Positions 1 through 64,000 of a DNA stretch of 64,000 bases are shown here, piece after piece. The notes beneath the pieces were generated by a model. It saw only the letters and a program-made list of their open reading frames with translations. It had not been told where the DNA came from and searched no databases. Source of the stretch: Comamonas sp. Y33R10-2 (GTDB lineage Bacteria; Pseudomonadota; Gammaproteobacteria; Burkholderiales; Burkholderiaceae_C); assembly GCF_019355935.1 (NCBI RefSeq), contig NZ_CP079925.1, positions 3,472,001-3,536,000 of the forward strand, read 5' to 3'. Every line of letters starts with the position of its first letter. Position 1 is the stretch's first letter. A program made the translations under genes and the position numbers.

Positions 1-540
1 GCCATGATGCGACTGCGCACCGAGCTGATGCAGCGCATGAAGTTGGGCACGCCCGGCGGCACGCAGCCGAACTTGGGTTTGATGACCAGCATGCGCAATC
101 AGTGGCCTTGCACGGTGCTCAAGGTGGAATCGATGGGCGGTCAGATTCGCGTCTGGCTGCGCGCGGCAATGGATGCGGGCTCAGACTGGACGATTGCTGC
201 CCGCATCACCCCCGAAAGCTATGAGCTGCTGGGTTTGGCTCCCGGTGTGCAGGTGCTTGCGTTGTGCAAGGCCACGGCCGTTAAGGTGTGGGTGGGCGCC
301 GAGCGCCCAGTTGCATCTACGCAGAGTATCAACCTCTGGCCCGCCGTGGTGCAGCGCGCAACCTACGGTGCGCAAACTGTGTCTGAAGAAGTGATTGCCT
401 CTGATGAAGCCATTTGCCGCCTGAGCTGGGGCGCGCAGATTGTAGGCTTTGCAGCCGCCATGAGCGGACTAGTGGCCAACGACAACGTGTGGCTGGAAGT
501 GCCTGAATCTGCAGTGGTTGTGGCGGTTACGGCCAGCTAA
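1..540 (+). CDS. modE: ModE-type molybdate-responsive regulator, C-terminal part (left-truncated)
   Basis: The reading frame is already open at base 1, so the gene starts outside the window. What remains is two consecutive TOBE/MOP-like modules, at about residues 31-100 and 106-178. This is the di-MOP arrangement of the ModE C-terminus, which binds molybdate or tungstate oxyanions. In full ModE an N-terminal winged-helix domain represses the molybdate uptake operon when oxyanion is bound; that domain is not visible here, only its possible tail. It is followed by a clear terminator at 559-592. A molybdopterin-binding protein without a DNA-binding domain is the main alternative. Confidence 0.6.
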   Translation, partial: AMMRLRTELMQRMKLGTPGGTQPNLGLMTSMRNQWPCTVLKVESMGGQIRVWLRAAMDAGSDWTIAARITPESYELLGLAPGVQVLALCKATAVKVWVGAERPVASTQSINLWPAVVQRATYGAQTVSEEVIASDEAICRLSWGAQIVGFAAAMSGLVANDNVWLEVPESAVVVAVTAS

Positions 541-558
541 GTAACTACTCTTAATAAA

Positions 559-592
559 AAAGCGCTGCAGTGCTTTGGCACTCCAGCGCTTT
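559..592. terminator. Bidirectional hairpin terminator between modE and the Bug gene
   Basis: A 9-bp stem (AAAGCGCTG with CAGCGCTTT) is flanked by an A-run on the left and a T-rich stretch on the right. It lies between two genes converging from opposite strands and could serve both. Confidence 0.7.
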
Positions 593-654
593 ATTTATAT
601 GCACTAGCAGCTATCTTTATTGAAGTTGCTGCTAGCTTTGGAAAAGCGGGCCTG

Positions 655-1656
655 TCAGTCCACCTTCAGGCCAATTTCCTTGATCAGTGGTGCGAAGCGG
701 ACGCGCTCCTTGGCGTGGTGATCGACAAACTCCTGGCGGCTCATATTGGGTTCAGGCGTGGAGCCAAGTCCTTGCAGCACATCGATCACATTTTTTTGCT
801 CCAGCGCCTTGAGCACGCTGGCGCGCACGGCCTCCACCACGGGCGCAGGCGTGCCTGCGGGAGCGTAGATGCCGAATAAAGTGTCGGCATCAAAGCCCGG
901 CAAGCCACTTTCGGCCAGCGTTGGGACTTTGGGGTAGAGAGGGGAGCGCTGCGGGCTGCCAATGGCCAGCAGCTTGAGCTTGCCGGCCTCGACTTGCTTG
1001 AGGCCGGGGCCCGGATCAAACCAGTACTGGAGCTGGCCGCTGAGCACATCAGTCAAAGCCGGGCCAGCGCCTTTGTAGGGAATGTGACTGGCATCGACCT
1101 TGGCGGCGCGTTTGAACATTTCACCAGCCAGATGCGGCGAGCTGCCGGGGCCGGGCGAGCCGTATGACAATTTGCCGGGGTTGGCCTGCAGATGCTTGAT
1201 GAAGTCCTGCACATTGCTCACCGGCAAGCTGGGGTTGGTTTCCAGAAAGACATGCACGCGCGCCACGGCGGCGACGGGGATCAAATCCTTCTCGGGGTTG
1301 AAGGACAGCTTGCTGTAAATCAACGGATTGATGCTGATGCCGCCGCCTGAGCTCAGCAGCAGCGTATAGCCATCTTTGGCTGCACGCACGGTTTCACCAA
1401 TGCCGATATTGCCGTTGGCGCCGGGCTTGTTGTCCACCACCACGGACTGCCCCAGCACCTGGCTCATGGTGGGGGAGATGGCCCGCCCCATTACGTCGGC
1501 CGCGCCACCGGGGGCGAAGTTGACGATCAGGCGGATAGGGCGGTCTGGCCACTTTTCAGAAGCCACAGCAGTGGCCGCAAATACACTGCAAAGCAGAGCT
1601 GGAATAGCGGCCAGACTCAAGCGGCGCAGGCTGTTGATGACGTGTTTTGAAGGCAT
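655..1656 (-). CDS. Bug/TctC-family periplasmic tripartite tricarboxylate-transporter binding protein
   Basis: A 333-residue secreted solute-binding protein. The start at 1656 is chosen because AAGGAGA lies just upstream and the next residues form a signal peptide (hydrophobic run to an AVA-S cleavage site near residue 29). The mature protein begins with the family's WPDRPIRLIV block, followed by the FAPGGAADVMGR ligand loop and the YKGAGPALTDVLSGQ segment. Bug proteins bind carboxylates in the periplasm, often for TctAB-type transporters, but no tctA or tctB is adjacent. The gene sits 64 bp behind the benzoylformate-decarboxylase-like gene on the same strand, so the ligand may be an aromatic 2-oxo acid or related carboxylate; that link is inference. 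Confidence 0.9.
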   Translation of the reverse strand: MPSKHVINSLRRLSLAAIPALLCSVFAATAVASEKWPDRPIRLIVNFAPGGAADVMGRAISPTMSQVLGQSVVVDNKPGANGNIGIGETVRAAKDGYTLLLSSGGGISINPLIYSKLSFNPEKDLIPVAAVARVHVFLETNPSLPVSNVQDFIKHLQANPGKLSYGSPGPGSSPHLAGEMFKRAAKVDASHIPYKGAGPALTDVLSGQLQYWFDPGPGLKQVEAGKLKLLAIGSPQRSPLYPKVPTLAESGLPGFDADTLFGIYAPAGTPAPVVEAVRASVLKALEQKNVIDVLQGLGSTPEPNMSRQEFVDHHAKERVRFAPLIKEIGLKVD

Positions 1657-1720
1657 GTCTTGTCTCCTTGGATGGGTTTTTATCAATCCGCCTCGAACGG
1701 GCGGTAATTTTTGAGCTTCT

Positions 1721-3322
1721 TCAGGCCACTTCCACCTCAACCACGATGGGTCGAGGGTGGGCAATAGTTTCCTTGAGGATCCGGCTTAGCTGACTAGCGT
1801 CTTCCACATGAATGCCATCGCAGCCGTGGCCTTTGGCCAGAGCCACAAAGTCGAGATCGGGTAGTTCTGTGCCTTCTACCTTTTCACCTTCGCGGTAGCC
1901 AAAGACTTTGGAGAAGTCTTGCAGCGCGGCGTAGCGGCGGTTTTTGAGAATCACAAAGGTGATGGGCAGGCGTAGATGGGCCGCAGTCCACAGGGCCTGA
2001 ATGGCATACATGGCCGAGCCGTCGCCAATCACGGCAATCACTTTTTTTTCGGGTTTGGCCAGAGCAATGCCGACAGCCGCAGGCATGCTGTGGCCCAGCC
2101 CACCGCTGCACATGGTGAAAAAGGTCTCGCTGTGAAAGATGGGCAGATAGGTCTGAATCGTTGAGCGTGAGCTGGGAGCCTCTTCCACGATGATGCTGTG
2201 CGGGTCACGCACGCTGGCCAGCGTGTGCATGGCAAAAGCGACCGACATGCGCTCACCTGCTGCAGGTGCGGCTGGAACGGGTTGTGTGGGCTTGCGCGCT
2301 GGTGTTGGGCGCTGCGCCAGTTGCGGGCGGCTCAGCAACTCTTCGACACCCAGCTTGATATTGCCCACGGCAGCCGTGCCCACGGGTGCCCATGCTGCAA
2401 TGGCCGGGTCTTCAATCAGCTGGAACAGCTCGGAATCAACGGGGATGAACGGGCCAGCGCCTTCCACGTGATAGGTGAAAGCGGCAGCGCCAATGGCAAA
2501 AATAGTGTCATGTGGGGCCAGCAGGTCCACGATGCGCTCGCGCATGGCAGGCAGAAAACCGGCAAACAGGGGGTGATCTTCGGGGAAGCTGCAGCGCCCG
2601 CTCATGGGCGCTACAAACACGCGGGCTTGGTGGCGCTCGGCCAGAGCCACAACGGCATCCCACGCGCCAGCGCGGTCTACGGCAGCGCCCACCACAAAGG
2701 CTGGCGACACCGATGCATCAAGCGCCTTGCCAGCCGCCGTCAGCGTTTGCGGGTTGGGGCGGGTTTCAAAGCCAATGCTGCGCAGTGTGATGGGCTCGCA
2801 AGGTTTGTCCCAGTCATCGGCAGGAATGGAGACAAATACAGGGCCGCGAGGTTCTTGCATGGCGATGTAGTAGGCGCGGGCCAGTGCCTGAGGCACGTCT
2901 TCGGCGCGGGCTGGCTCGCAGCTCCACTTCACATAGGGCTTGGGCAACTCTGCGGCATCACGGGAATGCAAAAACGGGTCGAACTGCAGCAAGGAGCGCG
3001 CTTGCTGGCCGGCCGTGATGACCATGGGCGTGCGATTCTTGAAGGCGGTGAAGATATTGGCCATGGCATGGCCCACGCCTGCGGCTGAGTGCAAATTCAC
3101 AAAGCTGGCGTTGCGCGTAGCCTGCGCATAACCATCGGCCATGCCGACAACCACGGCCTCCTGCAGGCCCAGCTCGTAGGAAAAATCCTCGGGGTAGTCC
3201 CTAAACAGCGGCAGCTCTGTGGAGCCGGGGTTGCCGAAGATGCGCGTCATGCCCAGCTCGCGCAGCATGGCGATTACGGCATGGCGGACGGTGTGGGTGT
3301 CTTGCGGGAGTGTGGTTTGCAA
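1721..3322 (-). CDS. mdlC: Thiamine-diphosphate-dependent decarboxylase, benzoylformate decarboxylase-like
   Basis: This 533-residue enzyme has the three-domain ThDP layout. The N-terminal part carries NPGSTELP, LGLQEA and NLHSAAG, and FTYHVEG lies near residue 285. These put Ser34, Glu55, His78 and His285 where Pseudomonas putida benzoylformate decarboxylase has Ser26, Glu47, His70 and His281, its cofactor and catalytic residues. The GDGS...N cofactor motif is at about 431-458. The expected reaction is benzoylformate to benzaldehyde plus CO2, in mandelate-type degradation. The frame begins with a TTG codon 8 nt after AAGGA; there is no better ATG before the conserved region. It is divergent from a LysR gene and followed by a Bug protein. 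Another aromatic 2-oxo-acid substrate is possible. Confidence 0.8.
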   Translation of the reverse strand: MQTTLPQDTHTVRHAVIAMLRELGMTRIFGNPGSTELPLFRDYPEDFSYELGLQEAVVVGMADGYAQATRNASFVNLHSAAGVGHAMANIFTAFKNRTPMVITAGQQARSLLQFDPFLHSRDAAELPKPYVKWSCEPARAEDVPQALARAYYIAMQEPRGPVFVSIPADDWDKPCEPITLRSIGFETRPNPQTLTAAGKALDASVSPAFVVGAAVDRAGAWDAVVALAERHQARVFVAPMSGRCSFPEDHPLFAGFLPAMRERIVDLLAPHDTIFAIGAAAFTYHVEGAGPFIPVDSELFQLIEDPAIAAWAPVGTAAVGNIKLGVEELLSRPQLAQRPTPARKPTQPVPAAPAAGERMSVAFAMHTLASVRDPHSIIVEEAPSSRSTIQTYLPIFHSETFFTMCSGGLGHSMPAAVGIALAKPEKKVIAVIGDGSAMYAIQALWTAAHLRLPITFVILKNRRYAALQDFSKVFGYREGEKVEGTELPDLDFVALAKGHGCDGIHVEDASQLSRILKETIAHPRPIVVEVEVA

Positions 3323-3435
3323 AGTGTGTTTCCTTGATCTGGCCGCTCTTCATGGGGTGGAGCGCTTCTGAAGGAATCTTGCATGGCCTCATAATTTCCA
3401 GCAATTGAATAAATCATCTAAGCAATATTCGTTTC

Positions 3436-4341
3436 ATGGATATATCTGGTCTAGATCTCAACTTGCTACGCGTCTTTGATGCGGTGTTCAGGCATGGCAG
3501 TGTCAGCCGTGCGGCCCAGGAGGTGGGGCTGTCTCAGCCTGCTGCCAGTCAGGCGGTGACGCGGCTGCGCCAGTTGCTGGGCGACCCTCTGTTTGAGCGC
3601 ATGCACGGCGGCGTGCGGCCCACGCCGCGTGCCGAGAGGCTGGCACGGGCAGTGCGTACGGCCTTGGCCACGCTGGAAGTGGCGCTGGCCGAAGCGCATA
3701 CCTTTGATCCCTTGCAGGCGAGCCAGTGCTTTCGCATCCATCTCAGCGATATTGGTGAGGCCCGCTTTTTGCCGCCGCTGATGCAAGCCTTGCGAGAGCA
3801 AGCGCCGAACGTAAAGCTGGAGACGCTCCCCATGCCCATGGGAGAGATTGCGGATGCGCTGGACCGTGGCTCACTGGACATCGCCATCGGCTTCTTGCCC
3901 GGTGTAACGGGGACTAAGCAGCAGGTCTTGCTTTCGGATCACTATGCCGTGCTGCTAAGGCAGGCGCACCCGCTGCTCAAGGGCTTGAAAAACAAGCGGC
4001 TTGGCCCTGAGCATTTGCAGCGGCTGGACTATGTGGCGGTGCGTTCGCACTCAGAGACTTTGCGTATTTTGCGCACGCTGGAGCTGCAGAGCCAGATTCG
4101 CCTCTCGGCGGCGCACTTCATGGCCGTGCCCTCAATCGTGCGCCAGAGCGATCTGGCCGTCATCATGCCGGCCGAGATTGCGGACACGTTTGAGCAAATG
4201 GGCGGCTATGCGGTGCTGCAGGCCGATCTACCCGAAAGCGCGTTTGATGTTTCCCTGCACTGGAGCTGGCGTTTTGAGCGTGAACCCGCCAATCAGTGGC
4301 TGCGTGCGCTGGTGAGCGAGGTCTTTCAGCCGCACCAATAA
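3436..4341 (+). CDS. LysR-family transcriptional regulator
   Basis: A 301-residue regulator with the classic N-terminal winged helix-turn-helix at residues 1-65 (DLNLLRVFDAVF, then the AAQEVGLSQPAASQAVTRLR recognition region). A periplasmic-binding-protein-like effector domain follows from about residue 90. It is transcribed away from the decarboxylase/Bug pair across a gap of roughly 110 bp, the usual position for a LysR protein that controls its divergent neighbour. An aromatic acid as coinducer is a guess from the neighbours. A strong hairpin follows its stop codon. Confidence 0.9.
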   Translation: MDISGLDLNLLRVFDAVFRHGSVSRAAQEVGLSQPAASQAVTRLRQLLGDPLFERMHGGVRPTPRAERLARAVRTALATLEVALAEAHTFDPLQASQCFRIHLSDIGEARFLPPLMQALREQAPNVKLETLPMPMGEIADALDRGSLDIAIGFLPGVTGTKQQVLLSDHYAVLLRQAHPLLKGLKNKRLGPEHLQRLDYVAVRSHSETLRILRTLELQSQIRLSAAHFMAVPSIVRQSDLAVIMPAEIADTFEQMGGYAVLQADLPESAFDVSLHWSWRFEREPANQWLRALVSEVFQPHQ

Positions 4342-4348
4342 ATGCGAA

Positions 4349-4378
4349 AAGCCCCAAGAGCTTGCGCGCTTGGGGCTT
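4349..4378. terminator. Hairpin terminator between the LysR gene and tRNA-Met
   Basis: A perfect 10-bp stem (AAGCCCCAAG with CTTGGGGCTT) lies between the plus-strand LysR gene and the minus-strand tRNA. The left flank supplies an A-run, read as a U-run on the minus strand, so it fits best as the tRNA terminator. Confidence 0.65.
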
Positions 4379-4383
4379 CAATT

Positions 4384-4460
4384 TGGTGGTCGTAGCGGGA
4401 CTCGAACCTGCGACATCAGCATTATGAATGCTGCGCTCTAACCAACTGAGCTATACGACC
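4384..4460 (-). tRNA. tRNA-Met (CAT), elongator type, copy 1
   Basis: A 77-nt cloverleaf with encoded CCA. The acceptor stem GGTCGTA pairs perfectly with TACGACC. The anticodon stem-loop is CAGCA-TTCATAA-TGCTG, giving anticodon CAT, and the T-loop is TTCGAGT. The first acceptor pair is G1-C72, unlike initiator tRNA. A minus-strand -10-like TAAAAT lies at 4471-4476. Confidence 0.95.
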
Positions 4461-4542
4461 GACAGTGCGAATTTTAGAGGCAAAAAAGTGGCCCGGCGGC
4501 GAACTTGGGATTTTTTTTGCAGGTACGCATCTGAAAAAGAAA

Positions 4543-4574
4543 AAACCGCAGTGCTTTTGCAAACACTGCGGTTT
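4543..4574 (-). terminator. Rho-independent terminator of tRNA-Met copy 2
   Basis: The stem AAACCGCAGTG/CACTGCGGTTT is followed, in the minus direction, by a T-rich run. It lies between the two tRNA genes, so each is probably transcribed separately. Confidence 0.75.
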
Positions 4575-4580
4575 CTTGTT

Positions 4581-4657
4581 TGGTGGTCGGGGCGGGACTT
4601 GAACCTGCGACATCAGCATTATGAATGCTGCGCTCTAACCAACTGAGCTACACGACC
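4581..4657 (-). tRNA. tRNA-Met (CAT), elongator type, copy 2, slightly diverged
   Basis: A 77-nt cloverleaf with encoded CCA and the same anticodon arm as copy 1. It differs at acceptor positions 7, 66 and 67 and in the T-loop (TTCAAGT). The changes at 7 and 66 compensate each other (A-U to G-C), but C67 now faces U6, leaving one mismatch in the acceptor stem. Confidence 0.92.
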
Positions 4658-4667
4658 GAAGACCGCA

Positions 4668-4673
4668 ATTATA
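4668..4673 (-). promoter_or_regulatory. -10 element for tRNA-Met copy 2
   Basis: TATAAT on the minus strand, about 10 nt upstream of the tRNA 5' end. I cannot pick a convincing -35. Confidence 0.5.
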
Positions 4674-4727
4674 TACAGAAAAATCGACCCCAAACCAAAG
4701 TCGAAACTTTTGTGTGCGACAAGCGAT

Positions 4728-5507
4728 TTATTGGTGGGTAAATTGAGCCGGACGCTTGTTGACGAAAGCGTCCATGCCTTCCTTCTGGTCTTGCGTGGCA
4801 AACAGTGCGTGGAAAAGGCGGCGCTCAAACATCACGCCATCGCTCAGGCTGCTTTCAAAGGCGCGGTTCACCGATTCCTTGGCGGCCATCACGGCCAGCT
4901 GCGAGAAGCCGCTGATGATGATGGCCGCGCCCAGCGCTTCTTCCATCAGTTTGTCAGATGCAACGACGCGGCTGACAAGGCCTGCGCGCTCGGCTTCGGT
5001 GGCGTCCATCATGCGGGCCGTGAGCGCCATGTCCATGGCTTTGCTCTTTCCCACAGCGCGGGGCAGGCGCTGCGTGCCGCCGGCGCCGGGGATAACGCCC
5101 AGCTTGATTTCAGGCTGGCCGAACTTGGCGTTGTCAGCGGCGATGATGAAGTCGCACATCATCGCCAGCTCACAGCCGCCGCCCAGTGCAAAACCGCTGA
5201 CGGCGGCAATCACGGGCTTGCGGATGCTGCGAATGGTTTCCCAGTTGCGGGTGATGTAGTCGCCGCCGTAGGCATCGGCAAAGCTGTACTTAGCCATGGC
5301 ACCAATGTCGGCACCGGCGGCAAAGGCGCGCTCGCTGCCGGTGATGATCATGCAGCCAATGCTTTTGTCCGCATCGAAAGTCTTAAGCGCATCGCCCAGC
5401 TCTTGCATGAGCTGATCGTTCAGCGCGTTGAGTTGCTTGGGGCGGTTCAGGGTGATGATGCCGACTTTTTCCGCTTCTACGCGGACTTCAATAGTTTCGT
5501 AAGCCAA
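4728..5507 (-). CDS. Enoyl-CoA hydratase/crotonase family protein
   Basis: A 259-residue crotonase with the expected length and motifs. The oxyanion-hole segments are AFAAGADI (about 62-69) and [14 protein letters not shown] (about 106-119). The two catalytic glutamates are in GGGCELA and [21 protein letters not shown]. Both are needed for hydration of trans-2-enoyl-CoA, so true hydratase activity in fatty-acid or aromatic acyl-CoA beta-oxidation is likely. An AGGAGA ribosome binding site lies directly upstream of the ATG. No other beta-oxidation gene is adjacent, so substrate length cannot be deduced. Confidence 0.9.
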
Positions 5508-5599
5508 GTTTGTCTCCTGCTAAAAATGAATTCTTATGCCAACAATAAGGGCTCAGCTGCACTTTGCTGGCGCGAAGCTGAGCGCTTTAAGCGGCATTT

Positions 5600-7414
5600 T
5601 TATTCAGCTGCGCCTTTGCTTTCGCCTTCTTCATTGCCCACGCCAGTGAGCCAGCGCTGTACAGCCGTTTTATCGCTGACCTCTAAGCCCAGATTGCTGA
5701 TGGCTTGAGTGGCTGCGCCGCTTAAGTCTAGTGGCAACTCAAGAATCATCCTGTCGCGAGCGACCCAAGCCGTCACTTGATTGGCGGCACCGGCATACAA
5801 GGGTACATCGTCGAGCTTGTTAATGCGCCAGTACTGCTGGTCTGCTTTGATGGCCAGCCATTCGTCGCCCGCCATCATGCCCGCCTGCTCAGCAGGGCCG
5901 CCGCGCAGCACGGTTTTGATTTGAACGCTGTGGTTTTCTTGAACGCGCAGGCCCAGCTTTTGCGCCAGTTGGGCGGGCTCGGCCTTGGTGTTGATACCGT
6001 GTTGGCTCAGCAATTCGCGCAGGGGCAAGTCAGTGCGGCTATGCACCCAGCTTTGTAGCTGCTGGGCGATGTCGGCATTGCCCAGGTCGGTTACCACGGC
6101 CAGTACATCGGCTTCGCTGATGGGGCCGCCATCGCTCTTGCGCCACAGGCCGCGCATGACGTCGTCTAGGCTACTGGCATTGGAGCGCAGGGCCAGATCA
6201 AGGCACAGCGCCACCAGCGACCCTTTGGTGTAGTAGCTGACAGTGTGATTGGCCGTGTTCTCGTCTTGGCGGTAGTACTTGACCCAGGCGTCATAGCTGG
6301 ATTCAGCCACGGACTGCACATGGCGGCCCGGCGTCTGCAGAACTTGGTTGATGGTGCGGGTAATGAGCTTGAGATACTGGGCGCTGTCGATCAGCCCGGC
6401 GCGGCGCAGGAACAGGTCGTCGTAGTAGCTGGTAAAGCCTTCAAAGAACCACAGCAGCTCGGTGTAGTTCTCTTGCTCATAGTCGTAGCGCGCAAACTCG
6501 GCAGGGCGCAGGCGCTTGACGTTCCAGGTGTGAAAGTATTCGTGGCTAATCAGGCCTAGCAGAGTGTTGTAGCCCTCGGCTGCCTTGGCTTCGCCTTTGC
6601 GCGGCAGGTCGCGCCGGCCGCAGATCAGGGCTGTGCTGTTGCGGTGCTCCAGCCCGCCGTAGTTGTCGTCCACCACATTGAGCATGAAGACATAGCGATC
6701 CATAGGCGGCTGGCTGCCGTCGGCGTGCCAGAAGGCGATTTCGGCTTCGCAGATTTTTTGGGTGTCGGCCAGCAGGCGCTCGCCATCAAAGCTGGGCGCG
6801 GCACCTGCCACCACAAACTCGTGCGGCACGCCGCCAGCGGTAAAGCTGCCGCGCCAGAATTGGCCCATTTCTACGGGGCAGTCGACCAGTTCGTCGTAAT
6901 GGGCGGCGGTGTAGAGGCCAAAGCCGTTGGCATCGACTTGGGTGGCAGTCAAGCCGGTGGCGATTTGCCAATTCTGTGTGGCGGGGCTGCTCAAGACTTC
7001 GAGTGCGTGGGGCGTATCTTCTTGGCCGTGCACGCGCAGGCACAGGCTGGTGCCGTTGAAAAAGCCGCGGCGGCGGTCTAGCCAAGCGGTGCGCACCGAA
7101 GTGTCATAGGCGCAAACTTGATAGCTAATCGTGCAGGCAGTATCTGGACTGCAGCCGATTTTCCATTGATTTTTTGTGAGTTGCTTGGCGGCAGTGACTT
7201 GGCCGTTTTGTGTGGCGCTCAGCCCTTGCAGGTTCTTGGCAAACTCACGCACCAGATAGCTGCCGGGAATCCACACCGGCAGCGACAAGATTTGCTCGAC
7301 TGCTGGCTGAGCGATGTGAAGCTGAACATCAAAAAGATGCGCATCGACCGCGTTGGCCTGCACGGTGTAGCGAATGCCGGGTTGGTTGCCGGTGGCATGG
7401 GAAACAGTCGTCAT
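5600..7414 (-). CDS. M61-family metallopeptidase with C-terminal PDZ domain
   Basis: A 604-residue protein related to glycyl aminopeptidase. The start at 7414 is preferred over an upstream codon because GGAG lies 5 nt before it. The N-terminal beta-rich region carries SLPVWIPGSYLVREFAKN. The gluzincin catalytic core follows with GGLEHRNS (about 253-260), the zinc motif HEYFH at 291-295, and the third ligand in FFEGFTSYY (Glu325). A PDZ-like module lies near residues 490-560. M61 enzymes cleave N-terminal Gly or Ala. No signal peptide is visible, so a cytoplasmic location is likely. dsbC lies upstream on the same strand with a gap of about 90 bp. Confidence 0.9.
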   Translation of the reverse strand: MTTVSHATGNQPGIRYTVQANAVDAHLFDVQLHIAQPAVEQILSLPVWIPGSYLVREFAKNLQGLSATQNGQVTAAKQLTKNQWKIGCSPDTACTISYQVCAYDTSVRTAWLDRRRGFFNGTSLCLRVHGQEDTPHALEVLSSPATQNWQIATGLTATQVDANGFGLYTAAHYDELVDCPVEMGQFWRGSFTAGGVPHEFVVAGAAPSFDGERLLADTQKICEAEIAFWHADGSQPPMDRYVFMLNVVDDNYGGLEHRNSTALICGRRDLPRKGEAKAAEGYNTLLGLISHEYFHTWNVKRLRPAEFARYDYEQENYTELLWFFEGFTSYYDDLFLRRAGLIDSAQYLKLITRTINQVLQTPGRHVQSVAESSYDAWVKYYRQDENTANHTVSYYTKGSLVALCLDLALRSNASSLDDVMRGLWRKSDGGPISEADVLAVVTDLGNADIAQQLQSWVHSRTDLPLRELLSQHGINTKAEPAQLAQKLGLRVQENHSVQIKTVLRGGPAEQAGMMAGDEWLAIKADQQYWRINKLDDVPLYAGAANQVTAWVARDRMILELPLDLSGAATQAISNLGLEVSDKTAVQRWLTGVGNEEGESKGAAE

Positions 7415-7507
7415 ATCAGCTCCAAAGATGCAGGCCGGAGCATACGAACCTGTCGCAGCGCGCAAGAGCCGTCAAGGTCAGGCGCGCTGCTCCGGCGATG
7501 AAGGGGA

Positions 7508-8215
7508 TTACTTGGCAGCGGCCAGATGCTTTTCGATCTCGGCGGCAGAAATTGCGCCGGGCACGCGAACATTGTTGGCGAAAATCACGGTGGGGGTGCC
7601 GGTGATCTTGTACTTGCGGCCAAAGGCCAAGTTACGCTGAATGGCTGCGGTGTCGCACTGCACGGCAGGGGCTGCTTTGTTGCTCAGCATCAGATCATGC
7701 CAAGCCTTGGTTTGATCTTTGGCGCACCAGATGTTGCGCGACTTCTCTGCCGAGTCGGGGCTGAGGATGGGGTAGAGAAAGAGGTAGATGGTGACGTTGT
7801 CTACGTTTTGCAGGTCTTTTTCAAAGCGCTTGCAGTAACCGCAGTTGGGGTCTTCAAACACGGCCAGTTTGCGCTCGCCCTTGCCGTGCACGATGGTGAT
7901 GGCGTCTTTGAGCGGCAACTGCTTGAAGTCCACCGCCGTGAGCTGGTTCATGCGGTCTTCAGTCAGATTGCGGCGGGCCTTGGTGTCGATCAACTCGCCC
8001 TGAATGAGGTAGTTGCCCTTGGCGTCGGTGTAAAAAATATCGGTTCCAGCACGCACTTCGTACAGCCCGGACATGGGTGTGGAGCGCACCTCGTCGATTT
8101 TTTCGAGCTGAGGAATGCGCTCAGTCAAGGTCTTTTTGAGGTTGGCATCTTGGGCGTGAACATTCAGGCCAAAGGTCAGGCTGGCAGCAGTCAGCAGGCT
8201 AGCAACAAGTTTCAT
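7508..8215 (-). CDS. dsbC: Thiol:disulfide interchange protein DsbC
   Basis: A 235-residue periplasmic disulfide isomerase. A signal peptide ends near NVHA-QD (residue 21). An N-terminal dimerisation domain (about 22-85) leads into a thioredoxin-fold domain with the active-site motif CGYC at residues 125-128 and the cis-proline region TGTPTVIF. The conserved PNCGYCKR context and overall length match DsbC rather than DsbG or DsbA. The protein reshuffles wrong disulfides in secreted proteins and is kept reduced by DsbD, which is not in the window. The UbiH-like gene lies upstream on the same strand. Confidence 0.93.
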   Translation of the reverse strand: MKLVASLLTAASLTFGLNVHAQDANLKKTLTERIPQLEKIDEVRSTPMSGLYEVRAGTDIFYTDAKGNYLIQGELIDTKARRNLTEDRMNQLTAVDFKQLPLKDAITIVHGKGERKLAVFEDPNCGYCKRFEKDLQNVDNVTIYLFLYPILSPDSAEKSRNIWCAKDQTKAWHDLMLSNKAAPAVQCDTAAIQRNLAFGRKYKITGTPTVIFANNVRVPGAISAAEIEKHLAAAK

Positions 8216-8351
8216 GGGGTGATCTGTCTGGCCGCTGGGCGGCTGGGGGAAGTGGTTTCTGCGGCACCCGGGAAAGCCGGGTGGCAGGGCTGTGGGGTTG
8301 GAGTCTGATGCTTCTCAGGGGTTCCCTAAGGCTGTTTTAGCGCAAACCTTG

Positions 8352-9497
8352 TCAGAGCAAACCCATGGCTTGCTTGGCCATCCAGGACTTGAGGGGGCCG
8401 CTGCGCTCAAAGCCTTTCATGCCGAGGTTGCGCAGCATTTGCATAGGCACTTCGGGGCGAGAAAACAGCTGCTGCAAGCCATCCATCGCCAACCCCATGG
8501 GAGCTAGAGATGCTTTGCGCTCGCGCTCGTATTGGCGCAGCAGCTTCAAGTCAGCGGGGCTGCGCCAGTAGTCACGCTCTTGCAGCACGCGGGCCAGCGT
8601 CTGAGCATCGGCCAAGCCTAGGTTCAAGCCTTGGCCTGCTAGCGGGTGCACATTGTGGGCGGCGTCCCCAGCTAGCACCCAGCTTTGGTTGCTCTTTGGC
8701 GTCAAATTTTGCGCAAATGGGCCGCACCAGCGGTTAGCCACGGCTTGCTGCAGCGGCCAAGTGGCGCGCTCAGAAATCAGATCTAGCTCGCCCAGCGCGT
8801 TTTGGCTGATGATTTGCAGGCGGGCGGTGAAGCTTTCTTCATCGCTGTCCAGCCATTCGGGCACCAGTGCTTGCTCAAGCGACCAGACCACGGCGACCTC
8901 ATGACCTTCGGGGCCGCCCATGGGCAGCAGGGCCAGAATGCCTTCGGGTGTAAACCACTGGCGTGCGATACCGCCGTGGGGCATCTCGCAGCTCAGGCGC
9001 GTGGCAATCGCGTGCTGGGCGTAGGGTGTGATGGAGAAGTCCACGCCAAACTCAGCGCGTGTACTGCTGGCTCGCCCTTCGCACACGGCGGTTAGGGCGG
9101 CTTCTACCGGTTCTTTGACGATTTCGACCTGCGGCTGGTAGCGCACGGCTTCGGCCAAGCGCTGCTCCAAGGCGGGCACATCGACAATCCAGGCCAGCGC
9201 CTGCACCTCTTGCGAGGCGGCATCAAACTGAACCTGACCGTCCAGATCGCCAAATACCTGCATGCCGGTCACGGGCGTGGCATCTGCATCGTCGGGCCAG
9301 CAGCGCAAAGACTGCAGCACCGCTTTAGAGCTGGCGTTGAGCGCATAGGCCCGCACATCTTGCTGTGGTGATCTGGGCTGCGGCGGCGCCACGAGGGCGA
9401 CACGCAGACGCTCACGCGCCAGCAAAAGAGCCAAAGTCCGGCCCACAATGCCGGCTCCACGAATACATACATCAAAGGTTTGCGCCATGCCTGTCAT
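8352..9497 (-). CDS. UbiH/UbiF/VisC-family FAD-dependent monooxygenase
   Basis: About 381 residues. The N-terminal FAD Rossmann motif is FDVCIRGAGIVG. Arg-Ala-Tyr-Ala-Leu-Asn near residue 50 matches the family's second cofactor contact. The second FAD motif, GDAAHNVHPLAGQGLNLGL, lies near residues 295-315. Homologues hydroxylate the ubiquinone ring or related aromatics; which ring position this one acts on cannot be read from sequence. ATG codons at 9497 and 9488 are both possible and neither has a good ribosome binding site. The gene is followed on the same strand by dsbC. Confidence 0.85.
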   Translation of the reverse strand: MTGMAQTFDVCIRGAGIVGRTLALLLARERLRVALVAPPQPRSPQQDVRAYALNASSKAVLQSLRCWPDDADATPVTGMQVFGDLDGQVQFDAASQEVQALAWIVDVPALEQRLAEAVRYQPQVEIVKEPVEAALTAVCEGRASSTRAEFGVDFSITPYAQHAIATRLSCEMPHGGIARQWFTPEGILALLPMGGPEGHEVAVVWSLEQALVPEWLDSDEESFTARLQIISQNALGELDLISERATWPLQQAVANRWCGPFAQNLTPKSNQSWVLAGDAAHNVHPLAGQGLNLGLADAQTLARVLQERDYWRSPADLKLLRQYERERKASLAPMGLAMDGLQQLFSRPEVPMQMLRNLGMKGFERSGPLKSWMAKQAMGLL

Positions 9498-9648
9498 TGT
9501 AGGAGGCGCGGGGCGGACCTGCGTGCATAGAGGGAACCCCAGCCCCCACAGGCGTATCCGGCGAGAAACTATCTTCTTGATAGCGCCATGTCTATGTATT
9601 GAAAGGACTTGAGGTCAAAATGACTCTAAATTTAGCAAAGGATATGCG

Positions 9649-10548
9649 ATGACCGATACCGCCTATGACGTGCAGGGCCAAATTGCCGGGCTCTGGATTT
9701 ACCCTGTGAAGTCCTGCGCCGGCATTGCTGTGCAGCAGGCTCGCCTGTCGCGCCATGGGCTGCAGTGGGATCGGCACTGGATGGTGGTGGACGCAAATGG
9801 CGAGTTTTTGACCCAGCGCAGCCTCCCGCGCATGGCGCTGATTCGCCCTGAAATCACGGCGGATTCTTTGCTGCTGCACTTTGCAGGCCAGTCAAGCCTG
9901 CAGATTTCGCTGCTGGCGCAGGGCGGCAAATGCAAGGCCAGTGTCTGGAGCGACACCGTGCATGCTTGGGATTTGGGCGAGTGGGCTGAACCGGCTCGTG
10001 CATGGCTCACTCAAGTGCTGGGGGCGGATTGCCGATTAGTGCGCTTTGACCCGGCCCAACCGCGCCAAGCCAGCGAGCGCTGGGTGAGTCAAGGCCAGGC
10101 TCCTGTGCATTTTGCGGATGGTTATCCGCTGCTGGTACTGAGTCAGTCGGCCGTCGATGAACTCAACCACAAGCTGGAACAGGCTGGTGAAACGCCAATC
10201 GACGCCCGCCGCTTTAGACCCAATATCGTCATTGCAGGTATTGAGGCCCACGATGAAGACCGGGTGGAGCAGTTTGATTTGCTGGACGATCTACACAAGT
10301 TATCGGGTCTGAGTTTGCAGCCCTGCAAGCCTTGCACGCGCTGCCCCATTCCGGATATTGACCCGGACACAGCAGTGCAGGGGGTGGCGGTGGGTCAATC
10401 AATACGCCGCTATCGTCAAGACTCTCGTATGGATGGTGCTATCACTTTTGGCATGAACACCATCGTGCTGGGCCTGCCGGATGTTGAGGGTGCCAGCGTG
10501 CAGATAGAGCTGGGTCAATCACTGGCAGGTAATCTGCGCTTTGATTAA
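9649..10548 (+). CDS. MOSC-domain protein (YcbX-like)
   Basis: A 299-residue protein. The N-terminal MOSC beta-barrel module (about 8-130) contains LWIYPVKSCAGI and RHWMVVD, and the MOSC domain proper (about 135-290) ends with PCKPCTRCPIPDID. Family members are molybdenum-cofactor sulfurase C-terminal-like proteins; YcbX takes part in detoxifying N-hydroxylated base analogues. The conserved cysteine in KPCTRC is present. The ribosome binding site AAGGAT precedes the ATG. The next gene, ychF, has its own leader, so this gene is probably monocistronic. Confidence 0.85.
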   Translation: MTDTAYDVQGQIAGLWIYPVKSCAGIAVQQARLSRHGLQWDRHWMVVDANGEFLTQRSLPRMALIRPEITADSLLLHFAGQSSLQISLLAQGGKCKASVWSDTVHAWDLGEWAEPARAWLTQVLGADCRLVRFDPAQPRQASERWVSQGQAPVHFADGYPLLVLSQSAVDELNHKLEQAGETPIDARRFRPNIVIAGIEAHDEDRVEQFDLLDDLHKLSGLSLQPCKPCTRCPIPDIDPDTAVQGVAVGQSIRRYRQDSRMDGAITFGMNTIVLGLPDVEGASVQIELGQSLAGNLRFD

Positions 10549-10593
10549 AGGCGCGCGCAATCTACGGCGAAGGAGCAGAGATTGCCGGGTCAT

Positions 10594-10599
10594 TACAAT
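10594..10599 (+). promoter_or_regulatory. Candidate -10 element of ychF
   Basis: TACAAT lies 12 nt before the first structured element of the ychF leader. A start near 10606 would put both leader hairpins in the mRNA. No good -35 is visible. Confidence 0.3.
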
Positions 10600-10610
10600 C
10601 TAGGGCTTTC

Positions 10611-10740
10611 CGTGACGAAACCGGCACCAAACTCTGTAAGAGCAGAGCGCTTGGTCGTCACGCTCCCAAGATAACCAGATTCGCCTCAATGCGGATCGGG
10701 CACTTCGGCCACATTGCTGTGGTGCCAGCTAGTGCATTGA
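10611..10740 (+). promoter_or_regulatory. Structured 5' leader of ychF with two multi-stem hairpins
   Basis: Hairpin 1 (10611-10662) has an outer stem CGTGACGA/TCGTCACG, a middle CCAA/TTGG and an inner CTCTG/CAGAG. Hairpin 2 (10686-10740) has an outer stem TCAATGC/GCATTGA, a middle GGCA/TGCC and an inner CCACA/TGTGG. Neither ends in a T-run, so they are not intrinsic terminators. Hairpin 2 ends just before the AAGGA ribosome binding site of ychF. I do not recognise a named riboswitch class. Confidence 0.45.
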
Positions 10741-10756
10741 TACATAAGGAAATTCC

Positions 10757-11851
10757 ATGAGCCTCAAATGCGGCATCGTTGGCCTGCCCAACGTCGGCAA
10801 GTCCACCCTTTTCAACGCGCTGACCAAGGCTGGCATCGCTGCTGAAAATTACCCCTTCTGCACGATTGAGCCCAACACCGGCGTGGTGGAAGTACCCGAT
10901 CCACGATTGGATCAGCTCTCCGAAATCGTCAAGCCCGAACGTGTGGTTCCCGCCATCGTTGAGTTTGTAGACATTGCCGGTCTGGTGGCAGGCGCCTCCA
11001 AGGGTGAAGGCTTGGGCAACCAGTTCTTGGCCCACATCCGTGAGACCGACGCTATCGTCAACGTGGTGCGCTGCTTTGAAGACCCCAACGTGATTCACGT
11101 GGCCAACAAGGTAGACCCCATTGCCGACATCGAAGTCATCCAGACCGAGCTGTGCTTGGCTGATATGGCCACGGTGGAAAAGGCGATTCATCGCTATAAC
11201 AAGGCCGCTCGCTCTGGCACTGACAAGGATGCCGCCAAGGTGGTTGCCATCCTCACTCAGATTCAAGATGCCCTCAACGAAGGCAAGCCAGCACGTACCG
11301 TGCCCGTTTCCAAGGAAGACGCTCCCCTGATCAAGCAGTTCTGCCTGATCACAGCCAAGCCCGCCATGTTTGTGGGCAACGTGTCGGAAGACGGTTTTGA
11401 GAACAATCCTCTGCTGGACCAGCTCAAGGCCTATGCCGAAGCTCAAGGCGCGCCTGTGGTCGCCGTCTGCGCCAAGATCGAGGCAGAAATGTCCGAGATG
11501 GAGGACGCTGATCGCGATATGTTCTTGGAAGAGCTGGGTTTGGAAGAGCCGGGCCTGAACCGCGTGATTCGCGCTGGCTTTAAGCTGCTGGGTCTGCAAA
11601 CCTACTTCACCGCCGGTGTGAAGGAAGTGCGTGCATGGACTGTGCCAATCGGTGCTACGGGCCCTCAAGCCGCTGGCGTGATTCATGGCGACTTCGAGCG
11701 CGGCTTCATCCGTGCCCAGACCATCGCGTTTGACGACTTCATCCAGTTCAAGGGCGAGCAAGGTGCCAAGGATGCGGGCAAGATGCGCGCCGAAGGCAAG
11801 GAATACATCGTTAAAGACGGCGACGTCCTGAACTTCTTGTTCAACGTCTAA
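10757..11851 (+). CDS. ychF: Redox-regulated ribosome-binding ATPase YchF
   Basis: A 364-residue Obg-family P-loop NTPase at the usual length. G1 is GLPNVGKS at residues 8-15, followed by [10 protein letters not shown] (switch region) and [17 protein letters not shown] (G3). An alpha-helical insertion and a C-terminal TGS-like domain (about 280-364) complete it. The G4 region carries the NKxx-to-altered motif that makes YchF prefer ATP over GTP. The protein binds the ribosome and affects oxidative-stress responses. The ribosome binding site is AAGGA at 10744-10748. It often sits beside pth; here it follows a MOSC gene. Confidence 0.97.
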
Positions 11852-11866
11852 AAGTTCGAATGCTCA

Positions 11867-11928
11867 CCTCACGCGACGTCGTGAGGTTTTGGCTTAAGCC
11901 TGCAAGTCTTGGATTTGCAGGCTTTTTT
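11867..11928 (+). terminator. Tandem terminators after ychF
   Basis: Two hairpins follow the stop codon. The first is CCTCACG/CGTGAGG (11867-11886) with TTTT. The second is AAGCCTGCAA/TTGCAGGCTT (11896-11924) with a T-run. Confidence 0.8.
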
Positions 11929-12016
11929 GTTTTCAAGCTTCGCGTTGTCTTGCCCACGCTTGCTTTCGCATTGCGTGGCCATGCCTTCAAAGACTAAGTG
12001 GCGTAAGAAAAAGAAA

Positions 12017-12044
12017 AGCCCCACCTGCTTTCACATGTGGGGCT
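12017..12044 (-). terminator. Terminator of tRNA-Thr
   Basis: The stem AGCCCCAC/GTGGGGCT is followed in the minus direction by TTTTCTTTTTC, directly downstream of the tRNA. Confidence 0.75.
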
Positions 12045-12051
12045 ATCTATT

Positions 12052-12127
12052 TGGTGCCGATTGTCGGATTCGAACTGACGACCTACCGCTTACAAGGCGG
12101 GTGCTCTACCAACTGAGCTAAACCGGC
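12052..12127 (-). tRNA. tRNA-Thr (TGT)
   Basis: A 76-nt cloverleaf with encoded CCA. The acceptor GCCGGTT pairs with AATCGGC (one G-U). The anticodon loop is CTTGTAA, giving TGT, and the T-loop is TTCGAAT. Pair 27-43 is a C-U mismatch at the top of the anticodon stem. A minus-strand -10-like TAGAAT lies at 12138-12143. Confidence 0.95.
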
Positions 12128-12229
12128 GAATGCATGAATTCTAACGTAGAAATTTAGGCCGAAAAGAAGAAACCCGAAAAATCTTCAATTCAGGAGCACT
12201 TTTCAGAAATTTCTAGGGGTCTTCCACCT

Positions 12230-12760
12230 TTACTTCACGCGTGTCAGTGTGGGGCGTCCGCCAGCAGGCGGTGGGGTGCGGGGTGTGTCGTCTCCATCTG
12301 ATCCATTGGCATCTGCCTTGACGGGCACCAGTTGCACCACACGATCATCCGTTGCCGGCTCAGCAGACTCATCGATCTGCTCTGCAGCCAGCTCTAAAGC
12401 GTCGGAGTCTTGCGCATCAGCATCTTCATCGAGCTCGTCGCCTTCTGGCTGGAACGCCATGCCTTGACCCGTCTCGCGTGCATAGATGGCCATCACGTGA
12501 GTGATAGGCACCATGATTTGTCTGGGCTTGCCGCCAAAGCGGGCGGTGAATTCCACATACTCATTGCCAATCAGCAGGCCGCTGGTAGCGTCATAGCTGA
12601 TGTTGAGCACGATTTGCCCATCGCGCACAAACTCCATCGGCACTTGGGTGCTGCGATCTACGCGCACGGCAATGTGCGGCGTGAGTCCATTGTCGTTACA
12701 CCACTCAAACAGGGCCCGCAGCAAATACGGACGGGTTGAAGTCGTTTCAGGGGCTGTCAT
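12230..12760 (-). CDS. sspB: ClpXP protease specificity-enhancing factor SspB
   Basis: A 176-residue adaptor. The start at 12760 is chosen because AGGAAA lies 6 nt upstream; an earlier in-frame codon adds 14 unconserved residues. The folded domain (about 8-115) opens with RPYLLRALFEWCNDNGLTPH and contains the FGG-PRQIMVP strand region. A long acidic linker rich in Asp and Glu follows, and the short conserved tail ends TLTRVK, the type that docks on the ClpX N-domain. SspB delivers ssrA-tagged peptides to ClpXP. It is immediately downstream of sspA. Confidence 0.95.
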   Translation of the reverse strand: MTAPETTSTRPYLLRALFEWCNDNGLTPHIAVRVDRSTQVPMEFVRDGQIVLNISYDATSGLLIGNEYVEFTARFGGKPRQIMVPITHVMAIYARETGQGMAFQPEGDELDEDADAQDSDALELAAEQIDESAEPATDDRVVQLVPVKADANGSDGDDTPRTPPPAGGRPTLTRVK

Positions 12761-12859
12761 ATCGTTTCCTGACGAATCAATTCCAAAAGATTGCGAAGAC
12801 AAAAAAGCGGGCAGATGAAGGAGTTTCCTTCAGCATGCCCGCTTGGCGCTCATGTGCAA

Positions 12860-13471
12860 TTACTTGCGCATGACCTTCTCAGAAGGAGTCAGCGCTTCAA
12901 TGTAGGCGGGGCGCGAGAAAATGCGCTCTGCGTACTTGAGCAAAGGAGCAGCGTTCTTGGACAGCTCGATACCGTAGTAGTCCAGGCGCCACAGCAGGGG
13001 AGCAATGGCGACGTCCAGCATGGAGAAATTCTCGCCCATGATGAACTTGTTCTTCAAGAAGATAGGGGCCATCTGGGTCAAGCGGTCACGAATGTGGGCG
13101 CGAGCCTTTTCGATTGCCTTTTCATTGCCCTTGACGTGACGCTCTTCCAGCGTGTTCACGTGAATGAACAGCTCTTTTTCAAAGTTCAGCAGGAACAAAC
13201 GCACGCGGGCGCGATCCACGGGGTCGCCGGGCATCAGCTGGGGGTGAGGGAAGCGCTCGTCAATGTACTCATTGATGATGTTCGACTCGTACAAAATCAG
13301 GTCGCGTTCGACCAGAATTGGTACTTGACCGTAGGGGTTCATCACGGCGATTTCTTCGGGCTTGCTGAACAAGTCCACATCGCGGATTTCGAAATCCATG
13401 CCCTTTTCAAACAGCACAAAGCGGCAGCGGTGTGAGAAGGGGCAGGTCGTTCCCGAATAAAGCACCATCAT
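12860..13471 (-). CDS. sspA: Stringent starvation protein A (GST-fold)
   Basis: A 203-residue glutathione-S-transferase-like protein. The thioredoxin-fold N-terminus (LYSGTTCPFSHRCRFVLFEK) is followed by the all-helical C-terminal domain from about residue 90. SspA binds RNA polymerase and alters transcription in starvation and acid stress; it is not thought to be a transferase. It lies between petC and sspB on the same strand, the conserved betaproteobacterial petABC-sspAB order, and could be cotranscribed with the bc1 genes. Confidence 0.95.
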   Translation of the reverse strand: MMVLYSGTTCPFSHRCRFVLFEKGMDFEIRDVDLFSKPEEIAVMNPYGQVPILVERDLILYESNIINEYIDERFPHPQLMPGDPVDRARVRLFLLNFEKELFIHVNTLEERHVKGNEKAIEKARAHIRDRLTQMAPIFLKNKFIMGENFSMLDVAIAPLLWRLDYYGIELSKNAAPLLKYAERIFSRPAYIEALTPSEKVMRK

Positions 13472-13569
13472 GGTGGAGACTCCTAAAAATCAAAAAGAGT
13501 GGGTTGCCCACGGCATCCCACTCTGCACTAACAGGTTTGGTGCAGATGATATCTGCACGACAGCAAAAC

Positions 13570-14325
13570 TTACTTCACGTCTTTCCAGAACGCGGCATTC
13601 AGGCGCCAAGCCACAAAGATGAAAAGACCCAGGAAAATCAGAACACCCACGCCGATACGGGTACGTGTGTTCTGGGCTGGTTCTCCCATCCATTGCAGGT
13701 AATTGACCAGATCGCCAACGGCCTGATCGTACTGCACTGCGCTCATCTTGCCCGCAGACACCTGCTCCCAACCCTTAAAGACTTGGGTTTTAGTGCCGTG
13801 GTCGTCATGCTCTTCAAAGATGGCTCGGCGCTCGCCTTGCAGCTCCCACAGGGCATGCGGCATGCCTACGCTTGGAAAAGCAAGATTATTCCAGCCCGTG
13901 GCCTTGGTGTCATCTTTATAGAAAGTGCGCAAGAAGGTATAGAGGTAATCCGCACCTGAGCCGCCCGAGCCTGCACGCGAGCGTGCAATCACGGTCAGGT
14001 CCGGTGGGTTGGCACCAAACCACTCCTTGGCTTCCTTCGGGTCAATGGCCGCCTTCATCGTTTCGCCCACCTTGGTGGTTGTAAACAACAGGTTGTCTTT
14101 GATTTCCTGATCCGTCAGGCCGATGTCTTTCAGGCGGTTAAAGCGCATGAAAGCGGCAGAGTGACAGCTCAGGCAGTAGTTCACAAAGATTTTGGCGCCG
14201 TTTTGCAGGGATGCCATGTCGCTGGTATTGACTGGAGCTTTATCCCAGTGAATGCCGCCCTCAGAGGCTTGAGCGCCGCCCATGATGCCCAAGGCCGTAA
14301 CCAAGGTCAGAATCAGTTTTTTCAT
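13570..14325 (-). CDS. petC: Ubiquinol-cytochrome c reductase, cytochrome c1
   Basis: A 251-residue c-type cytochrome of the bc1 complex (complex III). It has a signal peptide of about 20 residues, the heme-binding CLSCH at 51-55, and the methionine axial-ligand region PSVGMPHALW (Met155). A single C-terminal membrane anchor lies near 222-242, leaving the heme domain in the periplasm. It passes electrons from the Rieske protein to soluble cytochrome c. It begins 17 bp after the petB stop, in line with a petABC operon. Confidence 0.97.
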   Translation of the reverse strand: MKKLILTLVTALGIMGGAQASEGGIHWDKAPVNTSDMASLQNGAKIFVNYCLSCHSAAFMRFNRLKDIGLTDQEIKDNLLFTTTKVGETMKAAIDPKEAKEWFGANPPDLTVIARSRAGSGGSGADYLYTFLRTFYKDDTKATGWNNLAFPSVGMPHALWELQGERRAIFEEHDDHGTKTQVFKGWEQVSAGKMSAVQYDQAVGDLVNYLQWMGEPAQNTRTRIGVGVLIFLGLFIFVAWRLNAAFWKDVK

Positions 14326-14342
14326 TATTGTTTTCTCCTGCT

Positions 14343-15782
14343 TTAGTGAGGCGTGAAGGTCACGCGATCAGGCACAGGCTTGGGTGTACCCAAGCGGCTC
14401 CACCAAGGCATGAGCAGGAAGAAGCCAAAGTAGAACAGTGTTCCGATTTGTGAGACGCGTTGGGCAATGTCTTGACCTGCAACCTCACCCCATACGCCGG
14501 GAGCCTGGATGCCGAGGTAGCCCAAGATAAAGAACATGAACACGAATAACGCGTACACATGCTTGTGCCAGCTTGGGCGGTAGCGAATGGACTTGACCGG
14601 GCTGCAATCGAGCCAAGGCAGAGCAAACAAGATGATGACAGCGCCGCCCATGACGACCACGCCCCAGAACTTGGCGTCGATGGACAGCATCATGGCAATC
14701 GCGCCGAGAGCGACGATCGCAACAGCGCCCTTGGCAATGCCGGGCAGACGCGACTTCAAGATACCGAAGCCTGCACCCAACACCACGCAAGCAATCAGAA
14801 CGTACATCATCTCGCCGGTAATGGCACGCAACATCGAATAGAAGGGCGTGAAGTACCACACGGGTGCAATGTGGTTAGGTGTCTTGAGCGGATCGGCCGG
14901 GATGAAGTTGTTGTACTCCAAGAAGTAGCCACCCATCTCAGGCGCAAAGAACACTACCGCCGAGAACAAGAACAGGAAGATCGTCACGCCAAAGATGTCG
15001 TGTACGGTGTAGTAGGGGTGGAAGGGAATGCCATCCAATGGGTTGCCCTTGGCATCCTTGGGTGCGTTGGGGCCCTTGATTTCAATGCCATCGGGGTTGT
15101 TCGAGCCCACATCGTGCAGGGCAAGCAAATGCGCAACTACCAAGCCCAGCAGCACCAAAGGCACGGCAATCACGTGAAAGCTGAAGAAGCGGTTCAGCGT
15201 GGCATCGCCCACCACATAGTCGCCGCGAATCAGCAAAGCCAGATCAGGGCCGACGAAGGGAATGGCGGCAAACAAGTTCACGATGACCTGCGCGCCCCAG
15301 TACGACATCTGGCCCCATGGCAGCAGATAGCCCATGAAGGCTTCAGCCATCAGCACCAAGAAGATGGCGCAGCCAAAGATCCAGACCAGCTCTCGCGGCT
15401 TGCGGTAAGAGCCGTATAGCAGGCCGCGGAACATGTGCAGGTAGACCACAACAAAGAATGCCGAGGCGCCTGTGGAGTGCATGTAGCGAATCAGCCAGCC
15501 CCAAGGCACATCACGCATGATGTACTCGACTGAGGCGAATGCCTTGTCTGCATCTGGCTTGTAGTGCATCACCAGAAAAATACCGGTGACGATTTGGATC
15601 ACCAGCACTAGCAGAGCCAGTGAGCCGAAGATGTACCAAAAGTTGAAGTTTTTAGGAGCGTAGTACTCCGACATGTGGACGCGGTAGGCGTCAAACGCTG
15701 TCGGAAAACGATTCTCCATCCAGTTCACAGCCTTCGCTCCGGTGGTGGAGTTCGGGTCAATTTGCTTGAATTCGTGGGCCAT
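14343..15782 (-). CDS. petB: Ubiquinol-cytochrome c reductase, cytochrome b
   Basis: A 479-residue integral membrane protein with the usual set of about eight or more transmembrane helices. Heme-ligand histidines are in the helix B and D regions (RYMHSTGASAFF and the later SFHVIAVPLVLLGLVVAHL). The PEWY-type quinol-oxidation motif appears as PVWY near residue 305, a variant of the canonical sequence. The protein carries the two b hemes and both quinone sites. It starts 14 bp after the petA stop. The extended C-terminus, with further membrane helices, is usual for proteobacterial versions. Confidence 0.96.
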   Translation of the reverse strand: MAHEFKQIDPNSTTGAKAVNWMENRFPTAFDAYRVHMSEYYAPKNFNFWYIFGSLALLVLVIQIVTGIFLVMHYKPDADKAFASVEYIMRDVPWGWLIRYMHSTGASAFFVVVYLHMFRGLLYGSYRKPRELVWIFGCAIFLVLMAEAFMGYLLPWGQMSYWGAQVIVNLFAAIPFVGPDLALLIRGDYVVGDATLNRFFSFHVIAVPLVLLGLVVAHLLALHDVGSNNPDGIEIKGPNAPKDAKGNPLDGIPFHPYYTVHDIFGVTIFLFLFSAVVFFAPEMGGYFLEYNNFIPADPLKTPNHIAPVWYFTPFYSMLRAITGEMMYVLIACVVLGAGFGILKSRLPGIAKGAVAIVALGAIAMMLSIDAKFWGVVVMGGAVIILFALPWLDCSPVKSIRYRPSWHKHVYALFVFMFFILGYLGIQAPGVWGEVAGQDIAQRVSQIGTLFYFGFFLLMPWWSRLGTPKPVPDRVTFTPH

Positions 15783-15796
15783 TGTTCTTGTCTCCC

Positions 15797-16399
15797 TCAG
15801 GCTGCCTTGGTGTCTTCACCAATCAGCAGCTTGGTGTCTGACAGGTACATATGTGGCGGCACTTGCAGGTTGTCTGGTGCTGGCTTGTTCTTGAATACGC
15901 GGCCAGCCATGTCGAAAGTCGATCCATGGCAGGGGCATAAGAATCCGCCCTTCCAGTCCGCAGGCAGTGATGGCTGTGGGCCGCTCACAAACTTATCAAC
16001 CGGAGAGCAGCCGAGATGGGTGCAAATACCCACCACCACCAGAATTTCTGGCTTGATGGAGCGCACTTCGTTCATCGCATAAGGCGGTGTGAACTCCTCT
16101 GGGTGGCGAGCTGAGGCGGGGTCGGCCAGCTCGGCATTCAGCGCCGGCAACTCTTTGAGCTGCTCGGGTGTGCGCTTGATGATCCAAACCGGCTTGCCAC
16201 GCCACTCAACGGTGAGTTTCTCACCCTCCTTTAGGCTTGATATATCAACCTCGACAGCGGCGCCTGCCGCTTTGGCTTTTTCAGAAGGCTGAAAGGAGCT
16301 CACAAAAGGGACGGCCGTTACTGCACCGCCCACGGCACCAGCACATGCTGACGTGATGATCCACGTGCGCTTGCTGGAGTCGACTGGAGAGTCACTCAT
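15797..16399 (-). CDS. petA: Ubiquinol-cytochrome c reductase, Rieske iron-sulfur subunit
   Basis: A 200-residue protein. The start at 16399 has GAGGAA just upstream; a longer reading adds 31 unconserved residues. An N-terminal membrane anchor with a Tat-like SSKRTW start (about 9-33) is followed by the Rieske domain. Cluster ligands are in CTHLGC (Cys126, His128) and CPCHGS (Cys155, His158), and Cys131 and Cys157 form the stabilising disulfide. It moves electrons from quinol to cytochrome c1. It is the first gene of petA-petB-petC-sspA-sspB. The Rieske anchor is a known Tat substrate type, and tatABC lies 7 kb away. Confidence 0.97.
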   Translation of the reverse strand: MSDSPVDSSKRTWIITSACAGAVGGAVTAVPFVSSFQPSEKAKAAGAAVEVDISSLKEGEKLTVEWRGKPVWIIKRTPEQLKELPALNAELADPASARHPEEFTPPYAMNEVRSIKPEILVVVGICTHLGCSPVDKFVSGPQPSLPADWKGGFLCPCHGSTFDMAGRVFKNKPAPDNLQVPPHMYLSDTKLLIGEDTKAA

Positions 16400-16548
16400 G
16401 GATTTCCTCGAAGTACATCGCTTGATTTGGGGTCTACCGGGAATTCTAGCGGCGGGGTCATGGTTATTCCAGCCCCAGTCCGACGTTGACAAGTACCAAA
16501 GTCACGCAATACTGCGCTATCTCAAACTCTTAGTGACTGGACCTGCTT

Positions 16549-16983
16549 ATGGGCATGATGCAAGAATTCCGCGAATTCGCAATCAAGGGAAACGTGATGG
16601 ATTTGGCCGTCGGTGTAATCATCGGCGCTGCATTCGGAAAGATCGTGGATTCCATAGTCGCCGACCTCATCATGCCGCTGGTGGGGTTGATCTTTGGCAA
16701 GCTAGATTTTTCCAACCTGTTCGTTGTTTTGGGCAATATTCCAGAAGGAATTCCGCGCACCTTGGATGCGCTCAAGAAAGCTGGAGTTCCTGTTTTTGCC
16801 TATGGCAACTTCATCACCGTGGCCGTTAACTTCCTTATTTTGGCCTTCATCATTTTCATAATGATCAAGCAGGTCAATCGCCTCAAGCGCGAAAAACCTG
16901 CAGCGCCAGAAGAAGCGGCAGCCACGCCTGAAGACATTCAACTGCTGCGCGAAATTCGCGACAGCTTGAATCGCAAGCAGTAA
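16549..16983 (+). CDS. mscL: Large-conductance mechanosensitive channel MscL
   Basis: A 144-residue protein of standard MscL layout. The amphipathic N-terminus is [20 protein letters not shown], and TM1 contains the gate sequence [23 protein letters not shown] periplasmic loop and TM2 (about 83-105) follow, then a charged cytoplasmic helix. The homopentamer opens under membrane tension to release solutes on osmotic downshock. Three ATGs within the first ten bases (16549, 16555, 16558) leave the exact start uncertain. It diverges from petA. Confidence 0.95.
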
Positions 16984-16998
16984 GTGCACGCTCTTATG

Positions 16999-17035
16999 AA
17001 AAAAGCCTGCCTGAGTTGCCTCGGCAGGCTTTTTT
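16999..17035 (+). terminator. Terminator of mscL
   Basis: A 13-bp stem (AAAAAAGCCTGCC with GGCAGGCTTTTTT) starts about 15 bp after the mscL stop. The A and T arms could also stop transcription coming from pdxA. Confidence 0.85.
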
Positions 17036-17082
17036 GAGGTGAAAGCAGTCGAAAACTGCTGGGCCTAAGTGCTCTATCTGGG

Positions 17083-18150
17083 CTATGTGCGGCAAAGGCT
17101 GCGCGCCATGTGCACGGCCTCTAGCAAGCTGGCTGCATCGGCCAGTCCTTGCCCGGCAATATCAAAGGCTGTGCCGTGGTCTGGACTGGTGCGAATTAGT
17201 GGCAAACCAAGGGTGACGTTGACGCCTTTTTCCACGCCGAGATATTTGACTGGGATCAACCCTTGGTCGTGGTACATCGCCAACACAACATCGAATTCGC
17301 CGGGCTTGGCGGCCGTGCTGCGGGCGCGCATGAAGACGGTATCCGGGGCAAAGGGGCCGTGGGTGTCGATGCCTTCGGCTTTGGCCTGTGCGATGGCGGG
17401 GGCGATGATTTCGATTTCTTCACGGCCAAAAACGCCGCCTTCACCCGCATGAGGGTTGAGCCCCGCCACCGCAATACGTGGCGTGCGGCCCAAGCTTTTG
17501 CTGAGTGCTTGATGCGTGATGCGCAGGGTTTGCAAAACCTGCGCCTCGGTGACTGCATTGATGGCATCGCGCAGAGACATGTGGATGCTGACCAGCACGG
17601 TGCGCAGCTCGTCATTGGCAAGCATCATGCGAACAGGCATTTGCTTCAGGGCCACACCCGCATGGGCTGCAGCTTCGGCCTGTAGAAGCTCGGTATGGCC
17701 GGGGAAAGTCACGCCTGCCAGATGCAGCGCCTCTTTGTGTAAAGGCGCCGTGACCAGCGCTGCAATGTCACCCCGCAACGCCGCTTGCGCTGCCCAGACC
17801 ACACACTGCGCGGCAGCTTTGCCTGCTTCGGCTGAAATTTGGCCATAAGGCTGCGGCCCGGCAAGCCCCGGCAGGTTCAGCAAAGGAATAGCACCTTCTG
17901 GCACAGACCAGGCATCCGCTGGCGTATTAATCACCGCAATCGGCTGGGCCATGCCCGGCTCTCCATTGGCTGCTCTGGCCGCCAGTGCGCTCGCCCGGCG
18001 CATTGTCTGCAGCTCGCCCACCACAAAGCAGCCGCGCATGGCTTGCGCAGCTGACTTGAAGGCTTTGGCAATGATTTCCGGGCCAATGCCAGCGCAGTCG
18101 CCTTGGGTGATGGCAATGGGTTTGCCGGTGCTGGGTGTAATAGAAGACAT
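17083..18150 (-). CDS. pdxA: 4-hydroxythreonine-4-phosphate dehydrogenase
   Basis: A 355-residue enzyme. GDCAGIGPEI near the start, TAPLHKEALHLAG and PGHTELL hold substrate and metal contacts. The glycine-rich VAGLNPHAGEGG (about 230-241) and AMYHDQGLIPVKYLG (about 280-294) are PdxA signatures. It oxidises 4-phosphohydroxy-L-threonine with NAD in the pyridoxal-phosphate pathway. In many relatives pdxA neighbours surA and ksgA; neither is here. Start ATG at 18150 lacks a strong ribosome binding site. Confidence 0.95.
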   Translation of the reverse strand: MSSITPSTGKPIAITQGDCAGIGPEIIAKAFKSAAQAMRGCFVVGELQTMRRASALAARAANGEPGMAQPIAVINTPADAWSVPEGAIPLLNLPGLAGPQPYGQISAEAGKAAAQCVVWAAQAALRGDIAALVTAPLHKEALHLAGVTFPGHTELLQAEAAAHAGVALKQMPVRMMLANDELRTVLVSIHMSLRDAINAVTEAQVLQTLRITHQALSKSLGRTPRIAVAGLNPHAGEGGVFGREEIEIIAPAIAQAKAEGIDTHGPFAPDTVFMRARSTAAKPGEFDVVLAMYHDQGLIPVKYLGVEKGVNVTLGLPLIRTSPDHGTAFDIAGQGLADAASLLEAVHMARSLCRT

Positions 18151-18232
18151 ATCTATAAAAAGTGCCTGTAGTCCAATAGGTATATAGACATGAAGCTATC
18201 AAAAATGATCAATCAACCACGAACTTGTGCGC

Positions 18233-19009
18233 TTAGGCCGGGTTGTCAATTTCGATGAATTGATGCTCTAGCCCACACTCATTGGCCACATGAGCAGTCA
18301 CAGCCGGGGCACCATAACGCTCGGTAGCGTGGTGGCCTGCGGCGATGAAGCTCACCCCCATTTCTCTAGCCAAATGCATCTGTGGCTCTGAAATCTCGCC
18401 GGTAATGTAGGCATCAGCACCTGCGGCGATGGCGGATTCAAAAAAGCCCTGCGCGCCACCTGTGCACCAAGCCAGTTTGCGAATGGGCTTTTGCAGATCG
18501 CCGCTGACCAGCGTGGCTTGACGGCCCAGCACCGTCTGCACATGCTCAGCAAGCACGGCTGCATTGGCAAACTCCACATTCGCCAGCCAGCCGAGATTTT
18601 GATCGCCAAATGTGGCTTGGCCTTGGACGCCGGCCTTTACTCCCAGCTTCAGGCCCAGCTTTAGACCCAATTGAGCGTTATTGCCCAACTCAGGGTGGGC
18701 GTCTAGCGGCAGGTGATAGGCCAATAGGTTGATGTCATGCGCCATTAGCAAACGGATGCGTTCTTTGAGCCAGCCGGTGATACGGCCGTCCATGCCCTTC
18801 CAGAACAGGCCGTGGTGTACAAAGATGGCGTCCGCCTTGGCGTCAATAGCCGCTTCAATCAAAGCGCGACTGGCCGTCACGCCGCTGACGATGCGGCGGA
18901 TTTCGTTCTTGCCTTCAACCTGCAGGCCATTGGGCCCGTAGTCTTTAAAGCGTTCAGGCTGCAGCAGCCCATTGAAAACGGATAGCAGTTGGTTTCGCTC
19001 GATGCTCAT
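18233..19009 (-). CDS. Nif3-like dinuclear metal-centre protein (YbgI family)
   Basis: A 258-residue protein with the family's metal ligands: FVHHGLFW near residue 64, LPLDAHPELGNNAQLG near 100, and GHHATERYG near the C-terminus. GAGADAY-type and TGEISEPQMHLA segments complete the pattern. Homologues form hexameric toroids with two metals per subunit. Some are linked to GTP cyclohydrolase-like or stress roles, but the function is unsettled. It lies downstream of an MFS gene that has its own terminator. In related genomes this gene often sits near petA and the DegQ-like protease, as here. Confidence 0.9.
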   Translation of the reverse strand: MSIERNQLLSVFNGLLQPERFKDYGPNGLQVEGKNEIRRIVSGVTASRALIEAAIDAKADAIFVHHGLFWKGMDGRITGWLKERIRLLMAHDINLLAYHLPLDAHPELGNNAQLGLKLGLKLGVKAGVQGQATFGDQNLGWLANVEFANAAVLAEHVQTVLGRQATLVSGDLQKPIRKLAWCTGGAQGFFESAIAAGADAYITGEISEPQMHLAREMGVSFIAAGHHATERYGAPAVTAHVANECGLEHQFIEIDNPA

Positions 19010-19049
19010 GCGTCAATTGTGACTGACGGCATATAGCCCTGTCAGATGT

Positions 19050-19076
19050 CAAAGACGCCAAAGACGCCAAAGACGC
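19050..19076. repeat. Three tandem copies of a 9-bp unit
   Basis: CAAAGACGC occurs three times head to tail, directly beside the MFS terminator and about 40 bp upstream of the Nif3-like gene. Confidence 0.85.
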
Positions 19077-19078
19077 AA

Positions 19079-19102
19079 AAAAGGCAGCCGTAGCTGCCTT
19101 TT
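19079..19102 (-). terminator. Terminator of the MFS transporter gene
   Basis: The stem AAAAGGCAGC/GCTGCCTTTT has a 4-nt loop. In the minus direction it ends in TTTTTT, 40 bp past the MFS stop codon. Confidence 0.85.
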
Positions 19103-19140
19103 GAATTGATTTTGAATTTAGCGAGTTTTCACGCGCTGCG

Positions 19141-20466
19141 TTAAGCCTTCTTGGCTTGCCAACCCTTGCTGGCCAGTGGCCAGAAGGCCATGGCAGCACC
19201 CAGCACGCCCATGGCGGCCACGTAATGGGCTGGGGCCATGATGTCCGCCTGTTGCCACACGGACACCAGCATCGGAGTCATGCCGCCAAACACGGCGTAG
19301 GCCATGTTGTAAGAGAAGGACAGGCCGGTAAATCGCACTTCTGCAGGGAAGGCACGTACACCCACTACAGGCAGCAGCGAGATGGAGCCCACAAAGAATC
19401 CAACCAGCGCATAGGTATAGACCAACGATGCCTCGGTGCCGGGCAGGCTCAGGTAGAACAGGTAGGCCGATGCCGTCATACCGCCCCAGCCGAAGATCAT
19501 GGTCAGCTTGGTGCCGATCTTGTCAGACAACCAACCCCAGAACACGCAGCCAAGGGTCAGCGTCACTGTCGCCACGGCATTGGCTTTGAGCGCCATGGCG
19601 GGGGCAATCTGGAACACTTTTTGCAGATAAGCGGGGGCCATCAGAACCACCACCACAATGGCGGTGGACAGCACCCAAGTCATCAGCGCCACGACAACGC
19701 AGGCTTCGCGGTGATCGCGCAAGATGGTTTTGATAGGCATCTCGCGGTCAACAGCCTTGCGCGCTTGCATCTCTTGGAAGATGGGCGTTTCGTGCAAGAA
19801 CTTGCGCAGATAAACGGACAGCAGGCCAAACACGCCGCCCAGAATGAACGGCATGCGCCAAGCCCAGTCGTGGATCTCCGCTTGGCTGTATGTGCTGTTG
19901 AGCCACACGCCGAAGATGGAGCCTAGGAAAATACCGCCGGTGATGCCGGAAGTCAGCGTGCCAATGGCCAAGCCGTAGTTTTTGGCGGGCGAGTGCTCGG
20001 CCACAAAAACCCAAGCGCCGGGCATTTCGCCGCCAATGGCTGCGCCTTGCAGCACGCGCATCAACAGCAGCAGCAGCGGCGCGGCGATGCCAATGGTTTC
20101 ATAAGTGGGCAGCAGGCCGATGACCAGTGTGGGCACTGCCATCAAGAAGATGGACAGCGAGAACATCTTCTTGCGACCAATCTTGTCGCCGTAGTGGGCG
20201 ATGATGATGCCGCCCAGAGGACGCGCCAGATAGCCGGCCGCAAAAATGCCTAGCGTTTGCAGCTGACGCATCCACTCTGGCAGGTCAGATGGGAAAAATA
20301 GTACGCCAATGACGTTGGCAAAAAATACGAATACGACGAAGTCATAAAACTCCAGCGTTCCACCCAGAGCGGATAAGCCCAAGGTTTTGTAGTCTTCCCG
20401 GGTTAACGGGCGATTCGTTGCAACAGCCGCAGCGGTAGCTGGCTTTGCTTGGTTAGGCGTAGTCAT
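19141..20466 (-). CDS. MFS transporter, metabolite:H+ symporter (ProP/ShiA-like)
   Basis: A 441-residue, 12-helix permease. The start at 20466 has AGGAAA in front; an upstream ATG adds 17 residues without a better site. The family signature GYLARPLGG...HYGDKIGRKK lies between helices 2 and 3, and RVLQGAAIGGEMPGA between helices 4 and 5. This is the pattern of symporters for organic acids, shikimate, proline or betaine. No catabolic gene is adjacent to suggest a substrate. The N-terminal 25 residues are Ala/Pro-rich and cytoplasmic. Confidence 0.9.
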   Translation of the reverse strand: MTTPNQAKPATAAAVATNRPLTREDYKTLGLSALGGTLEFYDFVVFVFFANVIGVLFFPSDLPEWMRQLQTLGIFAAGYLARPLGGIIIAHYGDKIGRKKMFSLSIFLMAVPTLVIGLLPTYETIGIAAPLLLLLMRVLQGAAIGGEMPGAWVFVAEHSPAKNYGLAIGTLTSGITGGIFLGSIFGVWLNSTYSQAEIHDWAWRMPFILGGVFGLLSVYLRKFLHETPIFQEMQARKAVDREMPIKTILRDHREACVVVALMTWVLSTAIVVVVLMAPAYLQKVFQIAPAMALKANAVATVTLTLGCVFWGWLSDKIGTKLTMIFGWGGMTASAYLFYLSLPGTEASLVYTYALVGFFVGSISLLPVVGVRAFPAEVRFTGLSFSYNMAYAVFGGMTPMLVSVWQQADIMAPAHYVAAMGVLGAAMAFWPLASKGWQAKKA

Positions 20467-20784
20467 GGTGTTTCCTAGATCGAACAACAAGACTGCATAA
20501 ATAAAGTCTCTATCCACGGGTCAACGTGTAGAGAGCAACCGATTGAGGTGGATTCCTAATACAGAGCCACACCCATCTGGCATGAGAGCGTTGTGCGCAA
20601 TCACTTCAGAAAACGGCGACGTTAGAGCAGTCGAGATTCATTCTAGGGTTTACCTGTAGCGTGACCGCTGACATAAAACTTTATCCAAAAGTAACCCTAT
20701 GCACTCATCTTGTGCAGGCTGCAGCGCTTTGGGGTAAGCAAATTAACAAGATTGAACAGCCTCGCTGTACTGTGGAGAGTGACC
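20467..20784. other. Divergent intergenic region
   Basis: About 318 bp between the MFS gene and the protease leader ORF. I find no additional gene, no clear terminator and no convincing paired -35/-10, though the promoters of both divergent genes should lie here. Confidence 0.5.
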
Positions 20785-20835
20785 ATGTCGCACAATATGG
20801 CCTTGTTCCCCTCACTCTTTAGACCCATTACATGA
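20785..20835 (+). CDS. Putative 16-residue leader peptide overlapping the DegS-like protease start
   Basis: An ATG preceded by GGAG (20774-20777, 7 nt away) opens a frame of 16 codons, MSHNMALFPSLFRPIT, whose TGA overlaps the protease ATG as ATGA. The protease itself has no visible ribosome binding site, so translational coupling is plausible. No product function is implied. Confidence 0.4.
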   Translation: MSHNMALFPSLFRPIT

Positions 20836-21986
20836 AACGCACTTGGTTGCTGTTTTCGCAGGTAGTCACCGCACTGTTTGCTATCTATTTTGTAGTAGCT
20901 ACTCTACAGCCTACGTGGCTTCAGCGTGGAAATATTCGCAGCAATGCTGGCGTTGCGCTGCTGCAAGCTCCATCGCTTGCAGCTGGAGAAGATGCGCCCG
21001 GCAGTTTCGCTCCGGCTGCGCGTAAGGCATCGCCCGCTGTTGTCAGCATCAACACCAGCAAAGCAGTGAGGCACCCGCGCGCCAACGATCCGTGGTTCCA
21101 GTTCTTCTTTGGCGAGCAAGGCACGCAGGAGCAATCTGGTTTAGGTAGTGGCGTCATCATTAGTCAAGATGGCTACATACTCACCAACAACCATGTGGTG
21201 GAGGGTGCAGACGATATCGAGGTCACTTTGACTGACAGCCGCCAGACCAAGGCCAAGGTGATTGGTACCGATCCTGAAACCGATTTGGCCATTTTGAAGA
21301 TTGAATTGGACAAGCTGCCCGTCATCGTGCTGGGCAACTCTGACCAAGTCGCCGTGGGCGACCGCGTTCTGGCCATTGGCAACCCCTTTGGCGTGGGCCA
21401 GACGGTGACCAGCGGCATCGTCAGCGCACTGGGCCGCAGCCAACTGGGCATCAACACGTTTGAAAACTTTATTCAAACCGATGCCGCTATCAATCCCGGC
21501 AACTCCGGCGGCGCTTTGGTGGATGCCAATGGCAACTTGCTGGGTATCAACACTGCGATCTATTCACGCTCGGGCGGCAGCATGGGCATTGGCTTTGCCA
21601 TTCCAGTTTCCACCGCCAAGATGGTGCTGGACGGCATCGTCAAAGACGGTAAGGTCACCCGCGGCTGGATTGGTGTGGAGCCCAATGAACTCTCGCCCGA
21701 GCTGGCGGAGACCTTTGGTGTCAAGGCCGATGCTGGCGTCATCATCACCGGCGTGCTGCAAGCGGGGCCCGCTGCTCAGGCTGGCATGCGCCCCGGTGAC
21801 GTGATTGTGAAAGTGGGCGAGACAGCTACCCGCAATGTCTCTGAATTGCTGACAGCAGTCGCATCTCTAAAGCCCGGCGAAGCCGCCCAATTCGATGTGC
21901 GCCGTGCAGATAGTGAAGTCATGCTGAGCATCACCCCCGGCACACGCCCTGCAGCGAATACACAGCAGCAAGGCCGCCGCCGCTAA
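20832..21986 (+). CDS. Membrane-anchored trypsin-like protease with one PDZ domain (DegS/DegQ-like)
   Basis: A 384-residue S1C protease. A single N-terminal hydrophobic helix (about 5-25) anchors it, with the catalytic domain in the periplasm. The triad is His121 (LTNNHVVEG), Asp151 (DLAILKI) and Ser225 (NPGNSGGAL). One PDZ domain follows at about 275-370, and the tail is Gln/Arg-rich. One PDZ domain plus an anchor matches the DegS architecture, but whether it cleaves RseA or acts as a quality-control protease cannot be told. The start overlaps a leader ORF by ATGA. The gene faces tatC and ends with a terminator. Confidence 0.92.
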   Translation: MKRTWLLFSQVVTALFAIYFVVATLQPTWLQRGNIRSNAGVALLQAPSLAAGEDAPGSFAPAARKASPAVVSINTSKAVRHPRANDPWFQFFFGEQGTQEQSGLGSGVIISQDGYILTNNHVVEGADDIEVTLTDSRQTKAKVIGTDPETDLAILKIELDKLPVIVLGNSDQVAVGDRVLAIGNPFGVGQTVTSGIVSALGRSQLGINTFENFIQTDAAINPGNSGGALVDANGNLLGINTAIYSRSGGSMGIGFAIPVSTAKMVLDGIVKDGKVTRGWIGVEPNELSPELAETFGVKADAGVIITGVLQAGPAAQAGMRPGDVIVKVGETATRNVSELLTAVASLKPGEAAQFDVRRADSEVMLSITPGTRPAANTQQQGRRR

Positions 21987-22004
21987 GCATGGCGCTGCCT
22001 TCAT

Positions 22005-22034
22005 AAAAAGCCAGCATGTTTTGCTGGCTTTTTT
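22005..22034 (+). terminator. Terminator of the DegS-like protease gene
   Basis: The stem AAAAAGCCAGCA / TGCTGGCTTTTTT with a short loop, 18 bp after the stop. Confidence 0.85.
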
Positions 22035-22101
22035 GTGCCCGAGTTCTGCCTAAAAATGCTTCAAGTCATTATCAGTAAAGGACAGGTAGCTATCAAAACA
22101 A

Positions 22102-22127
22102 AAGCCCTTGAATTGCTTCAAGGGCTT
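22102..22127 (-). terminator. Terminator of the tatABC operon
   Basis: An 11-bp stem (AAGCCCTTGAA with TTCAAGGGCTT) reads into TTTGTTTTG on the minus strand, 35 bp beyond the tatC stop. Confidence 0.8.
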
Positions 22128-22161
22128 GTTGAGTCAGTCGATTTGAAGGCGACTAGAACTG

Positions 22162-22974
22162 TTATTTACTGTTTGCGGGCTTATCGACAGCGGAGCTTTC
22201 TTCGCTCTCATCTGTGGGAGCTCGCGATGACTTGCTAAACCATCCCGCGCCCAAAATGCCCACCTCGTAAAGCAAGCACATGGGGATAGCCAGTGCCAGC
22301 TGAGAGATCACGTCAGGCGGCGTAATCACGGCGGCAATCACAAAAGACAGCACGATAAAGTAACCACGGAAGGCCTTGAGCTTGTCAATCTCGACCAGGC
22401 CCAAACGCACCAGCAGCATCACCACAATCGGTACCTGAAAAGCCGCAGCAAAAGCGATGTACAGCGACAAGATCGCTTCGACATACGAGGCAATATCAGG
22501 CGTTGCCGCCACGCTGGCCGGTGTGAAGTGCTGAATGAACTTGAACATATTGCCAAGCACAAAGAACTGCACAAAGCCAATGCCTACATAAGCGAGCAAG
22601 CTGCCAAACAAAATCAGCGGCAGGGCAAACTTCTTCTCGTGGCTATACAAACCCGGGGCGATAAACGCCCAGACCTGGTACATCAGCCAAGGCAGCGCCA
22701 TCAGCACCGCCACCATCATCAGCACCTTAAGCGGCACAAAGAATGGCGAGAAAACGCCCACCGCAATCAGCTTTGCGCCGGGGGGCATGTGTTCTTTGAT
22801 TGGTACGGCGATGAAGTCAATCAGACCATCAGGGCCGGGCCAGAACATCAGCAAGCCAACACAAATCAGAACGCCATAAAGGCTGTAGAGCAGGCGATCG
22901 CGCAGCTCCATCAAGTGCTGCACAAAGGGCTGCTCCGTGCCGGCGAGTTCGTCTTCTTTAGAGGGTTCGGACAT
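22162..22974 (-). CDS. tatC: Sec-independent protein translocase TatC
   Basis: A 270-residue six-helix membrane protein, the receptor for twin-arginine signal peptides. The conserved N-terminal FVQHLMELRDRLLYS, with the Glu of the signal-peptide site, lies near residues 17-31. The loop PGLYSHEKKFALP is near 100 and FRGYFIVLSFVIAAVITPPD near 200. The start at 22974 is preferred over an ATG four codons earlier because MSEP resembles family starts; no good ribosome binding site supports either. It is last in tatA-tatB-tatC. Confidence 0.97.
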   Translation of the reverse strand: MSEPSKEDELAGTEQPFVQHLMELRDRLLYSLYGVLICVGLLMFWPGPDGLIDFIAVPIKEHMPPGAKLIAVGVFSPFFVPLKVLMMVAVLMALPWLMYQVWAFIAPGLYSHEKKFALPLILFGSLLAYVGIGFVQFFVLGNMFKFIQHFTPASVAATPDIASYVEAILSLYIAFAAAFQVPIVVMLLVRLGLVEIDKLKAFRGYFIVLSFVIAAVITPPDVISQLALAIPMCLLYEVGILGAGWFSKSSRAPTDESEESSAVDKPANSK

Positions 22975-23124
22975 GGTGCAAAACAACCGCGCCAGAGCCT
23001 AAGCAGCTCTGCACGCTTGAAACAACAACGCCCGTAAACACGGGCAAGGGGCTACATACCCAATGCAAGCTTGCTGCCGTAATGGGCAACGGCCTTGCGG
23101 CCAGCAAGCTGCAACTAGGCATGC

Positions 23125-23637
23125 TCAATGGAACTTCTTGGGCCGAAAACGGGCCACACGCGCTGCACCCGACTGAACTTTGCTGCGCACGCCTGCGCGT
23201 GACTTGTACCACTGGGGCACTGCACCGCGCTTCACACGCCAGTTCTTGCGCGGGTGGCTATAGCTTGGCACCACAGAGCTATGACTGCCATAGCTGCCGT
23301 TTGAATCGTAAGAGTCAAACGATGATGCCGAGGTCATGTTCGAGCCGTCATGCAAGTCCTTGGTCGCATCGCCCCAGTCTTTTTCAAAGTCTGAGGTTTG
23401 GTTGCGAACGCCGGACTCCACATCGCGCGCCGCAGTCTCGACGGACTCCTTCATCTTGCGAAGTTCATCGAGCTCCATGGAGCGGTTGACTTCGGCCTTC
23501 ACGTCAGTCACATAACGCTGCGCCCGTCCCAACATGGTTCCTACCATGCGAGCCACGCGGGGTAGCTTCTCGGGGCCGATGACTACGAGAGCCACGGCAC
23601 CGATCAGCGCCATTTTGGACAGGCCAATATCAAACAT
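23125..23637 (-). CDS. tatB: Sec-independent protein translocase TatB
   Basis: A 170-residue protein with the N-terminal TatB helix ([29 protein letters not shown] split by the FG/GP hinge), an amphipathic helix to about residue 70, and a long low-complexity Ser/Gly/Arg-rich tail. TatB forms the substrate-docking complex with TatC. The C-terminal region is poorly conserved, as is normal. It begins 21 bp after tatA. Confidence 0.95.
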
Positions 23638-23658
23638 TCAATGTCAGTCCTGCAGCGC

Positions 23659-23895
23659 TTAGCTTTTTTGCTTGGCTTCCACGTCAATAGTGGTTTTTTC
23701 AGCGGCTTGCTGATTAGCGACTTGGCCTGCGGCAGTGTTGGCGTCAGCAGCGGTGCCGCCGTCCTTGATGCCGTCCTTAAAGCCCTTAACGGCGCCACCC
23801 AGATCGGTGCCGATGTTCTTGAGTTTCTTGGTGCCAAACACCAAAACTACGATGAGCAGCACGATAGCCCAGTGCCAGATAGAAAAAGAGCCCAT
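23659..23895 (-). CDS. tatA: Sec-independent protein translocase TatA
   Basis: A 78-residue pore-forming Tat subunit: a short N-terminal membrane helix ([21 protein letters not shown]), the [19 protein letters not shown] hinge with amphipathic helix, and an Ala/Gln-rich tail. Many copies assemble around TatBC to move folded proteins; Rieske PetA in this window is a likely client by family precedent. An AGGAGA site precedes the ATG. Confidence 0.96.
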
Positions 23896-24023
23896 GAGAA
23901 TCTCCTAAGAATTGCAAACCATTTTAGACGGGGCTTTTGACAGATTGACCTCAATGCCCCAAAAAGCCTGAGGCTGGTGCATCTATCGCCCACTCAGAAG
24001 GGATTACCCGCAGGGCTGGTTTC

Positions 24024-24398
24024 TTAGCCTTTGAGCCAGGGGCGCGCACCGCCCATCACGTGCAAATGCAGGTGATGGACTTCCTGGCCGCCTTCCACGC
24101 CGGTATTCACCACAACGCGATAGCCACCCGCCGGATAAGGGTTGCAGCCTTGCTCTAGCGCCAGCTTGGGTGCCAAGGCCATCATGCGGCCCAGCAAAGG
24201 AGCATCTGCCTCACTCAGGTGCGCCATAGAGGCAATGTGTTTCTTGGGAATCATCAAGAAATGCACAGGGGCGGCTGGGTTGATATCGTGGAAAGCGAAG
24301 ACTTCATCGTCCTCATACACCTTGCGCGAAGGAATCTCGCCCTTGGCAATACGGCAAAAAATGCAGTTGGAGTCGTAATGAGAAGCGTGGTCGTGCAT
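24024..24398 (-). CDS. HIT-family histidine-triad nucleotide-binding protein (HinT-like)
   Basis: A 124-residue protein. The zinc-type CIFCRIAKGEIPS is at about 12-24, and the nucleotide-binding triad HHLHLHV is near 106-112. HinT-type proteins hydrolyse adenosine phosphoramidates such as lysyl-AMP. The start at 24398 gives the family length; a longer reading through 24533 adds 45 arginine-rich residues from a repeat-bearing intergenic segment. It precedes tatA on the same strand. In many betaproteobacteria hisE comes before it, but here the upstream neighbour is a patatin gene. Confidence 0.93.
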   Translation of the reverse strand: MHDHASHYDSNCIFCRIAKGEIPSRKVYEDDEVFAFHDINPAAPVHFLMIPKKHIASMAHLSEADAPLLGRMMALAPKLALEQGCNPYPAGGYRVVVNTGVEGGQEVHHLHLHVMGGARPWLKG

Positions 24399-24439
24399 GG
24401 TCAATCTGATCGAGTTCGATAAATAGAACACCCGCACCG

Positions 24440-24580
24440 TAAGCGGCTTGTGCACAGTCCTGCCCTGAAATAAGGGGCGCCGAGCATGAGCCGCCTTGCG
24501 GCGAGGTGTCGTCTCCTTGCCAGTCTTACCCAAGGTAAGGCGCGCAGCGCCTTAATGGGACTACAAGGGGGCAGCAAAGG
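24440..24580 (-). repeat. Degenerate copy of a dispersed intergenic repeat
   Basis: Read on the minus strand, it has an inverted GGCGCTGCGCGCC block, then GGAGACGACACCT and a later CTCGGCGC. The order and spacing resemble the copy after pyrX (57114-57215). It fills the gap between the HIT and patatin genes. Confidence 0.45.
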
Positions 24581-24582
24581 AG

Positions 24583-25623
24583 CTACATATTCTCGTTGAA
24601 TCGCAGCGTCTGCTTCACGCCTAAATGCTCGCGGTTGTCATGCAGCCACTGCTGACCGCGCTCGCGGCCCAAATCAAACAACTGGCGCAGCATCGCTGTA
24701 TCAGCACGCGACTTGCTCGATGCCCCAAAGGGTTTGAGCACCGCACCGCCATCAATGCGGTGCATGAGCACATGTTTGTAGCGCTCAGGGTCCAAGCGCT
24801 TTTGCTCCAGCAGGCGCACCACAAACTCAATCGCTCGCAGCTCCGCCAGCAAGCAGGCGTTGAAAGTAATCTCGTTCATGCGATCCATGATCTCCGAGGC
24901 TGTATCTGGTGAGACATCAGACTCTTTGGGGTTGATCTGCACCAGCAAAATGTCGCGGCTTTTCGTTTGGTAGAGCAGTGGGTACAAGGCAGGATTGCCT
25001 GAAAAGCCACCATCCCAATAGCTTTCGTCATCAATTTCCACGGCTTTAAACATCTGCGGCAAGCAGGCTGATGCCATGACGGCATCTGCAGTCACTTCTT
25101 TGTCCGTAAAAATCTTTCCCTTACCGGTGCGTACATTCGTCGCACAGATAAAAAGCTTGGGCACGGCCGTGGGGTGCTCGGGGTTAGCAAGCGTTTCAAA
25201 ATCCACTACTCCTGTGAGCAGTTGGCGCAGGGGGTTGATATTGAGCGGGTTGGTCTGATAGGGCGACAAAAATTGGTTGAGCACCCCCATGAACTGCTTG
25301 CTACCGGGCAGCGGTGCAGCCCAGAACATCTTGCCCACGCTACCCATGGAGCCCACGCCTTCCCACAGCTGCTTCAAGGCCTCACGGGCCAGTTGCCGGC
25401 CCAAGTTGCGGGCATCGTCCACCTTTTTTTCTTGAGCAGCTGCTTGCGCGAAGCCGTGGGCTAACACCACGGCGTTCATTGCCCCAGCGCTGGTGCCGCT
25501 AATGCCTTCAAAGATCAGGTTGTCGTCTTCCAGCAATGCATCTAGCACCCCCCACGTCAATGCGCCGTGCGAGCCTCCCCCTTGCAAAGCGAGATTGAGG
25601 GTGTGAGAGGTATCTGAGGCCAT
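24583..25623 (-). CDS. Patatin-like phospholipase family protein
   Basis: A 346-residue protein with the patatin catalytic set: oxyanion hole GGGSHG at residues 15-20, nucleophile Ser45 in GTSAG, and the dyad Asp in YWDGGFSGNP near residue 209. The likely activity is acyl hydrolysis of lipids. No signal peptide is visible. The start at 25623 has AGGAT at a slightly long spacing; an upstream GTG adds 16 residues. It diverges from nadQ. The substrate is unknown. Confidence 0.9.
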   Translation of the reverse strand: MASDTSHTLNLALQGGGSHGALTWGVLDALLEDDNLIFEGISGTSAGAMNAVVLAHGFAQAAAQEKKVDDARNLGRQLAREALKQLWEGVGSMGSVGKMFWAAPLPGSKQFMGVLNQFLSPYQTNPLNINPLRQLLTGVVDFETLANPEHPTAVPKLFICATNVRTGKGKIFTDKEVTADAVMASACLPQMFKAVEIDDESYWDGGFSGNPALYPLLYQTKSRDILLVQINPKESDVSPDTASEIMDRMNEITFNACLLAELRAIEFVVRLLEQKRLDPERYKHVLMHRIDGGAVLKPFGASSKSRADTAMLRQLFDLGRERGQQWLHDNREHLGVKQTLRFNENM

Positions 25624-25799
25624 AGAGCGATCCTGTAAAGCGTTGATAACTGAGAGAACTAGCTTGCCCACGTCTTTTTAGCATCTCATAGTGTCCTTGC
25701 CACGAGGTGCTGCATCGTCAAGACAGGCAGGACAGCGGCTTGCCGCGACATGATTGCGGGCTTGATTTGCTGGCTCTGATGGTTTGAGGCGCCGACTCG

Positions 25800-26795
25800 G
25801 TGTCTGCGCACCGTAGAATTTGCTTTTACTCAGATGGGGCCTTGCCCTTCAATGCTTTGAGTGGTTTGAACAATTCCGAACTGCATTCCGTGCAGGCCGA
25901 CCTCGTGGCAGTGCTGGTTGCTGTCACGGATGGACAGCCCCGCATCCTGACCACAGAGCTGGGGCGGATGCTGCCCGCTGGGCCGTTTACCAGCAATCAC
26001 CGCTCCCTTCAAGCGAGCCTGCGGGCATGGGTAGAAAAGCAAACTCGCCTAGGCTTTGTGGAGCAGCTCTACACTTTTGCCGACCGCGAGCGTGCGCAGC
26101 AACTGGGTGTGCATGTCATCTCCATCAGTTATTTAGCGCTGACACAGGAGCAGGACGAGACAGGGGCTACCCAGCCCGGCTGGCAGGATTGGTACCGCTA
26201 CTTTCCGTGGGAAGACTGGCGCGATGGCATGCCTGCTTTGATTGCCGATCAGATCGTTCCTGCCTTGAATGAATGGAGTGAGAGTGCTGCAGATAGCGTA
26301 GCTAGAAGTGCACGTTGGCAAAGGGCTTGCGTGCTTTTTGGCTTGTATGAAAATGAGTGGAATGAAGAGCTGGTGCTGCAGCGCTATGAGCTGCTGTTTG
26401 AAGCGAGTTTGGTGCCTGAAGCTATAGGTGAAGAAGCTAGTGCCGCCGCAGCCAAGGTGTTGCCGGGCGAGGCTATGAGCAATGACCACCGGCGCATTCT
26501 GGCCACAGGCATGGCACGCTTGCGCTCCAAAATCAAATATCGCCCGGTGGTGTTTGAGCTAATGCCTGAGGAGTTCTCACTGCTGCAGTTGCAGCAGACG
26601 GTTGAGGCTTTGGCCGGGCGTAGCCTGCATAAGCAAAATTTTCGCCGCTTGGTTGAGCAGCAGTCACTGGTCGAAGAAACAGGTCAGATGAGCGCTGCGG
26701 GGGCGGGCCGACCCGCCAAGCTCTTTCGCTTTAGACGCAATGTGATTCTGGAGCGCGCGATTACCGCCAACAAGCTGCCGCTGGCGCGCAGCTGA
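25800..26795 (+). CDS. nadQ: NadQ-type (COG4111) NAD-biosynthesis regulator: NUDIX-like domain plus winged helix
   Basis: About 331 residues. A NUDIX-fold-like N-terminal part (VQADLVAVLVAVTDGQPRIL, LPAGPF, LRAWVEEQT-like and FVEQLYTFADR) lacks an intact NUDIX catalytic box. A C-terminal winged helix follows (LRSKIKYRPVVFELMPEEFS to GRPAKLFRF). This is the NrtR/NadQ design, in which a former hydrolase domain senses an NAD-related ligand. The frame starts with GTG at 25800, 10 nt after GAGG; TTG codons at 25842-25866 are alternatives. It lies just upstream of nadC, whose control region holds two matching palindromes. Assignment to NadQ rather than NrtR rests on remembered family context. Confidence 0.7.
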   Translation: MSAHRRICFYSDGALPFNALSGLNNSELHSVQADLVAVLVAVTDGQPRILTTELGRMLPAGPFTSNHRSLQASLRAWVEKQTRLGFVEQLYTFADRERAQQLGVHVISISYLALTQEQDETGATQPGWQDWYRYFPWEDWRDGMPALIADQIVPALNEWSESAADSVARSARWQRACVLFGLYENEWNEELVLQRYELLFEASLVPEAIGEEASAAAAKVLPGEAMSNDHRRILATGMARLRSKIKYRPVVFELMPEEFSLLQLQQTVEALAGRSLHKQNFRRLVEQQSLVEETGQMSAAGAGRPAKLFRFRRNVILERAITANKLPLARS

Positions 26796-26889
26796 TACGT
26801 TGCAACGAGAGACTGCACCTAGCTCGCAGCCGTTAATCCACTCATTATTCATGCGCTGATCAGCTGCCTGAGTTTGGCTTGACTCTAAT

Positions 26890-26908
26890 AATGCTCAGGA
26901 TTAGCATA
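26890..26908. promoter_or_regulatory. NadQ-like operator 1
   Basis: The palindrome AATGCTCA-gga-TTAGCATA has six of eight pairs matching. It shares half-site sequence and 3-nt spacer with operator 2. Its position suits repression of nadC. Confidence 0.55.
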
Positions 26909-26960
26909 AGTGCCCCGGGTGCGAGTCTCTGGAGACATTCGCACTTTTCTTTTGACTAAA

Positions 26961-26979
26961 AATACTCAAAATGAGCATT
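26961..26979. promoter_or_regulatory. NadQ-like operator 2, overlapping the nadC start codon
   Basis: The palindrome AATACTCA-aaa-TGAGCATT has seven of eight pairs matching. The nadC ATG begins at 26971, inside it. Centre-to-centre distance from operator 1 is 71 bp, close to seven helical turns. Confidence 0.6.
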
Positions 26980-27840
26980 AAGAAAATTGCCGCACTCCCT
27001 GTTTCGCCCTTGCCAGATGTGATGCTCGAGCCGCTGGTGCGCATGGCCTTGCTGGAAGACTTGGGCCGTGCCGGAGATTTGACGACAGACACCATCGTCC
27101 CTGCAGATGCCACAGATGAGCTGCGCCTGATGGCCCGCCAAGATGGCGTACTGGCTGGGCTGGATTTAGCGCGTTTGGCTTTTACGCTGATGGATGCACG
27201 CATGGAGTTTGATGTCAGCTGCGCCGATGGCACCGTGCTGGTGCCGGGCATGGAGATTGCCCGCATTCGCGGCAAAAGCCGCGCCATTCTTTCGGCTGAG
27301 CGCACGGCACTGAACTACCTGTGCCACCTCAGTGGTGTGGCCAGCGCCACGCACTCGATTGCGCAAGCCATCAAGCCCTTTGGCACGCGTGTGACTTGCA
27401 CCCGCAAGACCATGCCCGGCCTTCGCTCCTTGCAAAAGTACGCGGTGCGCGTGGGCGGCGGCAACAACCATCGTTTTGGGCTGGATGATGCTGTGCTCAT
27501 CAAGGACAACCACATTGCGCTAGCCGGCGACGTAGCCACCGCTGTGGGCCGCGCGCGAGCTGGTGTGGGGCATATGGTCAAGATTGAGCTCGAAGTGGAT
27601 ACGCTGGCGCAGCTGGATGTGGCGCTGCAACTGGGCGTGGATGTGGTGCTGCTGGACAATATGAGTCTGGATGACCTGCGCACCGCCGTGGCCATGTGCA
27701 AGGGCAGGGCGGTGACGGAAGCCTCGGGCCGCATCACGCCAGAGACTGCGCCTGCGGTGGCCGCCACTGGCGTTGATCAGATCGCAGTGGGCTGGCTGAC
27801 ACACAGCGCCAAGGTTCTGGATATCGGTTTGGACGCATAA
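26971..27840 (+). CDS. nadC: Nicotinate-nucleotide diphosphorylase (carboxylating), quinolinate phosphoribosyltransferase
   Basis: A 289-residue enzyme converting quinolinate and PRPP to nicotinate mononucleotide in de novo NAD synthesis. Motifs include EDLGRAGDLTTD near residue 29, ERTALNYLCHLSG (about 110-122), TRKTMPGLR (about 138-146), GGGNNHRFGLDD and KDNHI (about 175), and LDNMS near 228. Two usually constant positions differ: ASGRI instead of ASGGI, and VGWLTHS instead of VGALTHS, both near the phosphate-binding end. The start codon lies in a NadQ-like operator. nadA and nadB are not in the window. Confidence 0.95.
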   Translation: MSIKKIAALPVSPLPDVMLEPLVRMALLEDLGRAGDLTTDTIVPADATDELRLMARQDGVLAGLDLARLAFTLMDARMEFDVSCADGTVLVPGMEIARIRGKSRAILSAERTALNYLCHLSGVASATHSIAQAIKPFGTRVTCTRKTMPGLRSLQKYAVRVGGGNNHRFGLDDAVLIKDNHIALAGDVATAVGRARAGVGHMVKIELEVDTLAQLDVALQLGVDVVLLDNMSLDDLRTAVAMCKGRAVTEASGRITPETAPAVAATGVDQIAVGWLTHSAKVLDIGLDA

Positions 27841-28104
27841 AGCGGGCTTGCTCTTAGGTTGCTTTCTTGTTTTGCGGTGGAACTTGGTAGATTTCGCTAT
27901 TGAAACCATAGCGCGCTGTGCTTGTTGTTACATGGCTAGGCAGCCAAAACATTCAAATTCAGGATGCCCTGTCACATGGATGCGCTAAATTGCGGCCAAG
28001 AGTTGCGAGCTTCGCCTTGGCTGCATTGCACAAGCTTTGTCGATCAGTGCTAAGGCGTGGCTCTCACAATCCGTTCCAAAAAACATATAACAGGGGGCGT
28101 GTCC

Positions 28105-28827
28105 ATGCCATTCAAGAAACCGCTGCTTGCCGTCTCGACGCTTTGCATCGCGCTTTTTGCCACCACTGTCTATGCTGCGCGTCCTATGAATACGGACGAC
28201 GCGCGCATTGTTGACGCCAAGTCTTGCCAGCTGGAAAGCTGGGTGAAACACCCCAAGGGTCATACCGAGTTCTGGGCGCAACCGGCTTGCAACTTCACGG
28301 GGAATTTGGAGTTGACGACGGGTGGGTCTTTGACACGTGAAGATGGCAGCACCCGCGGCAGCGCCCAGATGCTGCAGGGCAAAACACTGTTCAAGCCGCT
28401 TGAAAGCAATGGCTGGGGCTGGGGGCTGGCCATGGGCATGGCCCGCGACCCACGCCGCGATGCGGGCGGCGGTCACGATATGTATGCCTATGTGCCGGTC
28501 AGCCTGTCATTGGCCAGCAACAAAGTGGTGCTGCACAGCAACGTGGGCTGGCTGCGAGAGCAAGGCTCGCGTAACAATCGCCTGACTTGGGGGCTGGGCA
28601 GCGAAACCCAGTTGCATGAGCGCACTTGGTTGATTGCGGAAACCTACAGTCAGGGCTCAGGCAAGCCACTGGTGCAAGTTGGCCTGCGTTACTGGCTGGT
28701 GCCTGATCGCGTGCAAATTGATGCTACTTATGGCAACCGTATTGGTGGGGCGGGCGGCAGCGCGCAGGCAAGCCAGAGTTGGTTCTCACTGGGTCTGCGT
28801 TTGCTGACGCCGGCTTTTTTGCCATAA
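28105..28827 (+). CDS. Secreted, beta-rich protein of unknown function
   Basis: A 240-residue protein with a signal peptide (LLAVSTLCIALFATTVYA-AR, cut near residue 24). The mature start RPMNTDDARIVDAKSCQLESW resembles the RPxxTDDxxI opening of an outer-membrane family sometimes annotated as MetA-like or transporter proteins. Alternating hydrophobic strands and a C-terminal LGLRLLTPAF-type ending suggest a small beta-barrel, but this is inference. The start at 28105 has AGGGGG upstream. It follows nadC by 264 bp containing nothing recognisable. Confidence 0.65.
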   Translation: MPFKKPLLAVSTLCIALFATTVYAARPMNTDDARIVDAKSCQLESWVKHPKGHTEFWAQPACNFTGNLELTTGGSLTREDGSTRGSAQMLQGKTLFKPLESNGWGWGLAMGMARDPRRDAGGGHDMYAYVPVSLSLASNKVVLHSNVGWLREQGSRNNRLTWGLGSETQLHERTWLIAETYSQGSGKPLVQVGLRYWLVPDRVQIDATYGNRIGGAGGSAQASQSWFSLGLRLLTPAFLP

Positions 28828-28848
28828 ACCTCGGTTGTGTAAGCCGCT

Positions 28849-29379
28849 CTAAAAGAAGCGCAAAAACAGTTGATGCAGTCCGGCAGTCATCAGCAAATAG
28901 CGCATGAATTTGCCAATCGCCATATAGAACACGCAGGGCCAAAACGGCAGGCGCAACCAGCCAGCGACGGCGCACAGCGGGTCGCCCACAATGGGTAGCC
29001 AACTGAGCAAGCAGGCTTTGGCGCCGTATTTGCGCAGCCAATAGCGGGCTACGCGGTGCCAGCGTGATTGGTTGAATGTGGTGTTTTTGGGGGGCGCAGC
29101 CGAGTCGCTGTTGTGGCGTAGCTTGCGGGCCTTGTTCCAGGCTTGGTGGGCTGCAAGCCCCATCCACCAGCTAATTGCGCCGCCAATGGTGTTGCCTGCG
29201 GTGGCCACCAAAATGGCAGGCCAAAAAAGCGAAGGGTTGGCTGAGACAAGCGCGGCAACCACGGGCTCGGACCCCAGCGGCAGCAAAGTAGCTGAAATCA
29301 GGGCGACGATAAAAACCGTGCTCAGGCCTAGCTCAGGCAGGGCGAGCCACTGTAGTAATTGATGAATCCACGCTTGCAT
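28849..29379 (-). CDS. YqaA-family membrane protein (DedA/VTT-related)
   Basis: A 176-residue protein with about four hydrophobic segments. The short-form VTT/DedA core includes TLLPLGSEPVVAAL, GNTIGGAISWWMGL and LSWLPIVGDPLCAVAGWLRL, the last with the family's GDP motif. A hydrophilic insert lies near 85-110. DedA relatives are linked to lipid-carrier flipping and envelope integrity; the YqaA branch has no settled role. It converges with the barrel-like gene at 28105. Confidence 0.85.
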   Translation of the reverse strand: MQAWIHQLLQWLALPELGLSTVFIVALISATLLPLGSEPVVAALVSANPSLFWPAILVATAGNTIGGAISWWMGLAAHQAWNKARKLRHNSDSAAPPKNTTFNQSRWHRVARYWLRKYGAKACLLSWLPIVGDPLCAVAGWLRLPFWPCVFYMAIGKFMRYLLMTAGLHQLFLRFF

Positions 29380-29531
29380 AGGGCTGCTAGTTTAGGCGGG
29401 CTGCTCAATTCCCTGAGTTTTTCTGAACGATGAGCAGAGGCGTACTTAGCTGAGGTATGGTTTCTGGTCCAGATACATATTCAGGCACGTCACTGCTGCT
29501 ACCCCATAAAGTCAAGTAAACGGGAGTAAAA

Positions 29532-30332
29532 ATGGCTTCTAGTTCCCAGTTAATCACGAGAAAAATGGCATTGCTGAGCAAGTCAGCAGGCCTGACAGTT
29601 GCTTTGATTTTGATAGCTGGTTGTGCGCAGAACATGGGCGCTGGAGCATTATTGAATTCAAAACCGATAGCCAGCAAAGTAGCTGCAGATCTGGTGCCGT
29701 TGGCAACGCTGGCGCCGGGGATCAAACAAGACATGCGCTATGTCACCAAGCACAACTTCATGGGTCGCCCCATTGCAGGTTATGAGGCGGGAGTGTGCTG
29801 GTTGAGCCGCCCCGCAGCCGAGTCTTTGGCGGCAGTGCAAAAAGAGTTGGCGAGTCAGGGGCTCGCTCTCAAGGTCTTCGATTGCTACCGTCCGCAGGCC
29901 GCTGTAGATGACTTTGTGCGCTGGGGCCGCGATATGGGCGATCAGGTCAACAAAGACATGTACTACCCGCGCGTGGCCAAGAGCGAGTTGTTCAAACGCG
30001 GCTATATTGCCGAAAAATCGGGTCACAGTCGCGCTAGTACGGTGGATTTGACGCTGGTGGTGGTGAACTCTCAGCGCGCTAGCAAGCTGGCGCATGGCCC
30101 ACTGGCTGATGGTATTGAGGTGGATATGGGCACGCCCTTCGATATGTTTGACGAGCAGTCGCATACCGATAATGCCCAGCAATCCCCAGATGTGCAGCAC
30201 AACCGCCGCTGGCTGCGCAGCTTGATGCAGCGCCATGGCTGGAAGAATCTGCCCGAGGAATGGTGGCACTACACCTTGGTCAGTGAGCCTTATCCCGATC
30301 AGTACTTTGAGGTGCCGGTGCGCAAAAACTGA
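29532..30332 (+). CDS. D-alanyl-D-alanine dipeptidase (VanX/DdpX family), predicted lipoprotein
   Basis: A 266-residue protein. The N-terminus carries a lipobox LIAGC (Cys31), predicting a lipid-anchored envelope location. VanX-type zinc ligands are in SGHSRASTVDLTL (His165, Asp172) and EEWWHY (catalytic Glu243, ligand His246); the FDCYRP motif near 116-121 is also present. The enzyme hydrolyses D-Ala-D-Ala. In a Gram-negative without vancomycin genes it more likely recycles or scavenges peptidoglycan fragments than confers resistance. ATG at 29565 is an alternative start but weakens the signal peptide. Confidence 0.9.
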   Translation: MASSSQLITRKMALLSKSAGLTVALILIAGCAQNMGAGALLNSKPIASKVAADLVPLATLAPGIKQDMRYVTKHNFMGRPIAGYEAGVCWLSRPAAESLAAVQKELASQGLALKVFDCYRPQAAVDDFVRWGRDMGDQVNKDMYYPRVAKSELFKRGYIAEKSGHSRASTVDLTLVVVNSQRASKLAHGPLADGIEVDMGTPFDMFDEQSHTDNAQQSPDVQHNRRWLRSLMQRHGWKNLPEEWWHYTLVSEPYPDQYFEVPVRKN

Positions 30333-30412
30333 GGGCTGTGAACTAAATTTTGATAGCTCACCCCTCTAGAGGGTGATGCACAGAGCTTGGTTTTGCTGAA
30401 ATTTTGGGCAGG

Positions 30413-30418
30413 TATAAT
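30413..30418 (+). promoter_or_regulatory. -10 element of the dusB-fis operon
   Basis: A perfect TATAAT about 82 bp upstream of dusB. The -35 is poorly conserved (TTTTGC at 16-bp spacing is the best candidate). Confidence 0.5.
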
Positions 30419-30499
30419 TCACCCCTCTTTTCCTGCACCTAGTTTGCGCCGTGGCTGCCAGAGTTTGGCAATCCGCCGCAAAGCAACGCCCCCCTTTCC

Positions 30500-31564
30500 A
30501 TGCCCGCCCTGCACATTGGTCATATTCCATTGGCAAATCGTCTGTTTGTTGCTCCCATGGCGGGAGTGACGGACAGACCGTTTCGTCAATTGTGCAAGGC
30601 CTTGGGCGCAGGTTATGCCGTCAGCGAGATGGTGACTAGCCGCAAAGATCTTTGGAACAGCCTGAAAACCAGCCGCCGCGCCAATCACGAAGGCGAGCCC
30701 GGGCCGATTTCGGTTCAGATCGCTGGTACTGAGGCGCAAATGATGGCCGAAGCCGCCATCTACAACATCGAACGCGGCGCGCAGATCATTGATATCAACA
30801 TGGGTTGCCCGGCCAAGAAGGTCTGCAACAAATGGGCTGGTTCCGCCTTGATGCAAAACGAGCCCTTGGCTGTGGAAATTGCCCAAGCGGTGGTCGAAGC
30901 GGCTCGCCCCTTTAACGTGCCTGTCACGCTGAAGATGCGCACCGGCTGGTGTGATGAGCACAAAAATGCCATCGCCCTGGCGCGTCAGTTTGAAGATGTG
31001 GGCATTCAAATGCTCACCGTTCATGGCCGCACGCGCGAGCAAGGCTACAAAGGCTTTGCCGAGTACGACACGATTGCTGCCGTCAAGCAGGCAGTGAATG
31101 TGCTCGTGGTGGCCAATGGCGATATCACCAGCCCCGAAAAAGCCCGCGATGTGCTGGCCTATACCGGTGCGGACGCCATTATGGTTGGCCGCGCAGCGCA
31201 GGGGCGGCCATGGATTTTTCGCGAGATAGGTCATTTTTTGGCCACAGGCGAGCATCTAGCGCCGCCTTTGGTCAGTGAGTTGCGCAGCCTGCTGCTTGAG
31301 CATCTGCAAGATCACTACAGCCTGTATGGCGAGGGGACCGGCGTGCGCAGCGCCCGCAAGCATATTGCGTGGTATCTGCGTGCTCTGCCGGGTGGGGAAG
31401 CGTTCAGAAAACATATCAACACTATTGAGGACTGTGCGGTGCAATGGCAGGCCGTTGCCGATTATCTGGAGGCCTTGGGCCAGCAGATGGATCGGATACC
31501 GGCTGCCACCGCCGCTGCTGAGGACAGCAGCGAGCTGGAAGAACCGACAGAAATGACTGCATGA
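30500..31564 (+). CDS. dusB: tRNA-dihydrouridine synthase B
   Basis: A 354-residue FMN-dependent TIM-barrel enzyme that reduces specific uridines in the tRNA D-loop. Motifs include NRLFVAPMAGVTDRPFR at the start, ISVQIAG, INMGCPAKKVCNKWAGSAL with the catalytic Cys near residue 110, and MVGRAAQGRPWIF near 230. The C-terminal tail after residue 335 is acidic and unconserved. The last four bases overlap fis as ATGA, the classic dusB-fis operon, so the two are translationally coupled. Confidence 0.96.
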   Translation: MPALHIGHIPLANRLFVAPMAGVTDRPFRQLCKALGAGYAVSEMVTSRKDLWNSLKTSRRANHEGEPGPISVQIAGTEAQMMAEAAIYNIERGAQIIDINMGCPAKKVCNKWAGSALMQNEPLAVEIAQAVVEAARPFNVPVTLKMRTGWCDEHKNAIALARQFEDVGIQMLTVHGRTREQGYKGFAEYDTIAAVKQAVNVLVVANGDITSPEKARDVLAYTGADAIMVGRAAQGRPWIFREIGHFLATGEHLAPPLVSELRSLLLEHLQDHYSLYGEGTGVRSARKHIAWYLRALPGGEAFRKHINTIEDCAVQWQAVADYLEALGQQMDRIPAATAAAEDSSELEEPTEMTA

Positions 31565-31794
31565 GCAATCAGAATTTAGAACAAGTCGTGCGCGCTAGCC
31601 TTGAGGGCTACTTTCGTGATCTCGAAGGCGAAACACCGGCCAATGTTTATGACATGGTGATTCGCCTTGTGGAAAAGCCACTGCTCGAAGTGGTGATGGC
31701 TCAAGCCGATAGCAACCAATCACGTGCTGCTGAATGGTTGGGCTTGAACCGCAACACCCTGCGCAAAAAGCTGGTTGATCACCAGCTGCTCTGA
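31561..31794 (+). CDS. fis: DNA-binding protein Fis
   Basis: A 77-residue nucleoid protein. The C-terminal helix-turn-helix is SNQSRAAEWLGLNRNTLRKKL (split here as SNQSRAAEWLG and LNRNTLRKKL), near residues 50-72, and the N-terminal helices mediate dimerisation. It is shorter than the 98-residue E. coli protein, as usual in betaproteobacteria. Fis bends DNA and activates stable-RNA promoters in fast growth. It is coupled to dusB and followed by a terminator. Confidence 0.95.
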   Translation: MSNQNLEQVVRASLEGYFRDLEGETPANVYDMVIRLVEKPLLEVVMAQADSNQSRAAEWLGLNRNTLRKKLVDHQLL

Positions 31795-31817
31795 ATCGAT
31801 AAAGCTACCAAATCCAT

Positions 31818-31860
31818 AGCTGCAAGTCATTGATAGATGGTGGCTTGCAGCTTGTTTTTA
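31818..31860 (+). terminator. Terminator of dusB-fis
   Basis: A 9-bp stem (AGCTGCAAG with CTTGCAGCT, loop 17 nt) is followed by TTGTTTTTA, between fis and purH. Confidence 0.7.
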
Positions 31861-31872
31861 TCCAAACTTTGA

Positions 31873-33480
31873 ATGACGCCCATGAAAGCTCTGATCTCCG
31901 TCTCTGACAAGACCGGTATCGTCGAATTTGCGCAGGCCCTGCACGCCCTCGGTGTGCAACTGCTGTCTACCGGTGGCACTGCCAAGCTGCTGGCCGACAA
32001 GGGTCTGCCCGTGACCGAAGTCGCTGAAGTCACCCAGTTCCCCGAGATGCTCGATGGCCGCGTCAAGACCCTGCATCCCATGGTGCACGGTGGCCTGCTG
32101 GCGCGCCGCGACACACCTGCCCACATGGCAGCGCTCAAGGAACATGGCATCGAGACTATCGACCTGCTGGTCGTCAACCTCTACCCCTTTGAAGCTACCG
32201 TGGCCAAGGCTGGTTGCACGCTGGCTGACGCTATCGAGAACATCGACATCGGTGGCCCGGCCATGGTGCGCTCTGCTGCCAAGAACTGGGCCGACGTGGG
32301 CGTGATTACCGCCGCTGACCAGTACGACGCCGTTCTGGCCGAGCTCAAGACCGCCGGCAAGCTGAGCAACAAGCTGCGCTTTGAAATGTCTGTGGCTGCG
32401 TTCAACCGCATCAGCCAGTACGACGGCGCCATCAGCGACTACCTGTCTTCGGTGAAGTTTGAAGACGAAAAGCTGAGCGAAGAATACGTGCCAACGCGTG
32501 ACCTGTTCCCCGGTCAGAGCAACAGCCAGTTCGTTAAGATTCAAGACCTGCGCTACGGTGAAAACAGCCACCAGCAAGCCGCTTGGTACCGCGACCTGTA
32601 CCCCGCACCCGGCTCGCTGGCCACGGGCGTGCAGCTGCAAGGCAAGGAACTGAGCTACAACAACATCGCTGACGCTGATGCTGCTTGGGAATGCGTCAAG
32701 AGCTTTGACGTGCCCGCTTGCGTGATCGTCAAGCACGCCAACCCTTGCGGCGTGGCGATTGGCAAAGATGCGCACGAGTCGTATGCCAAGGCCTTCCAGA
32801 CCGACCCCACCAGCGCGTTCGGCGGCATCATTGCCTTCAACCGCCCTGTGGATAAGGCCGCTGCTGAAGCGGTGTCCAAGCAGTTCGTTGAAGTGCTGAT
32901 GGCTCCTGCGTTCAGCGCCGAAGCGCTGGAAATCTTCAAGTCCAAGGTCAACGTGCGCCTGATGACGATTGCTCTGCCCGCTGGCGGCGCAACCGACTGG
33001 GACAACGGCCGCAACGCGGTCGAATCCAAGCGCATTGGTTCTGGCCTGCTGCTGCAAACCTCGGACAACCACGAGCTGACACTGGCTGATTTGAAGGTCG
33101 TGACCGTCAAGCAGCCTACGCCTGAAGAGTTGAACGACCTGCTGTTTGCCTGGAACGTGGCCAAGTTCGTCAAGTCCAACGCTATCGTTTTCTGCAAAAA
33201 CGGCATGACAATGGGCGTGGGTGCTGGCCAAATGTCGCGTCTGGACTCGGCACGCATTGCCTCCATCAAGGCAGAAGCGGCCAAGCTGTCGCTGCAGAAC
33301 ACTGTTGTCGCGTCGGATGCGTTCTTCCCCTTCCGCGATGGTCTGGATGTGGTGGTTGATGCAGGCGCAACTTGCGTGGCCCAACCCGGCGGCTCCATGC
33401 GCGATCAGGAAGTGATTGATGCGGCGAACGAGCGTGGTGTGGCCATGGTATTCACCGGCGTGCGCCACTTCCGCCATTAA
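31873..33480 (+). CDS. purH: Bifunctional AICAR formyltransferase/IMP cyclohydrolase
   Basis: A 535-residue enzyme catalysing the last two steps of IMP synthesis. The cyclohydrolase (MGS-like) domain at about 1-150 has [15 protein letters not shown] and STGGTAKLL. The transformylase domain follows from about 200 with [24 protein letters not shown] (Lys-His pair) and the [19 protein letters not shown] region. Codons at 31873 and 31882 are both possible starts; the second gives the conserved MKALISVSD start, and neither has a clear ribosome binding site. Confidence 0.97.
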
Positions 33481-33502
33481 TCTTGGCTGCGGCGAATACA
33501 GT

Positions 33503-33590
33503 TCTTCATACTTCGTTGCACAGTCTCGTCGTAGCGCTGCTACTGCCTTCGACTGTGACGCCTCGTCTGAACCGCGAATCTGTTGATTCG
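33503..33590 (+). repeat. Dispersed intergenic repeat, copy A
   Basis: It shares an ordered series of blocks with 63153-63240: TCGTTGC, TCGTCGTA/TTGTCGTA, TACTGCCT, CGACT, ACGCCTCGTCT and CGC.AA. It lies between purH and a cytochrome gene and has no reading frame. Confidence 0.5.
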
Positions 33591-33623
33591 CTGACCTGTC
33601 TTCACCGCTAAAGGCTGAGTTGT

Positions 33624-33647
33624 ATCGGCCCGCCTTTGCGGGCCGAT
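33624..33647 (+). terminator. Hairpin between purH and the cytochrome c gene
   Basis: A 10-bp GC-rich stem (ATCGGCCCGC with GCGGGCCGAT) with loop CTTT and a weak T tract. It is a likely purH terminator. Confidence 0.55.
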
Positions 33648-33667
33648 TTACATTGAAGAGTGATGCA

Positions 33668-34117
33668 ATGACTAATCCCATCGACGACGAAGAAAACTAC
33701 CCGCCCAAACCGCGCTGGATTGCTTGGCTGATTGGACTGGTGATGCTGGCTAGTGCTTTGGGCGTGGCCAATATTGGCTGGCGCATCATGCGGGTCAGCT
33801 CGGCGGAGCAGGCTGCGGACCATATCGTCTCCATCAAACCCGAGTTGGCTGCTGCGCGTAAGCTGGTGGAAGGCTCGGATTGCATGCGTTGCCATGGCTG
33901 GGATCGCACCTATGTGGGTCCTTCGTTTGTGGATATTTCGCTGAAGTACAATCTGCGGCGCGATACGGATGCTTTTCAATATCTGGCGGGCAAGATTCGC
34001 AGCGGTAGCGTGGGTGTATGGGGCAATGTGATCATGCCGCGCCACCCTCAGATCAGCGAGGCGGATGCACAGCAGATGGCCCGCTGGGTCATGGCGGCAG
34101 AGCCTGCCAGCAAATAA
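33668..34117 (+). CDS. Membrane-anchored class I c-type cytochrome
   Basis: A 149-residue protein with one uncleaved N-terminal membrane helix (about 17-37) and a periplasmic monoheme domain. The heme motif is CMRCH at 72-76, and the distal Met ligand is probably in VWGNVIMPRHP. The C-terminal helix SEADAQQMARWVM is typical of c551-like cytochromes. It presumably carries electrons between the bc1 complex and an oxidase, but the partner is not visible. The start at 33668 is chosen by family fit. Confidence 0.88.
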   Translation: MTNPIDDEENYPPKPRWIAWLIGLVMLASALGVANIGWRIMRVSSAEQAADHIVSIKPELAAARKLVEGSDCMRCHGWDRTYVGPSFVDISLKYNLRRDTDAFQYLAGKIRSGSVGVWGNVIMPRHPQISEADAQQMARWVMAAEPASK

Positions 34118-34155
34118 GGGCCCGATTTCAGGTCCTTGGCTCAAAGAATTCCAAG

Positions 34156-34191
34156 AAAAAGGCTGGTAGCACTGCGCGCCCAGCCTTTTTT
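34156..34191 (+). terminator. Terminator after the cytochrome c gene
   Basis: The stem AAAAAGGCTGG/CCAGCCTTTTT with a T-run, about 40 bp after the stop. Confidence 0.8.
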
Positions 34192-34240
34192 GCATTCAGG
34201 CCTACGGCCAGTTTGGGGCTTGCGTTTGATAATTGCTGGC

Positions 34241-34921
34241 ATGACCGAGCCCGTGAACGCACCCCGCAAACCACCATTCCCTGTCCACTCCCACCCCGCC
34301 AGCAAACAGCGAGGTTTTGTGTTCTGGGCCATCTGGGTGCTGATTGCATCGTATGCGGTGTATCCCACCGCCAATTGGCTGGCCAGTTTGCGAGCCAGTC
34401 GCTTTGACTTCATTACCCCGTGGGACGCAATGATTCCGCTGGTGCCGGAATTCATTTTTGTCTATTTCTCTTTCTTCCTGTTTTTGACACTGCCGTACTG
34501 GCTGGTAGATCAGCCCGAGTTGTCCGCATTGGGTAAACGCCAAATCCTAGGCACGCTGATTTGCGGCGTGGTTTTTGTGCTGTTTCCGGCCAATCTGGCG
34601 TTTGAACGCGTGATCCCCGAGGAAGAGCCATATCGCCGCATTTTCTCGCTGATGTTTCTGGTGGACAAACCGCACAATTTGCTTCCCTCGCTACACATCG
34701 TCTATAGCGCGCTGACTGGATTGGCGATCTGCCAGACGCAATGGCATAAAGGTCGCATTGGGCTGTGTGCGGTGATTGCGCTGTGGAGCGTGGCGATTTG
34801 CGCATCCACCATGCTGGTGCATCAGCATCATATTCTGGATGTGGTTACGGCGCTGCTGTTGGTGGCCGTGCTTTATGGCGTGATTCGACCATCACCACAG
34901 CCGCTGAATCATCCTGCTTAA
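34241..34921 (+). CDS. PAP2-superfamily membrane phosphatase
   Basis: A 226-residue protein with about six membrane helices. It has the second and third PAP2 catalytic blocks, LPSLHIVYS (His nucleophile-assist region) and the S-x4-HHILDV block near residues 190-203. The first block is weak (KPHNLLPS). Such enzymes dephosphorylate phosphatidic acid, undecaprenyl pyrophosphate or sphingolipid-like substrates. The arrangement resembles inositolphosphoceramide-synthase-like PAP2 proteins more than PgpB. The start at 34241 (MTEPVNAP) avoids a run of unconserved upstream residues. Confidence 0.8.
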   Translation: MTEPVNAPRKPPFPVHSHPASKQRGFVFWAIWVLIASYAVYPTANWLASLRASRFDFITPWDAMIPLVPEFIFVYFSFFLFLTLPYWLVDQPELSALGKRQILGTLICGVVFVLFPANLAFERVIPEEEPYRRIFSLMFLVDKPHNLLPSLHIVYSALTGLAICQTQWHKGRIGLCAVIALWSVAICASTMLVHQHHILDVVTALLLVAVLYGVIRPSPQPLNHPA

Positions 34922-35167
34922 GTGCTTGCTTACTTGCATTAGATAAGCGCCATTTATTAATGTCTTGCAGTCTTCGTGAGGCAAGAGGCTAGCTAATCCT
35001 TTTTGAGATTGATCTGCAGACGATTGCGCATAAAACATGCAAGACTGGCGGAGATGCTGCAGGGAATCTGCAGGTAATTGGTGAAATCCCTAGTATGCGT
35101 TTTTGACCAAACAAACTGGGCCACAAGTGCCGCGCCATAAGCGCAGTACAGAGCCCAAGGGATATGC

Positions 35168-36652
35168 ATGCAGTGGCTAAAAACCAAAACCATTGAACAG
35201 GCGCTGGCCGATTCGGACGAGCCGGGCCGCCAGCTCCAGCGCACGCTGGGTGTTTTTGATCTGATGATTCTGGGTCTGGCCGTGGCCGTGGGCGCAGGCA
35301 TCTTCTCGGTAGGGGCGCGCGCAGCGGGCAGCTTCGCGGGACCGGCGGTGATCTTTTCCTTTTTGCTGGCAGCCGCGACTTGCGCACTGGCCATCATGTG
35401 CTATGCCGAATTCGCCTCTGCCGTGCCCGTAACCGGCAGCGCCTACACCTATACCTATCTCACGCTAGGCGAGGGGCTGGCATGGATCATTGGCTGGAAC
35501 TTGCTGCTAGAGATGATCTCGGCCGCAGCGGTGCTGGCCAAGTACTGGGGCATTTATCTGTCGGCTGTGTTTTCCACGGCAGGGTTGGATATTTCGCAAA
35601 CCATTGAGCTGGGCAGCATTTCTCTGAACTGGGGACCGTTCTTTGTGGTGACGGCGTTTACCGCCTTGTTGATTGCGGGCACGCAGGTGTCGGCCAAGGT
35701 GAACAATGTGTTCACGATCATCAAACTGGCGATCACCGTGTTTGTAATTGTGGTCGGCTTCACTTATATGAACACCGACAACTTCACGCCTTTCATCCCC
35801 GCCGCGCAGCCGCCTGTGGTGGCGCATGGCGTGACGGCTGATATGTGGGGCCAGCCCATGCTGGCTTGGATGTTTGGCGCAGCGCCTAGCCAGTACGGCT
35901 GGCTGGGCGTGGTCAGCGGCGCATCGCTGGTGTTCTTTGCGTTCTTGGGCTTTGATGTGGTGGCCACATCGGCAGAAGAAGTGAAAGACCCGCAGCGCAC
36001 ACTGCCACGCGGCATTTTGGGTGGGCTGGCGCTGGTGACGGTGCTTTACATCTTGGTCACGCTAGCGCTGACAGGCATGGTTCCGTACACCGAGTTGGCG
36101 AAGGCCGAGAACCCATCGCTGGCCACGGCCTTCGTCGCTGTCGGTGCGGGCTGGGCTGCGCAAGTTATATCGGTAGGCGTGCTCATTGGGATGACGACGG
36201 TGGTCATGGTGCTGCTCATGGGTAGCTCTCGCGTGCTGTTGGCTCTGTGCCGCGACGGTCTGCTGCCGCGCAGCTGGGGCGTGACTTCGGCCACGCGCAA
36301 GACACCTGTGCGCTTGCAACTGGCGGTGGGTGTGGTCGTGGCTTTGCTGGCGGGCTTTACCAAGGTGGAGTTGCTCGAAGAGATGATCAACATCGGCACT
36401 TTGTCGGCCTTTGTGCTGGTCAGCATTGGAGTGTTGGTGCTGCGCAAAAAGCGCCCCCAATCAGCAGGCGGCTACCGCGTGCCATGGGTTCCTGTGCTGC
36501 CTGTGCTCTCGGCGCTGCTGTGTCTGTACTTAATGCTGAACCTCACAACGCTGACTTGGGTGCGCTTTATCGCTTGGATGGCACTGGGCGTAGCGGTCTA
36601 TATGGCTTATGGAATGCGCCATTCACGCTTGGCACAAGCGAATAAAAAGTGA
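35168..36652 (+). CDS. APC-superfamily amino-acid permease (cationic amino-acid transporter-like)
   Basis: A 494-residue protein with about twelve membrane helices and the APC fold. The first unwound helix motif is GAGIFSVGARAAGSFAGP at about 42-58, then CYAEFASAVPVTGSAYTY and the helix 6 region FFAFLGFDVVATSAEEVKDPQ with the conserved GFD. This is the pattern of YfnA/CAT-type carriers of neutral or basic amino acids. The ribosome binding site is AAGGG. The 246 bp upstream show no other gene. The substrate cannot be set from context. Confidence 0.9.
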   Translation: MQWLKTKTIEQALADSDEPGRQLQRTLGVFDLMILGLAVAVGAGIFSVGARAAGSFAGPAVIFSFLLAAATCALAIMCYAEFASAVPVTGSAYTYTYLTLGEGLAWIIGWNLLLEMISAAAVLAKYWGIYLSAVFSTAGLDISQTIELGSISLNWGPFFVVTAFTALLIAGTQVSAKVNNVFTIIKLAITVFVIVVGFTYMNTDNFTPFIPAAQPPVVAHGVTADMWGQPMLAWMFGAAPSQYGWLGVVSGASLVFFAFLGFDVVATSAEEVKDPQRTLPRGILGGLALVTVLYILVTLALTGMVPYTELAKAENPSLATAFVAVGAGWAAQVISVGVLIGMTTVVMVLLMGSSRVLLALCRDGLLPRSWGVTSATRKTPVRLQLAVGVVVALLAGFTKVELLEEMINIGTLSAFVLVSIGVLVLRKKRPQSAGGYRVPWVPVLPVLSALLCLYLMLNLTTLTWVRFIAWMALGVAVYMAYGMRHSRLAQANKK

Positions 36653-36735
36653 GCTATGAGTCTTTGACTTGGATGGAGTTCAATCAGTTTTATCCTTGAA
36701 AATGATTGAAATCAAGGACTAGCCGCTATCAAATT

Positions 36736-36770
36736 AAAAGCCCTGCAGTGCATCTGCCGCAGGGCTTTTT
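36736..36770 (+). terminator. Terminator after the permease gene
   Basis: The stem AAAAGCCCTGC/GCAGGGCTTTT with a T-run lies 20 bp before the tag start. Confidence 0.8.
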
Positions 36771-36790
36771 CATTGGTTAGAGTGCTATGC

Positions 36791-37429
36791 ATGAGCACAA
36801 AAATCGAAGACAAAGTCGCCCCCCGATTACCCCCTGTGCCAGCCGAAGATGGCCAGCACCGCTGTACTTGGTGCCTAGCCACGCCGGACTATGTGCACTA
36901 TCACGACCATGAGTGGGGCTTCCCGGTCGATAGCGATCAACGCCTATTTGAAAAGCTTTGTCTGGAAGGCTTTCAGTCCGGCCTGAGCTGGTACACGATA
37001 CTGAAAAAGCGCGAGAATTTTCGCGCTGCATTTGCGGGTTTTGACTTTCACCAAGTCGCCCAGTTTGGCGAGGCCGATGTGCAGCGCTTGCTGCAGGACG
37101 CCGGCATCGTGCGCCACCGGGGCAAGATCGAAGCAGCGATCAACAACGCTCAGCGCGCAATTGAGATGGTTGAGCAAGAAGGCTCTCTGGCTGCCTTCTT
37201 CTGGCGCTTTGCACCGGCCAAGCCTTCTGCGGGCACGGATATTCAGGCCCAGACCGCTGAGTCACAAGCCATGTCGAAAGAACTCAAAAAGCGTGGCTGG
37301 AAGTTTGTCGGCCCCACCACCATGTATGCGCTGATGCAGGCCATGGGTATGGTCAATGACCATGCTCCAGATTGCGTGACCCGCGTGACGGTGGAGCAGG
37401 CTCGGGAAAAATTCCGCCTTCCTCGTTAG
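36791..37429 (+). CDS. tag: DNA-3-methyladenine glycosylase I
   Basis: A 212-residue base-excision repair enzyme. The N-terminal CTWCLATPDYVHYHDHEWG holds zinc-type Cys and substrate-contact residues, and LEGFQSGLSWYTILKKRENFR is the HhH-superfamily core typical of Tag. GPTTMYALMQAMGMVNDH near 175-192 carries the conserved C-terminal His. The enzyme removes 3-methyladenine from alkylated DNA. The start at 36791 gives the family N-terminus; a TTG at 36773 would add six residues. It sits immediately after the permease terminator. Confidence 0.95.
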   Translation: MSTKIEDKVAPRLPPVPAEDGQHRCTWCLATPDYVHYHDHEWGFPVDSDQRLFEKLCLEGFQSGLSWYTILKKRENFRAAFAGFDFHQVAQFGEADVQRLLQDAGIVRHRGKIEAAINNAQRAIEMVEQEGSLAAFFWRFAPAKPSAGTDIQAQTAESQAMSKELKKRGWKFVGPTTMYALMQAMGMVNDHAPDCVTRVTVEQAREKFRLPR

Positions 37430-37615
37430 GCTCTACCTTTCGCGCTGCGCCTTTCATTCGGTTTTATATCTGCTGCACTGAACGGCTGAGCGCATGGCTA
37501 GTCCATGTAGTCTACGTAGCTCACCTGTTGTTGATGCTGAATAATTTCTCCACATTTCAAGATTGATGCTCGCCTTTGGGCGGGCTCCATCCACCGGCAT
37601 CACAGGGAGTAGCGC

Positions 37616-38539
37616 ATGCAGAAATTCACGAGAACGTCGCAGGTGTCTTCAGGGCGGCGCACATTGCTGCAATGCATACCTGCCAGCGTGCTGGGGCTGT
37701 TGTCGTCTTCTGTGCTGGCGGCATGGGGCGCCGAAGCTGCGGATAAAGCCTACCCCCAGCGCATGGCGGTCAGCGATACACCGCAACTCGCCTCGGTCAG
37801 CAATTTTCGGGATCTGGCAGGAGCCAGCGATGCCAAGGCGTACCAGACCGTTGAGGGCCTATGGCTGCAGCGGGGCGTGATTTATCGATCCAATGAAATG
37901 CGGCCCTTGCCGCAAGATCAGGCGGCCTTGGCGGCGCTGGGAGTTTCCTGGGTCCATGACTTGCGCACGCCGGGTGAAATTGCGCGCAAGCCTGACCTGT
38001 TGCCGCATGGCGCTCAATATGTGCAAAACAATATTCTGGGCCTGAAAAATATCGATATCGAGGACTTCAGGGTGGCCTCGTCGCAAGAAGCGGAGTCGCT
38101 GATGATCCGGGGGATTTAGGACAACGTGAACTCCGAACCCATCCGAAAACAGTTCAGTCTGCTGCTGCAGAGCTTGGCCAGCAATGCTGGTGCGCAGGTC
38201 TTTCATTGCTCTGCCGGCAAGGACCGGACAGGCTGGGCGGCGGCGGTACTGCTGCTGGTGCTTGGGGTTCCAGAGTCGGTAGTGATTCAGGATTACGCAC
38301 TGTCCAATACCTATCTACAGGCCAGCATGGAAAAACAACACGCCGCGTTGGTCAAGCTGTACGGCCAGAAGCTGGCAGATGCATTGGTACCCACACTGGG
38401 CGTGAGCCCTGTTTTCATGGAGGCAGGCCTTCAGGCCATGAAGGCGAAGTATGGCGATGTAAACGGCTATGTGACGCAAGGGCTGGCGTTGTCACCGGCC
38501 GATGTACAGGCGCTGAAGGGCAGACTTTTGCGCACTTGA
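37616..38539 (+). pseudogene. Exported tyrosine-phosphatase-like protein (Y_phosphatase3), split by an in-frame amber codon
   Basis: The first part (37616-38119) has AGGGAG before the ATG, a Tat-like SGRRTLLQ signal region, and the family opening NFRDLAG with the YRSNEMRPL segment. A TAG at 38117-38119 ends it. The same frame continues immediately (38120-38539) with SEPIRKQFSLLL and the complete active site FHCSAGKDRTG. The reading frame is unchanged, so one base substitution explains it; Tyr (TAC or TAT) to TAG fits the context well. Without readthrough the product lacks its catalytic Cys and Arg. A sequencing error is the main alternative. Confidence 0.8.
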
Positions 38540-38559
38540 ACGCCGCATAGTCAAAACCA

Positions 38560-38590
38560 AAGGCCTTGAGGCATTCGCACTCAAGGCCTT
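38560..38590 (-). terminator. Hairpin terminator of hemL
   Basis: A perfect 11-bp stem (AAGGCCTTGAG with CTCAAGGCCTT) reads into TTTGGTTTTG on the minus strand, between two convergent genes. Confidence 0.65.
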
Positions 38591-38610
38591 GGACGATGGC
38601 GCTTGCAGGT

Positions 38611-39915
38611 TTACAGCGTCTTGAACACTTCGCGCGCAGCTTCAATTGTGCAGTCAATATCGTCGTCTGTGTGCGCCGCGCTGACAAAGCCGGCTTCATA
38701 CAGCGCTGGTGCAAAGTAATGGCCGCGCTCCAGCATGCCGTGGAAGAACTTATTGAAGACCTTGCCGTCCGTCTTCATGACTTGTGCATAGTCTGTAGGC
38801 AGCTCAGGCAGGAAATAAAAGCCAAACAGCCCGCCTTGCCAGTCAATGCTAAAGGGGATGCCCGCAGCATTCGCTTCGGACTTGAGACCTTGCATCAGGT
38901 GGCCGGTCTTCAGGTGCAGATCGGCGTGGAAGCCGGGGCGACTGATCAGCTCCAGCGTCTTCAAGCCGCAAGCCGTGGCAATAGGATTTCCCGACAGCGT
39001 GCCGGCCTGATAGACAGGGCCTAGCGGCGAGAGCTTTTCCATGATCTCGCGGCGCGCACCGAAGGCCGCCATGGGCATGCCGCCACCAATAACCTTGCCC
39101 ATCACGGTAATGTCAGGGGCAAAACCAGGAATATCTTTGGCGTACAGGCTCTGAGCGCTGCCTAAAGCGACGCGAAAGCCGGTCATGACTTCGTCATAAA
39201 TCAGCAGTGCGCCATGCTCTTTGGTCAGCTCGCTGATGCGGCGGGTGAATTCCACGCTGGCGCGCACAAAGTTCATATTGCCGGCGATGGGCTCCATGAT
39301 GACGCAAGCGACTTCATGGCCGATTTTGGCGAATGCTTCTTCGAGTTGGGCCACATCGTTGTACTCCAGCACGATGGTGTCTTTGGCCACATCGGCAGGA
39401 ACGCCAGCCGAAGACGAGGCGCCAAAGGTGGCCAAACCAGAGCCAGCCTTGACCAGCAGCGAATCTGCATGGCCGTGGTAGCAGCCGTTGAATTTGATGA
39501 TCTTGTTGCGGCCGGTGTAGCCACGGGCCAAGCGCAGGGCGCTCATGCCGGCTTCGGTGCCGGAGCTGACCATGCGAACCATATCCATGCTGGGCATGAG
39601 GGCGCGGATTTTTTCAGCCAGTACCACTTCACGTTCGGTAGGGGCGCCAAAGCTAAAGCCTTCGAGCACGGCAGACTGCACGGTCTCGACCACTTCGGGG
39701 TGGCCGTGGCCCAAAATCATGGGGCCCCAGCTGCCGATATAGTCGGTGAACTGCTGATCGTTTTGGTCCCAAAAGTAAGCACCTTGAGCGCGTTTAACGA
39801 AGCGGGGCGTGCCGCCTACGGCCGCGAAGGCGCGCACGGGCGAGTTGACGCCGCCGGGGATGACTCCCTTGGCGCGTTCAAACAAGGCGAGATTCAAGTC
39901 AGTGTTTTGTGTCAT
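38611..39915 (-). CDS. hemL: Glutamate-1-semialdehyde 2,1-aminomutase
   Basis: A 434-residue PLP enzyme converting glutamate-1-semialdehyde to 5-aminolevulinate in tetrapyrrole synthesis. SPVRAF and GGTPRFV lie near the start, FVSSGTEA-like [20 protein letters not shown] near 118-137, the GCYHGHAD block near 150, and the PLP lysine in [11 protein letters not shown] near 268. The first ATG is at 39915; the open frame extends to a TTG at 39930. The start overlaps the end of the upstream ThiD-like kinase by 17 bp, suggesting coupling. Confidence 0.96.
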
Positions 39916-40879
39916 GAGAGGGGATGACAAAGCCTTCGATAGGCTTCATCTCTGGTTCGTCATCGATTTCGTCGTCTTCTTCGCCTTCTTCAGGCTCAGC
40001 CTCTGACTCTTCGTCCTCAGTGGGCTGGGCCCAGAAAAGACGGTCGGGCAGGTAGTGGCCCATGCCGGGTCTAAAGCCAGCGTCTAGGCTGTGATCCAGA
40101 TACTCCAGCGCTTCTAGCGTTGCAACGCCTAAGTCGTTGCCGGTTGCCAGCAGGGCTGTAATAGCGGCTGAAAGCGTATCGCCAGCACCGGTGAACGTGG
40201 TGTCAAACAACTCATATTTGCTATTGCCCAAAACGGTCTGTGCGGTGGTCAGAACGTTGTCAACAAATTGGTCTGGTAAGGGTATACCCGTAACCAAAAC
40301 ATAGGGTACTTCGAGCACTTCAGCGGCCATTGCAATGTCGCGAGCCGTAGGGGAGCGGCTTTGCTCCCAGTCTGGTAGCAGCCAGCGCCACAGGGTGTTG
40401 TGGTTTCCAACCAACACAGAAGTTTGGGGTAGAACAAGCTCTTTGAAGGCGTCCAGGTACTGATCTTGCTTGTCATCCTCCCACCAAGACAGGTCCGGCA
40501 TGTAGCTAATGATCGGAATGTGCGGATAGTCAGAGGATATTGCGGCAATCGCTGCCAAGTTGGCGGGGGAGCCTGCAAAACCGACTTTGATGGCAGTGAC
40601 AGTGATGTCTTCCAACACGATTCGGGCCTGCTCGGTGACGGCCTCATCGTCGAGCGAGAAGTGCTCGTGAATGCGGGCTGTGTCTCTGACGTAGGTACCG
40701 CAAGTGATGGGGAGGGCGTGGCCACCGACCGAGGAGATCGTGGAGATGTCTGCAGACAGGCCGCTGGCTCCACTGGGATCGCTGCTGTTGAAAGACAGCA
40801 CGCAGACGGGAGCGGACTCAGTCGCTTCTTCCTGGCTGGTGCGGCGGGGGGCTGGGGGGGAGATGGGGTTGAATGCCAT
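39899..40879 (-). CDS. ThiD-like hydroxymethylpyrimidine/phosphomethylpyrimidine kinase family protein
   Basis: A 326-residue ribokinase-superfamily protein. The N-terminal block [17 protein letters not shown] near 33-49 and the C-terminal [18 protein letters not shown] near 233-250, with the catalytic Asp of GAGD, define a kinase. Both blocks diverge from canonical ThiD (DPSGGAGIQAD and GTGCT), so a different vitamin-like substrate is possible. The last 50 residues are strongly acidic, then end in a basic HDTKH. It precedes and overlaps hemL and diverges from rubredoxin. Family assignment is firm, substrate is not. Confidence 0.75.
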
Positions 40880-40973
40880 GGCGAACCTCAGTTTGCACCC
40901 AGTACGACAAGGGCGGGAGCGGAGGTTATGACTAGATACAATCGTTGCATTCTATGTGAACCCCCTATAAGCT

Positions 40974-41147
40974 GTGACTGACCCTAAAACTTGGATGTGT
41001 TTGACTTGTGGCTGGCTCTATGAGGAGTCTCTTGGCAGCCCAGAGCATGGTATTGCGCCAGAGACCCGCTGGGAAGATGTACCCATGAACTGGACCTGTC
41101 CAGAATGCGGGGCAAGAAAAGAAGATTTTGAAATGGTGGAAATCTGA
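40974..41147 (+). CDS. Rubredoxin
   Basis: A 57-residue protein that starts with GTG; an in-frame stop six bases earlier excludes a longer N-terminus. The two iron-binding pairs are CLTCGW near residues 9-14 and CPECGA near 42-47, with the family's WEDVP and LYEESLG-type loop. Rubredoxins carry single electrons in the cytoplasm, for example to alkane hydroxylases or in oxygen defence. Its stop codon directly abuts the pilG region, an arrangement seen in other betaproteobacteria. No strong ribosome binding site is visible. Confidence 0.92.
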   Translation: MTDPKTWMCLTCGWLYEESLGSPEHGIAPETRWEDVPMNWTCPECGARKEDFEMVEI

Positions 41148-41198
41148 GTGAGTAACGAACTCGATCCATCAACGACCGATTTAAGAGGAATTTCACAG

Positions 41199-41606
41199 AT
41201 GACAGCATCTAGCGCGCCCTTGCGCGTCTTGGTGGTGGATGACAGCAACACCATCCGCCGCAGCGCTGAAATTTTCCTCAAGCAAGGTGGCTATGAAGTT
41301 TTATTGGCTGACGATGGCTTTGATGCCTTGTCGAAGGTCAACGACTATCAGCCCCAAATTATTTTTTGCGACATTCTGATGCCCAAGCTCGATGGCTATC
41401 AGACCTGCGCCATCATCAAGCGCAATGCGCGCTTTACCAATACGCCGGTGGTGATGCTTTCGTCCAAAGACGGTGTCTTCGATAAGGCTCGAGGCCGCAT
41501 GGTGGGTTGTCAAGACTATCTGACCAAACCGTTTACTAAAGATCAATTGCTGCAAACCGTTCAACAGTTCGGCTTACAGGCGGCAGATGTGGGGGTTGAG
41601 GAATGA
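41199..41606 (+). CDS. pilG: Twitching-motility response regulator PilG
   Basis: A 135-residue single-domain CheY-like regulator, the same length as Pseudomonas aeruginosa PilG. The acidic pocket is VVDD, the phosphoacceptor Asp is in FCDILMPKLDG, and Lys is in YLTKPF. The start at 41199 has AGAGGAA ahead; a GTG at 41148 abutting the rubredoxin stop would add 17 residues. Phosphorylated by the ChpA-type kinase, PilG promotes pilus extension. It overlaps pilH by ATGA. Confidence 0.93.
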   Translation: MTASSAPLRVLVVDDSNTIRRSAEIFLKQGGYEVLLADDGFDALSKVNDYQPQIIFCDILMPKLDGYQTCAIIKRNARFTNTPVVMLSSKDGVFDKARGRMVGCQDYLTKPFTKDQLLQTVQQFGLQAADVGVEE

Positions 41607-41965
41607 CAATTCAAAAAGTACTGATCGTTGACGACTCAAAGACAGAGCTGATGGCTTTGACGGATATTTTGCAAAAGCAGGGTCTGCTGGTGCGTACTGC
41701 TGAGAATGGCGAAGACGCGATGAAGCGCTTGGCCGAAGAAAAGCCAGACCTGATCCTCATGGATGTGGTGATGCCTGGCCAAAATGGCTTTCAGCTGACT
41801 CGCGCTATCTCGCGTGATCCTTTGTATGCCGATGTGCCCATCATCATGTGCACCAGCAAAAATCAAGAAACAGATCGAGTTTGGGGTATGCGACAAGGCG
41901 CACGCGGCTACATCACCAAGCCGGTGGATGCAGCTGAGCTGCAAGCCAAGATCGCAGCTCTGTAA
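41603..41965 (+). CDS. pilH: Twitching-motility response regulator PilH
   Basis: A 120-residue stand-alone receiver. The acidic pair is in IVDDSKTEL, the phosphoacceptor Asp in LMDVVMPGQNGF, and the conserved Lys in YITKPVD. In the Pil-Chp system PilH balances PilG, favouring retraction or serving as phosphate sink. It is coupled to pilG by ATGA and followed 14 bp later by pilI. Confidence 0.94.
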   Translation: MTIQKVLIVDDSKTELMALTDILQKQGLLVRTAENGEDAMKRLAEEKPDLILMDVVMPGQNGFQLTRAISRDPLYADVPIIMCTSKNQETDRVWGMRQGARGYITKPVDAAELQAKIAAL

Positions 41966-41979
41966 AGGTCGCGCTGCTT

Positions 41980-42507
41980 ATGGCCAACCGCGAAGCCCTT
42001 AGAGACCTCCAATCCCGACTGGCCGGGCGCCTGCAAGCAGCGCGCACTGAAGGCATTAGTGTCGCCGCTTGGCTGGCTGTTCAAGCCGGCGGCCGGGACT
42101 ATTTGCTGCCGCTCAATCAAGCGGGTGAAATTTTCCCTTGGAGCGGCGTTCAGCCCGTTCCTTACACACAGACTTGGTTTCTGGGCATCGCAAATTTGCG
42201 CGGCGCCTTGATGGGAGTTGTGGACCTGGCTCAGTTACTGGGTCATGGCAGTTCGCGAAATGAGCAAGAGCTCATGGATTGCAGCTTGCTAGCCTTCAAT
42301 CCTGCGCTGGAAGTTAATGCCGCCTTGCTGGTGGATCATTTGCTGGGCCTGCGCGCCGCAGATGCGTTTTCTAAAACTGAGGCCGCGCCAGAGCACTCCC
42401 CGAGCTTCTTCGGTGCAGTGCATATTGATGCGAGTGGCCGCCGTTGGCAGGAGTTGAAGTTGCAGCACCTGTCTCAAACCGCTAAATTTTTGAGCATTCG
42501 TGCTTAA
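41980..42507 (+). CDS. pilI: Chemotaxis coupling protein PilI (CheW-like)
   Basis: A 175-residue CheW-domain protein. GGRDYLLPLNQAGEIFPW and the later LGIANLRGALMGVVDLAQLLG match the two beta-barrel subdomains, the second block including the receptor/kinase contact. It links PilJ to the ChpA kinase at the cell pole. The position between pilH and pilJ is the standard one. Confidence 0.93.
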   Translation: MANREALRDLQSRLAGRLQAARTEGISVAAWLAVQAGGRDYLLPLNQAGEIFPWSGVQPVPYTQTWFLGIANLRGALMGVVDLAQLLGHGSSRNEQELMDCSLLAFNPALEVNAALLVDHLLGLRAADAFSKTEAAPEHSPSFFGAVHIDASGRRWQELKLQHLSQTAKFLSIRA

Positions 42508-42526
42508 GGTTTCTGGATTCAGCACT

Positions 42527-44752
42527 ATGTCTTTTGCACAAAAACTAAATCAATTGTTCCGACGCAACCCCGTTGCAGATGCTGTCCATGCCGATACCGT
42601 TGTACAAGATATGTATGACGGTGCGCTCAACAGTGTGCAAGGTGCGCCTTCCATTACAGGCGTAGAAGACATAGATCGGGAGTACGAGCTGGTTAATTTG
42701 CCGATTCTTGGCACCGCAACGGTGACCAAGCATCAGCGGACTTTGTTTGCTCTGCTCGGTGGCTCGGTACTGGTACTGGTGGTGACTGCGGCTTGGATGC
42801 TGCGCGATGCCAGCAACTCCAATCAACAGCTTGCAGCTACAGGCCAAGCACTGATGCAGTCGCAGCGTCTGGCGAAGTCGGTTTCTCTGGCAATGACGGG
42901 TGCAGCGCCCGCTTTTGATGACGTGAAGAACAGCTCGGATGTGCTGGCTCGTAGCGTGCGCGCTTTGGCGACGGGTGACTCTGCATTGGGCGTGAATGCG
43001 CTTAGCGCCAGCTTGCAAGGCGATGTCAGCAACGTCAGCACGTTGATGGAGCGTGCAGAAAAAAGCGCTAGTTTGATTTTGGGACAGCAAAAGACACTGA
43101 CACAGGTGGGTGAAGCGCTGCGCGCCATTAACCGCCAGTCTGCTGACTTGCTGGAAACTGCAGAAACGATTTCTTCGCTGAAACTGCAGCAAGGCTCTGG
43201 CCCGGCAGAAATTGCCGCTGCTGGTCAGCTGGTGATGTTGACCCAGCGTATTGGTAAATCGGCCAACGAATTCCAGACTCTCGAGGGTGTGAGCCCTGAA
43301 GCCGTGTTTTTGCTGGGTAAGGATTTGAATTCCTTCAAGGAAATCTCGGAAGGTCTGCTCAACGGTAGCAGCGAGATGCGCTTGGCCGCTTCGCGTGACC
43401 CGCAAGTGCGTGAGCAACTCGAGACACTGATTAAGCAGTACGACGAAACACGTACTCAGGCCAGCGCGATTTTGGGTAACTTGCAAGGCTTGGTGTCGGC
43501 GCGTGAAGCACAGACCGGCATTAACAATGATAGCGAGCCACTGCGCCAGCAGCTGGAGAAACTGCAGGCTGATTTGCAAGGTGTTGGCGGCTCTAACATG
43601 CTGCATTTGGTCGTGCTGGCTCTGGCCATTTTGACCGCGGTGTTAAGCGGTATCGGTATTTCTCGCGTTCAGCTGCTGGACAGCCGAGCACGCCAGAAAG
43701 ACGCGGAAGTTCACCAGGCTGATGCCCGCTCGCAGGAGCAGGAGGCCAAGCGCATCAACGACGCCAATCAGGCCGCTATTTTGCGTTTGATGAACGAGTT
43801 GCAGTCTGTCGCTGAGGGCGATTTGACTCAAGAAGCCACGGTGACTGAAGACATCACCGGCGCGATTGCTGACTCGGTGAACTACACCGTTGAAGAGTTG
43901 CGCGTGCTGGTAGGTTCGGTGCAGAACACGGTGACCCGTGTGGCGCAAACCACTGAACAAGTGGATATGACATCGACCGAGCTGCTGGCTGCATCGAACG
44001 AGCAGCTGCACGAGATTCGTGAAACCGGTAAGTCCATTTTGGATATGGCTGGCCGTATTAACAACGTCTCTACACAGGCGCAGGAATCGGCTTTGGTGGC
44101 GCGTCAATCGCTGCAAGCTGCTGACTCGGGCCTGAAGGCTGTGCAAAACGCCATCGGCGGTATGAACTCGATTCGTGACCAGATTCAGGATACGTCTAAG
44201 CGAATCAAACGTCTGGGTGAATCGTCGCAAGAGATTGGCGAAATTACCGAACTGATTTCTGACATTACCGAACAGACCAACGTGCTGGCGCTAAATGCTG
44301 CTATTCAGGCTGCGTCCGCGGGTGAAGCCGGTCGAGGCTTCTCGGTGGTTGCGGAAGAAGTGCAGCGCTTGGCGGAACGCTCTGCCGATGCGACGCGTCA
44401 GATTGCGGCGCTCGTGAAGGCGATTCAGACCGATACCCAAGATGCGGTGGCCGCTATGGAGCGCTCTACCCAGGGTGTGGTGGAGGGTGCGCGACTGTCT
44501 GACTCTGCAGGTACCGCACTGACTGAAATTGATAGCGTGTCTCGCCGACTGGCTGAGCTGATTGAGCAAATTTCTAACGCTACATCGCGTGAAGCCAATA
44601 TGGCCAACGGCGTGGCGGAAAACATTCAGCACATTTTTGCGGTGACCGAGCAGACCGGTGAAGGTACTCGTACAACTGCCCAGCAGGTGCGCGAGCTCTC
44701 ACACATGGCTGAAGAATTACGTCAGTCCGTTTCTCGATTCAAGATTGTCTGA
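42527..44752 (+). CDS. pilJ: Methyl-accepting chemotaxis protein PilJ
   Basis: A 741-residue transducer. TM1 lies near residues 66-89 and TM2 near 357-380, enclosing a helical PilJ-type sensing domain. A HAMP-like linker follows (SRAR to about 480), then the coiled-coil signalling domain with the hairpin tip EQTNVLALNAAIQAASAGEA. It senses surface contact or pilus state and sets ChpA activity. No pilK methyltransferase gene follows; the next gene is the kinase. The start at 42527 is preferred over 42500, which overlaps the end of pilI. Confidence 0.94.
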   Translation: MSFAQKLNQLFRRNPVADAVHADTVVQDMYDGALNSVQGAPSITGVEDIDREYELVNLPILGTATVTKHQRTLFALLGGSVLVLVVTAAWMLRDASNSNQQLAATGQALMQSQRLAKSVSLAMTGAAPAFDDVKNSSDVLARSVRALATGDSALGVNALSASLQGDVSNVSTLMERAEKSASLILGQQKTLTQVGEALRAINRQSADLLETAETISSLKLQQGSGPAEIAAAGQLVMLTQRIGKSANEFQTLEGVSPEAVFLLGKDLNSFKEISEGLLNGSSEMRLAASRDPQVREQLETLIKQYDETRTQASAILGNLQGLVSAREAQTGINNDSEPLRQQLEKLQADLQGVGGSNMLHLVVLALAILTAVLSGIGISRVQLLDSRARQKDAEVHQADARSQEQEAKRINDANQAAILRLMNELQSVAEGDLTQEATVTEDITGAIADSVNYTVEELRVLVGSVQNTVTRVAQTTEQVDMTSTELLAASNEQLHEIRETGKSILDMAGRINNVSTQAQESALVARQSLQAADSGLKAVQNAIGGMNSIRDQIQDTSKRIKRLGESSQEIGEITELISDITEQTNVLALNAAIQAASAGEAGRGFSVVAEEVQRLAERSADATRQIAALVKAIQTDTQDAVAAMERSTQGVVEGARLSDSAGTALTEIDSVSRRLAELIEQISNATSREANMANGVAENIQHIFAVTEQTGEGTRTTAQQVRELSHMAEELRQSVSRFKIV

Positions 44753-44811
44753 TTTGACTCGCTTCCCCTCTCATAAAAATGCACGACCCTCAGTGGTTAA
44801 GGAACTAGAGC

Positions 44812-47800
44812 ATGTCAGTGGTTGACGACTCGCCAACACGTGCAGCTATGTCTGCACCTGCGGAGCAGGACCTGGGCCCATTGGCTTGGGTGCTTGATGA
44901 AGTGCGAAAGTCGCTGGAATCCGCGACTAAGGCAGTAAGCCGCTTCATGCGCGATGCCGATGCTGCCCGTTTGTCGGATCTGGAAGAGCTGGATACATCG
45001 GCGCTGCGCATTGCGCGCCAACAACTGCATCAGGCTTGTGGTGCACTAGAGATGGTGGGGGTCACCGCCCCCGCGCAGGTCATGCGGAGCATGGAAGCGG
45101 CGGTTAACCGTTTCCTTCAGCAGCCTGAGACTTGCACGCAAGAAGCAGCCAGTACGCTGGAGCGCACGCACTTTGCGTTGATGGAGTTTTTAGAGGCGGT
45201 GTTGGCCGGTCAGCAAGTCTCTGCCGTCGCATTGTTTCCTCAGTATCGTCAGACTCAGATACTGGCGGGCAACGATAAGTCTCACCCTGCCGATTTATGG
45301 CCTGCCGAGCGCAGAGCCCGTGAGCCGCGCTGGACAGGGCCTATGCCCGAGCCATTGGCCTATGGGCCACAGGCCCGCGCCATGCTCGATAGCGTGGTGC
45401 TGCGCATGGTCAAAAGTGATGACCGCGAAGCCGCTGCCCAGATGCGTGAGATATGTCTGAGCTTTGCGGCAGGTCTGCCTGAAGACGTCGCTTCACGTAG
45501 TTTCTGGAAAATTGCAGCCGCCTTTTTTGAAGGATTGGCTCGTGGACTCGTTACGGCGGACATTTACGTCAAGCGCATGGCTTCGCGTGTGCTTATGCAA
45601 TATGCATCCATGGCCAAGGGCGAGAGCCTGCCGCCAGCACGTTTGCTGCAAGACTTGATGTTCTTTTGCGCGCAGGCCAAGCCGCGTGAGCAGGCGGGCG
45701 AGTCCTTGCAGGCTGTGCATGAAGCCTATTCCATGGAATTGATGCCCTTGGTGGATTACAACGTGGCCCGTTTTGGCCGCTTTGATCCATCGGTGCTGGT
45801 TATGGCCCGCAAGCGCATTGCTGCGGCTGCAGAAACCTGGTCAGCTTTGGCTGGCGGTGATCGCAGCAAGATTAAATCGATGACTGAGCAGTTCGCTCAT
45901 GTCTCGGAGTCGCTGGTCAAATTGCAGCCAGCCAGCCATGGCCTTGCTCGCGCACTGATTCGTGTGGCTGAAACCGTGGAAAGCATTGGAGAGCCGCCAC
46001 CTGCTGAGTTGGCTATGGAAGTAGCAACCGCTGTGCTGTATCTGCAAGCGAGCTTCATGACGGCGAGCCAGAATGATGAAGTGCATTCTGCTCAGTCCAG
46101 CGTGCTGGTGCACCGCCTTGATGCAGCGTTGAATGGTGCTGCACCTGAGCCGCTCGAAGTGTGGATGGAGGAGCTTTATCGCCAAGCCAGCGACCAGCAG
46201 ACTATGGGGTCTGTGGTGGGCGAGTTGCGGGTGACTTTGGGCGAGTCTGAAAAACAGCTTGACTTGTTTTTCCGCAATCCTACGGACACCACTGTGCTGA
46301 ACTCTGTGCCCGGCCAGATGTCGCAAATGCGCGGTGTGTTGCTGGTGCTGGGCTTTGACCAAGCGGCGATGGCCATGCAGCGCATGCGCGAGACCGTTGA
46401 GCACTTGATGCTCGGTGAGTTGAGTTTTGAAAGCTACCCCCAAGTTTTTGAAAAACTGGGTAGCACTCTGGGTGCCATGGGCTTCCTCATCGACATGCTC
46501 AGCTATCAGCGCCATATGGCACGCAAGCTGTTTGTTTATGACGAAGAAAAGCAGGAACTGCGCATCGCCATGGGCCATAGTCGCAGCCGTGGACCTGAGG
46601 CCTTCCGTCCCACCGTGGACATTCCTACGGATATTGTTCAGGCGCCTGAGTTCAAGGCAGCTCCTCCAGTTGTCGCTGCAGCAGTCACAGCCTTTGCTGC
46701 GACCGTTGCAGCCAATGCTGCGCCTACTACTTCTGTCAGCTGGGAGCATGCTGATCAGCCATTGATGGCTGCGCCCACGCTTGCGGGTGCAGTGTCCCCT
46801 GCGGTTGAAAATGCTGCTTTTGATGCGCTCTTGAGCTTGCCCGAGGTTGCGCCGGCCTCAGCGCATGACGCTGTAATTAAGCGTGCATCGGACTTTGAAG
46901 AAGAATCCTCGCCTTGGTCTGTAACGCAGCCGGGTGCCTTGCCTGAGTTCTCCATGGAGACCGTACCTGCGCAGCAGGATGCGACCTCTGTTGGCTCTGA
47001 TACATTGGCTGATGCCATGGCCCAGGTGTTCAAGGACATGCATGTGGTGAAGCCTTCAGAGGCTGCAGATGCAGAGTTGGCTGCCGGTTTGAATTTTTCA
47101 GGTGATCTGGAGTTGGTGGCTGAGCCCGCAGCAGGCCCAGCACCAAGCCCCGCTTCTGTACCCGATCCTGTCCCTGCCCATGCTCCTTCCTTGCAGGCTC
47201 CCGTTCCTGCTAATGTTGCTCAGGCCATAGAGCTGAGCGCCGAGGATCTCGATGGCGATGAAGAGTTGCTGTCTATCTTCTTGGAAGAAGCTCGTGAAGT
47301 TGTCGATAACGGCCTGAATGCCTTGAAGGTTCTGGCTTATGAGTCAGGAAACCTGAGCGAGCAAACCACGCTGCGACGTGCTTTCCATACGCTCAAGGGT
47401 AGCTCCCGTATGGTGGGCTTGGATGAGTTTGGTGAAGCTGGCTGGTCCATGGAGCAAATGCTCAATGCATGGTTGGCAGAGCAGCAGCCTATGCCCGCGC
47501 CCATGCAGCTTTTGGCGCAGGATTCGCTCAAGGCCTTTGCGGCTTGGGCGCAGGATATTGAAAACCGTCAGGCAGACAACTGGACCGCCACACCTTTCAG
47601 AGCCGCGGCAGATGCCATGCGCTTGACAGGCGAGCGTGCCGAAATTGCTTTGGTTCCACGTCGCGGTCAGCGTGCTGCAGATCTTTTGGATACCGTTCAG
47701 GACATTCCCGAACGGATCGAGCCAGAGCCGGTCATGCCTGAACTCGACTTCCCAGAGGACGAGTCATATCTGGCTTATAACGCGGACCTATTGGAAGATC

Positions 47801-50800
47801 CTGAAGAGGAAGCGCCAGACTTTGCCATGACGGTGATTGACATCCCGGATGATCTGCTCGAGCAGATGGAGGCCATGGATGCAGCGGCGGCTGAGAAGTT
47901 GTACGGGGCTCCTGCTGAGCAGTTGAGCGATTTGGACTTTTCTGCTTTTGAAGCTGCCATGCACGAAAGCGAGCAGGCTGCGATTGAGGCACAAACAGCG
48001 ACAGACCCAGCACCAGAGGTTGTGACGCAGGCCGCGACAGAGCCGGCCTTAGATCCTGCATTGGATGCTGCATTAGAGCCAGTGCTTGACTTAGACGCTG
48101 AGTTTGAAAAATTGTTGGCCGAGGCGCCGCAGGCTGCATTGCCTGAGGTGGCTCAGCCTGAAGTGACGCCTCAAGAGATAGAGGCTTTGCAAGCCTTGCT
48201 GGACGGCGCTCCTGTTGCATCTGTGGCGTCCGTGGAGACTGTAGCCTCTGAGGCTTCAGTAGTGCCTGAGCCAGAAATCGCTGCAGTCGAGGCGATGGCC
48301 CAAGAGACTTCAGGTGATGAAGATGGTTACCGCAATATTGATGGCTTGCGCATTAGCGCGCCGCTTTATAGCGTGTATCTCAATGAGGCCGATGAATGGT
48401 CTGAACGTCTGGGGACAGTGCTTCAGAACTGGTCGCAAGAGCCTGCTGGCGCGATTCCAGATGACGCGATCGCTTTGGCCCATTCACTGGCTGGAAGCTC
48501 AGGCACAGTGGGCTTTAAGGCTTTGTCAGAGTTGGCACGCCTGCTTGAGCATACGCTGATGCACCTGCAAGCTCAGGGCTTTGCTAGCGAGTTGCAGATT
48601 CTGCAATGTGTGACGGCTTCTGATGAAATACGCCGCCTGCTGCATCAGTTTGCGGCTGGCTTCATCAAGGATACTGTGCCCGCCGTTGAAGATGGCTTGC
48701 GCGAAATTCTGAGCACCTCCATTGATGCAAGCGTCTCTGCAGCCACTGCGGTGGTAGATGATGAGTTGGTGGACTTGGCCGATATCGATTGGCCATCGGC
48801 TAATGTAGTCGAGCTGCCTGCTGATCCCAAGGACTTGCCACTGGACTTCGCTGCCGAGCAAGAGCGGGCTGCACAGCCTCAGCCCGACGATTTGACGCCT
48901 GCATTGATTGAAGAATCCGCAGCTGATGACTTTGCTGCTGAGGCGGTATTAGCTGATCAATTCTCCGCTGATCAATTTTCTCCAGATCAATTGCTAGATG
49001 TGGCGCCAGGCACTGTTCAGGCACCTTATTCCATGATGCCTGTGGGCGGTAGTGTGGAGCATGAAGCCGACTTGCAGCGCCGCATCGATGAAGCGATTGC
49101 ACTGGCCGTGCATGCGGGTGCTGATGAAGACGACATCGATGTGCTTGATCAGGTGGACCTCGACCTGTTCCCCATTTTTGAAGAAGAAGCCATCGAGCTG
49201 TTGCCCAAGTTGGGTGCTGCGCTGCGTAGCTGGCATAGCCGTCCCACGCAGGATCAAGCTCGCAACGAAGTTTTGCGCGCTCTGCACACTATCAAGGGTA
49301 GCGCTCGTTTGGCAGGCGCCATGCGCATGGGTGAGATGGCCCACCGCCTGGAATCTGCCGTTGAGCGCATTGACCAAGAGCGCCCTTTAGCCGAATCCAT
49401 TGAGCCATTGTTGGCCAGCTTTGACGCGATTCAAACCAGCTTTGACGTGTTGCGCATGGCTGGCGAGCAAGAGCCTGAGCCGCCTCTGGATCAGATCGAA
49501 GGCGGCTTGGCGCAAGCGCCTTTGCACCTGAGCGTTGCCGCAACTGAAAGCGTGAGAGCTGAGGCTTTGGAGGCTGAGGCCGCCGAGCCACGCGCTGCGA
49601 TTCAGATGCCCGCTCCAGTAGTGGCTCGTGCTTCGTCGCAGCAGACCGTTCGTGTGCGCGCTCAGTTGCTGGACCGCCTGATTTCTCAGACCGGCGAAGT
49701 GCTGATTGCCCGCTCGCGTGTAGATGCACGCCTGATGCAGGCGCGCACGGCACTCGGTGACTTGAACGGTAATTTGGAGCGTTTGCGCTCTCAATTGCGA
49801 GACATTGAAGTGCAGGCCGAAAGCCAGATGCAGTCTCGCCTGGCTTTGTCTAAAGACACGGCTGCTGGCTTTGATCCGCTGGAGTTTGACCGCTTTACCC
49901 GCGTGCAAGAACTCACGCGGATGATGGCCGAGTCGGTCAATGACGTGGCGACGGTGCAGCGCAATTTGCAGCGTGATTTGACCGCGGCTGAAGATGATTT
50001 GGTGGCTCAAGGCCGTCAAGCGCGTGATTTGCAACGTGATTTGCTGCGCACGCGCATGGTGGAGTTCGACTCGTTTGCCGAACGCCTGTACGCCGTGGTG
50101 CGCCAGACCTCCAAAGAGTTGGGCAAGCAAGTTCGCCTGAATATTTTGGGCGGCACTATCGAAATGGACCGCGGCATGCTCGAACGCATGATGCCGGCTT
50201 TCGAGCACATGCTGCGTAACTGCGTGGCCCACGGTGTTGAGCTGCCAGAAAAGCGCTTGGAGCTGGGCAAACCTGCCGTTGGCACCATTGAAATCGTACT
50301 GAGCCATGAGCGCAATGACGTGGTGCTGTCGGTTGAGGACGATGGCGCAGGCTTGAATTTGGAGCGCATTCGCGATAAGGCCATCAGCCTTAAGCTGTGG
50401 ACGGATGAGCGGCATATGACGCTTGAGGACGCGGGTCGTCTGATCTTTGAGCCGGGCTTTAGCACGGCCACTGAAGTGACAGGCGTTTCCGGTCGCGGCA
50501 TTGGTATGGACGTGGTGCGCTCTGAAGTGAACGCGCTGGGCGGCCGTATCGAAACCCATACGGAGCCTAACCGCGGTAGCGCCTTCCGTCTGGTGCTGCC
50601 GCTGACGACAGCGGTGACGCAGGTCGTCATGCTGCGCATTGGTTCTGCTTTCATGGGCGTGCCTGCCAACCTGATTGAAATCGTGCGCCGCGTGCCAGTG
50701 GATGCTTTGGAAGAGAGCTACCGCAAGCACGAGTTCCACGATGGCATTGAAGTGATGCCTTTCTTCTGGGCGGGGGCGCTGTGGCAAACCTCGCTGCACA

Positions 50801-51564
50801 GCGACGAACACGTGGGCCGCACACGCCCCGTGGTCATTGTGCGAAGCGCTTCGCAGCGCATTGCTTTGCACGTGGATGAAGTGCTGGGCAACCAAGAAGT
50901 GGTGATCAAGAACTTAGGCCCACAGCTCTCGCGTCTGCCCGGCTTGACCGGCATGTCCGTGCTGCCTTCAGGTGCGGTCGTGCAAATCTATAACCCGGTG
51001 GCTCTGGCTAACGTGTACGGTGAAAACGTGCGCGCCATGCTGGCCAAGGCTGAGCTGGATGCCGCCGAAGGTGGGCTGCTGAGCCAAGGCTCTGGTTTGC
51101 TGGGTGCAGAAGCGGTTCAGATCACCGTGCCGCTGGTGCTGGTGGTGGATGACTCTATTACCGTTCGCCGTGTCACTCAGCGTCTGCTGCAGCGAGAAGG
51201 TTACCGCGTTACTTTGGCGGCCGACGGCCTGCAAGCCATTGAGCGCTTGCAAGACGAGCGCCCAACCTTGGTGCTGTCGGACATCGAAATGCCGCGCATG
51301 GATGGCTTTGACTTGCTGCGCAATATTCGCGCAGACCAGAAGTTAGAAGGCCTGCCCGTGGTCATGATCACTTCGCGCATTGCCCAAAAGCACCGTGAAA
51401 TGGCCCGTGACTTGGGCGCCGATCACTATCTGGGCAAGCCTTACTCGGATGAAGAGCTGCTGGGCTTGATTCAGCATTACGCCCTGCAGCGCAGTGGCCC
51501 GGCACCTGAGCGTAATCCGCTAAGCGGCCCTGCTGCGAGTGATTTGGGAGCGGCTGCCGAATAA
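44812..51564 (+). CDS. chpA: Hybrid chemosensory histidine kinase ChpA/PilL with multiple Hpt domains and a C-terminal receiver
   Basis: A 2250-residue CheA-like kinase. I see three Hpt-type modules: His859 in FHTLKGSSRM, His1224 in AHSLAGSSG, and His1492 in LHTIKGSARL. Long Ala/Pro/Glu-rich linkers separate them. A CheA dimerisation helix near 1615 (DRLISQTGEVLIARSR) leads to the ATPase domain, with Asn1803 in the N-box HMLRNCVAHG, the G1 box DDGAGLN, and the G2 box SGRGIGMDVV. A CheW-like domain and a receiver (Asp2113-2114, phosphoacceptor Asp2157) finish it. The second Hpt has LAGSS where the others have the Lys-Gly pair. P. aeruginosa ChpA is of similar size. Confidence 0.93.
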   Translation: MSVVDDSPTRAAMSAPAEQDLGPLAWVLDEVRKSLESATKAVSRFMRDADAARLSDLEELDTSALRIARQQLHQACGALEMVGVTAPAQVMRSMEAAVNRFLQQPETCTQEAASTLERTHFALMEFLEAVLAGQQVSAVALFPQYRQTQILAGNDKSHPADLWPAERRAREPRWTGPMPEPLAYGPQARAMLDSVVLRMVKSDDREAAAQMREICLSFAAGLPEDVASRSFWKIAAAFFEGLARGLVTADIYVKRMASRVLMQYASMAKGESLPPARLLQDLMFFCAQAKPREQAGESLQAVHEAYSMELMPLVDYNVARFGRFDPSVLVMARKRIAAAAETWSALAGGDRSKIKSMTEQFAHVSESLVKLQPASHGLARALIRVAETVESIGEPPPAELAMEVATAVLYLQASFMTASQNDEVHSAQSSVLVHRLDAALNGAAPEPLEVWMEELYRQASDQQTMGSVVGELRVTLGESEKQLDLFFRNPTDTTVLNSVPGQMSQMRGVLLVLGFDQAAMAMQRMRETVEHLMLGELSFESYPQVFEKLGSTLGAMGFLIDMLSYQRHMARKLFVYDEEKQELRIAMGHSRSRGPEAFRPTVDIPTDIVQAPEFKAAPPVVAAAVTAFAATVAANAAPTTSVSWEHADQPLMAAPTLAGAVSPAVENAAFDALLSLPEVAPASAHDAVIKRASDFEEESSPWSVTQPGALPEFSMETVPAQQDATSVGSDTLADAMAQVFKDMHVVKPSEAADAELAAGLNFSGDLELVAEPAAGPAPSPASVPDPVPAHAPSLQAPVPANVAQAIELSAEDLDGDEELLSIFLEEAREVVDNGLNALKVLAYESGNLSEQTTLRRAFHTLKGSSRMVGLDEFGEAGWSMEQMLNAWLAEQQPMPAPMQLLAQDSLKAFAAWAQDIENRQADNWTATPFRAAADAMRLTGERAEIALVPRRGQRAADLLDTVQDIPERIEPEPVMPELDFPEDESYLAYNADLLEDPEEEAPDFAMTVIDIPDDLLEQMEAMDAAAAEKLYGAPAEQLSDLDFSAFEAAMHESEQAAIEAQTATDPAPEVVTQAATEPALDPALDAALEPVLDLDAEFEKLLAEAPQAALPEVAQPEVTPQEIEALQALLDGAPVASVASVETVASEASVVPEPEIAAVEAMAQETSGDEDGYRNIDGLRISAPLYSVYLNEADEWSERLGTVLQNWSQEPAGAIPDDAIALAHSLAGSSGTVGFKALSELARLLEHTLMHLQAQGFASELQILQCVTASDEIRRLLHQFAAGFIKDTVPAVEDGLREILSTSIDASVSAATAVVDDELVDLADIDWPSANVVELPADPKDLPLDFAAEQERAAQPQPDDLTPALIEESAADDFAAEAVLADQFSADQFSPDQLLDVAPGTVQAPYSMMPVGGSVEHEADLQRRIDEAIALAVHAGADEDDIDVLDQVDLDLFPIFEEEAIELLPKLGAALRSWHSRPTQDQARNEVLRALHTIKGSARLAGAMRMGEMAHRLESAVERIDQERPLAESIEPLLASFDAIQTSFDVLRMAGEQEPEPPLDQIEGGLAQAPLHLSVAATESVRAEALEAEAAEPRAAIQMPAPVVARASSQQTVRVRAQLLDRLISQTGEVLIARSRVDARLMQARTALGDLNGNLERLRSQLRDIEVQAESQMQSRLALSKDTAAGFDPLEFDRFTRVQELTRMMAESVNDVATVQRNLQRDLTAAEDDLVAQGRQARDLQRDLLRTRMVEFDSFAERLYAVVRQTSKELGKQVRLNILGGTIEMDRGMLERMMPAFEHMLRNCVAHGVELPEKRLELGKPAVGTIEIVLSHERNDVVLSVEDDGAGLNLERIRDKAISLKLWTDERHMTLEDAGRLIFEPGFSTATEVTGVSGRGIGMDVVRSEVNALGGRIETHTEPNRGSAFRLVLPLTTAVTQVVMLRIGSAFMGVPANLIEIVRRVPVDALEESYRKHEFHDGIEVMPFFWAGALWQTSLHSDEHVGRTRPVVIVRSASQRIALHVDEVLGNQEVVIKNLGPQLSRLPGLTGMSVLPSGAVVQIYNPVALANVYGENVRAMLAKAELDAAEGGLLSQGSGLLGAEAVQITVPLVLVVDDSITVRRVTQRLLQREGYRVTLAADGLQAIERLQDERPTLVLSDIEMPRMDGFDLLRNIRADQKLEGLPVVMITSRIAQKHREMARDLGADHYLGKPYSDEELLGLIQHYALQRSGPAPERNPLSGPAASDLGAAAE

Positions 51565-51582
51565 GCGCTGCTACAAAAATAA

Positions 51583-51660
51583 AAGCGGCTTGTCTGCGTC
51601 TTTCATTGATCTGCGGTTCAAAACGACCTCAGATCATTGAAAGGCCGTGACAGGCCGCTT
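51583..51660. terminator. Extended 78-nt hairpin between chpA and phrB
   Basis: The outer stem (12 bp with one G-U) is 51583-51594 with 51649-51660. The inner stem (14 bp with one mismatch) is 51600-51613 with 51630-51643. T-rich tracts flank both sides, so it can terminate both convergent genes, though it is far longer than a usual terminator. Confidence 0.65.
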
Positions 51661-51665
51661 CTTTT

Positions 51666-53156
51666 TTAGCTGTTGCTTTTCAAAATGCCGTAGCGCGCCA
51701 GCGTCTTCTCGCGCGCCTGTGCATGGTCAACGATGGGGTAAGGGTAGTGGCTGCCTAAAGTGAGGCCTGCTTCAAGCCGGTCTAGCGGCTTGGCCAGCCA
51801 CGGCGCGTGGCGCAGTTTGGCGGGCAGTTGCGCCAACTCGGGCACATAGCGGGCGATGAATTTGCCGTCGGCGTCAAACTTTTCGCTTTGGGTAATGGGG
51901 TTGAAGATGCGAAACCACGGCTGGGCGTCGCACCCTGTGGACGCCGCCCATTGCCAACCACCGTTGTTGGCGGCCAGATCAAAGTCGTTGAGCTTTTCAG
52001 CGAAATAGGCCTCGCCCTTGCGCCAGTCAATGCCCAAGTCTTTGACCAAAAAGCTCGCTACCACCATGCGCAGCCGGTTGTGCATATAGCCACTGGTGTT
52101 GAGCTGGCGCATGGCTGCATCAAGCAGCGGGTAGCCGGTGCGGCCCTCGCACCAAGCGGCAAACAGAGCGTCGGCCTCTGCACCGGTGTCCCATTCGATT
52201 GCGTCATAGGCCGGCTTAAAGCTGCGCTCCACCACATGCGGGTGGTGAGCCAAAATTTGAAAGTAAAAGTCGCGCCAGATCAGCTCGCTGAGCCAAGTGG
52301 CTGCGCCTTCGCGTGCGGCGCCAGACCAGTCTTCGTTATGCGCAGCTTCATGGGCAAGCCGGGCTAGTTCGCGAATCGATACGGTGCCAAAGCGCAGATG
52401 CACACTCAGGTAACTTGGGCCTTTGAGAGCCGGGAAGTCTCGCGCGGCCTTGTACTGCGGCAGGCGCGGCAAAAAGTCTGCGAGCAACTGGCGCGCACCA
52501 CTCGCCCCTGTGGGCAAGCGTAAGTCTTGCAGGGTATCGGCGGCAAAGCCCAGATCAGCTGCGGTGGGCATGCTTTGGCGGTCTGCTTCGGGGCGGTCAG
52601 CCAGCTTGGTGGGTAGGTCGCGCTCACTGGGGTAGCTGGAGAGGTAAAACGGCGTAACCTTTTTAAGCCACGCATTTTTATAGGGCGTGAAGACGGAGTA
52701 GGGCGACAGGCTTTGTGTCAGTACCTCGTCACGCGCAAAAATGCGGTGATCTTTGCTGCGAAGCAGCAGGCGACCATCGGCCTTGAGACTGCGAGCCACC
52801 TGGGCATCACGCGCCATAGCGGCAGGCTCCTCATCGTCATTGCAGAAGACGGCGCCCGCACCTAGCTGGCTTGCCAGAGCAGGAATGATGTCCTGAGGCA
52901 AACCGCGCCGGGTGATGAGGCCAGCTTGCGGGCGGCCTGCGGCTTGGCGAATGGCCACATCTAGCTCGGTCACGCTCTGGCAAATGAACTCAATGCGGCG
53001 GTCAGCATGGGGCAGGGTGCAGAGGATGCTGTCATCAAAAACAAAGACACAGTACAGCTTTTCACAGTGCTTTGCTGCTTGGTAAATGGCGGCGTTATCG
53101 GCCAGGCGCAGGTCGCGCCGGAACCAGATCAAGCCCACTGGGTAAAAAGGAGTCAT
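51666..53156 (-). CDS. phrB: Deoxyribodipyrimidine photolyase
   Basis: A 496-residue class I photolyase. The N-terminal Rossmann-like antenna domain opens with GLIWFRRDLRLADN. The FAD-binding helical domain has WLSELIWRDFYFQ, MRQLNTSGYMHNRLRM and NDFDLAANNGGWQWAASTGCD near 415-440, which are characteristic of CPD photolyases. It splits UV-induced pyrimidine dimers with blue-light energy. The start at 53156 gives the conserved N-terminus; the open frame upstream runs into yqgE on the other strand. It converges with chpA. Confidence 0.95.
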   Translation of the reverse strand: MTPFYPVGLIWFRRDLRLADNAAIYQAAKHCEKLYCVFVFDDSILCTLPHADRRIEFICQSVTELDVAIRQAAGRPQAGLITRRGLPQDIIPALASQLGAGAVFCNDDEEPAAMARDAQVARSLKADGRLLLRSKDHRIFARDEVLTQSLSPYSVFTPYKNAWLKKVTPFYLSSYPSERDLPTKLADRPEADRQSMPTAADLGFAADTLQDLRLPTGASGARQLLADFLPRLPQYKAARDFPALKGPSYLSVHLRFGTVSIRELARLAHEAAHNEDWSGAAREGAATWLSELIWRDFYFQILAHHPHVVERSFKPAYDAIEWDTGAEADALFAAWCEGRTGYPLLDAAMRQLNTSGYMHNRLRMVVASFLVKDLGIDWRKGEAYFAEKLNDFDLAANNGGWQWAASTGCDAQPWFRIFNPITQSEKFDADGKFIARYVPELAQLPAKLRHAPWLAKPLDRLEAGLTLGSHYPYPIVDHAQAREKTLARYGILKSNS

Positions 53157-53164
53157 GGATAGCT

Positions 53165-53171
53165 TTAAAAT
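53165..53171 (+). promoter_or_regulatory. Possible -10 of yqgE, implying a near-leaderless transcript
   Basis: TTAAAAT ends 6 nt before the yqgE ATG at 53178. No convincing -35 or ribosome binding site is seen. Confidence 0.25.
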
Positions 53172-53177
53172 CGCCGA

Positions 53178-53777
53178 ATGTCTGCAGAATCTGCGCCTAT
53201 CAATTTGACGCACCATTTCTTGATCGCCATGCCCGGTCTGGAAGATGAGTCGTTTTCGCGCAGCGTGGTTTACCTGTGCGAACATAGCGAGCGTGGCGCG
53301 CTCGGTCTCATTATCAACAAGCCCTCCAAGCTGAGCCTGCAAAGCCTGCTACAAAAAGTGGAATTGGGACTCAAGCGCGAGGACTTGCGAGAGGCGCAGG
53401 TCTTTACCGGCGGCCCGGTACAGACCGATCGCGGTTTTGTATTGCACGAGCCCATGATCATTGAAGGCGCACCCGAGAATGAATCGGCCTATGCCTCGAC
53501 CATGACCATCCCCGGCGGTCTGGAGATGACCACCTCTAAGGATGTGCTCGAAGCCCTGTCCGATGGCGCCGGCCCAACACGTGTGCTGGTCACGCTGGGC
53601 TATTCGTCTTGGGATGAAGGCCAGCTCGAATCTGAAATTGGCGAAAACGCCTGGTTGACCGTGGAAGCCGACCCCGACGTAATCTTCAGCACCCCTGTTG
53701 ATGAACGCTATGACCGCGCTCTGGGCTTGCTGGGCCTGCAGCGCTGGATGTTGTCTCCCGAATCGGGCCGCGCATGA
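53178..53777 (+). CDS. yqgE: YqgE/AlgH-family protein
   Basis: A 199-residue protein of the YqgE/AlgH family. It begins LTHHFLIAMPGLEDESFSRSVVYLCEH, followed by GALGLIINKP (about 48-57), the FTGGPVQTDRGFVLHEP block (about 84-100), and a later LVTLGYSSWDEGQLESEI. The molecular role is unknown, although its link with ruvX is very conserved. The ATG lies only 21 bp from the divergent phrB start. It overlaps ruvX by ATGA and opens the operon that runs to plsC. Confidence 0.93.
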   Translation: MSAESAPINLTHHFLIAMPGLEDESFSRSVVYLCEHSERGALGLIINKPSKLSLQSLLQKVELGLKREDLREAQVFTGGPVQTDRGFVLHEPMIIEGAPENESAYASTMTIPGGLEMTTSKDVLEALSDGAGPTRVLVTLGYSSWDEGQLESEIGENAWLTVEADPDVIFSTPVDERYDRALGLLGLQRWMLSPESGRA

Positions 53778-54265
53778 ACGATATTTCCTCTTCCAACAAG
53801 GCCGCCGATGCGGCCTTTTCCTCGGCCAGCGATCAGCCTGCCTCAGCGCCGCTGCCGCAAAAGCCCGAGGTTCCTGGGCATTTCCAGCAGTTTATGGGCT
53901 TTGACTTCGGTATCAAGCGCACGGGCTGTGCATCGGGCAACCGCGTGCTGGGCGGAGCCAACCCGCTGCCCACCATCAAGGCTGAAGGTGCCGAGGCTCG
54001 ATTGCTTGCCGTGGACAAGCTTGTCCGCGAGTGGCAGCCCCATGCGCTGGTGATTGGTGTGCCCTATCACCCCGATGGTGCGGCGCACGAGAACACGGCG
54101 CGTGCCCTGAAATTTGGACGCCAGCTCAGAAGCCGCTTCAAACTGCCGGTGTATGAGGTGGACGAACGCTACAGCACGACCGAAGCCCTAGCGGGCGCCG
54201 CACGCGACGCCGACGCGGCTTCGGCCTGCATCATTCTTGAACAGTTTTTGAGGAGTCTCCCATGA
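53774..54265 (+). CDS. ruvX: Putative pre-16S rRNA nuclease / Holliday-junction resolvase-like RuvX
   Basis: A 163-residue RNase H-fold protein. The catalytic acidic residues lie in GFDFGIKRTG (near residue 43), the YEVDERYSTTEA segment (near 125), and RDADAASACIILEQFL (near 147). An unconserved Ala/Ser-rich stretch of about 38 residues precedes the fold; the ATGA overlap with yqgE supports the early start. Homologues process the 16S rRNA 5' end. It overlaps pyrR by ATGA. Confidence 0.92.
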   Translation: MNDISSSNKAADAAFSSASDQPASAPLPQKPEVPGHFQQFMGFDFGIKRTGCASGNRVLGGANPLPTIKAEGAEARLLAVDKLVREWQPHALVIGVPYHPDGAAHENTARALKFGRQLRSRFKLPVYEVDERYSTTEALAGAARDADAASACIILEQFLRSLP

Positions 54266-54792
54266 GTGAAACCATTGCAGGAAACCAGCCAGGACAAGGC
54301 AGCCTGATTCTGGATGCCGAAGCCCTGTATAGCGAGCTGCTGCGCGGCGTGCAGCGCATCATGGGGCCCAACACCCGTCTGGCGGGCATCACCTCGGGCG
54401 GTGCATGGCTGGTCGAGCGTCTGCACAAGGACCTGAACCTTGCTGGCAAGCCCAGCGTGCTGTCGTCTTCGCTGCACCGCGATGACTTTGCTCAGCGCGG
54501 CATGGCTTCCAGCGCGCAGACACAGATTGATTTTGACGTCAACGGCGCTGATGTGCTGATTCTGGATGACGTGCTCTACACCGGCCGCACGGTGCGCGCC
54601 GTCATCAACGAACTCTATGACTACGGCCGCCCCGCTTGCGTGCGTCTGGCCGTTCTGGTGGACCGTGGCGGGCGCGAATTGCCCTTCCAGGCCGACTTTG
54701 CCGCAGCCCGCGTGGCGCTGCCGGCGGACCGCTCTCTGGCGCTGGCGCGCGACGAGGCCGGTGTTTTCCACTTCCGCATTCAAGAGGCCTGA
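54262..54792 (+). CDS. pyrR: PyrR: pyrimidine-operon regulator / uracil phosphoribosyltransferase-like
   Basis: A 176-residue type I phosphoribosyltransferase fold. The PRPP loop is [16 protein letters not shown] near residues 93-108, with [14 protein letters not shown] near 41-54 and the RDDFAQRG flexible loop. In Bacillus PyrR binds pyr mRNA; in proteobacteria this pyrB-linked form may only be enzymatic or regulatory. I see no pyr attenuator in front of it, since it overlaps ruvX. pyrB follows within 2 bp. Confidence 0.9.
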
Positions 54793-54794
54793 TC

Positions 54795-55757
54795 GTGCTG
54801 TACAAGCGCAACCCCCAACTCAACAAAAATGGCGAGCTGATTCACCTGCTCTCCACCGAAGGCCTGTCCAAGGACATCCTGACCCAGATTCTCGACACCG
54901 CCGGCAACTTCGTCAGCGTCAATGACCGTGAAGTCAAGAAAGTGCCTTTGCTGCGCGGCAAGAGCGTGTTCAACCTGTTCTTTGAGAACAGCACCCGCAC
55001 GCGCACCACGTTTGAAATTGCGGCCAAGCGCTTGAGCGCAGACGTGTTCAATCTGGACATTGCCCGCAGCTCGGCCAGCAAGGGCGAGACCCTGCTGGAC
55101 ACCATCGACAATCTGAGCGCCATGGCGGCCGACATCTTTGTCGTGCGCCACAGTGAATCGGGTGCGCCCTATCTCATCGCCAAGCATGTGGCACCCCATG
55201 TCCACGTGGTCAACGCCGGTGACGGCCGCCACGCACACCCCACACAGGGGCTGCTGGACATGTACACCATCCGCCACTACAAGAAGGATTTCTCCAACCT
55301 TCGCGTGGCCATTGTGGGCGACGTGCTGCATTCGCGTGTGGCGCGTTCTGACATTCATGCCCTGACCACTCTCGGCGCTGCCGAAGTGCGCGTGGTGGGC
55401 CCTCGTACCCTCGTGCCATCCGACATGGCCAGCATGGGCGTACGCGTCTTCCATAACCTGGAAGAAGGCATCAAGGACTGCGACGTCATCATCATGCTGC
55501 GCCTGCAGAACGAACGCATGAGCGGCGCGCTGCTGCCTTCAAGCCAGGAATACTTCAAGAGCTTTGGCCTGACCGAAAAGCGCCTGGAGCTGGCCAAGCC
55601 CGACGCCATCGTCATGCACCCCGGCCCCATCAACCGCGGCGTGGAGATTGACTCCGCGGTGGTGGACGGCCCGCAGGCCGTGATCCTGTCGCAAGTCACC
55701 TTTGGTATCGCCGTGCGCATGGCCGTGATGTCCATCGTTGCTGGGAATGAGGCCTGA
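54795..55757 (+). CDS. pyrB: Aspartate carbamoyltransferase catalytic subunit
   Basis: A 320-residue enzyme making carbamoyl-aspartate from carbamoyl phosphate and aspartate. It starts with GTG at 54795, just after AAGAGG and two bases past the pyrR stop. The carbamoyl-phosphate motif [15 protein letters not shown] is at about 57-71, and [12 protein letters not shown] near 154 and [11 protein letters not shown] near 275 complete the active site. The downstream gene encodes an inactive dihydroorotase-like partner, as in Pseudomonas-type ATCase complexes. Confidence 0.96.
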
Positions 55758-55767
55758 TCCTGTTTTT

Positions 55768-55802
55768 ATAGCTGCTAGCGCTTGATAGATAAGCGTTAGC
55801 AG
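55768..55802. repeat. Inverted repeat of the TAGCTGCTAGCGCTTG type
   Basis: A 13-bp imperfect palindrome (GCTGCTAGCGCTT with AAGCGTTAGCAGC, one G-U) between pyrB and pyrX. Related TGATAGCT-bearing fragments occur in other gaps of the window. Confidence 0.6.
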
Positions 55803-55820
55803 CCCATTTGGTGCCAAACC

Positions 55821-57113
55821 ATGAAGATTTTGATTCGCAATGGCCGGGTGATGGATCCGGCAAGCGGTTTCGACCAGCAGGCCGATATCGCCATCGACGG
55901 CAGCGTGATTGCAGCCATCGGCTCCGTGCCCGACAGTTTTGTGGCCGATCGTGAAATCGACGCTGCTGGCCAGTGGGTGCTGCCCGGTCTGGTCGATCTG
56001 GCGGTGCGCCTGCGTGAGCCCGGTCATGAGCATGAAGGCATGCTGCAGTCCGAAATGGCTGCAGCCGTGGCCGGCGGCGTGACCAGCCTGGTCTGCCTGC
56101 CTGATACCGACCCCGTGCTCGACGAGCAAGGTCTGGTGGAAATGCTCAAGTTCCGCGCCGAGAAGCAGCACAAGTCCCGCCTGTTCCCCATGGGCGCGCT
56201 GACGGTGGGTCTCAAGGGCGAGACGCTGACCGAAATGGCCGAGCTGACCGAGTCCGGTTGCGTGGCTTTTGGTCAGGCCGATGTACCGCTGTCCAGCATC
56301 ACCACCATGAGCCGCGCGCTGAACTATGCCAACACGTTTGGCTATTCCGTGTGGCTGCGCCCGCAAGACAAAGACTTGGGCAAGGGCGTGGCAGCTAGCG
56401 GCGCATTGGCCACCCGCATGGGTTTATCCGGCGTGCCTGTGGCGGCTGAGACGATTGCGCTGCACACCATCTTTGAGTTGATTCGCGGATCGCAAACCCG
56501 TATTCACCTGTGCCGCATCGCTAGCGCTGCTGGCGTTGAATTGGTACGCCGTGCCAAGTCTGAAGGCTTGAACGTGACGGCTGATGTGTCCATCAACTCG
56601 CTACTGCTGACCGAAAACGACATTGGTTACTTCGACAGCAATGCCCGCCTGACCCCACCGCTGCGCCAGCAGCGCGACCGCGACGCGCTGAGCGCCGCGC
56701 TGGCGGACGGCACGATTGATGCATTGGTGTCTGACCACACTCCTGTGGATGAAGACGCCAAGGTGCTGCCATTTGCGGAAGCCGAACCCGGCGCCACCGG
56801 CGTGGAGTTGCTGCTGTCGATCGCCGTGAAGTGGAGCCGCGATCACAACGTGCCTTTGGGCCGCGCGCTGCAGGCCATCACCTCGTCTCCTGTCGCAGTG
56901 CTGGGCAGCGCTTTGGGCGAACAGCAATCGCAGCTGGGCAAGTTGGTCGAGGGCGGCATTGCTGACCTGTGCATCGTGAACCCTGATGCCGAATGGACAG
57001 TCGAGTCCAAGGCGTTGGTCAGCCAAGGTAAGAGCACGCCGTTTACCGGCTACGAGCTGCCTGCACGCGTGGTAACGACGATTGTTGACGGCGCTGTTGC
57101 ATATCAACGATAG
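55821..57113 (+). CDS. pyrX: Dihydroorotase-like protein lacking HxH metal ligands (PyrC-prime/PyrX type)
   Basis: A 430-residue amidohydrolase-fold protein. In active dihydroorotases the first metal motif reads D-x-H-x-H-LREPG; here residues 59-68 are DLAVRLREPG, so both His are replaced by Ala61 and Arg63. The later SDHTPVDEDAK and the general fold are kept. Such non-catalytic dihydroorotases assemble with PyrB in pseudomonad-type aspartate transcarbamoylases, and the position directly after pyrB agrees. An active PyrC should be encoded elsewhere. The symbol follows usage in Pseudomonas. Confidence 0.88.
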   Translation: MKILIRNGRVMDPASGFDQQADIAIDGSVIAAIGSVPDSFVADREIDAAGQWVLPGLVDLAVRLREPGHEHEGMLQSEMAAAVAGGVTSLVCLPDTDPVLDEQGLVEMLKFRAEKQHKSRLFPMGALTVGLKGETLTEMAELTESGCVAFGQADVPLSSITTMSRALNYANTFGYSVWLRPQDKDLGKGVAASGALATRMGLSGVPVAAETIALHTIFELIRGSQTRIHLCRIASAAGVELVRRAKSEGLNVTADVSINSLLLTENDIGYFDSNARLTPPLRQQRDRDALSAALADGTIDALVSDHTPVDEDAKVLPFAEAEPGATGVELLLSIAVKWSRDHNVPLGRALQAITSSPVAVLGSALGEQQSQLGKLVEGGIADLCIVNPDAEWTVESKALVSQGKSTPFTGYELPARVVTTIVDGAVAYQR

Positions 57114-57215
57114 GCTCCCCCTGAGCGGCTTTGCCGTTTCCCCCTCTCTCGATGCGTTGCATCGGGAGGGGGACGACACCTTCGGTGCGCGTCGGCGCTT
57201 CCTTGGTGTCTCTGA
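57114..57215 (+). repeat. Dispersed intergenic repeat between pyrX and plsC
   Basis: CTCCCCCTGAGCGGCTTTGC, inverted pieces with GATGCGTTGCATC in the centre, GGGGGACGACACCTTCGGTG and GTCGGCGC form a structured block. It resembles the copy at 24440-24580. A short fragment with the same opening occurs at 63731-63778. Confidence 0.55.
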
Positions 57216-57300
57216 CTTTGCATTGCGCCAGTCTTAGGCGCTTGCCGGTTTCAAGTTGGTGCAACTTGTGCGGGGCGAGTCGCTAAACTCTTTGAGAATC

Positions 57301-58062
57301 ATGGCAAACGGCTTGCAAAAAATCAAAACCAGCTTGCGTGCAGTGTGGCGCGGCATGCGCCTGCTGGCCCATATGGGCAAGGGCGTGTGGATTGTGGCTT
57401 TTCGCTTTCCGCAGCTGCACCACTTACAGCAGCACGCGCTGGTGCAGGCTTGGGCTGCGACCATGCTGGTACGCGCAGGCGTGCAGCTTGAGATCAAAGG
57501 CCAGCCGCCTGCCAAGGGGCCGGTGCTCATGGTCAGCAACCATATTTCCTGGCTCGATATTCCGCTGCTGCACGCAGCGCGCCATTGCCGTTTTATTTCC
57601 AAGTCTGATGTCAAAGGCTGGCCCATCATTGGCACGCTGGCCACGGCAGCGGGCACGCTCTACATCCAGCGCAGCTCGCGCCGCGATGCCCTGCGCATGG
57701 TTTCTGCCATGCAAGAGGCTTTTCAGCGCGGTGAGATTTTGGCGGTATTTCCCGAGGGCACCACAGGCGATGGTCGCAGCCTGCTCTCGTTTCACTCCAA
57801 CTTGCTTGAAGCGGCGGTGCAATGCGATGCACCAGTCCAGCCCGTGGGCCTGCGCTTTGTCGATGGCAAGACAGGCAACACCAGCTACGCTGCCACTTAT
57901 GTGGGTGATGAAAGCCTGCTGGGCTCCATCTGGCGGGTGCTCAGCGCCGATCAACTGCAAGCCGTGGTGCACTATGGCGAGCTGCAAAAAGCCCAAGGCC
58001 GTGACCGCCGCAACTGGGCCAAGGATTTGCATGCTGAGGTTGATCAGCTGCGTAAAAACTAA
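57301..58062 (+). CDS. plsC: 1-acyl-sn-glycerol-3-phosphate acyltransferase (PlsC family)
   Basis: A 253-residue membrane-associated acyltransferase. The catalytic HX4D motif is HISWLD (His81, Asp86), the glycerolphosphate-binding FPEGTTGDG is near 154, and FISKSDVKGWPIIG is block II. It converts lysophosphatidate to phosphatidate, or acylates a similar lysolipid. The start at 57301 is the first ATG in the conserved part. It closes the yqgE-to-plsC gene run and ends with a strong terminator. Confidence 0.9.
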   Translation: MANGLQKIKTSLRAVWRGMRLLAHMGKGVWIVAFRFPQLHHLQQHALVQAWAATMLVRAGVQLEIKGQPPAKGPVLMVSNHISWLDIPLLHAARHCRFISKSDVKGWPIIGTLATAAGTLYIQRSSRRDALRMVSAMQEAFQRGEILAVFPEGTTGDGRSLLSFHSNLLEAAVQCDAPVQPVGLRFVDGKTGNTSYAATYVGDESLLGSIWRVLSADQLQAVVHYGELQKAQGRDRRNWAKDLHAEVDQLRKN

Positions 58063-58072
58063 GAGTGTTGTG

Positions 58073-58110
58073 CCAAGTAAAACGCAGCCCGAGAGCTGCG
58101 TTTTACTTGG
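58073..58110. terminator. Bidirectional terminator, 16-bp perfect stem
   Basis: CCAAGTAAAACGCAGC pairs completely with GCTGCGTTTTACTTGG around a 6-nt loop, between convergent plsC and the Bug gene. A long classical T-run is missing, but the arms are A/T-rich inside the stem. Confidence 0.7.
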
Positions 58111-58123
58111 CTGATGTGCAACC

Positions 58124-59134
58124 TTAGAGAGTCATCTTGCTGTCGATAATCACCTTGCGCCAGCGTGCCAAATCTTTGCTGATCAGATCGGCAAACACCT
58201 TGGGCGTGCTGGGCATGGGTTGAGCGCCTTCACTTTGCAGGCGTTCCAGAATGGCTGGGCTTTTTAGTGATGCATTGATCTGGCTGTTGATCTTAGCCAC
58301 CACATCGGCAGGCATATTGGCTGGGCCAACAACGCCATACCATTGGTCCGCTTCAAATCCGGGCAGGCCGGCTTCAGCCACCGTGGGCACATTGGGCAGC
58401 GCAGCAACACGCTGAGGAGATGACACGGCAATGGCTTTGATCTGCCCGGCACGAATTTGCGCCAGCACGGCAGGAATCCCCGTAAACAAAGCCTGTACTT
58501 GGCCTGCAACCAGATCATTGACGGCAGGGGCTGTGCCTTTATAGGGTACATGCTGCATTTTTAGGTCAGCTTGCAGGCTCAGGTAGGCCATGGTCATATG
58601 CGCGGCACTGCCGTTACCGCCCGAGCTGAAATTCACCGCGCCGGGGTTGGCTTTGACGTAGCCGATGAACGATGCCAGATCCGTAACCAGCAGCGAGGGG
58701 TGAACCACCAGCACATTGGGCACACGCGCTACCCAAGCCAGCGGGGTGAAGCTTTTGATGGGATCGTAGGGCAGCTTAGGGTAAAGCGTGGGGGTGATTG
58801 CAAGTGTGCCGACATGCCCCATCAGCAGGGTATAGCCATCTGCAGTGGCCTTGGCTACGCGATCGGCTCCAATGCTGCCGCCTGCACCGGCCACATTTTC
58901 TGGCACCACGCTTTGGCCCCAGGCCGTGGTCAGTTCATGGCCGATGGCACGGCCCAAAATGTCTGCCGAGCCTCCGGGCGTGAACGGAATGACCATGCGT
59001 ATGGACTTGCTAGGGTATTTCGAATTTTGTGCCAGCGCTGCGCCAGACAGTCCGCTCAAACCAAGGGCTGCAGCCCATTGGCCCATTTGGCGACGGCTCA
59101 GAGTCATTTGATCAAGCTCGTTGAAAGTTGTCAT
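58124..59134 (-). CDS. Bug/TctC-family periplasmic binding protein with a Tat-like signal
   Basis: A 336-residue solute-binding protein. The signal region contains LSRRQMGQWAA, which fits a twin-arginine signal, ending near AALA-QN (residue 36). The mature domain has YPSKSIRMVIPFTPGGSADI (split at the ligand loop), PYKGTAPAVNDLVAGQ and GLPGFEADQWYGV. AAGGAGAC precedes the ATG. As with the first Bug protein there is no transporter gene beside it, so its role may be sensing or delivery to a distant permease. Confidence 0.92.
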   Translation of the reverse strand: MTTFNELDQMTLSRRQMGQWAAALGLSGLSGAALAQNSKYPSKSIRMVIPFTPGGSADILGRAIGHELTTAWGQSVVPENVAGAGGSIGADRVAKATADGYTLLMGHVGTLAITPTLYPKLPYDPIKSFTPLAWVARVPNVLVVHPSLLVTDLASFIGYVKANPGAVNFSSGGNGSAAHMTMAYLSLQADLKMQHVPYKGTAPAVNDLVAGQVQALFTGIPAVLAQIRAGQIKAIAVSSPQRVAALPNVPTVAEAGLPGFEADQWYGVVGPANMPADVVAKINSQINASLKSPAILERLQSEGAQPMPSTPKVFADLISKDLARWRKVIIDSKMTL

Positions 59135-59277
59135 GTTGTCTCCTTATTGTGTTTTTAGGCATTTTTTTCAGTCTATGACAATCGCTGTAATCATGGCTCA
59201 GACCTGATTGGTATAGCAGCTATGCAGTCCTGCTCACGCAGCTTATGCCTTTGCTAAGGCTGGCCTAAACTTCAGCC

Positions 59278-59658
59278 ATGACTACACACATTGACGCCCC
59301 TGTGAATCGCCCTGACATCACCATCTTTCACAACAACCGCTGCAGCAATTCACGTGGCGCGCTGGCGCTACTGCGCGAGCATGGCATTGAGCCCAATATC
59401 GTGGACTACATTGCCACGCCGCTTACAGCCCCTGAGTTGTCTGAACTGGTGGCGCATTTATCCGTGCCTGTACGTGATTTGCTGCGCAGCAAAGAAGCGC
59501 AGTTCAAAGAGCTGGGCTTGGATAACCCAGCTGTTAGCGATGTGCAGCTCATTCAAGCAGTGGCCGCGCACCCGGCGCTGCTCAATCGCCCGATTGTGGT
59601 GACGCCTAAAGGCGCCAAACTCTGCCGTCCGCCTGAATTGGTGCTTGAGCTGATCTGA
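59278..59658 (+). CDS. ArsC-family (thioredoxin-fold) arsenate-reductase-like protein
   Basis: A 126-residue protein of the glutaredoxin-coupled ArsC/YfgD family. The catalytic Cys22 is in HNNRCSNSR and the C-terminal motif is RPIVVTPKGAKLCRPPE, which has the Arg and RPP residues. The canonical start HNPxCGTSR-type loop is altered to HNNRCSNSR, as in YfgD-like members. Arsenate reduction is possible but no ars genes are near, so another thiol reductase role cannot be excluded. Confidence 0.82.
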   Translation: MTTHIDAPVNRPDITIFHNNRCSNSRGALALLREHGIEPNIVDYIATPLTAPELSELVAHLSVPVRDLLRSKEAQFKELGLDNPAVSDVQLIQAVAAHPALLNRPIVVTPKGAKLCRPPELVLELI

Positions 59659-59769
59659 ATTTTTCGCTTTGTGCAGGGCGTTATTTCAACGCCCTAAGTT
59701 TGGCCTAAGTCTGCACGTTCAAACTTCTCTTCAACAAGCACCGATACGGTGTTTTTTGAAAGGATTGTT

Positions 59770-61314
59770 ATGAACAAGATTCTCTCCACTCCTCGTCGTT
59801 TGGTCATGGCTTTGGTTGCAGCGGGTGCCATTGGAGCACTGGGCGCGACCGGTGCAGGTCTGGTGGGCACGCGCAGCCCCGTACAAGCGCAAGTTTCACC
59901 GTCTAATCAGGCGATAGTCCAGAATCTACCTGCAGTTGGTGCTCCTAATTTTGCAGATATCACCGCACGCAATGGCGCAGCAGTGGTCAATATCAGCGTG
60001 GTGGGTTCCTCTCGTTCTATGGGTGCAGATGAGGGCGATCAGACCAGTGAGCGTCAGCAACACGGTCAAGATCAGGGCCAGGGCATCAGCCCCGATGACC
60101 CCTTCTTTGAATTCTTCCGTCAGTTTGGCATGCCCGGCATCCCTGGCTCTCGCGGTATGGGTCCGCGCGCCCAACAGCCGGATACCCCCATGCGCGGCGA
60201 AGGCTCAGGTTTTATCGTCTCTAGCGATGGCGTGATTTTGACCAATGCCCACGTGGTGCATGGCGCCAAAGAGGTCACGGTCAAACTCAACGACAGGCGC
60301 GAATACAGCGCCAAGGTGCTGGGCGCTGATACGAAGACGGATGTGGCAGTGCTCAAGATTGAGGCCTCGGGCCTGCCTGTAGTCAAACTGGGCCAAACCA
60401 GCCAGCTGCGCGTTGGGGATTGGGTGCTGGCCATTGGCTCGCCCTTCGGCTTTGAAAACAGCGTGACGGCCGGTGTAGTCAGCGCCAAGGGCCGCTCGCT
60501 GCCTGATGATTCTTTTGTGCCTTTCCTGCAGACAGATGTGGCCATTAATCCCGGTAACTCGGGTGGCCCGCTGTTCAATGCACAAGGTGAGGTGGTGGGC
60601 ATCAATAGCCAAATTTACACACGCTCTGGCGGCTATCAAGGGGTGGCGTTTGCCATTCCGATTGAGCTGGCAACCCGCGTGCAGCAGCAAATTCAAACCA
60701 CAGGCAAGGCACAGCACGCCAAGCTGGGTGTGAGCGTGCAAGAGGTCAATCAGGCCTTTGCCGACTCTTTCAAACTCGATAAGCCCGAAGGCGCCTTGGT
60801 TGCCAGTGTTGAAAAAAATGGCCCAGCTGCCAAGGCAGGGCTGGAGCCCGGCGATGTGGTGCGCAAGGTGGATGACAAGCCCATCGTTGCATCGGGCGAC
60901 TTGCCGGCCCTGATTGGGCAGGCGTTGCCCGGCCAGAAGGTGATGCTGGAGGTCTGGCGCAAAGGTGAGTCCAAGACACTGAGCGCCACCTTGGGTGATG
61001 CAGGTGAGAAGCTCGCTAAGACGGCCAAAGCTTCTGCTGATGAAGGCCAAGGCAAGCTGGGTCTGGCTTTGCGCCCCTTGCAGCCTGAGGAGAAAAAGCA
61101 GATCGGTGTCGATGCCGGTTTGCTGGTGGCTCAAGCCAGTGGTCCGGCTGCTGCGGCTGGCATTACCGAAGGTGATGTGCTGCTGTCCATCAACGGTGTG
61201 ACTGCTGGCGATGTGGATGCAGTACGTGCGGCGGTAGCCAAAGCCGACAAGACTGTGGCGGTGCTGATCTGGCGAGACGGCAACAAGATTTTTGTGCCTG
61301 TGCGACTGGGTTAA
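59770..61314 (+). CDS. degP: Periplasmic serine endopeptidase/chaperone DegP (HtrA/MucD-like)
   Basis: A 514-residue Do-type protease. A signal peptide ends near SPVQA-QV (residue 40). The catalytic triad is His161 (LTNAHVVHG), Asp191 (DVAVLKI) and Ser264 (NPGNSGGPL), with a Gln/Gly-rich LA loop at about 90-140. Two PDZ domains follow at about 300-390 and 415-510. It degrades misfolded envelope proteins. The start at 59770 has AAGGA ahead. The next gene lies about 255 bp downstream. Confidence 0.95.
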   Translation: MNKILSTPRRLVMALVAAGAIGALGATGAGLVGTRSPVQAQVSPSNQAIVQNLPAVGAPNFADITARNGAAVVNISVVGSSRSMGADEGDQTSERQQHGQDQGQGISPDDPFFEFFRQFGMPGIPGSRGMGPRAQQPDTPMRGEGSGFIVSSDGVILTNAHVVHGAKEVTVKLNDRREYSAKVLGADTKTDVAVLKIEASGLPVVKLGQTSQLRVGDWVLAIGSPFGFENSVTAGVVSAKGRSLPDDSFVPFLQTDVAINPGNSGGPLFNAQGEVVGINSQIYTRSGGYQGVAFAIPIELATRVQQQIQTTGKAQHAKLGVSVQEVNQAFADSFKLDKPEGALVASVEKNGPAAKAGLEPGDVVRKVDDKPIVASGDLPALIGQALPGQKVMLEVWRKGESKTLSATLGDAGEKLAKTAKASADEGQGKLGLALRPLQPEEKKQIGVDAGLLVAQASGPAAAAGITEGDVLLSINGVTAGDVDAVRAAVAKADKTVAVLIWRDGNKIFVPVRLG

Positions 61315-61569
61315 GTCACTTAAGTGAATGGCTTGGCGTGAAAGCAGCAGCCCTGAGCTGCTGCTTTTGCAGATGGCTTTTCTTGACTTAAGACAAGACC
61401 TGGTTGAAACGCCGCCGAATTGAAGGCTTCTTCTATCCGATTGCAGCGATTAAGAAAAAAACGAATCACCCAGCATGTAACGTTCGGGGCTTCGGCCTTT
61501 CGCATCCATTCGTCTGATGCAAGGCCTTTGAAGACGGCCCTCGGTGAAGGTGCTGCGAGGGAGACTTCT

Positions 61570-63129
61570 TTGGATCAGCAACATAGCCTGCAGGCTCAAG
61601 GCTTGGGGGCTTCTTATGGCCCGCGCGTTATCTTGGCCGAGGTGGACTTTGTGCTGCCAAAGCATGGCGTGACCGCATTGCTTGGACCGGCTGGCACGGG
61701 TAAGTCCACGTTGCTGCGTACTTTGGCTGGGCTGAATGCGGCCAACCCCCGATTTCGCTGCTGGGGGCAACTGTCTTATGCCCAGCAAGCACTGAATATC
61801 CCGCCAGTTGCGGGTGGCGCGCAGGTTTTGCCGCGACTGGTGCAGCAGCATGCCCGCCTGATGCGCGCCAACACACTAGATGCGCTGATTGAGATGGCAA
61901 GGCGGACTGAGCACCGATCCCCGCTGCAGTGGCGCAACTGGGTAACTGAGCAACTGCAAAGCTATGGGTTTGCCGAGCTGGCGCAGGTTCTGGATAAGCC
62001 AACCATCCAGCTCAGCCGCGTGCAACAACGCGCTGTGACCATTTTGCGTGAAGCATGGGCCAAGCCTGCGCTACTGATGGTGGATGAGCCCACGGCGGAC
62101 TTGGATGGCTACGAGGCTTTTTTGCTGCTGGATGTGCTCAAACAGATTGGTCTGCACAGCAGCGTGCTGCTTGTCACGCACCAGCAGCAGCATGCTCAAG
62201 CGGCAGCGCAGCACATGCTGCTGCTCGCTGGTGGCTGCATTCAAGAGGCAGGCAGCATGGCCGACTTTATGCATCGCCCCAGCAGCGCAGCGGGCCTGCA
62301 ATTTTTGCGCAGCGGCAGTTGCGCCGTACCCATGCCGGGAACGCCTTTGCAAGAACTGGCTGACGATGTTTTTCCGCCACCTCCTTTGCCTGCGGCGGCG
62401 TTGGCTGCCATTGCTGAGTTTGCGCAGCAGCCGGTTGCCGCAGTGACTGAGCTTGTTGCGTTGGCTGATGCCGTGCTCGAATCAGAGTCCGAGCGCGAAG
62501 CTGAGCCTGTGCTCACGAAGCCGGCGCAGCCTGAATTACCTGTTGCAAAAGTTGCAGTTGCAGCATCAGCTGCCGCCTATCAGCCGCGCCCGATCAACTC
62601 CGCCGTGCTAATGGAGATGCAGCCGCTGGTCGCTGCTCAAAATGCGGTTGCAGCCAGTCGTGGGCCCAATGGTTTTGCTTGGCTAGTACCGGGTCGCTTG
62701 GCTGGCACGCCATGGCCGGGCGTGGTGCATGACATGGACGCCGACCTTAAAGCGCTAAGCCGCTGCGGGGTCACCATGCTCATCACGTTGACGGAAAAAG
62801 ACTTTCCGCAAGAGCCTTTGGTGCGTCATGGGCTTAAGAATTTTCACTTACCGGTCTATGACCATGAGCCGCCAACTGTCGCTCAGATACAGATGCTGCT
62901 GGCACGAATGTCAGCGGCTATGCGCCGCGGTGAAGTGTTGGCCGTGCACTGCCTGGCAGGCCTTGGACGTACCGGAACCGTGCTGGCAGCATGGCTGGTG
63001 CGCGAAGGCTTAACCGGCGAAGAGGCGCTGCGCCGAGTGCGCTTGATTGACGGGAAATACGTTCAGTCACAGGCGCAGGAAGCGCTGCTTTATGAATACG
63101 AAAATGCATTGCTGCTGAAGATGGGCTGA
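61570..63129 (+). CDS. ABC-type ATPase domain fused to a dual-specificity phosphatase domain
   Basis: A 519-residue protein if it starts at TTG 61570, which has GAGGGAGA just upstream and begins where ABC folds normally begin; earlier codons reach 61420. Residues 1-230 are an ABC ATPase with Walker A GPAGTGKS (39-46), Walker B LLMVDEPT (Asp172, Glu173) and H-loop His204. The signature is LSRVQ (148-152), not LSGGQ. An Ala/Pro-rich linker fills about 240-380. The C-terminal phosphatase has general acid Asp431 (PVYDHEPP) and active site HCLAGLGRTG (Cys461, Arg467). The ATPase part most resembles PstB-like proteins. No permease is adjacent. The function is unknown. Confidence 0.85.
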   Translation: MDQQHSLQAQGLGASYGPRVILAEVDFVLPKHGVTALLGPAGTGKSTLLRTLAGLNAANPRFRCWGQLSYAQQALNIPPVAGGAQVLPRLVQQHARLMRANTLDALIEMARRTEHRSPLQWRNWVTEQLQSYGFAELAQVLDKPTIQLSRVQQRAVTILREAWAKPALLMVDEPTADLDGYEAFLLLDVLKQIGLHSSVLLVTHQQQHAQAAAQHMLLLAGGCIQEAGSMADFMHRPSSAAGLQFLRSGSCAVPMPGTPLQELADDVFPPPPLPAAALAAIAEFAQQPVAAVTELVALADAVLESESEREAEPVLTKPAQPELPVAKVAVAASAAAYQPRPINSAVLMEMQPLVAAQNAVAASRGPNGFAWLVPGRLAGTPWPGVVHDMDADLKALSRCGVTMLITLTEKDFPQEPLVRHGLKNFHLPVYDHEPPTVAQIQMLLARMSAAMRRGEVLAVHCLAGLGRTGTVLAAWLVREGLTGEEALRRVRLIDGKYVQSQAQEALLYEYENALLLKMG

Positions 63130-63152
63130 TGCTCTAAGTGCCGCGAACAACC

Positions 63153-63240
63153 CCCTTGAGATGTCGTTGCTACGCCTTGTCGTATGCATGTACTGCCTGC
63201 GACTTAACGCCTCGTCTCAAACGCAAACCTTTGGTTGGCT
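63153..63240 (+). repeat. Dispersed intergenic repeat, copy B
   Basis: It matches copy A (33503-33590) in a series of blocks: TCGTTGC, TTGTCGTA, TACTGCCT, CGACT, ACGCCTCGTCT. It lies just after the ATPase-phosphatase gene. Confidence 0.5.
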
Positions 63241-63318
63241 GGGCGGTGTTAGCGGCTCTAAGCGCTTTGGCGTAGCTTACTTTGGCGTTGTTAAATTGAA
63301 ATGAAAGAAGTGAGAAAA

Positions 63319-63723
63319 ATGAGTTTGGATGCTGTTTTGGCGCAGGCCGTGGCCTCTGTTCCTGAATGTTTGGCTGCGGGCTATGTGGATGCTGCCTCGG
63401 GCATGCTGCTGTCGATTCGTACCGTGGATTCCCACCCACGTGAAGTGATTGATCTGGTGGCGGCTGCCACAGGTGATTTGTTCAATGGTCCCAACGTGTC
63501 CCTGATCGAATCCATGTTCAAGCGCTCGCGCGGCATTAGTGATGATGGCCACCACTACTTTCAAGAAATCATCATCAACAGTGACAACCTGATTCACGTC
63601 TTTTTGCGCAGCAAGAATGTGAGCGACTATGTGGCAGTGTTTGTTTGCCGTCGCACGGCTAATCTGGGTATGGCGCTGACCAAGGCGCGCATGGCCATGC
63701 CTGCGATTGAGGCTGCTGTATAA
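63319..63723 (+). CDS. Small Roadblock/LC7-like protein
   Basis: A 134-residue protein with no signal peptide or membrane segment. The pattern, helix VASVPECLAAGYVDAASGMLL followed by alternating strands (IHVFLRSKNVSDYVAVFVCR) and an end helix, suggests the Roadblock/LC7 fold seen in MglB-type regulators. I recognise the general shape, not a named family. Starts at 63301 and 63319 are possible. It follows the ATPase-phosphatase on the same strand and precedes a response regulator. Cross-talk in a signalling pathway is plausible but inferred. Confidence 0.55.
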   Translation: MSLDAVLAQAVASVPECLAAGYVDAASGMLLSIRTVDSHPREVIDLVAAATGDLFNGPNVSLIESMFKRSRGISDDGHHYFQEIIINSDNLIHVFLRSKNVSDYVAVFVCRRTANLGMALTKARMAMPAIEAAV

Positions 63724-63854
63724 CTGCAGTCTCCCCCTGAGGCACTTGCTGTCTTGCTTGCTGTCTCTTGGCTTGAGGGCACGTCAGTTTTTACTGCGTG
63801 CCCTTTGTTTTTGCTTGATTGCATTTGGCTCTGTCGCGACGCTATCCTTGCACC

Positions 63855-64000
63855 ATGCGTTTACTGCTTGTTGAAGATGACTCCATGATTGGTCAAGCCG
63901 TGTTTAGCTTGCTGCGCGGTGATGGCTATGTGGTGGACTGGGTGCAAGATGGCGCTCAGGCGGATACCGCCTTGCGTGATCACCAATACGATTTGGTGCT
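63855..64000 (+). CDS. OmpR-type response regulator, N-terminal part (right-truncated)
   Basis: The first 48 codons of a receiver domain, with the acidic pair in LLVEDDSMIGQAV and the strand before the phosphoacceptor (HQYDLVL). The window ends before the conserved Asp-Pro region. Length and opening (RLLLVEDDSMIG) resemble QseB/TctD-class regulators, usually followed by a sensor kinase. The upstream Roadblock-like gene is on the same strand. Confidence 0.8.
   Translation, partial: MRLLLVEDDSMIGQAVFSLLRGDGYVVDWVQDGAQADTALRDHQYDLV

Follow-up and report, generated by a model that had tools for sequence, protein, structure and literature searches.

What role can an ABC-type ATPase have that is fused to a phosphatase, has no permease gene beside it and is followed by a small Roadblock-like protein, and which of the surrounding genes belong to the same functional unit? 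The question is raised by a locus of Comamonas sp. Y33R10-2 within the stretch of 64,000 nucleotides that was analyzed here (hereinafter, the window; unless a locus is named, positions refer to it, and the fusion gene and its small neighbor are both on the plus strand). The fusion gene (61570..63129) encodes a protein of 519 amino acids and begins with a TTG codon that is preceded by AGGGAG and is found at the same position in close relatives. The preliminary description of the locus maintained that an ABC ATPase domain and a dual-specificity phosphatase (DSP) domain, both with intact motifs, share this 519-residue frame, and proposed a Pfam search as the check; the search returned ABC_tran (54.6 bits, cut-off 25) and DSPc (43.2 bits, cut-off 33.5), as well as PTP-SAK (73.2 bits, cut-off 27), and, together with an alignment of 79 sequences consisting of the window protein and its homologs from 78 loci, confirmed the claim.

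The ABC nucleotide-binding domain (about residues 4-250; 61579..62319), for which PstB is nearest by both profile and fold, contains the Walker A motif GPAGTGKST (61684..61710), with the GP and the terminal GKS present in all 77 sequences that have letters at this place (two of the 79 are gapped), the Walker B motif LLMVDEPTADL (62071..62103), in which the aspartate is present in 79/79 sequences and the glutamate in 77/79, the other two having glycine, and the H-loop histidine H204 (62179..62181), which is found in 74 of the 79 sequences and replaced by aspartate in three and by glutamine in two. The phosphatase domain (about residues 366-517; 62665..63120), in which PTP-SAK matches residues 366-487 and DSPc residues 392-512, has 25xa and 2img as its best solved relatives and encompasses the aspartate D431 (62860..62862), conserved in 78 of the 79 sequences and, judging by the family, likely to be the general acid, as well as the phosphatase loop HCLAGLGRTG (62947..62976), whose HC, G and GRTG are present in all 78 sequences with letters there (one of the 79 is gapped). 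In the window fusion, the Walker A motif, the Walker B motif with the catalytic glutamate, the H-loop and the HCX5RT site are all intact.

What is missing is the ABC signature: at its place (62011..62034), the window protein reads LSRVQQRA instead of LSGGQ. The pattern used, which we take to be the PROSITE ABC signature, matches none of the 79 fusion sequences, that of the window included (two are gapped at the first position; the fusions of loci L180, L181, L182, L184 and L210 are outside this set), and matches all seven of the other ABC loci of the window genome that served as the control set. A looser pattern fits only the fusions of L124 (LSEGE) and L128 (YSAGQ), both linked to a GTPase gene, and does not fit that of L133, which is GTPase-linked as well. 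This loss is a new observation that was absent from the first reading of the window. Given the missing signature, two ABC domains probably do not assemble into the usual ATP sandwich; the loss could mean that hydrolysis is slow or absent, and it suggests that there is room for a partner acting in trans.

The two domains are joined by a stretch that is variable in length. The predicted model of the fusion has very low confidence at residues 318-350 and a pTM of 0.64, so that no domain interface is predicted, and, in related loci, the distance between the matched domains ranges from 82 to 1498 bases. The preliminary description had proposed that ATP binding may gate the phosphatase; these features do not suggest a rigid gate formed by the two domains alone, and the variability of the linker argues for tethering instead. 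In the homolog from locus L135 (6027-8735), some 500 residues, acidic in character and rich in proline, link the ABC domain to the phosphatase domain.

To assess how widespread this architecture is, we examined the best 80 of 112 confirmed loci, which were obtained by a scan of genome contigs with two phosphatase patterns, so phosphatases without the ABC part may be under-represented among them. Both domains are encoded in one frame in 78 of these 80 loci, and the remaining two (L127 and L138) are cut by contig ends; among the 78, one (L069) is frameshifted within the ABC part and two (L103 and L105) are incomplete because they run off their contigs. The loci in this best-80 set come from Comamonas, Delftia, Acidovorax, Hydrogenophaga, Gallionella and Methylotenera, among others, with further representatives in Stenotrophomonas, Frateuria, Acidocella and a Myxococcales MAG. 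A protein search with a threshold of E<=0.001, which did not filter out plain ABC proteins, yielded 1379 matches, and the best 120 of the 1379 carry both the ABC and the phosphatase domains. Thus, the fusion is conserved across its homologs and is not split by frameshifts or stops in most genomes.

The small gene behind the fusion (63319..63723, hereinafter RB) is separated from it by 189 bases, has an additional upstream in-frame start at 63301 and encodes an atypical Roadblock protein of 134 amino acids, the same length as in its relatives. No match was obtained in Pfam at E<=1, in particular to Robl_LC7 (PF03259), or in NCBIfam. By contrast, the AlphaFold model (pLDDT 85.3) has the Roadblock/LC7 structure 3kye, MglC, MglB and LAMTOR as its best Foldseek matches, and its similarity to 3kye (Foldseek E of 7e-8, TM of 0.67/0.73) places the predicted structure in the Roadblock fold. 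The earlier characterization of this neighbor as Roadblock-like is therefore borne out by the predicted structure, whereas the Pfam Roadblock search gave no match. RB is also well conserved, with a mean column identity of 75% (46 sequences), compared to 35% for the fusion (51 sequences, linker included).

Of the 78 loci in the best-80 set that encode both domains in one frame, 72 have RB as a same-strand neighbor of the fusion, downstream in 52 and upstream in 20, with a median gap of 51 bases where the two are adjacent; in L122, RB is present only as a fragment at the contig edge. The six loci that have no RB beside the fusion are two at contig edges (L105 and L123) and four with flanking sequence on both sides (L118, L119, L135 and L136). 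Among the seven genomes in which no RB was seen close to the locus (G450, G451, G452, G446, G066, G454 and G455), four encode it elsewhere, and it was not found anywhere in the other three (G066, G451 and G452). Three loci (L177, L178 and L179, from genomes G121, G018 and G126) carry RB with no fusion beside it; L177 also includes an ABC-type frame of 74.8 bits on the other strand, about 1 kb away. In the phylogenetic tree, the loci with RB in the first position comprise one clade of 19 rows, which indicates that a change of gene order did not part the two genes. Not included in the tree are L127 and L138, whose ABC part is cut off, and five loci with a frameshift, duplication or truncation (L069, L102, L103, L105 and L123); L180 was entered minus its first 44 residues, and the placement of seven long end branches (L182, L180, L118, L041, L139, L042 and L116) is unsure.

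The two genes also co-occur genome by genome. Among 150 genomes of the family, the fusion was detected in 13 (cut-off 1e-30) and RB in 14 (cut-off 1e-6), with both in 12, the fusion only in one and RB only in two; in one of the latter (G086), a divergent fusion was found beside RB (L180), which brings the counts to 13, one and one, respectively (Fisher p of about 1e-16, uncorrected for kinship). Over the order, profile A1 matched mostly ordinary ABC ATPases and was not used for counts. Two side observations pertain to copy number: Curvibacter loci contain two very similar RB genes in tandem (L128:9399-10359, L133:9395-10383), and Xanthomonas massiliensis encodes two fusions (L118:7056-8498 and L210:5907-7058). 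The L118 fusion has glycine in place of the Walker B glutamate and aspartate in place of the H-loop histidine, lies near pilU-type genes and has no RB beside it; the second X. massiliensis locus, L210, includes a fusion, RB and a GTPase, and given its presence, we draw no conclusion from the joint loss of RB and these residues in L118. The small Roadblock-like partner postulated for the fusion is thus substantiated by adjacency that survives a change of gene order and by co-occurrence across genomes, and an unsplit fusion with RB beside it in 72 of 78 loci implies that the two form a module.

The response regulator that follows RB, which the preliminary description had considered as a possible third member, does not share this behavior. 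Cut by the end of the window, its gene is complete in the genome, where a histidine kinase and a GAF-GGDEF protein come after it. HtrA, a response regulator of the window type and the histidine kinase are found together near only 15 of the 78 loci of the best-80 set, all of the Comamonas-Delftia-Acidovorax-Diaphorobacter kind, and were rejected as module members; the receivers near L077, L117, L128, L133, L180 and L184 are different proteins in different places. Neighbors that vary freely between species had been named as the outcome that would speak against the set, and such variation is indeed observed for the response regulator, whereas RB stays in place. The unit is the pair of the fusion and RB, not a trio with the response regulator. 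A ferredoxin-globin gene (family c10; L085:9672-10856, L184:8480-10129) occurs near 14 of the 78 loci and in L184, where the protein also contains FAD and NAD domains, and may encode a redox or gas-sensing partner. Elsewhere in the window (37616-38539, plus strand), a gene for a tyrosine phosphatase of the Y_phosphatase3 type contains one in-frame stop, and both halves match the same Pfam family.

As judged from sequences and predicted models, then, the pair consists of an ABC-type ATPase with intact ATP-binding and catalytic residues, a variable linker, a DSP with an intact site and a conserved neighbor with the predicted Roadblock fold. Roadblock/LC7 proteins are predicted regulators of NTPases, as stated in an excerpt of PMC4316618. 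The reading that we favor, tentatively and with chances that fall somewhat short of even, is that the fusion and RB make up a cytosolic signaling module in which the Roadblock acts on an NTPase and the phosphatase is the output. RB, probably as a dimer, would bind the ABC domain and, where they are present, also the Ras-like GTPase and the canonical Roadblock described below; it would control the nucleotide state of its partner, and this state would decide where, or whether, the phosphatase, the probable output, dephosphorylates its target. Conceivably, the Roadblock may take over part of the trans role of the second ABC domain. A more specific version, which we consider doubtful, is that a dimer of the Roadblock protein stands in for the absent half-site of the signature, binding the ATP-loaded cassette in trans, serving as its activating protein in the way that MglB does for MglA and thereby switching the fused phosphatase.

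An alternative with a distinctly lower, though not negligible, probability puts a GTPase in the center: RB and a canonical Roadblock would be GAPs or other regulators of a Ras-like GTPase, the ABC-DSP protein would be an effector, and any contact between the latter and RB would be indirect. In eight loci (L124, L128, L133, L180, L181, L182, L184 and L210), a Ras-like GTPase is indeed clustered with the fusion and RB, accompanied in all of these except L210, where none was found, by a protein related to the canonical Roadblock, and the GTPase and fusion genes overlap by 4 bases in three (L128, L133 and L181). An alignment of seven of the GTPases showed conservation of the G1 motif and of the PGQ in G3. 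In the midpoint-rooted tree, which does not include L210, the main group comprises 70 rows and contains none of the other seven GTPase loci; L139, L041 and L042, although not accompanied by a GTPase, likewise lie outside it. The root is arbitrary, and several branches outside the main group are long. In one of these clusters (genome G310), a gene for a BLUF blue-light sensor (L182:5342-5767, minus strand) is located between the canonical Roadblock and the GTPase. Among 300 genomes of the order, the GTPase is present in 31, including all seven RB-positive genomes compared to 24 of the 293 RB-negative ones; these counts come from two 300-genome samples that were taken as identical, the listed genomes being in agreement, three of the seven RB-positive genomes belong to one genus, and one (G366) has only a distant RB. 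The window genome itself contains a separate tandem cassette (L189:4744-6934; at about 2.948 Mb of G000:C1) that holds the only GTPase match in this genome and consists of a 263-aa protein with no Pfam match over the cut-off, the Ras-like GTPase, a Robl_LC7 protein and a small Roadblock-like protein. For the 119-aa Roadblock-like protein of this genome, comparison with the RB profile gave a probability of 12.7%.

Against this alternative, the GTPase family was detected at E<=1e-8 in only 18 of the 27 genomes chosen for the presence of the fusion or RB, in one of these (G443) by a match of 42 residues only, and was not found at this threshold in the other nine, of which eight have the fusion and one (G121) has RB alone. 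A role of the GTPase as an obligatory partner was accordingly rejected; it is an associated, not obligatory, part. Where the GTPase is lacking, no NTPase other than the ABC domain is seen in the module, and so RB most likely acts on the ABC domain, in line with the favored reading.

A second alternative concerns the output and gives the module a role in governing type IV pili or twitching, on the model of MglA/MglB in Myxococcus; we regard it as unlikely, to about the same degree as the first, without considering it far-fetched. In 23 of the 78 loci of the best-80 set, pilT/pilU, pilJ-like or chpA-like genes are found within the examined flank; four loci (L089, L094, L103 and L132) were matched by the PilU query, with both pilus ATPase frames of L089 confirmed by profile, and a ChpA-like kinase is encoded directly upstream in L085 and L031. 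About 10 kb upstream of the fusion, the window contains a pilG-H-I-J-chpA-like chemosensory cluster (41148-51564, plus strand) that encodes two receivers, CheW, a PilJ-type receptor and a CheA/ChpA-like kinase of 2250 aa. However, when loci were linked by shared neighbors, with 14 generic neighbor families left out and the pilus loci listed by hand, the 23 pilus loci amounted to one of 17 contexts, with a chance of about 0.19 at an assumed background of 1.2%, and the window genome's own pilT/pilU genes are 361 kb away from the fusion. Moreover, PilT/PilU was not found at E<=1e-60 in five of 30 fusion genomes, all five of the Acidocella clade and with completeness not given, and two of these (G442 and G453; loci L076 and L079) have RB beside the fusion. 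Control of type IV pili was therefore rejected as a universal role; surface or type IV pilus signaling is a candidate output in some lineages.

The possibility that the fusion is the ATPase of an ABC importer whose permease is encoded elsewhere, with the phosphatase added, appears highly improbable. PstB is its nearest relative by profile and fold, as mentioned above, and a permease family (c8) is found within the examined flank in 13 of the 78 loci of the best-80 set; but an ABC-type frame lies on the other side of this permease in nine of the 13, the pair scanned in L106 consists of a BPD_transp_1 permease and an ABC_tran-TOBE ATPase, the signature pattern is missing from all of the aligned fusions, and the initial observation that no permease gene adjoins the fusion holds in the window. 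The least credible proposal, with a very small probability, is a polymorphic toxin for which RB would be the immunity protein, as could be suggested by the database name 'phosphatase domain-containing putative toxin' and the match to Pfam Tc-R-P (66.3 bits), because PTP-SAK outscores Tc-R-P, and both models describe the phosphatase part. The 25 of 28 Pfam families that were listed include no domain for secretion or trafficking, the same architecture recurs in the 78 loci, and the conservation of RB, which greatly exceeds that of the fusion, is not what a rapidly evolving immunity protein would show. We class the pair as a variant of Roadblock/small-GTPase signaling, not as a toxin. Assignment to known anti-phage defense components was rejected as well: the PADLOC matches of the fusion are all confined to the generic ATPase part, within residues 13-218 (the best being mad3, 47.6 bits), and RB has none.

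Comparison with known systems reveals partial similarities. The HCX5RT loop is shared with DUSP23-like and PTP-SAK bacterial DSPs; those are chains of 151-162 residues, whereas here the phosphatase forms the C-terminal region of an ABC protein. MlaF-MlaB and PhnK are ABC ATPases with non-membrane partners that keep transporter or C-P lyase roles; they have a similar ABC fold and likewise work with soluble partner proteins, but the fusion lacks the signature motif and carries a phosphatase. The MglA/MglB/MglC system of Myxococcus and Thermus resembles the pair in that MglB and MglC rank among the top structural matches of RB, a Ras-like GTPase is clustered with RB in eight loci, and pilus genes are often nearby; unlike in that system, RB has no Robl_LC7 match and has the ABC-phosphatase fusion as its constant neighbor, and nine of the 27 genomes examined, as well as the vicinity of RB in the window, lack the GTPase. 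Actinobacterial conservons (Cvn) similarly combine a Roadblock and a small GTPase in one operon, according to an excerpt of PMC4316618; here, in contrast, the only GTPase match of the window genome is at 2.95 Mb and the constant neighbor is the ABC-DSP protein; with the GTPase at that distance, the window does not have the conservon operon that unites a kinase, a Roadblock, a CvnC-type protein and a GTPase. Not all of their defining features having been observed, the pair was assigned neither to the MglA/MglB nor to the conservon family. Among titles and abstract openings of the open-licence literature, no paper on the fusion or the pair was recognized.

From bacteria to the human Ragulator, Roadblock proteins are known to partner with small GTPases. 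In the beta-, gamma- and alphaproteobacteria and the myxobacterial MAG described here, a Roadblock protein is tied to a different NTPase, and the database name 'putative toxin' is called into question, the only support found for it being the name of a phosphatase profile. The pair offers a compact system in which control of ABC ATPases by Roadblock proteins can be examined, and it may connect Ras-like switches to the dephosphorylation of proteins in bacteria. If a Roadblock dimer does take over from the signature half-site, the module would be an ABC switch under Roadblock control that has replaced, or works next to, the Ras-like switch that divergent lineages still encode with it.
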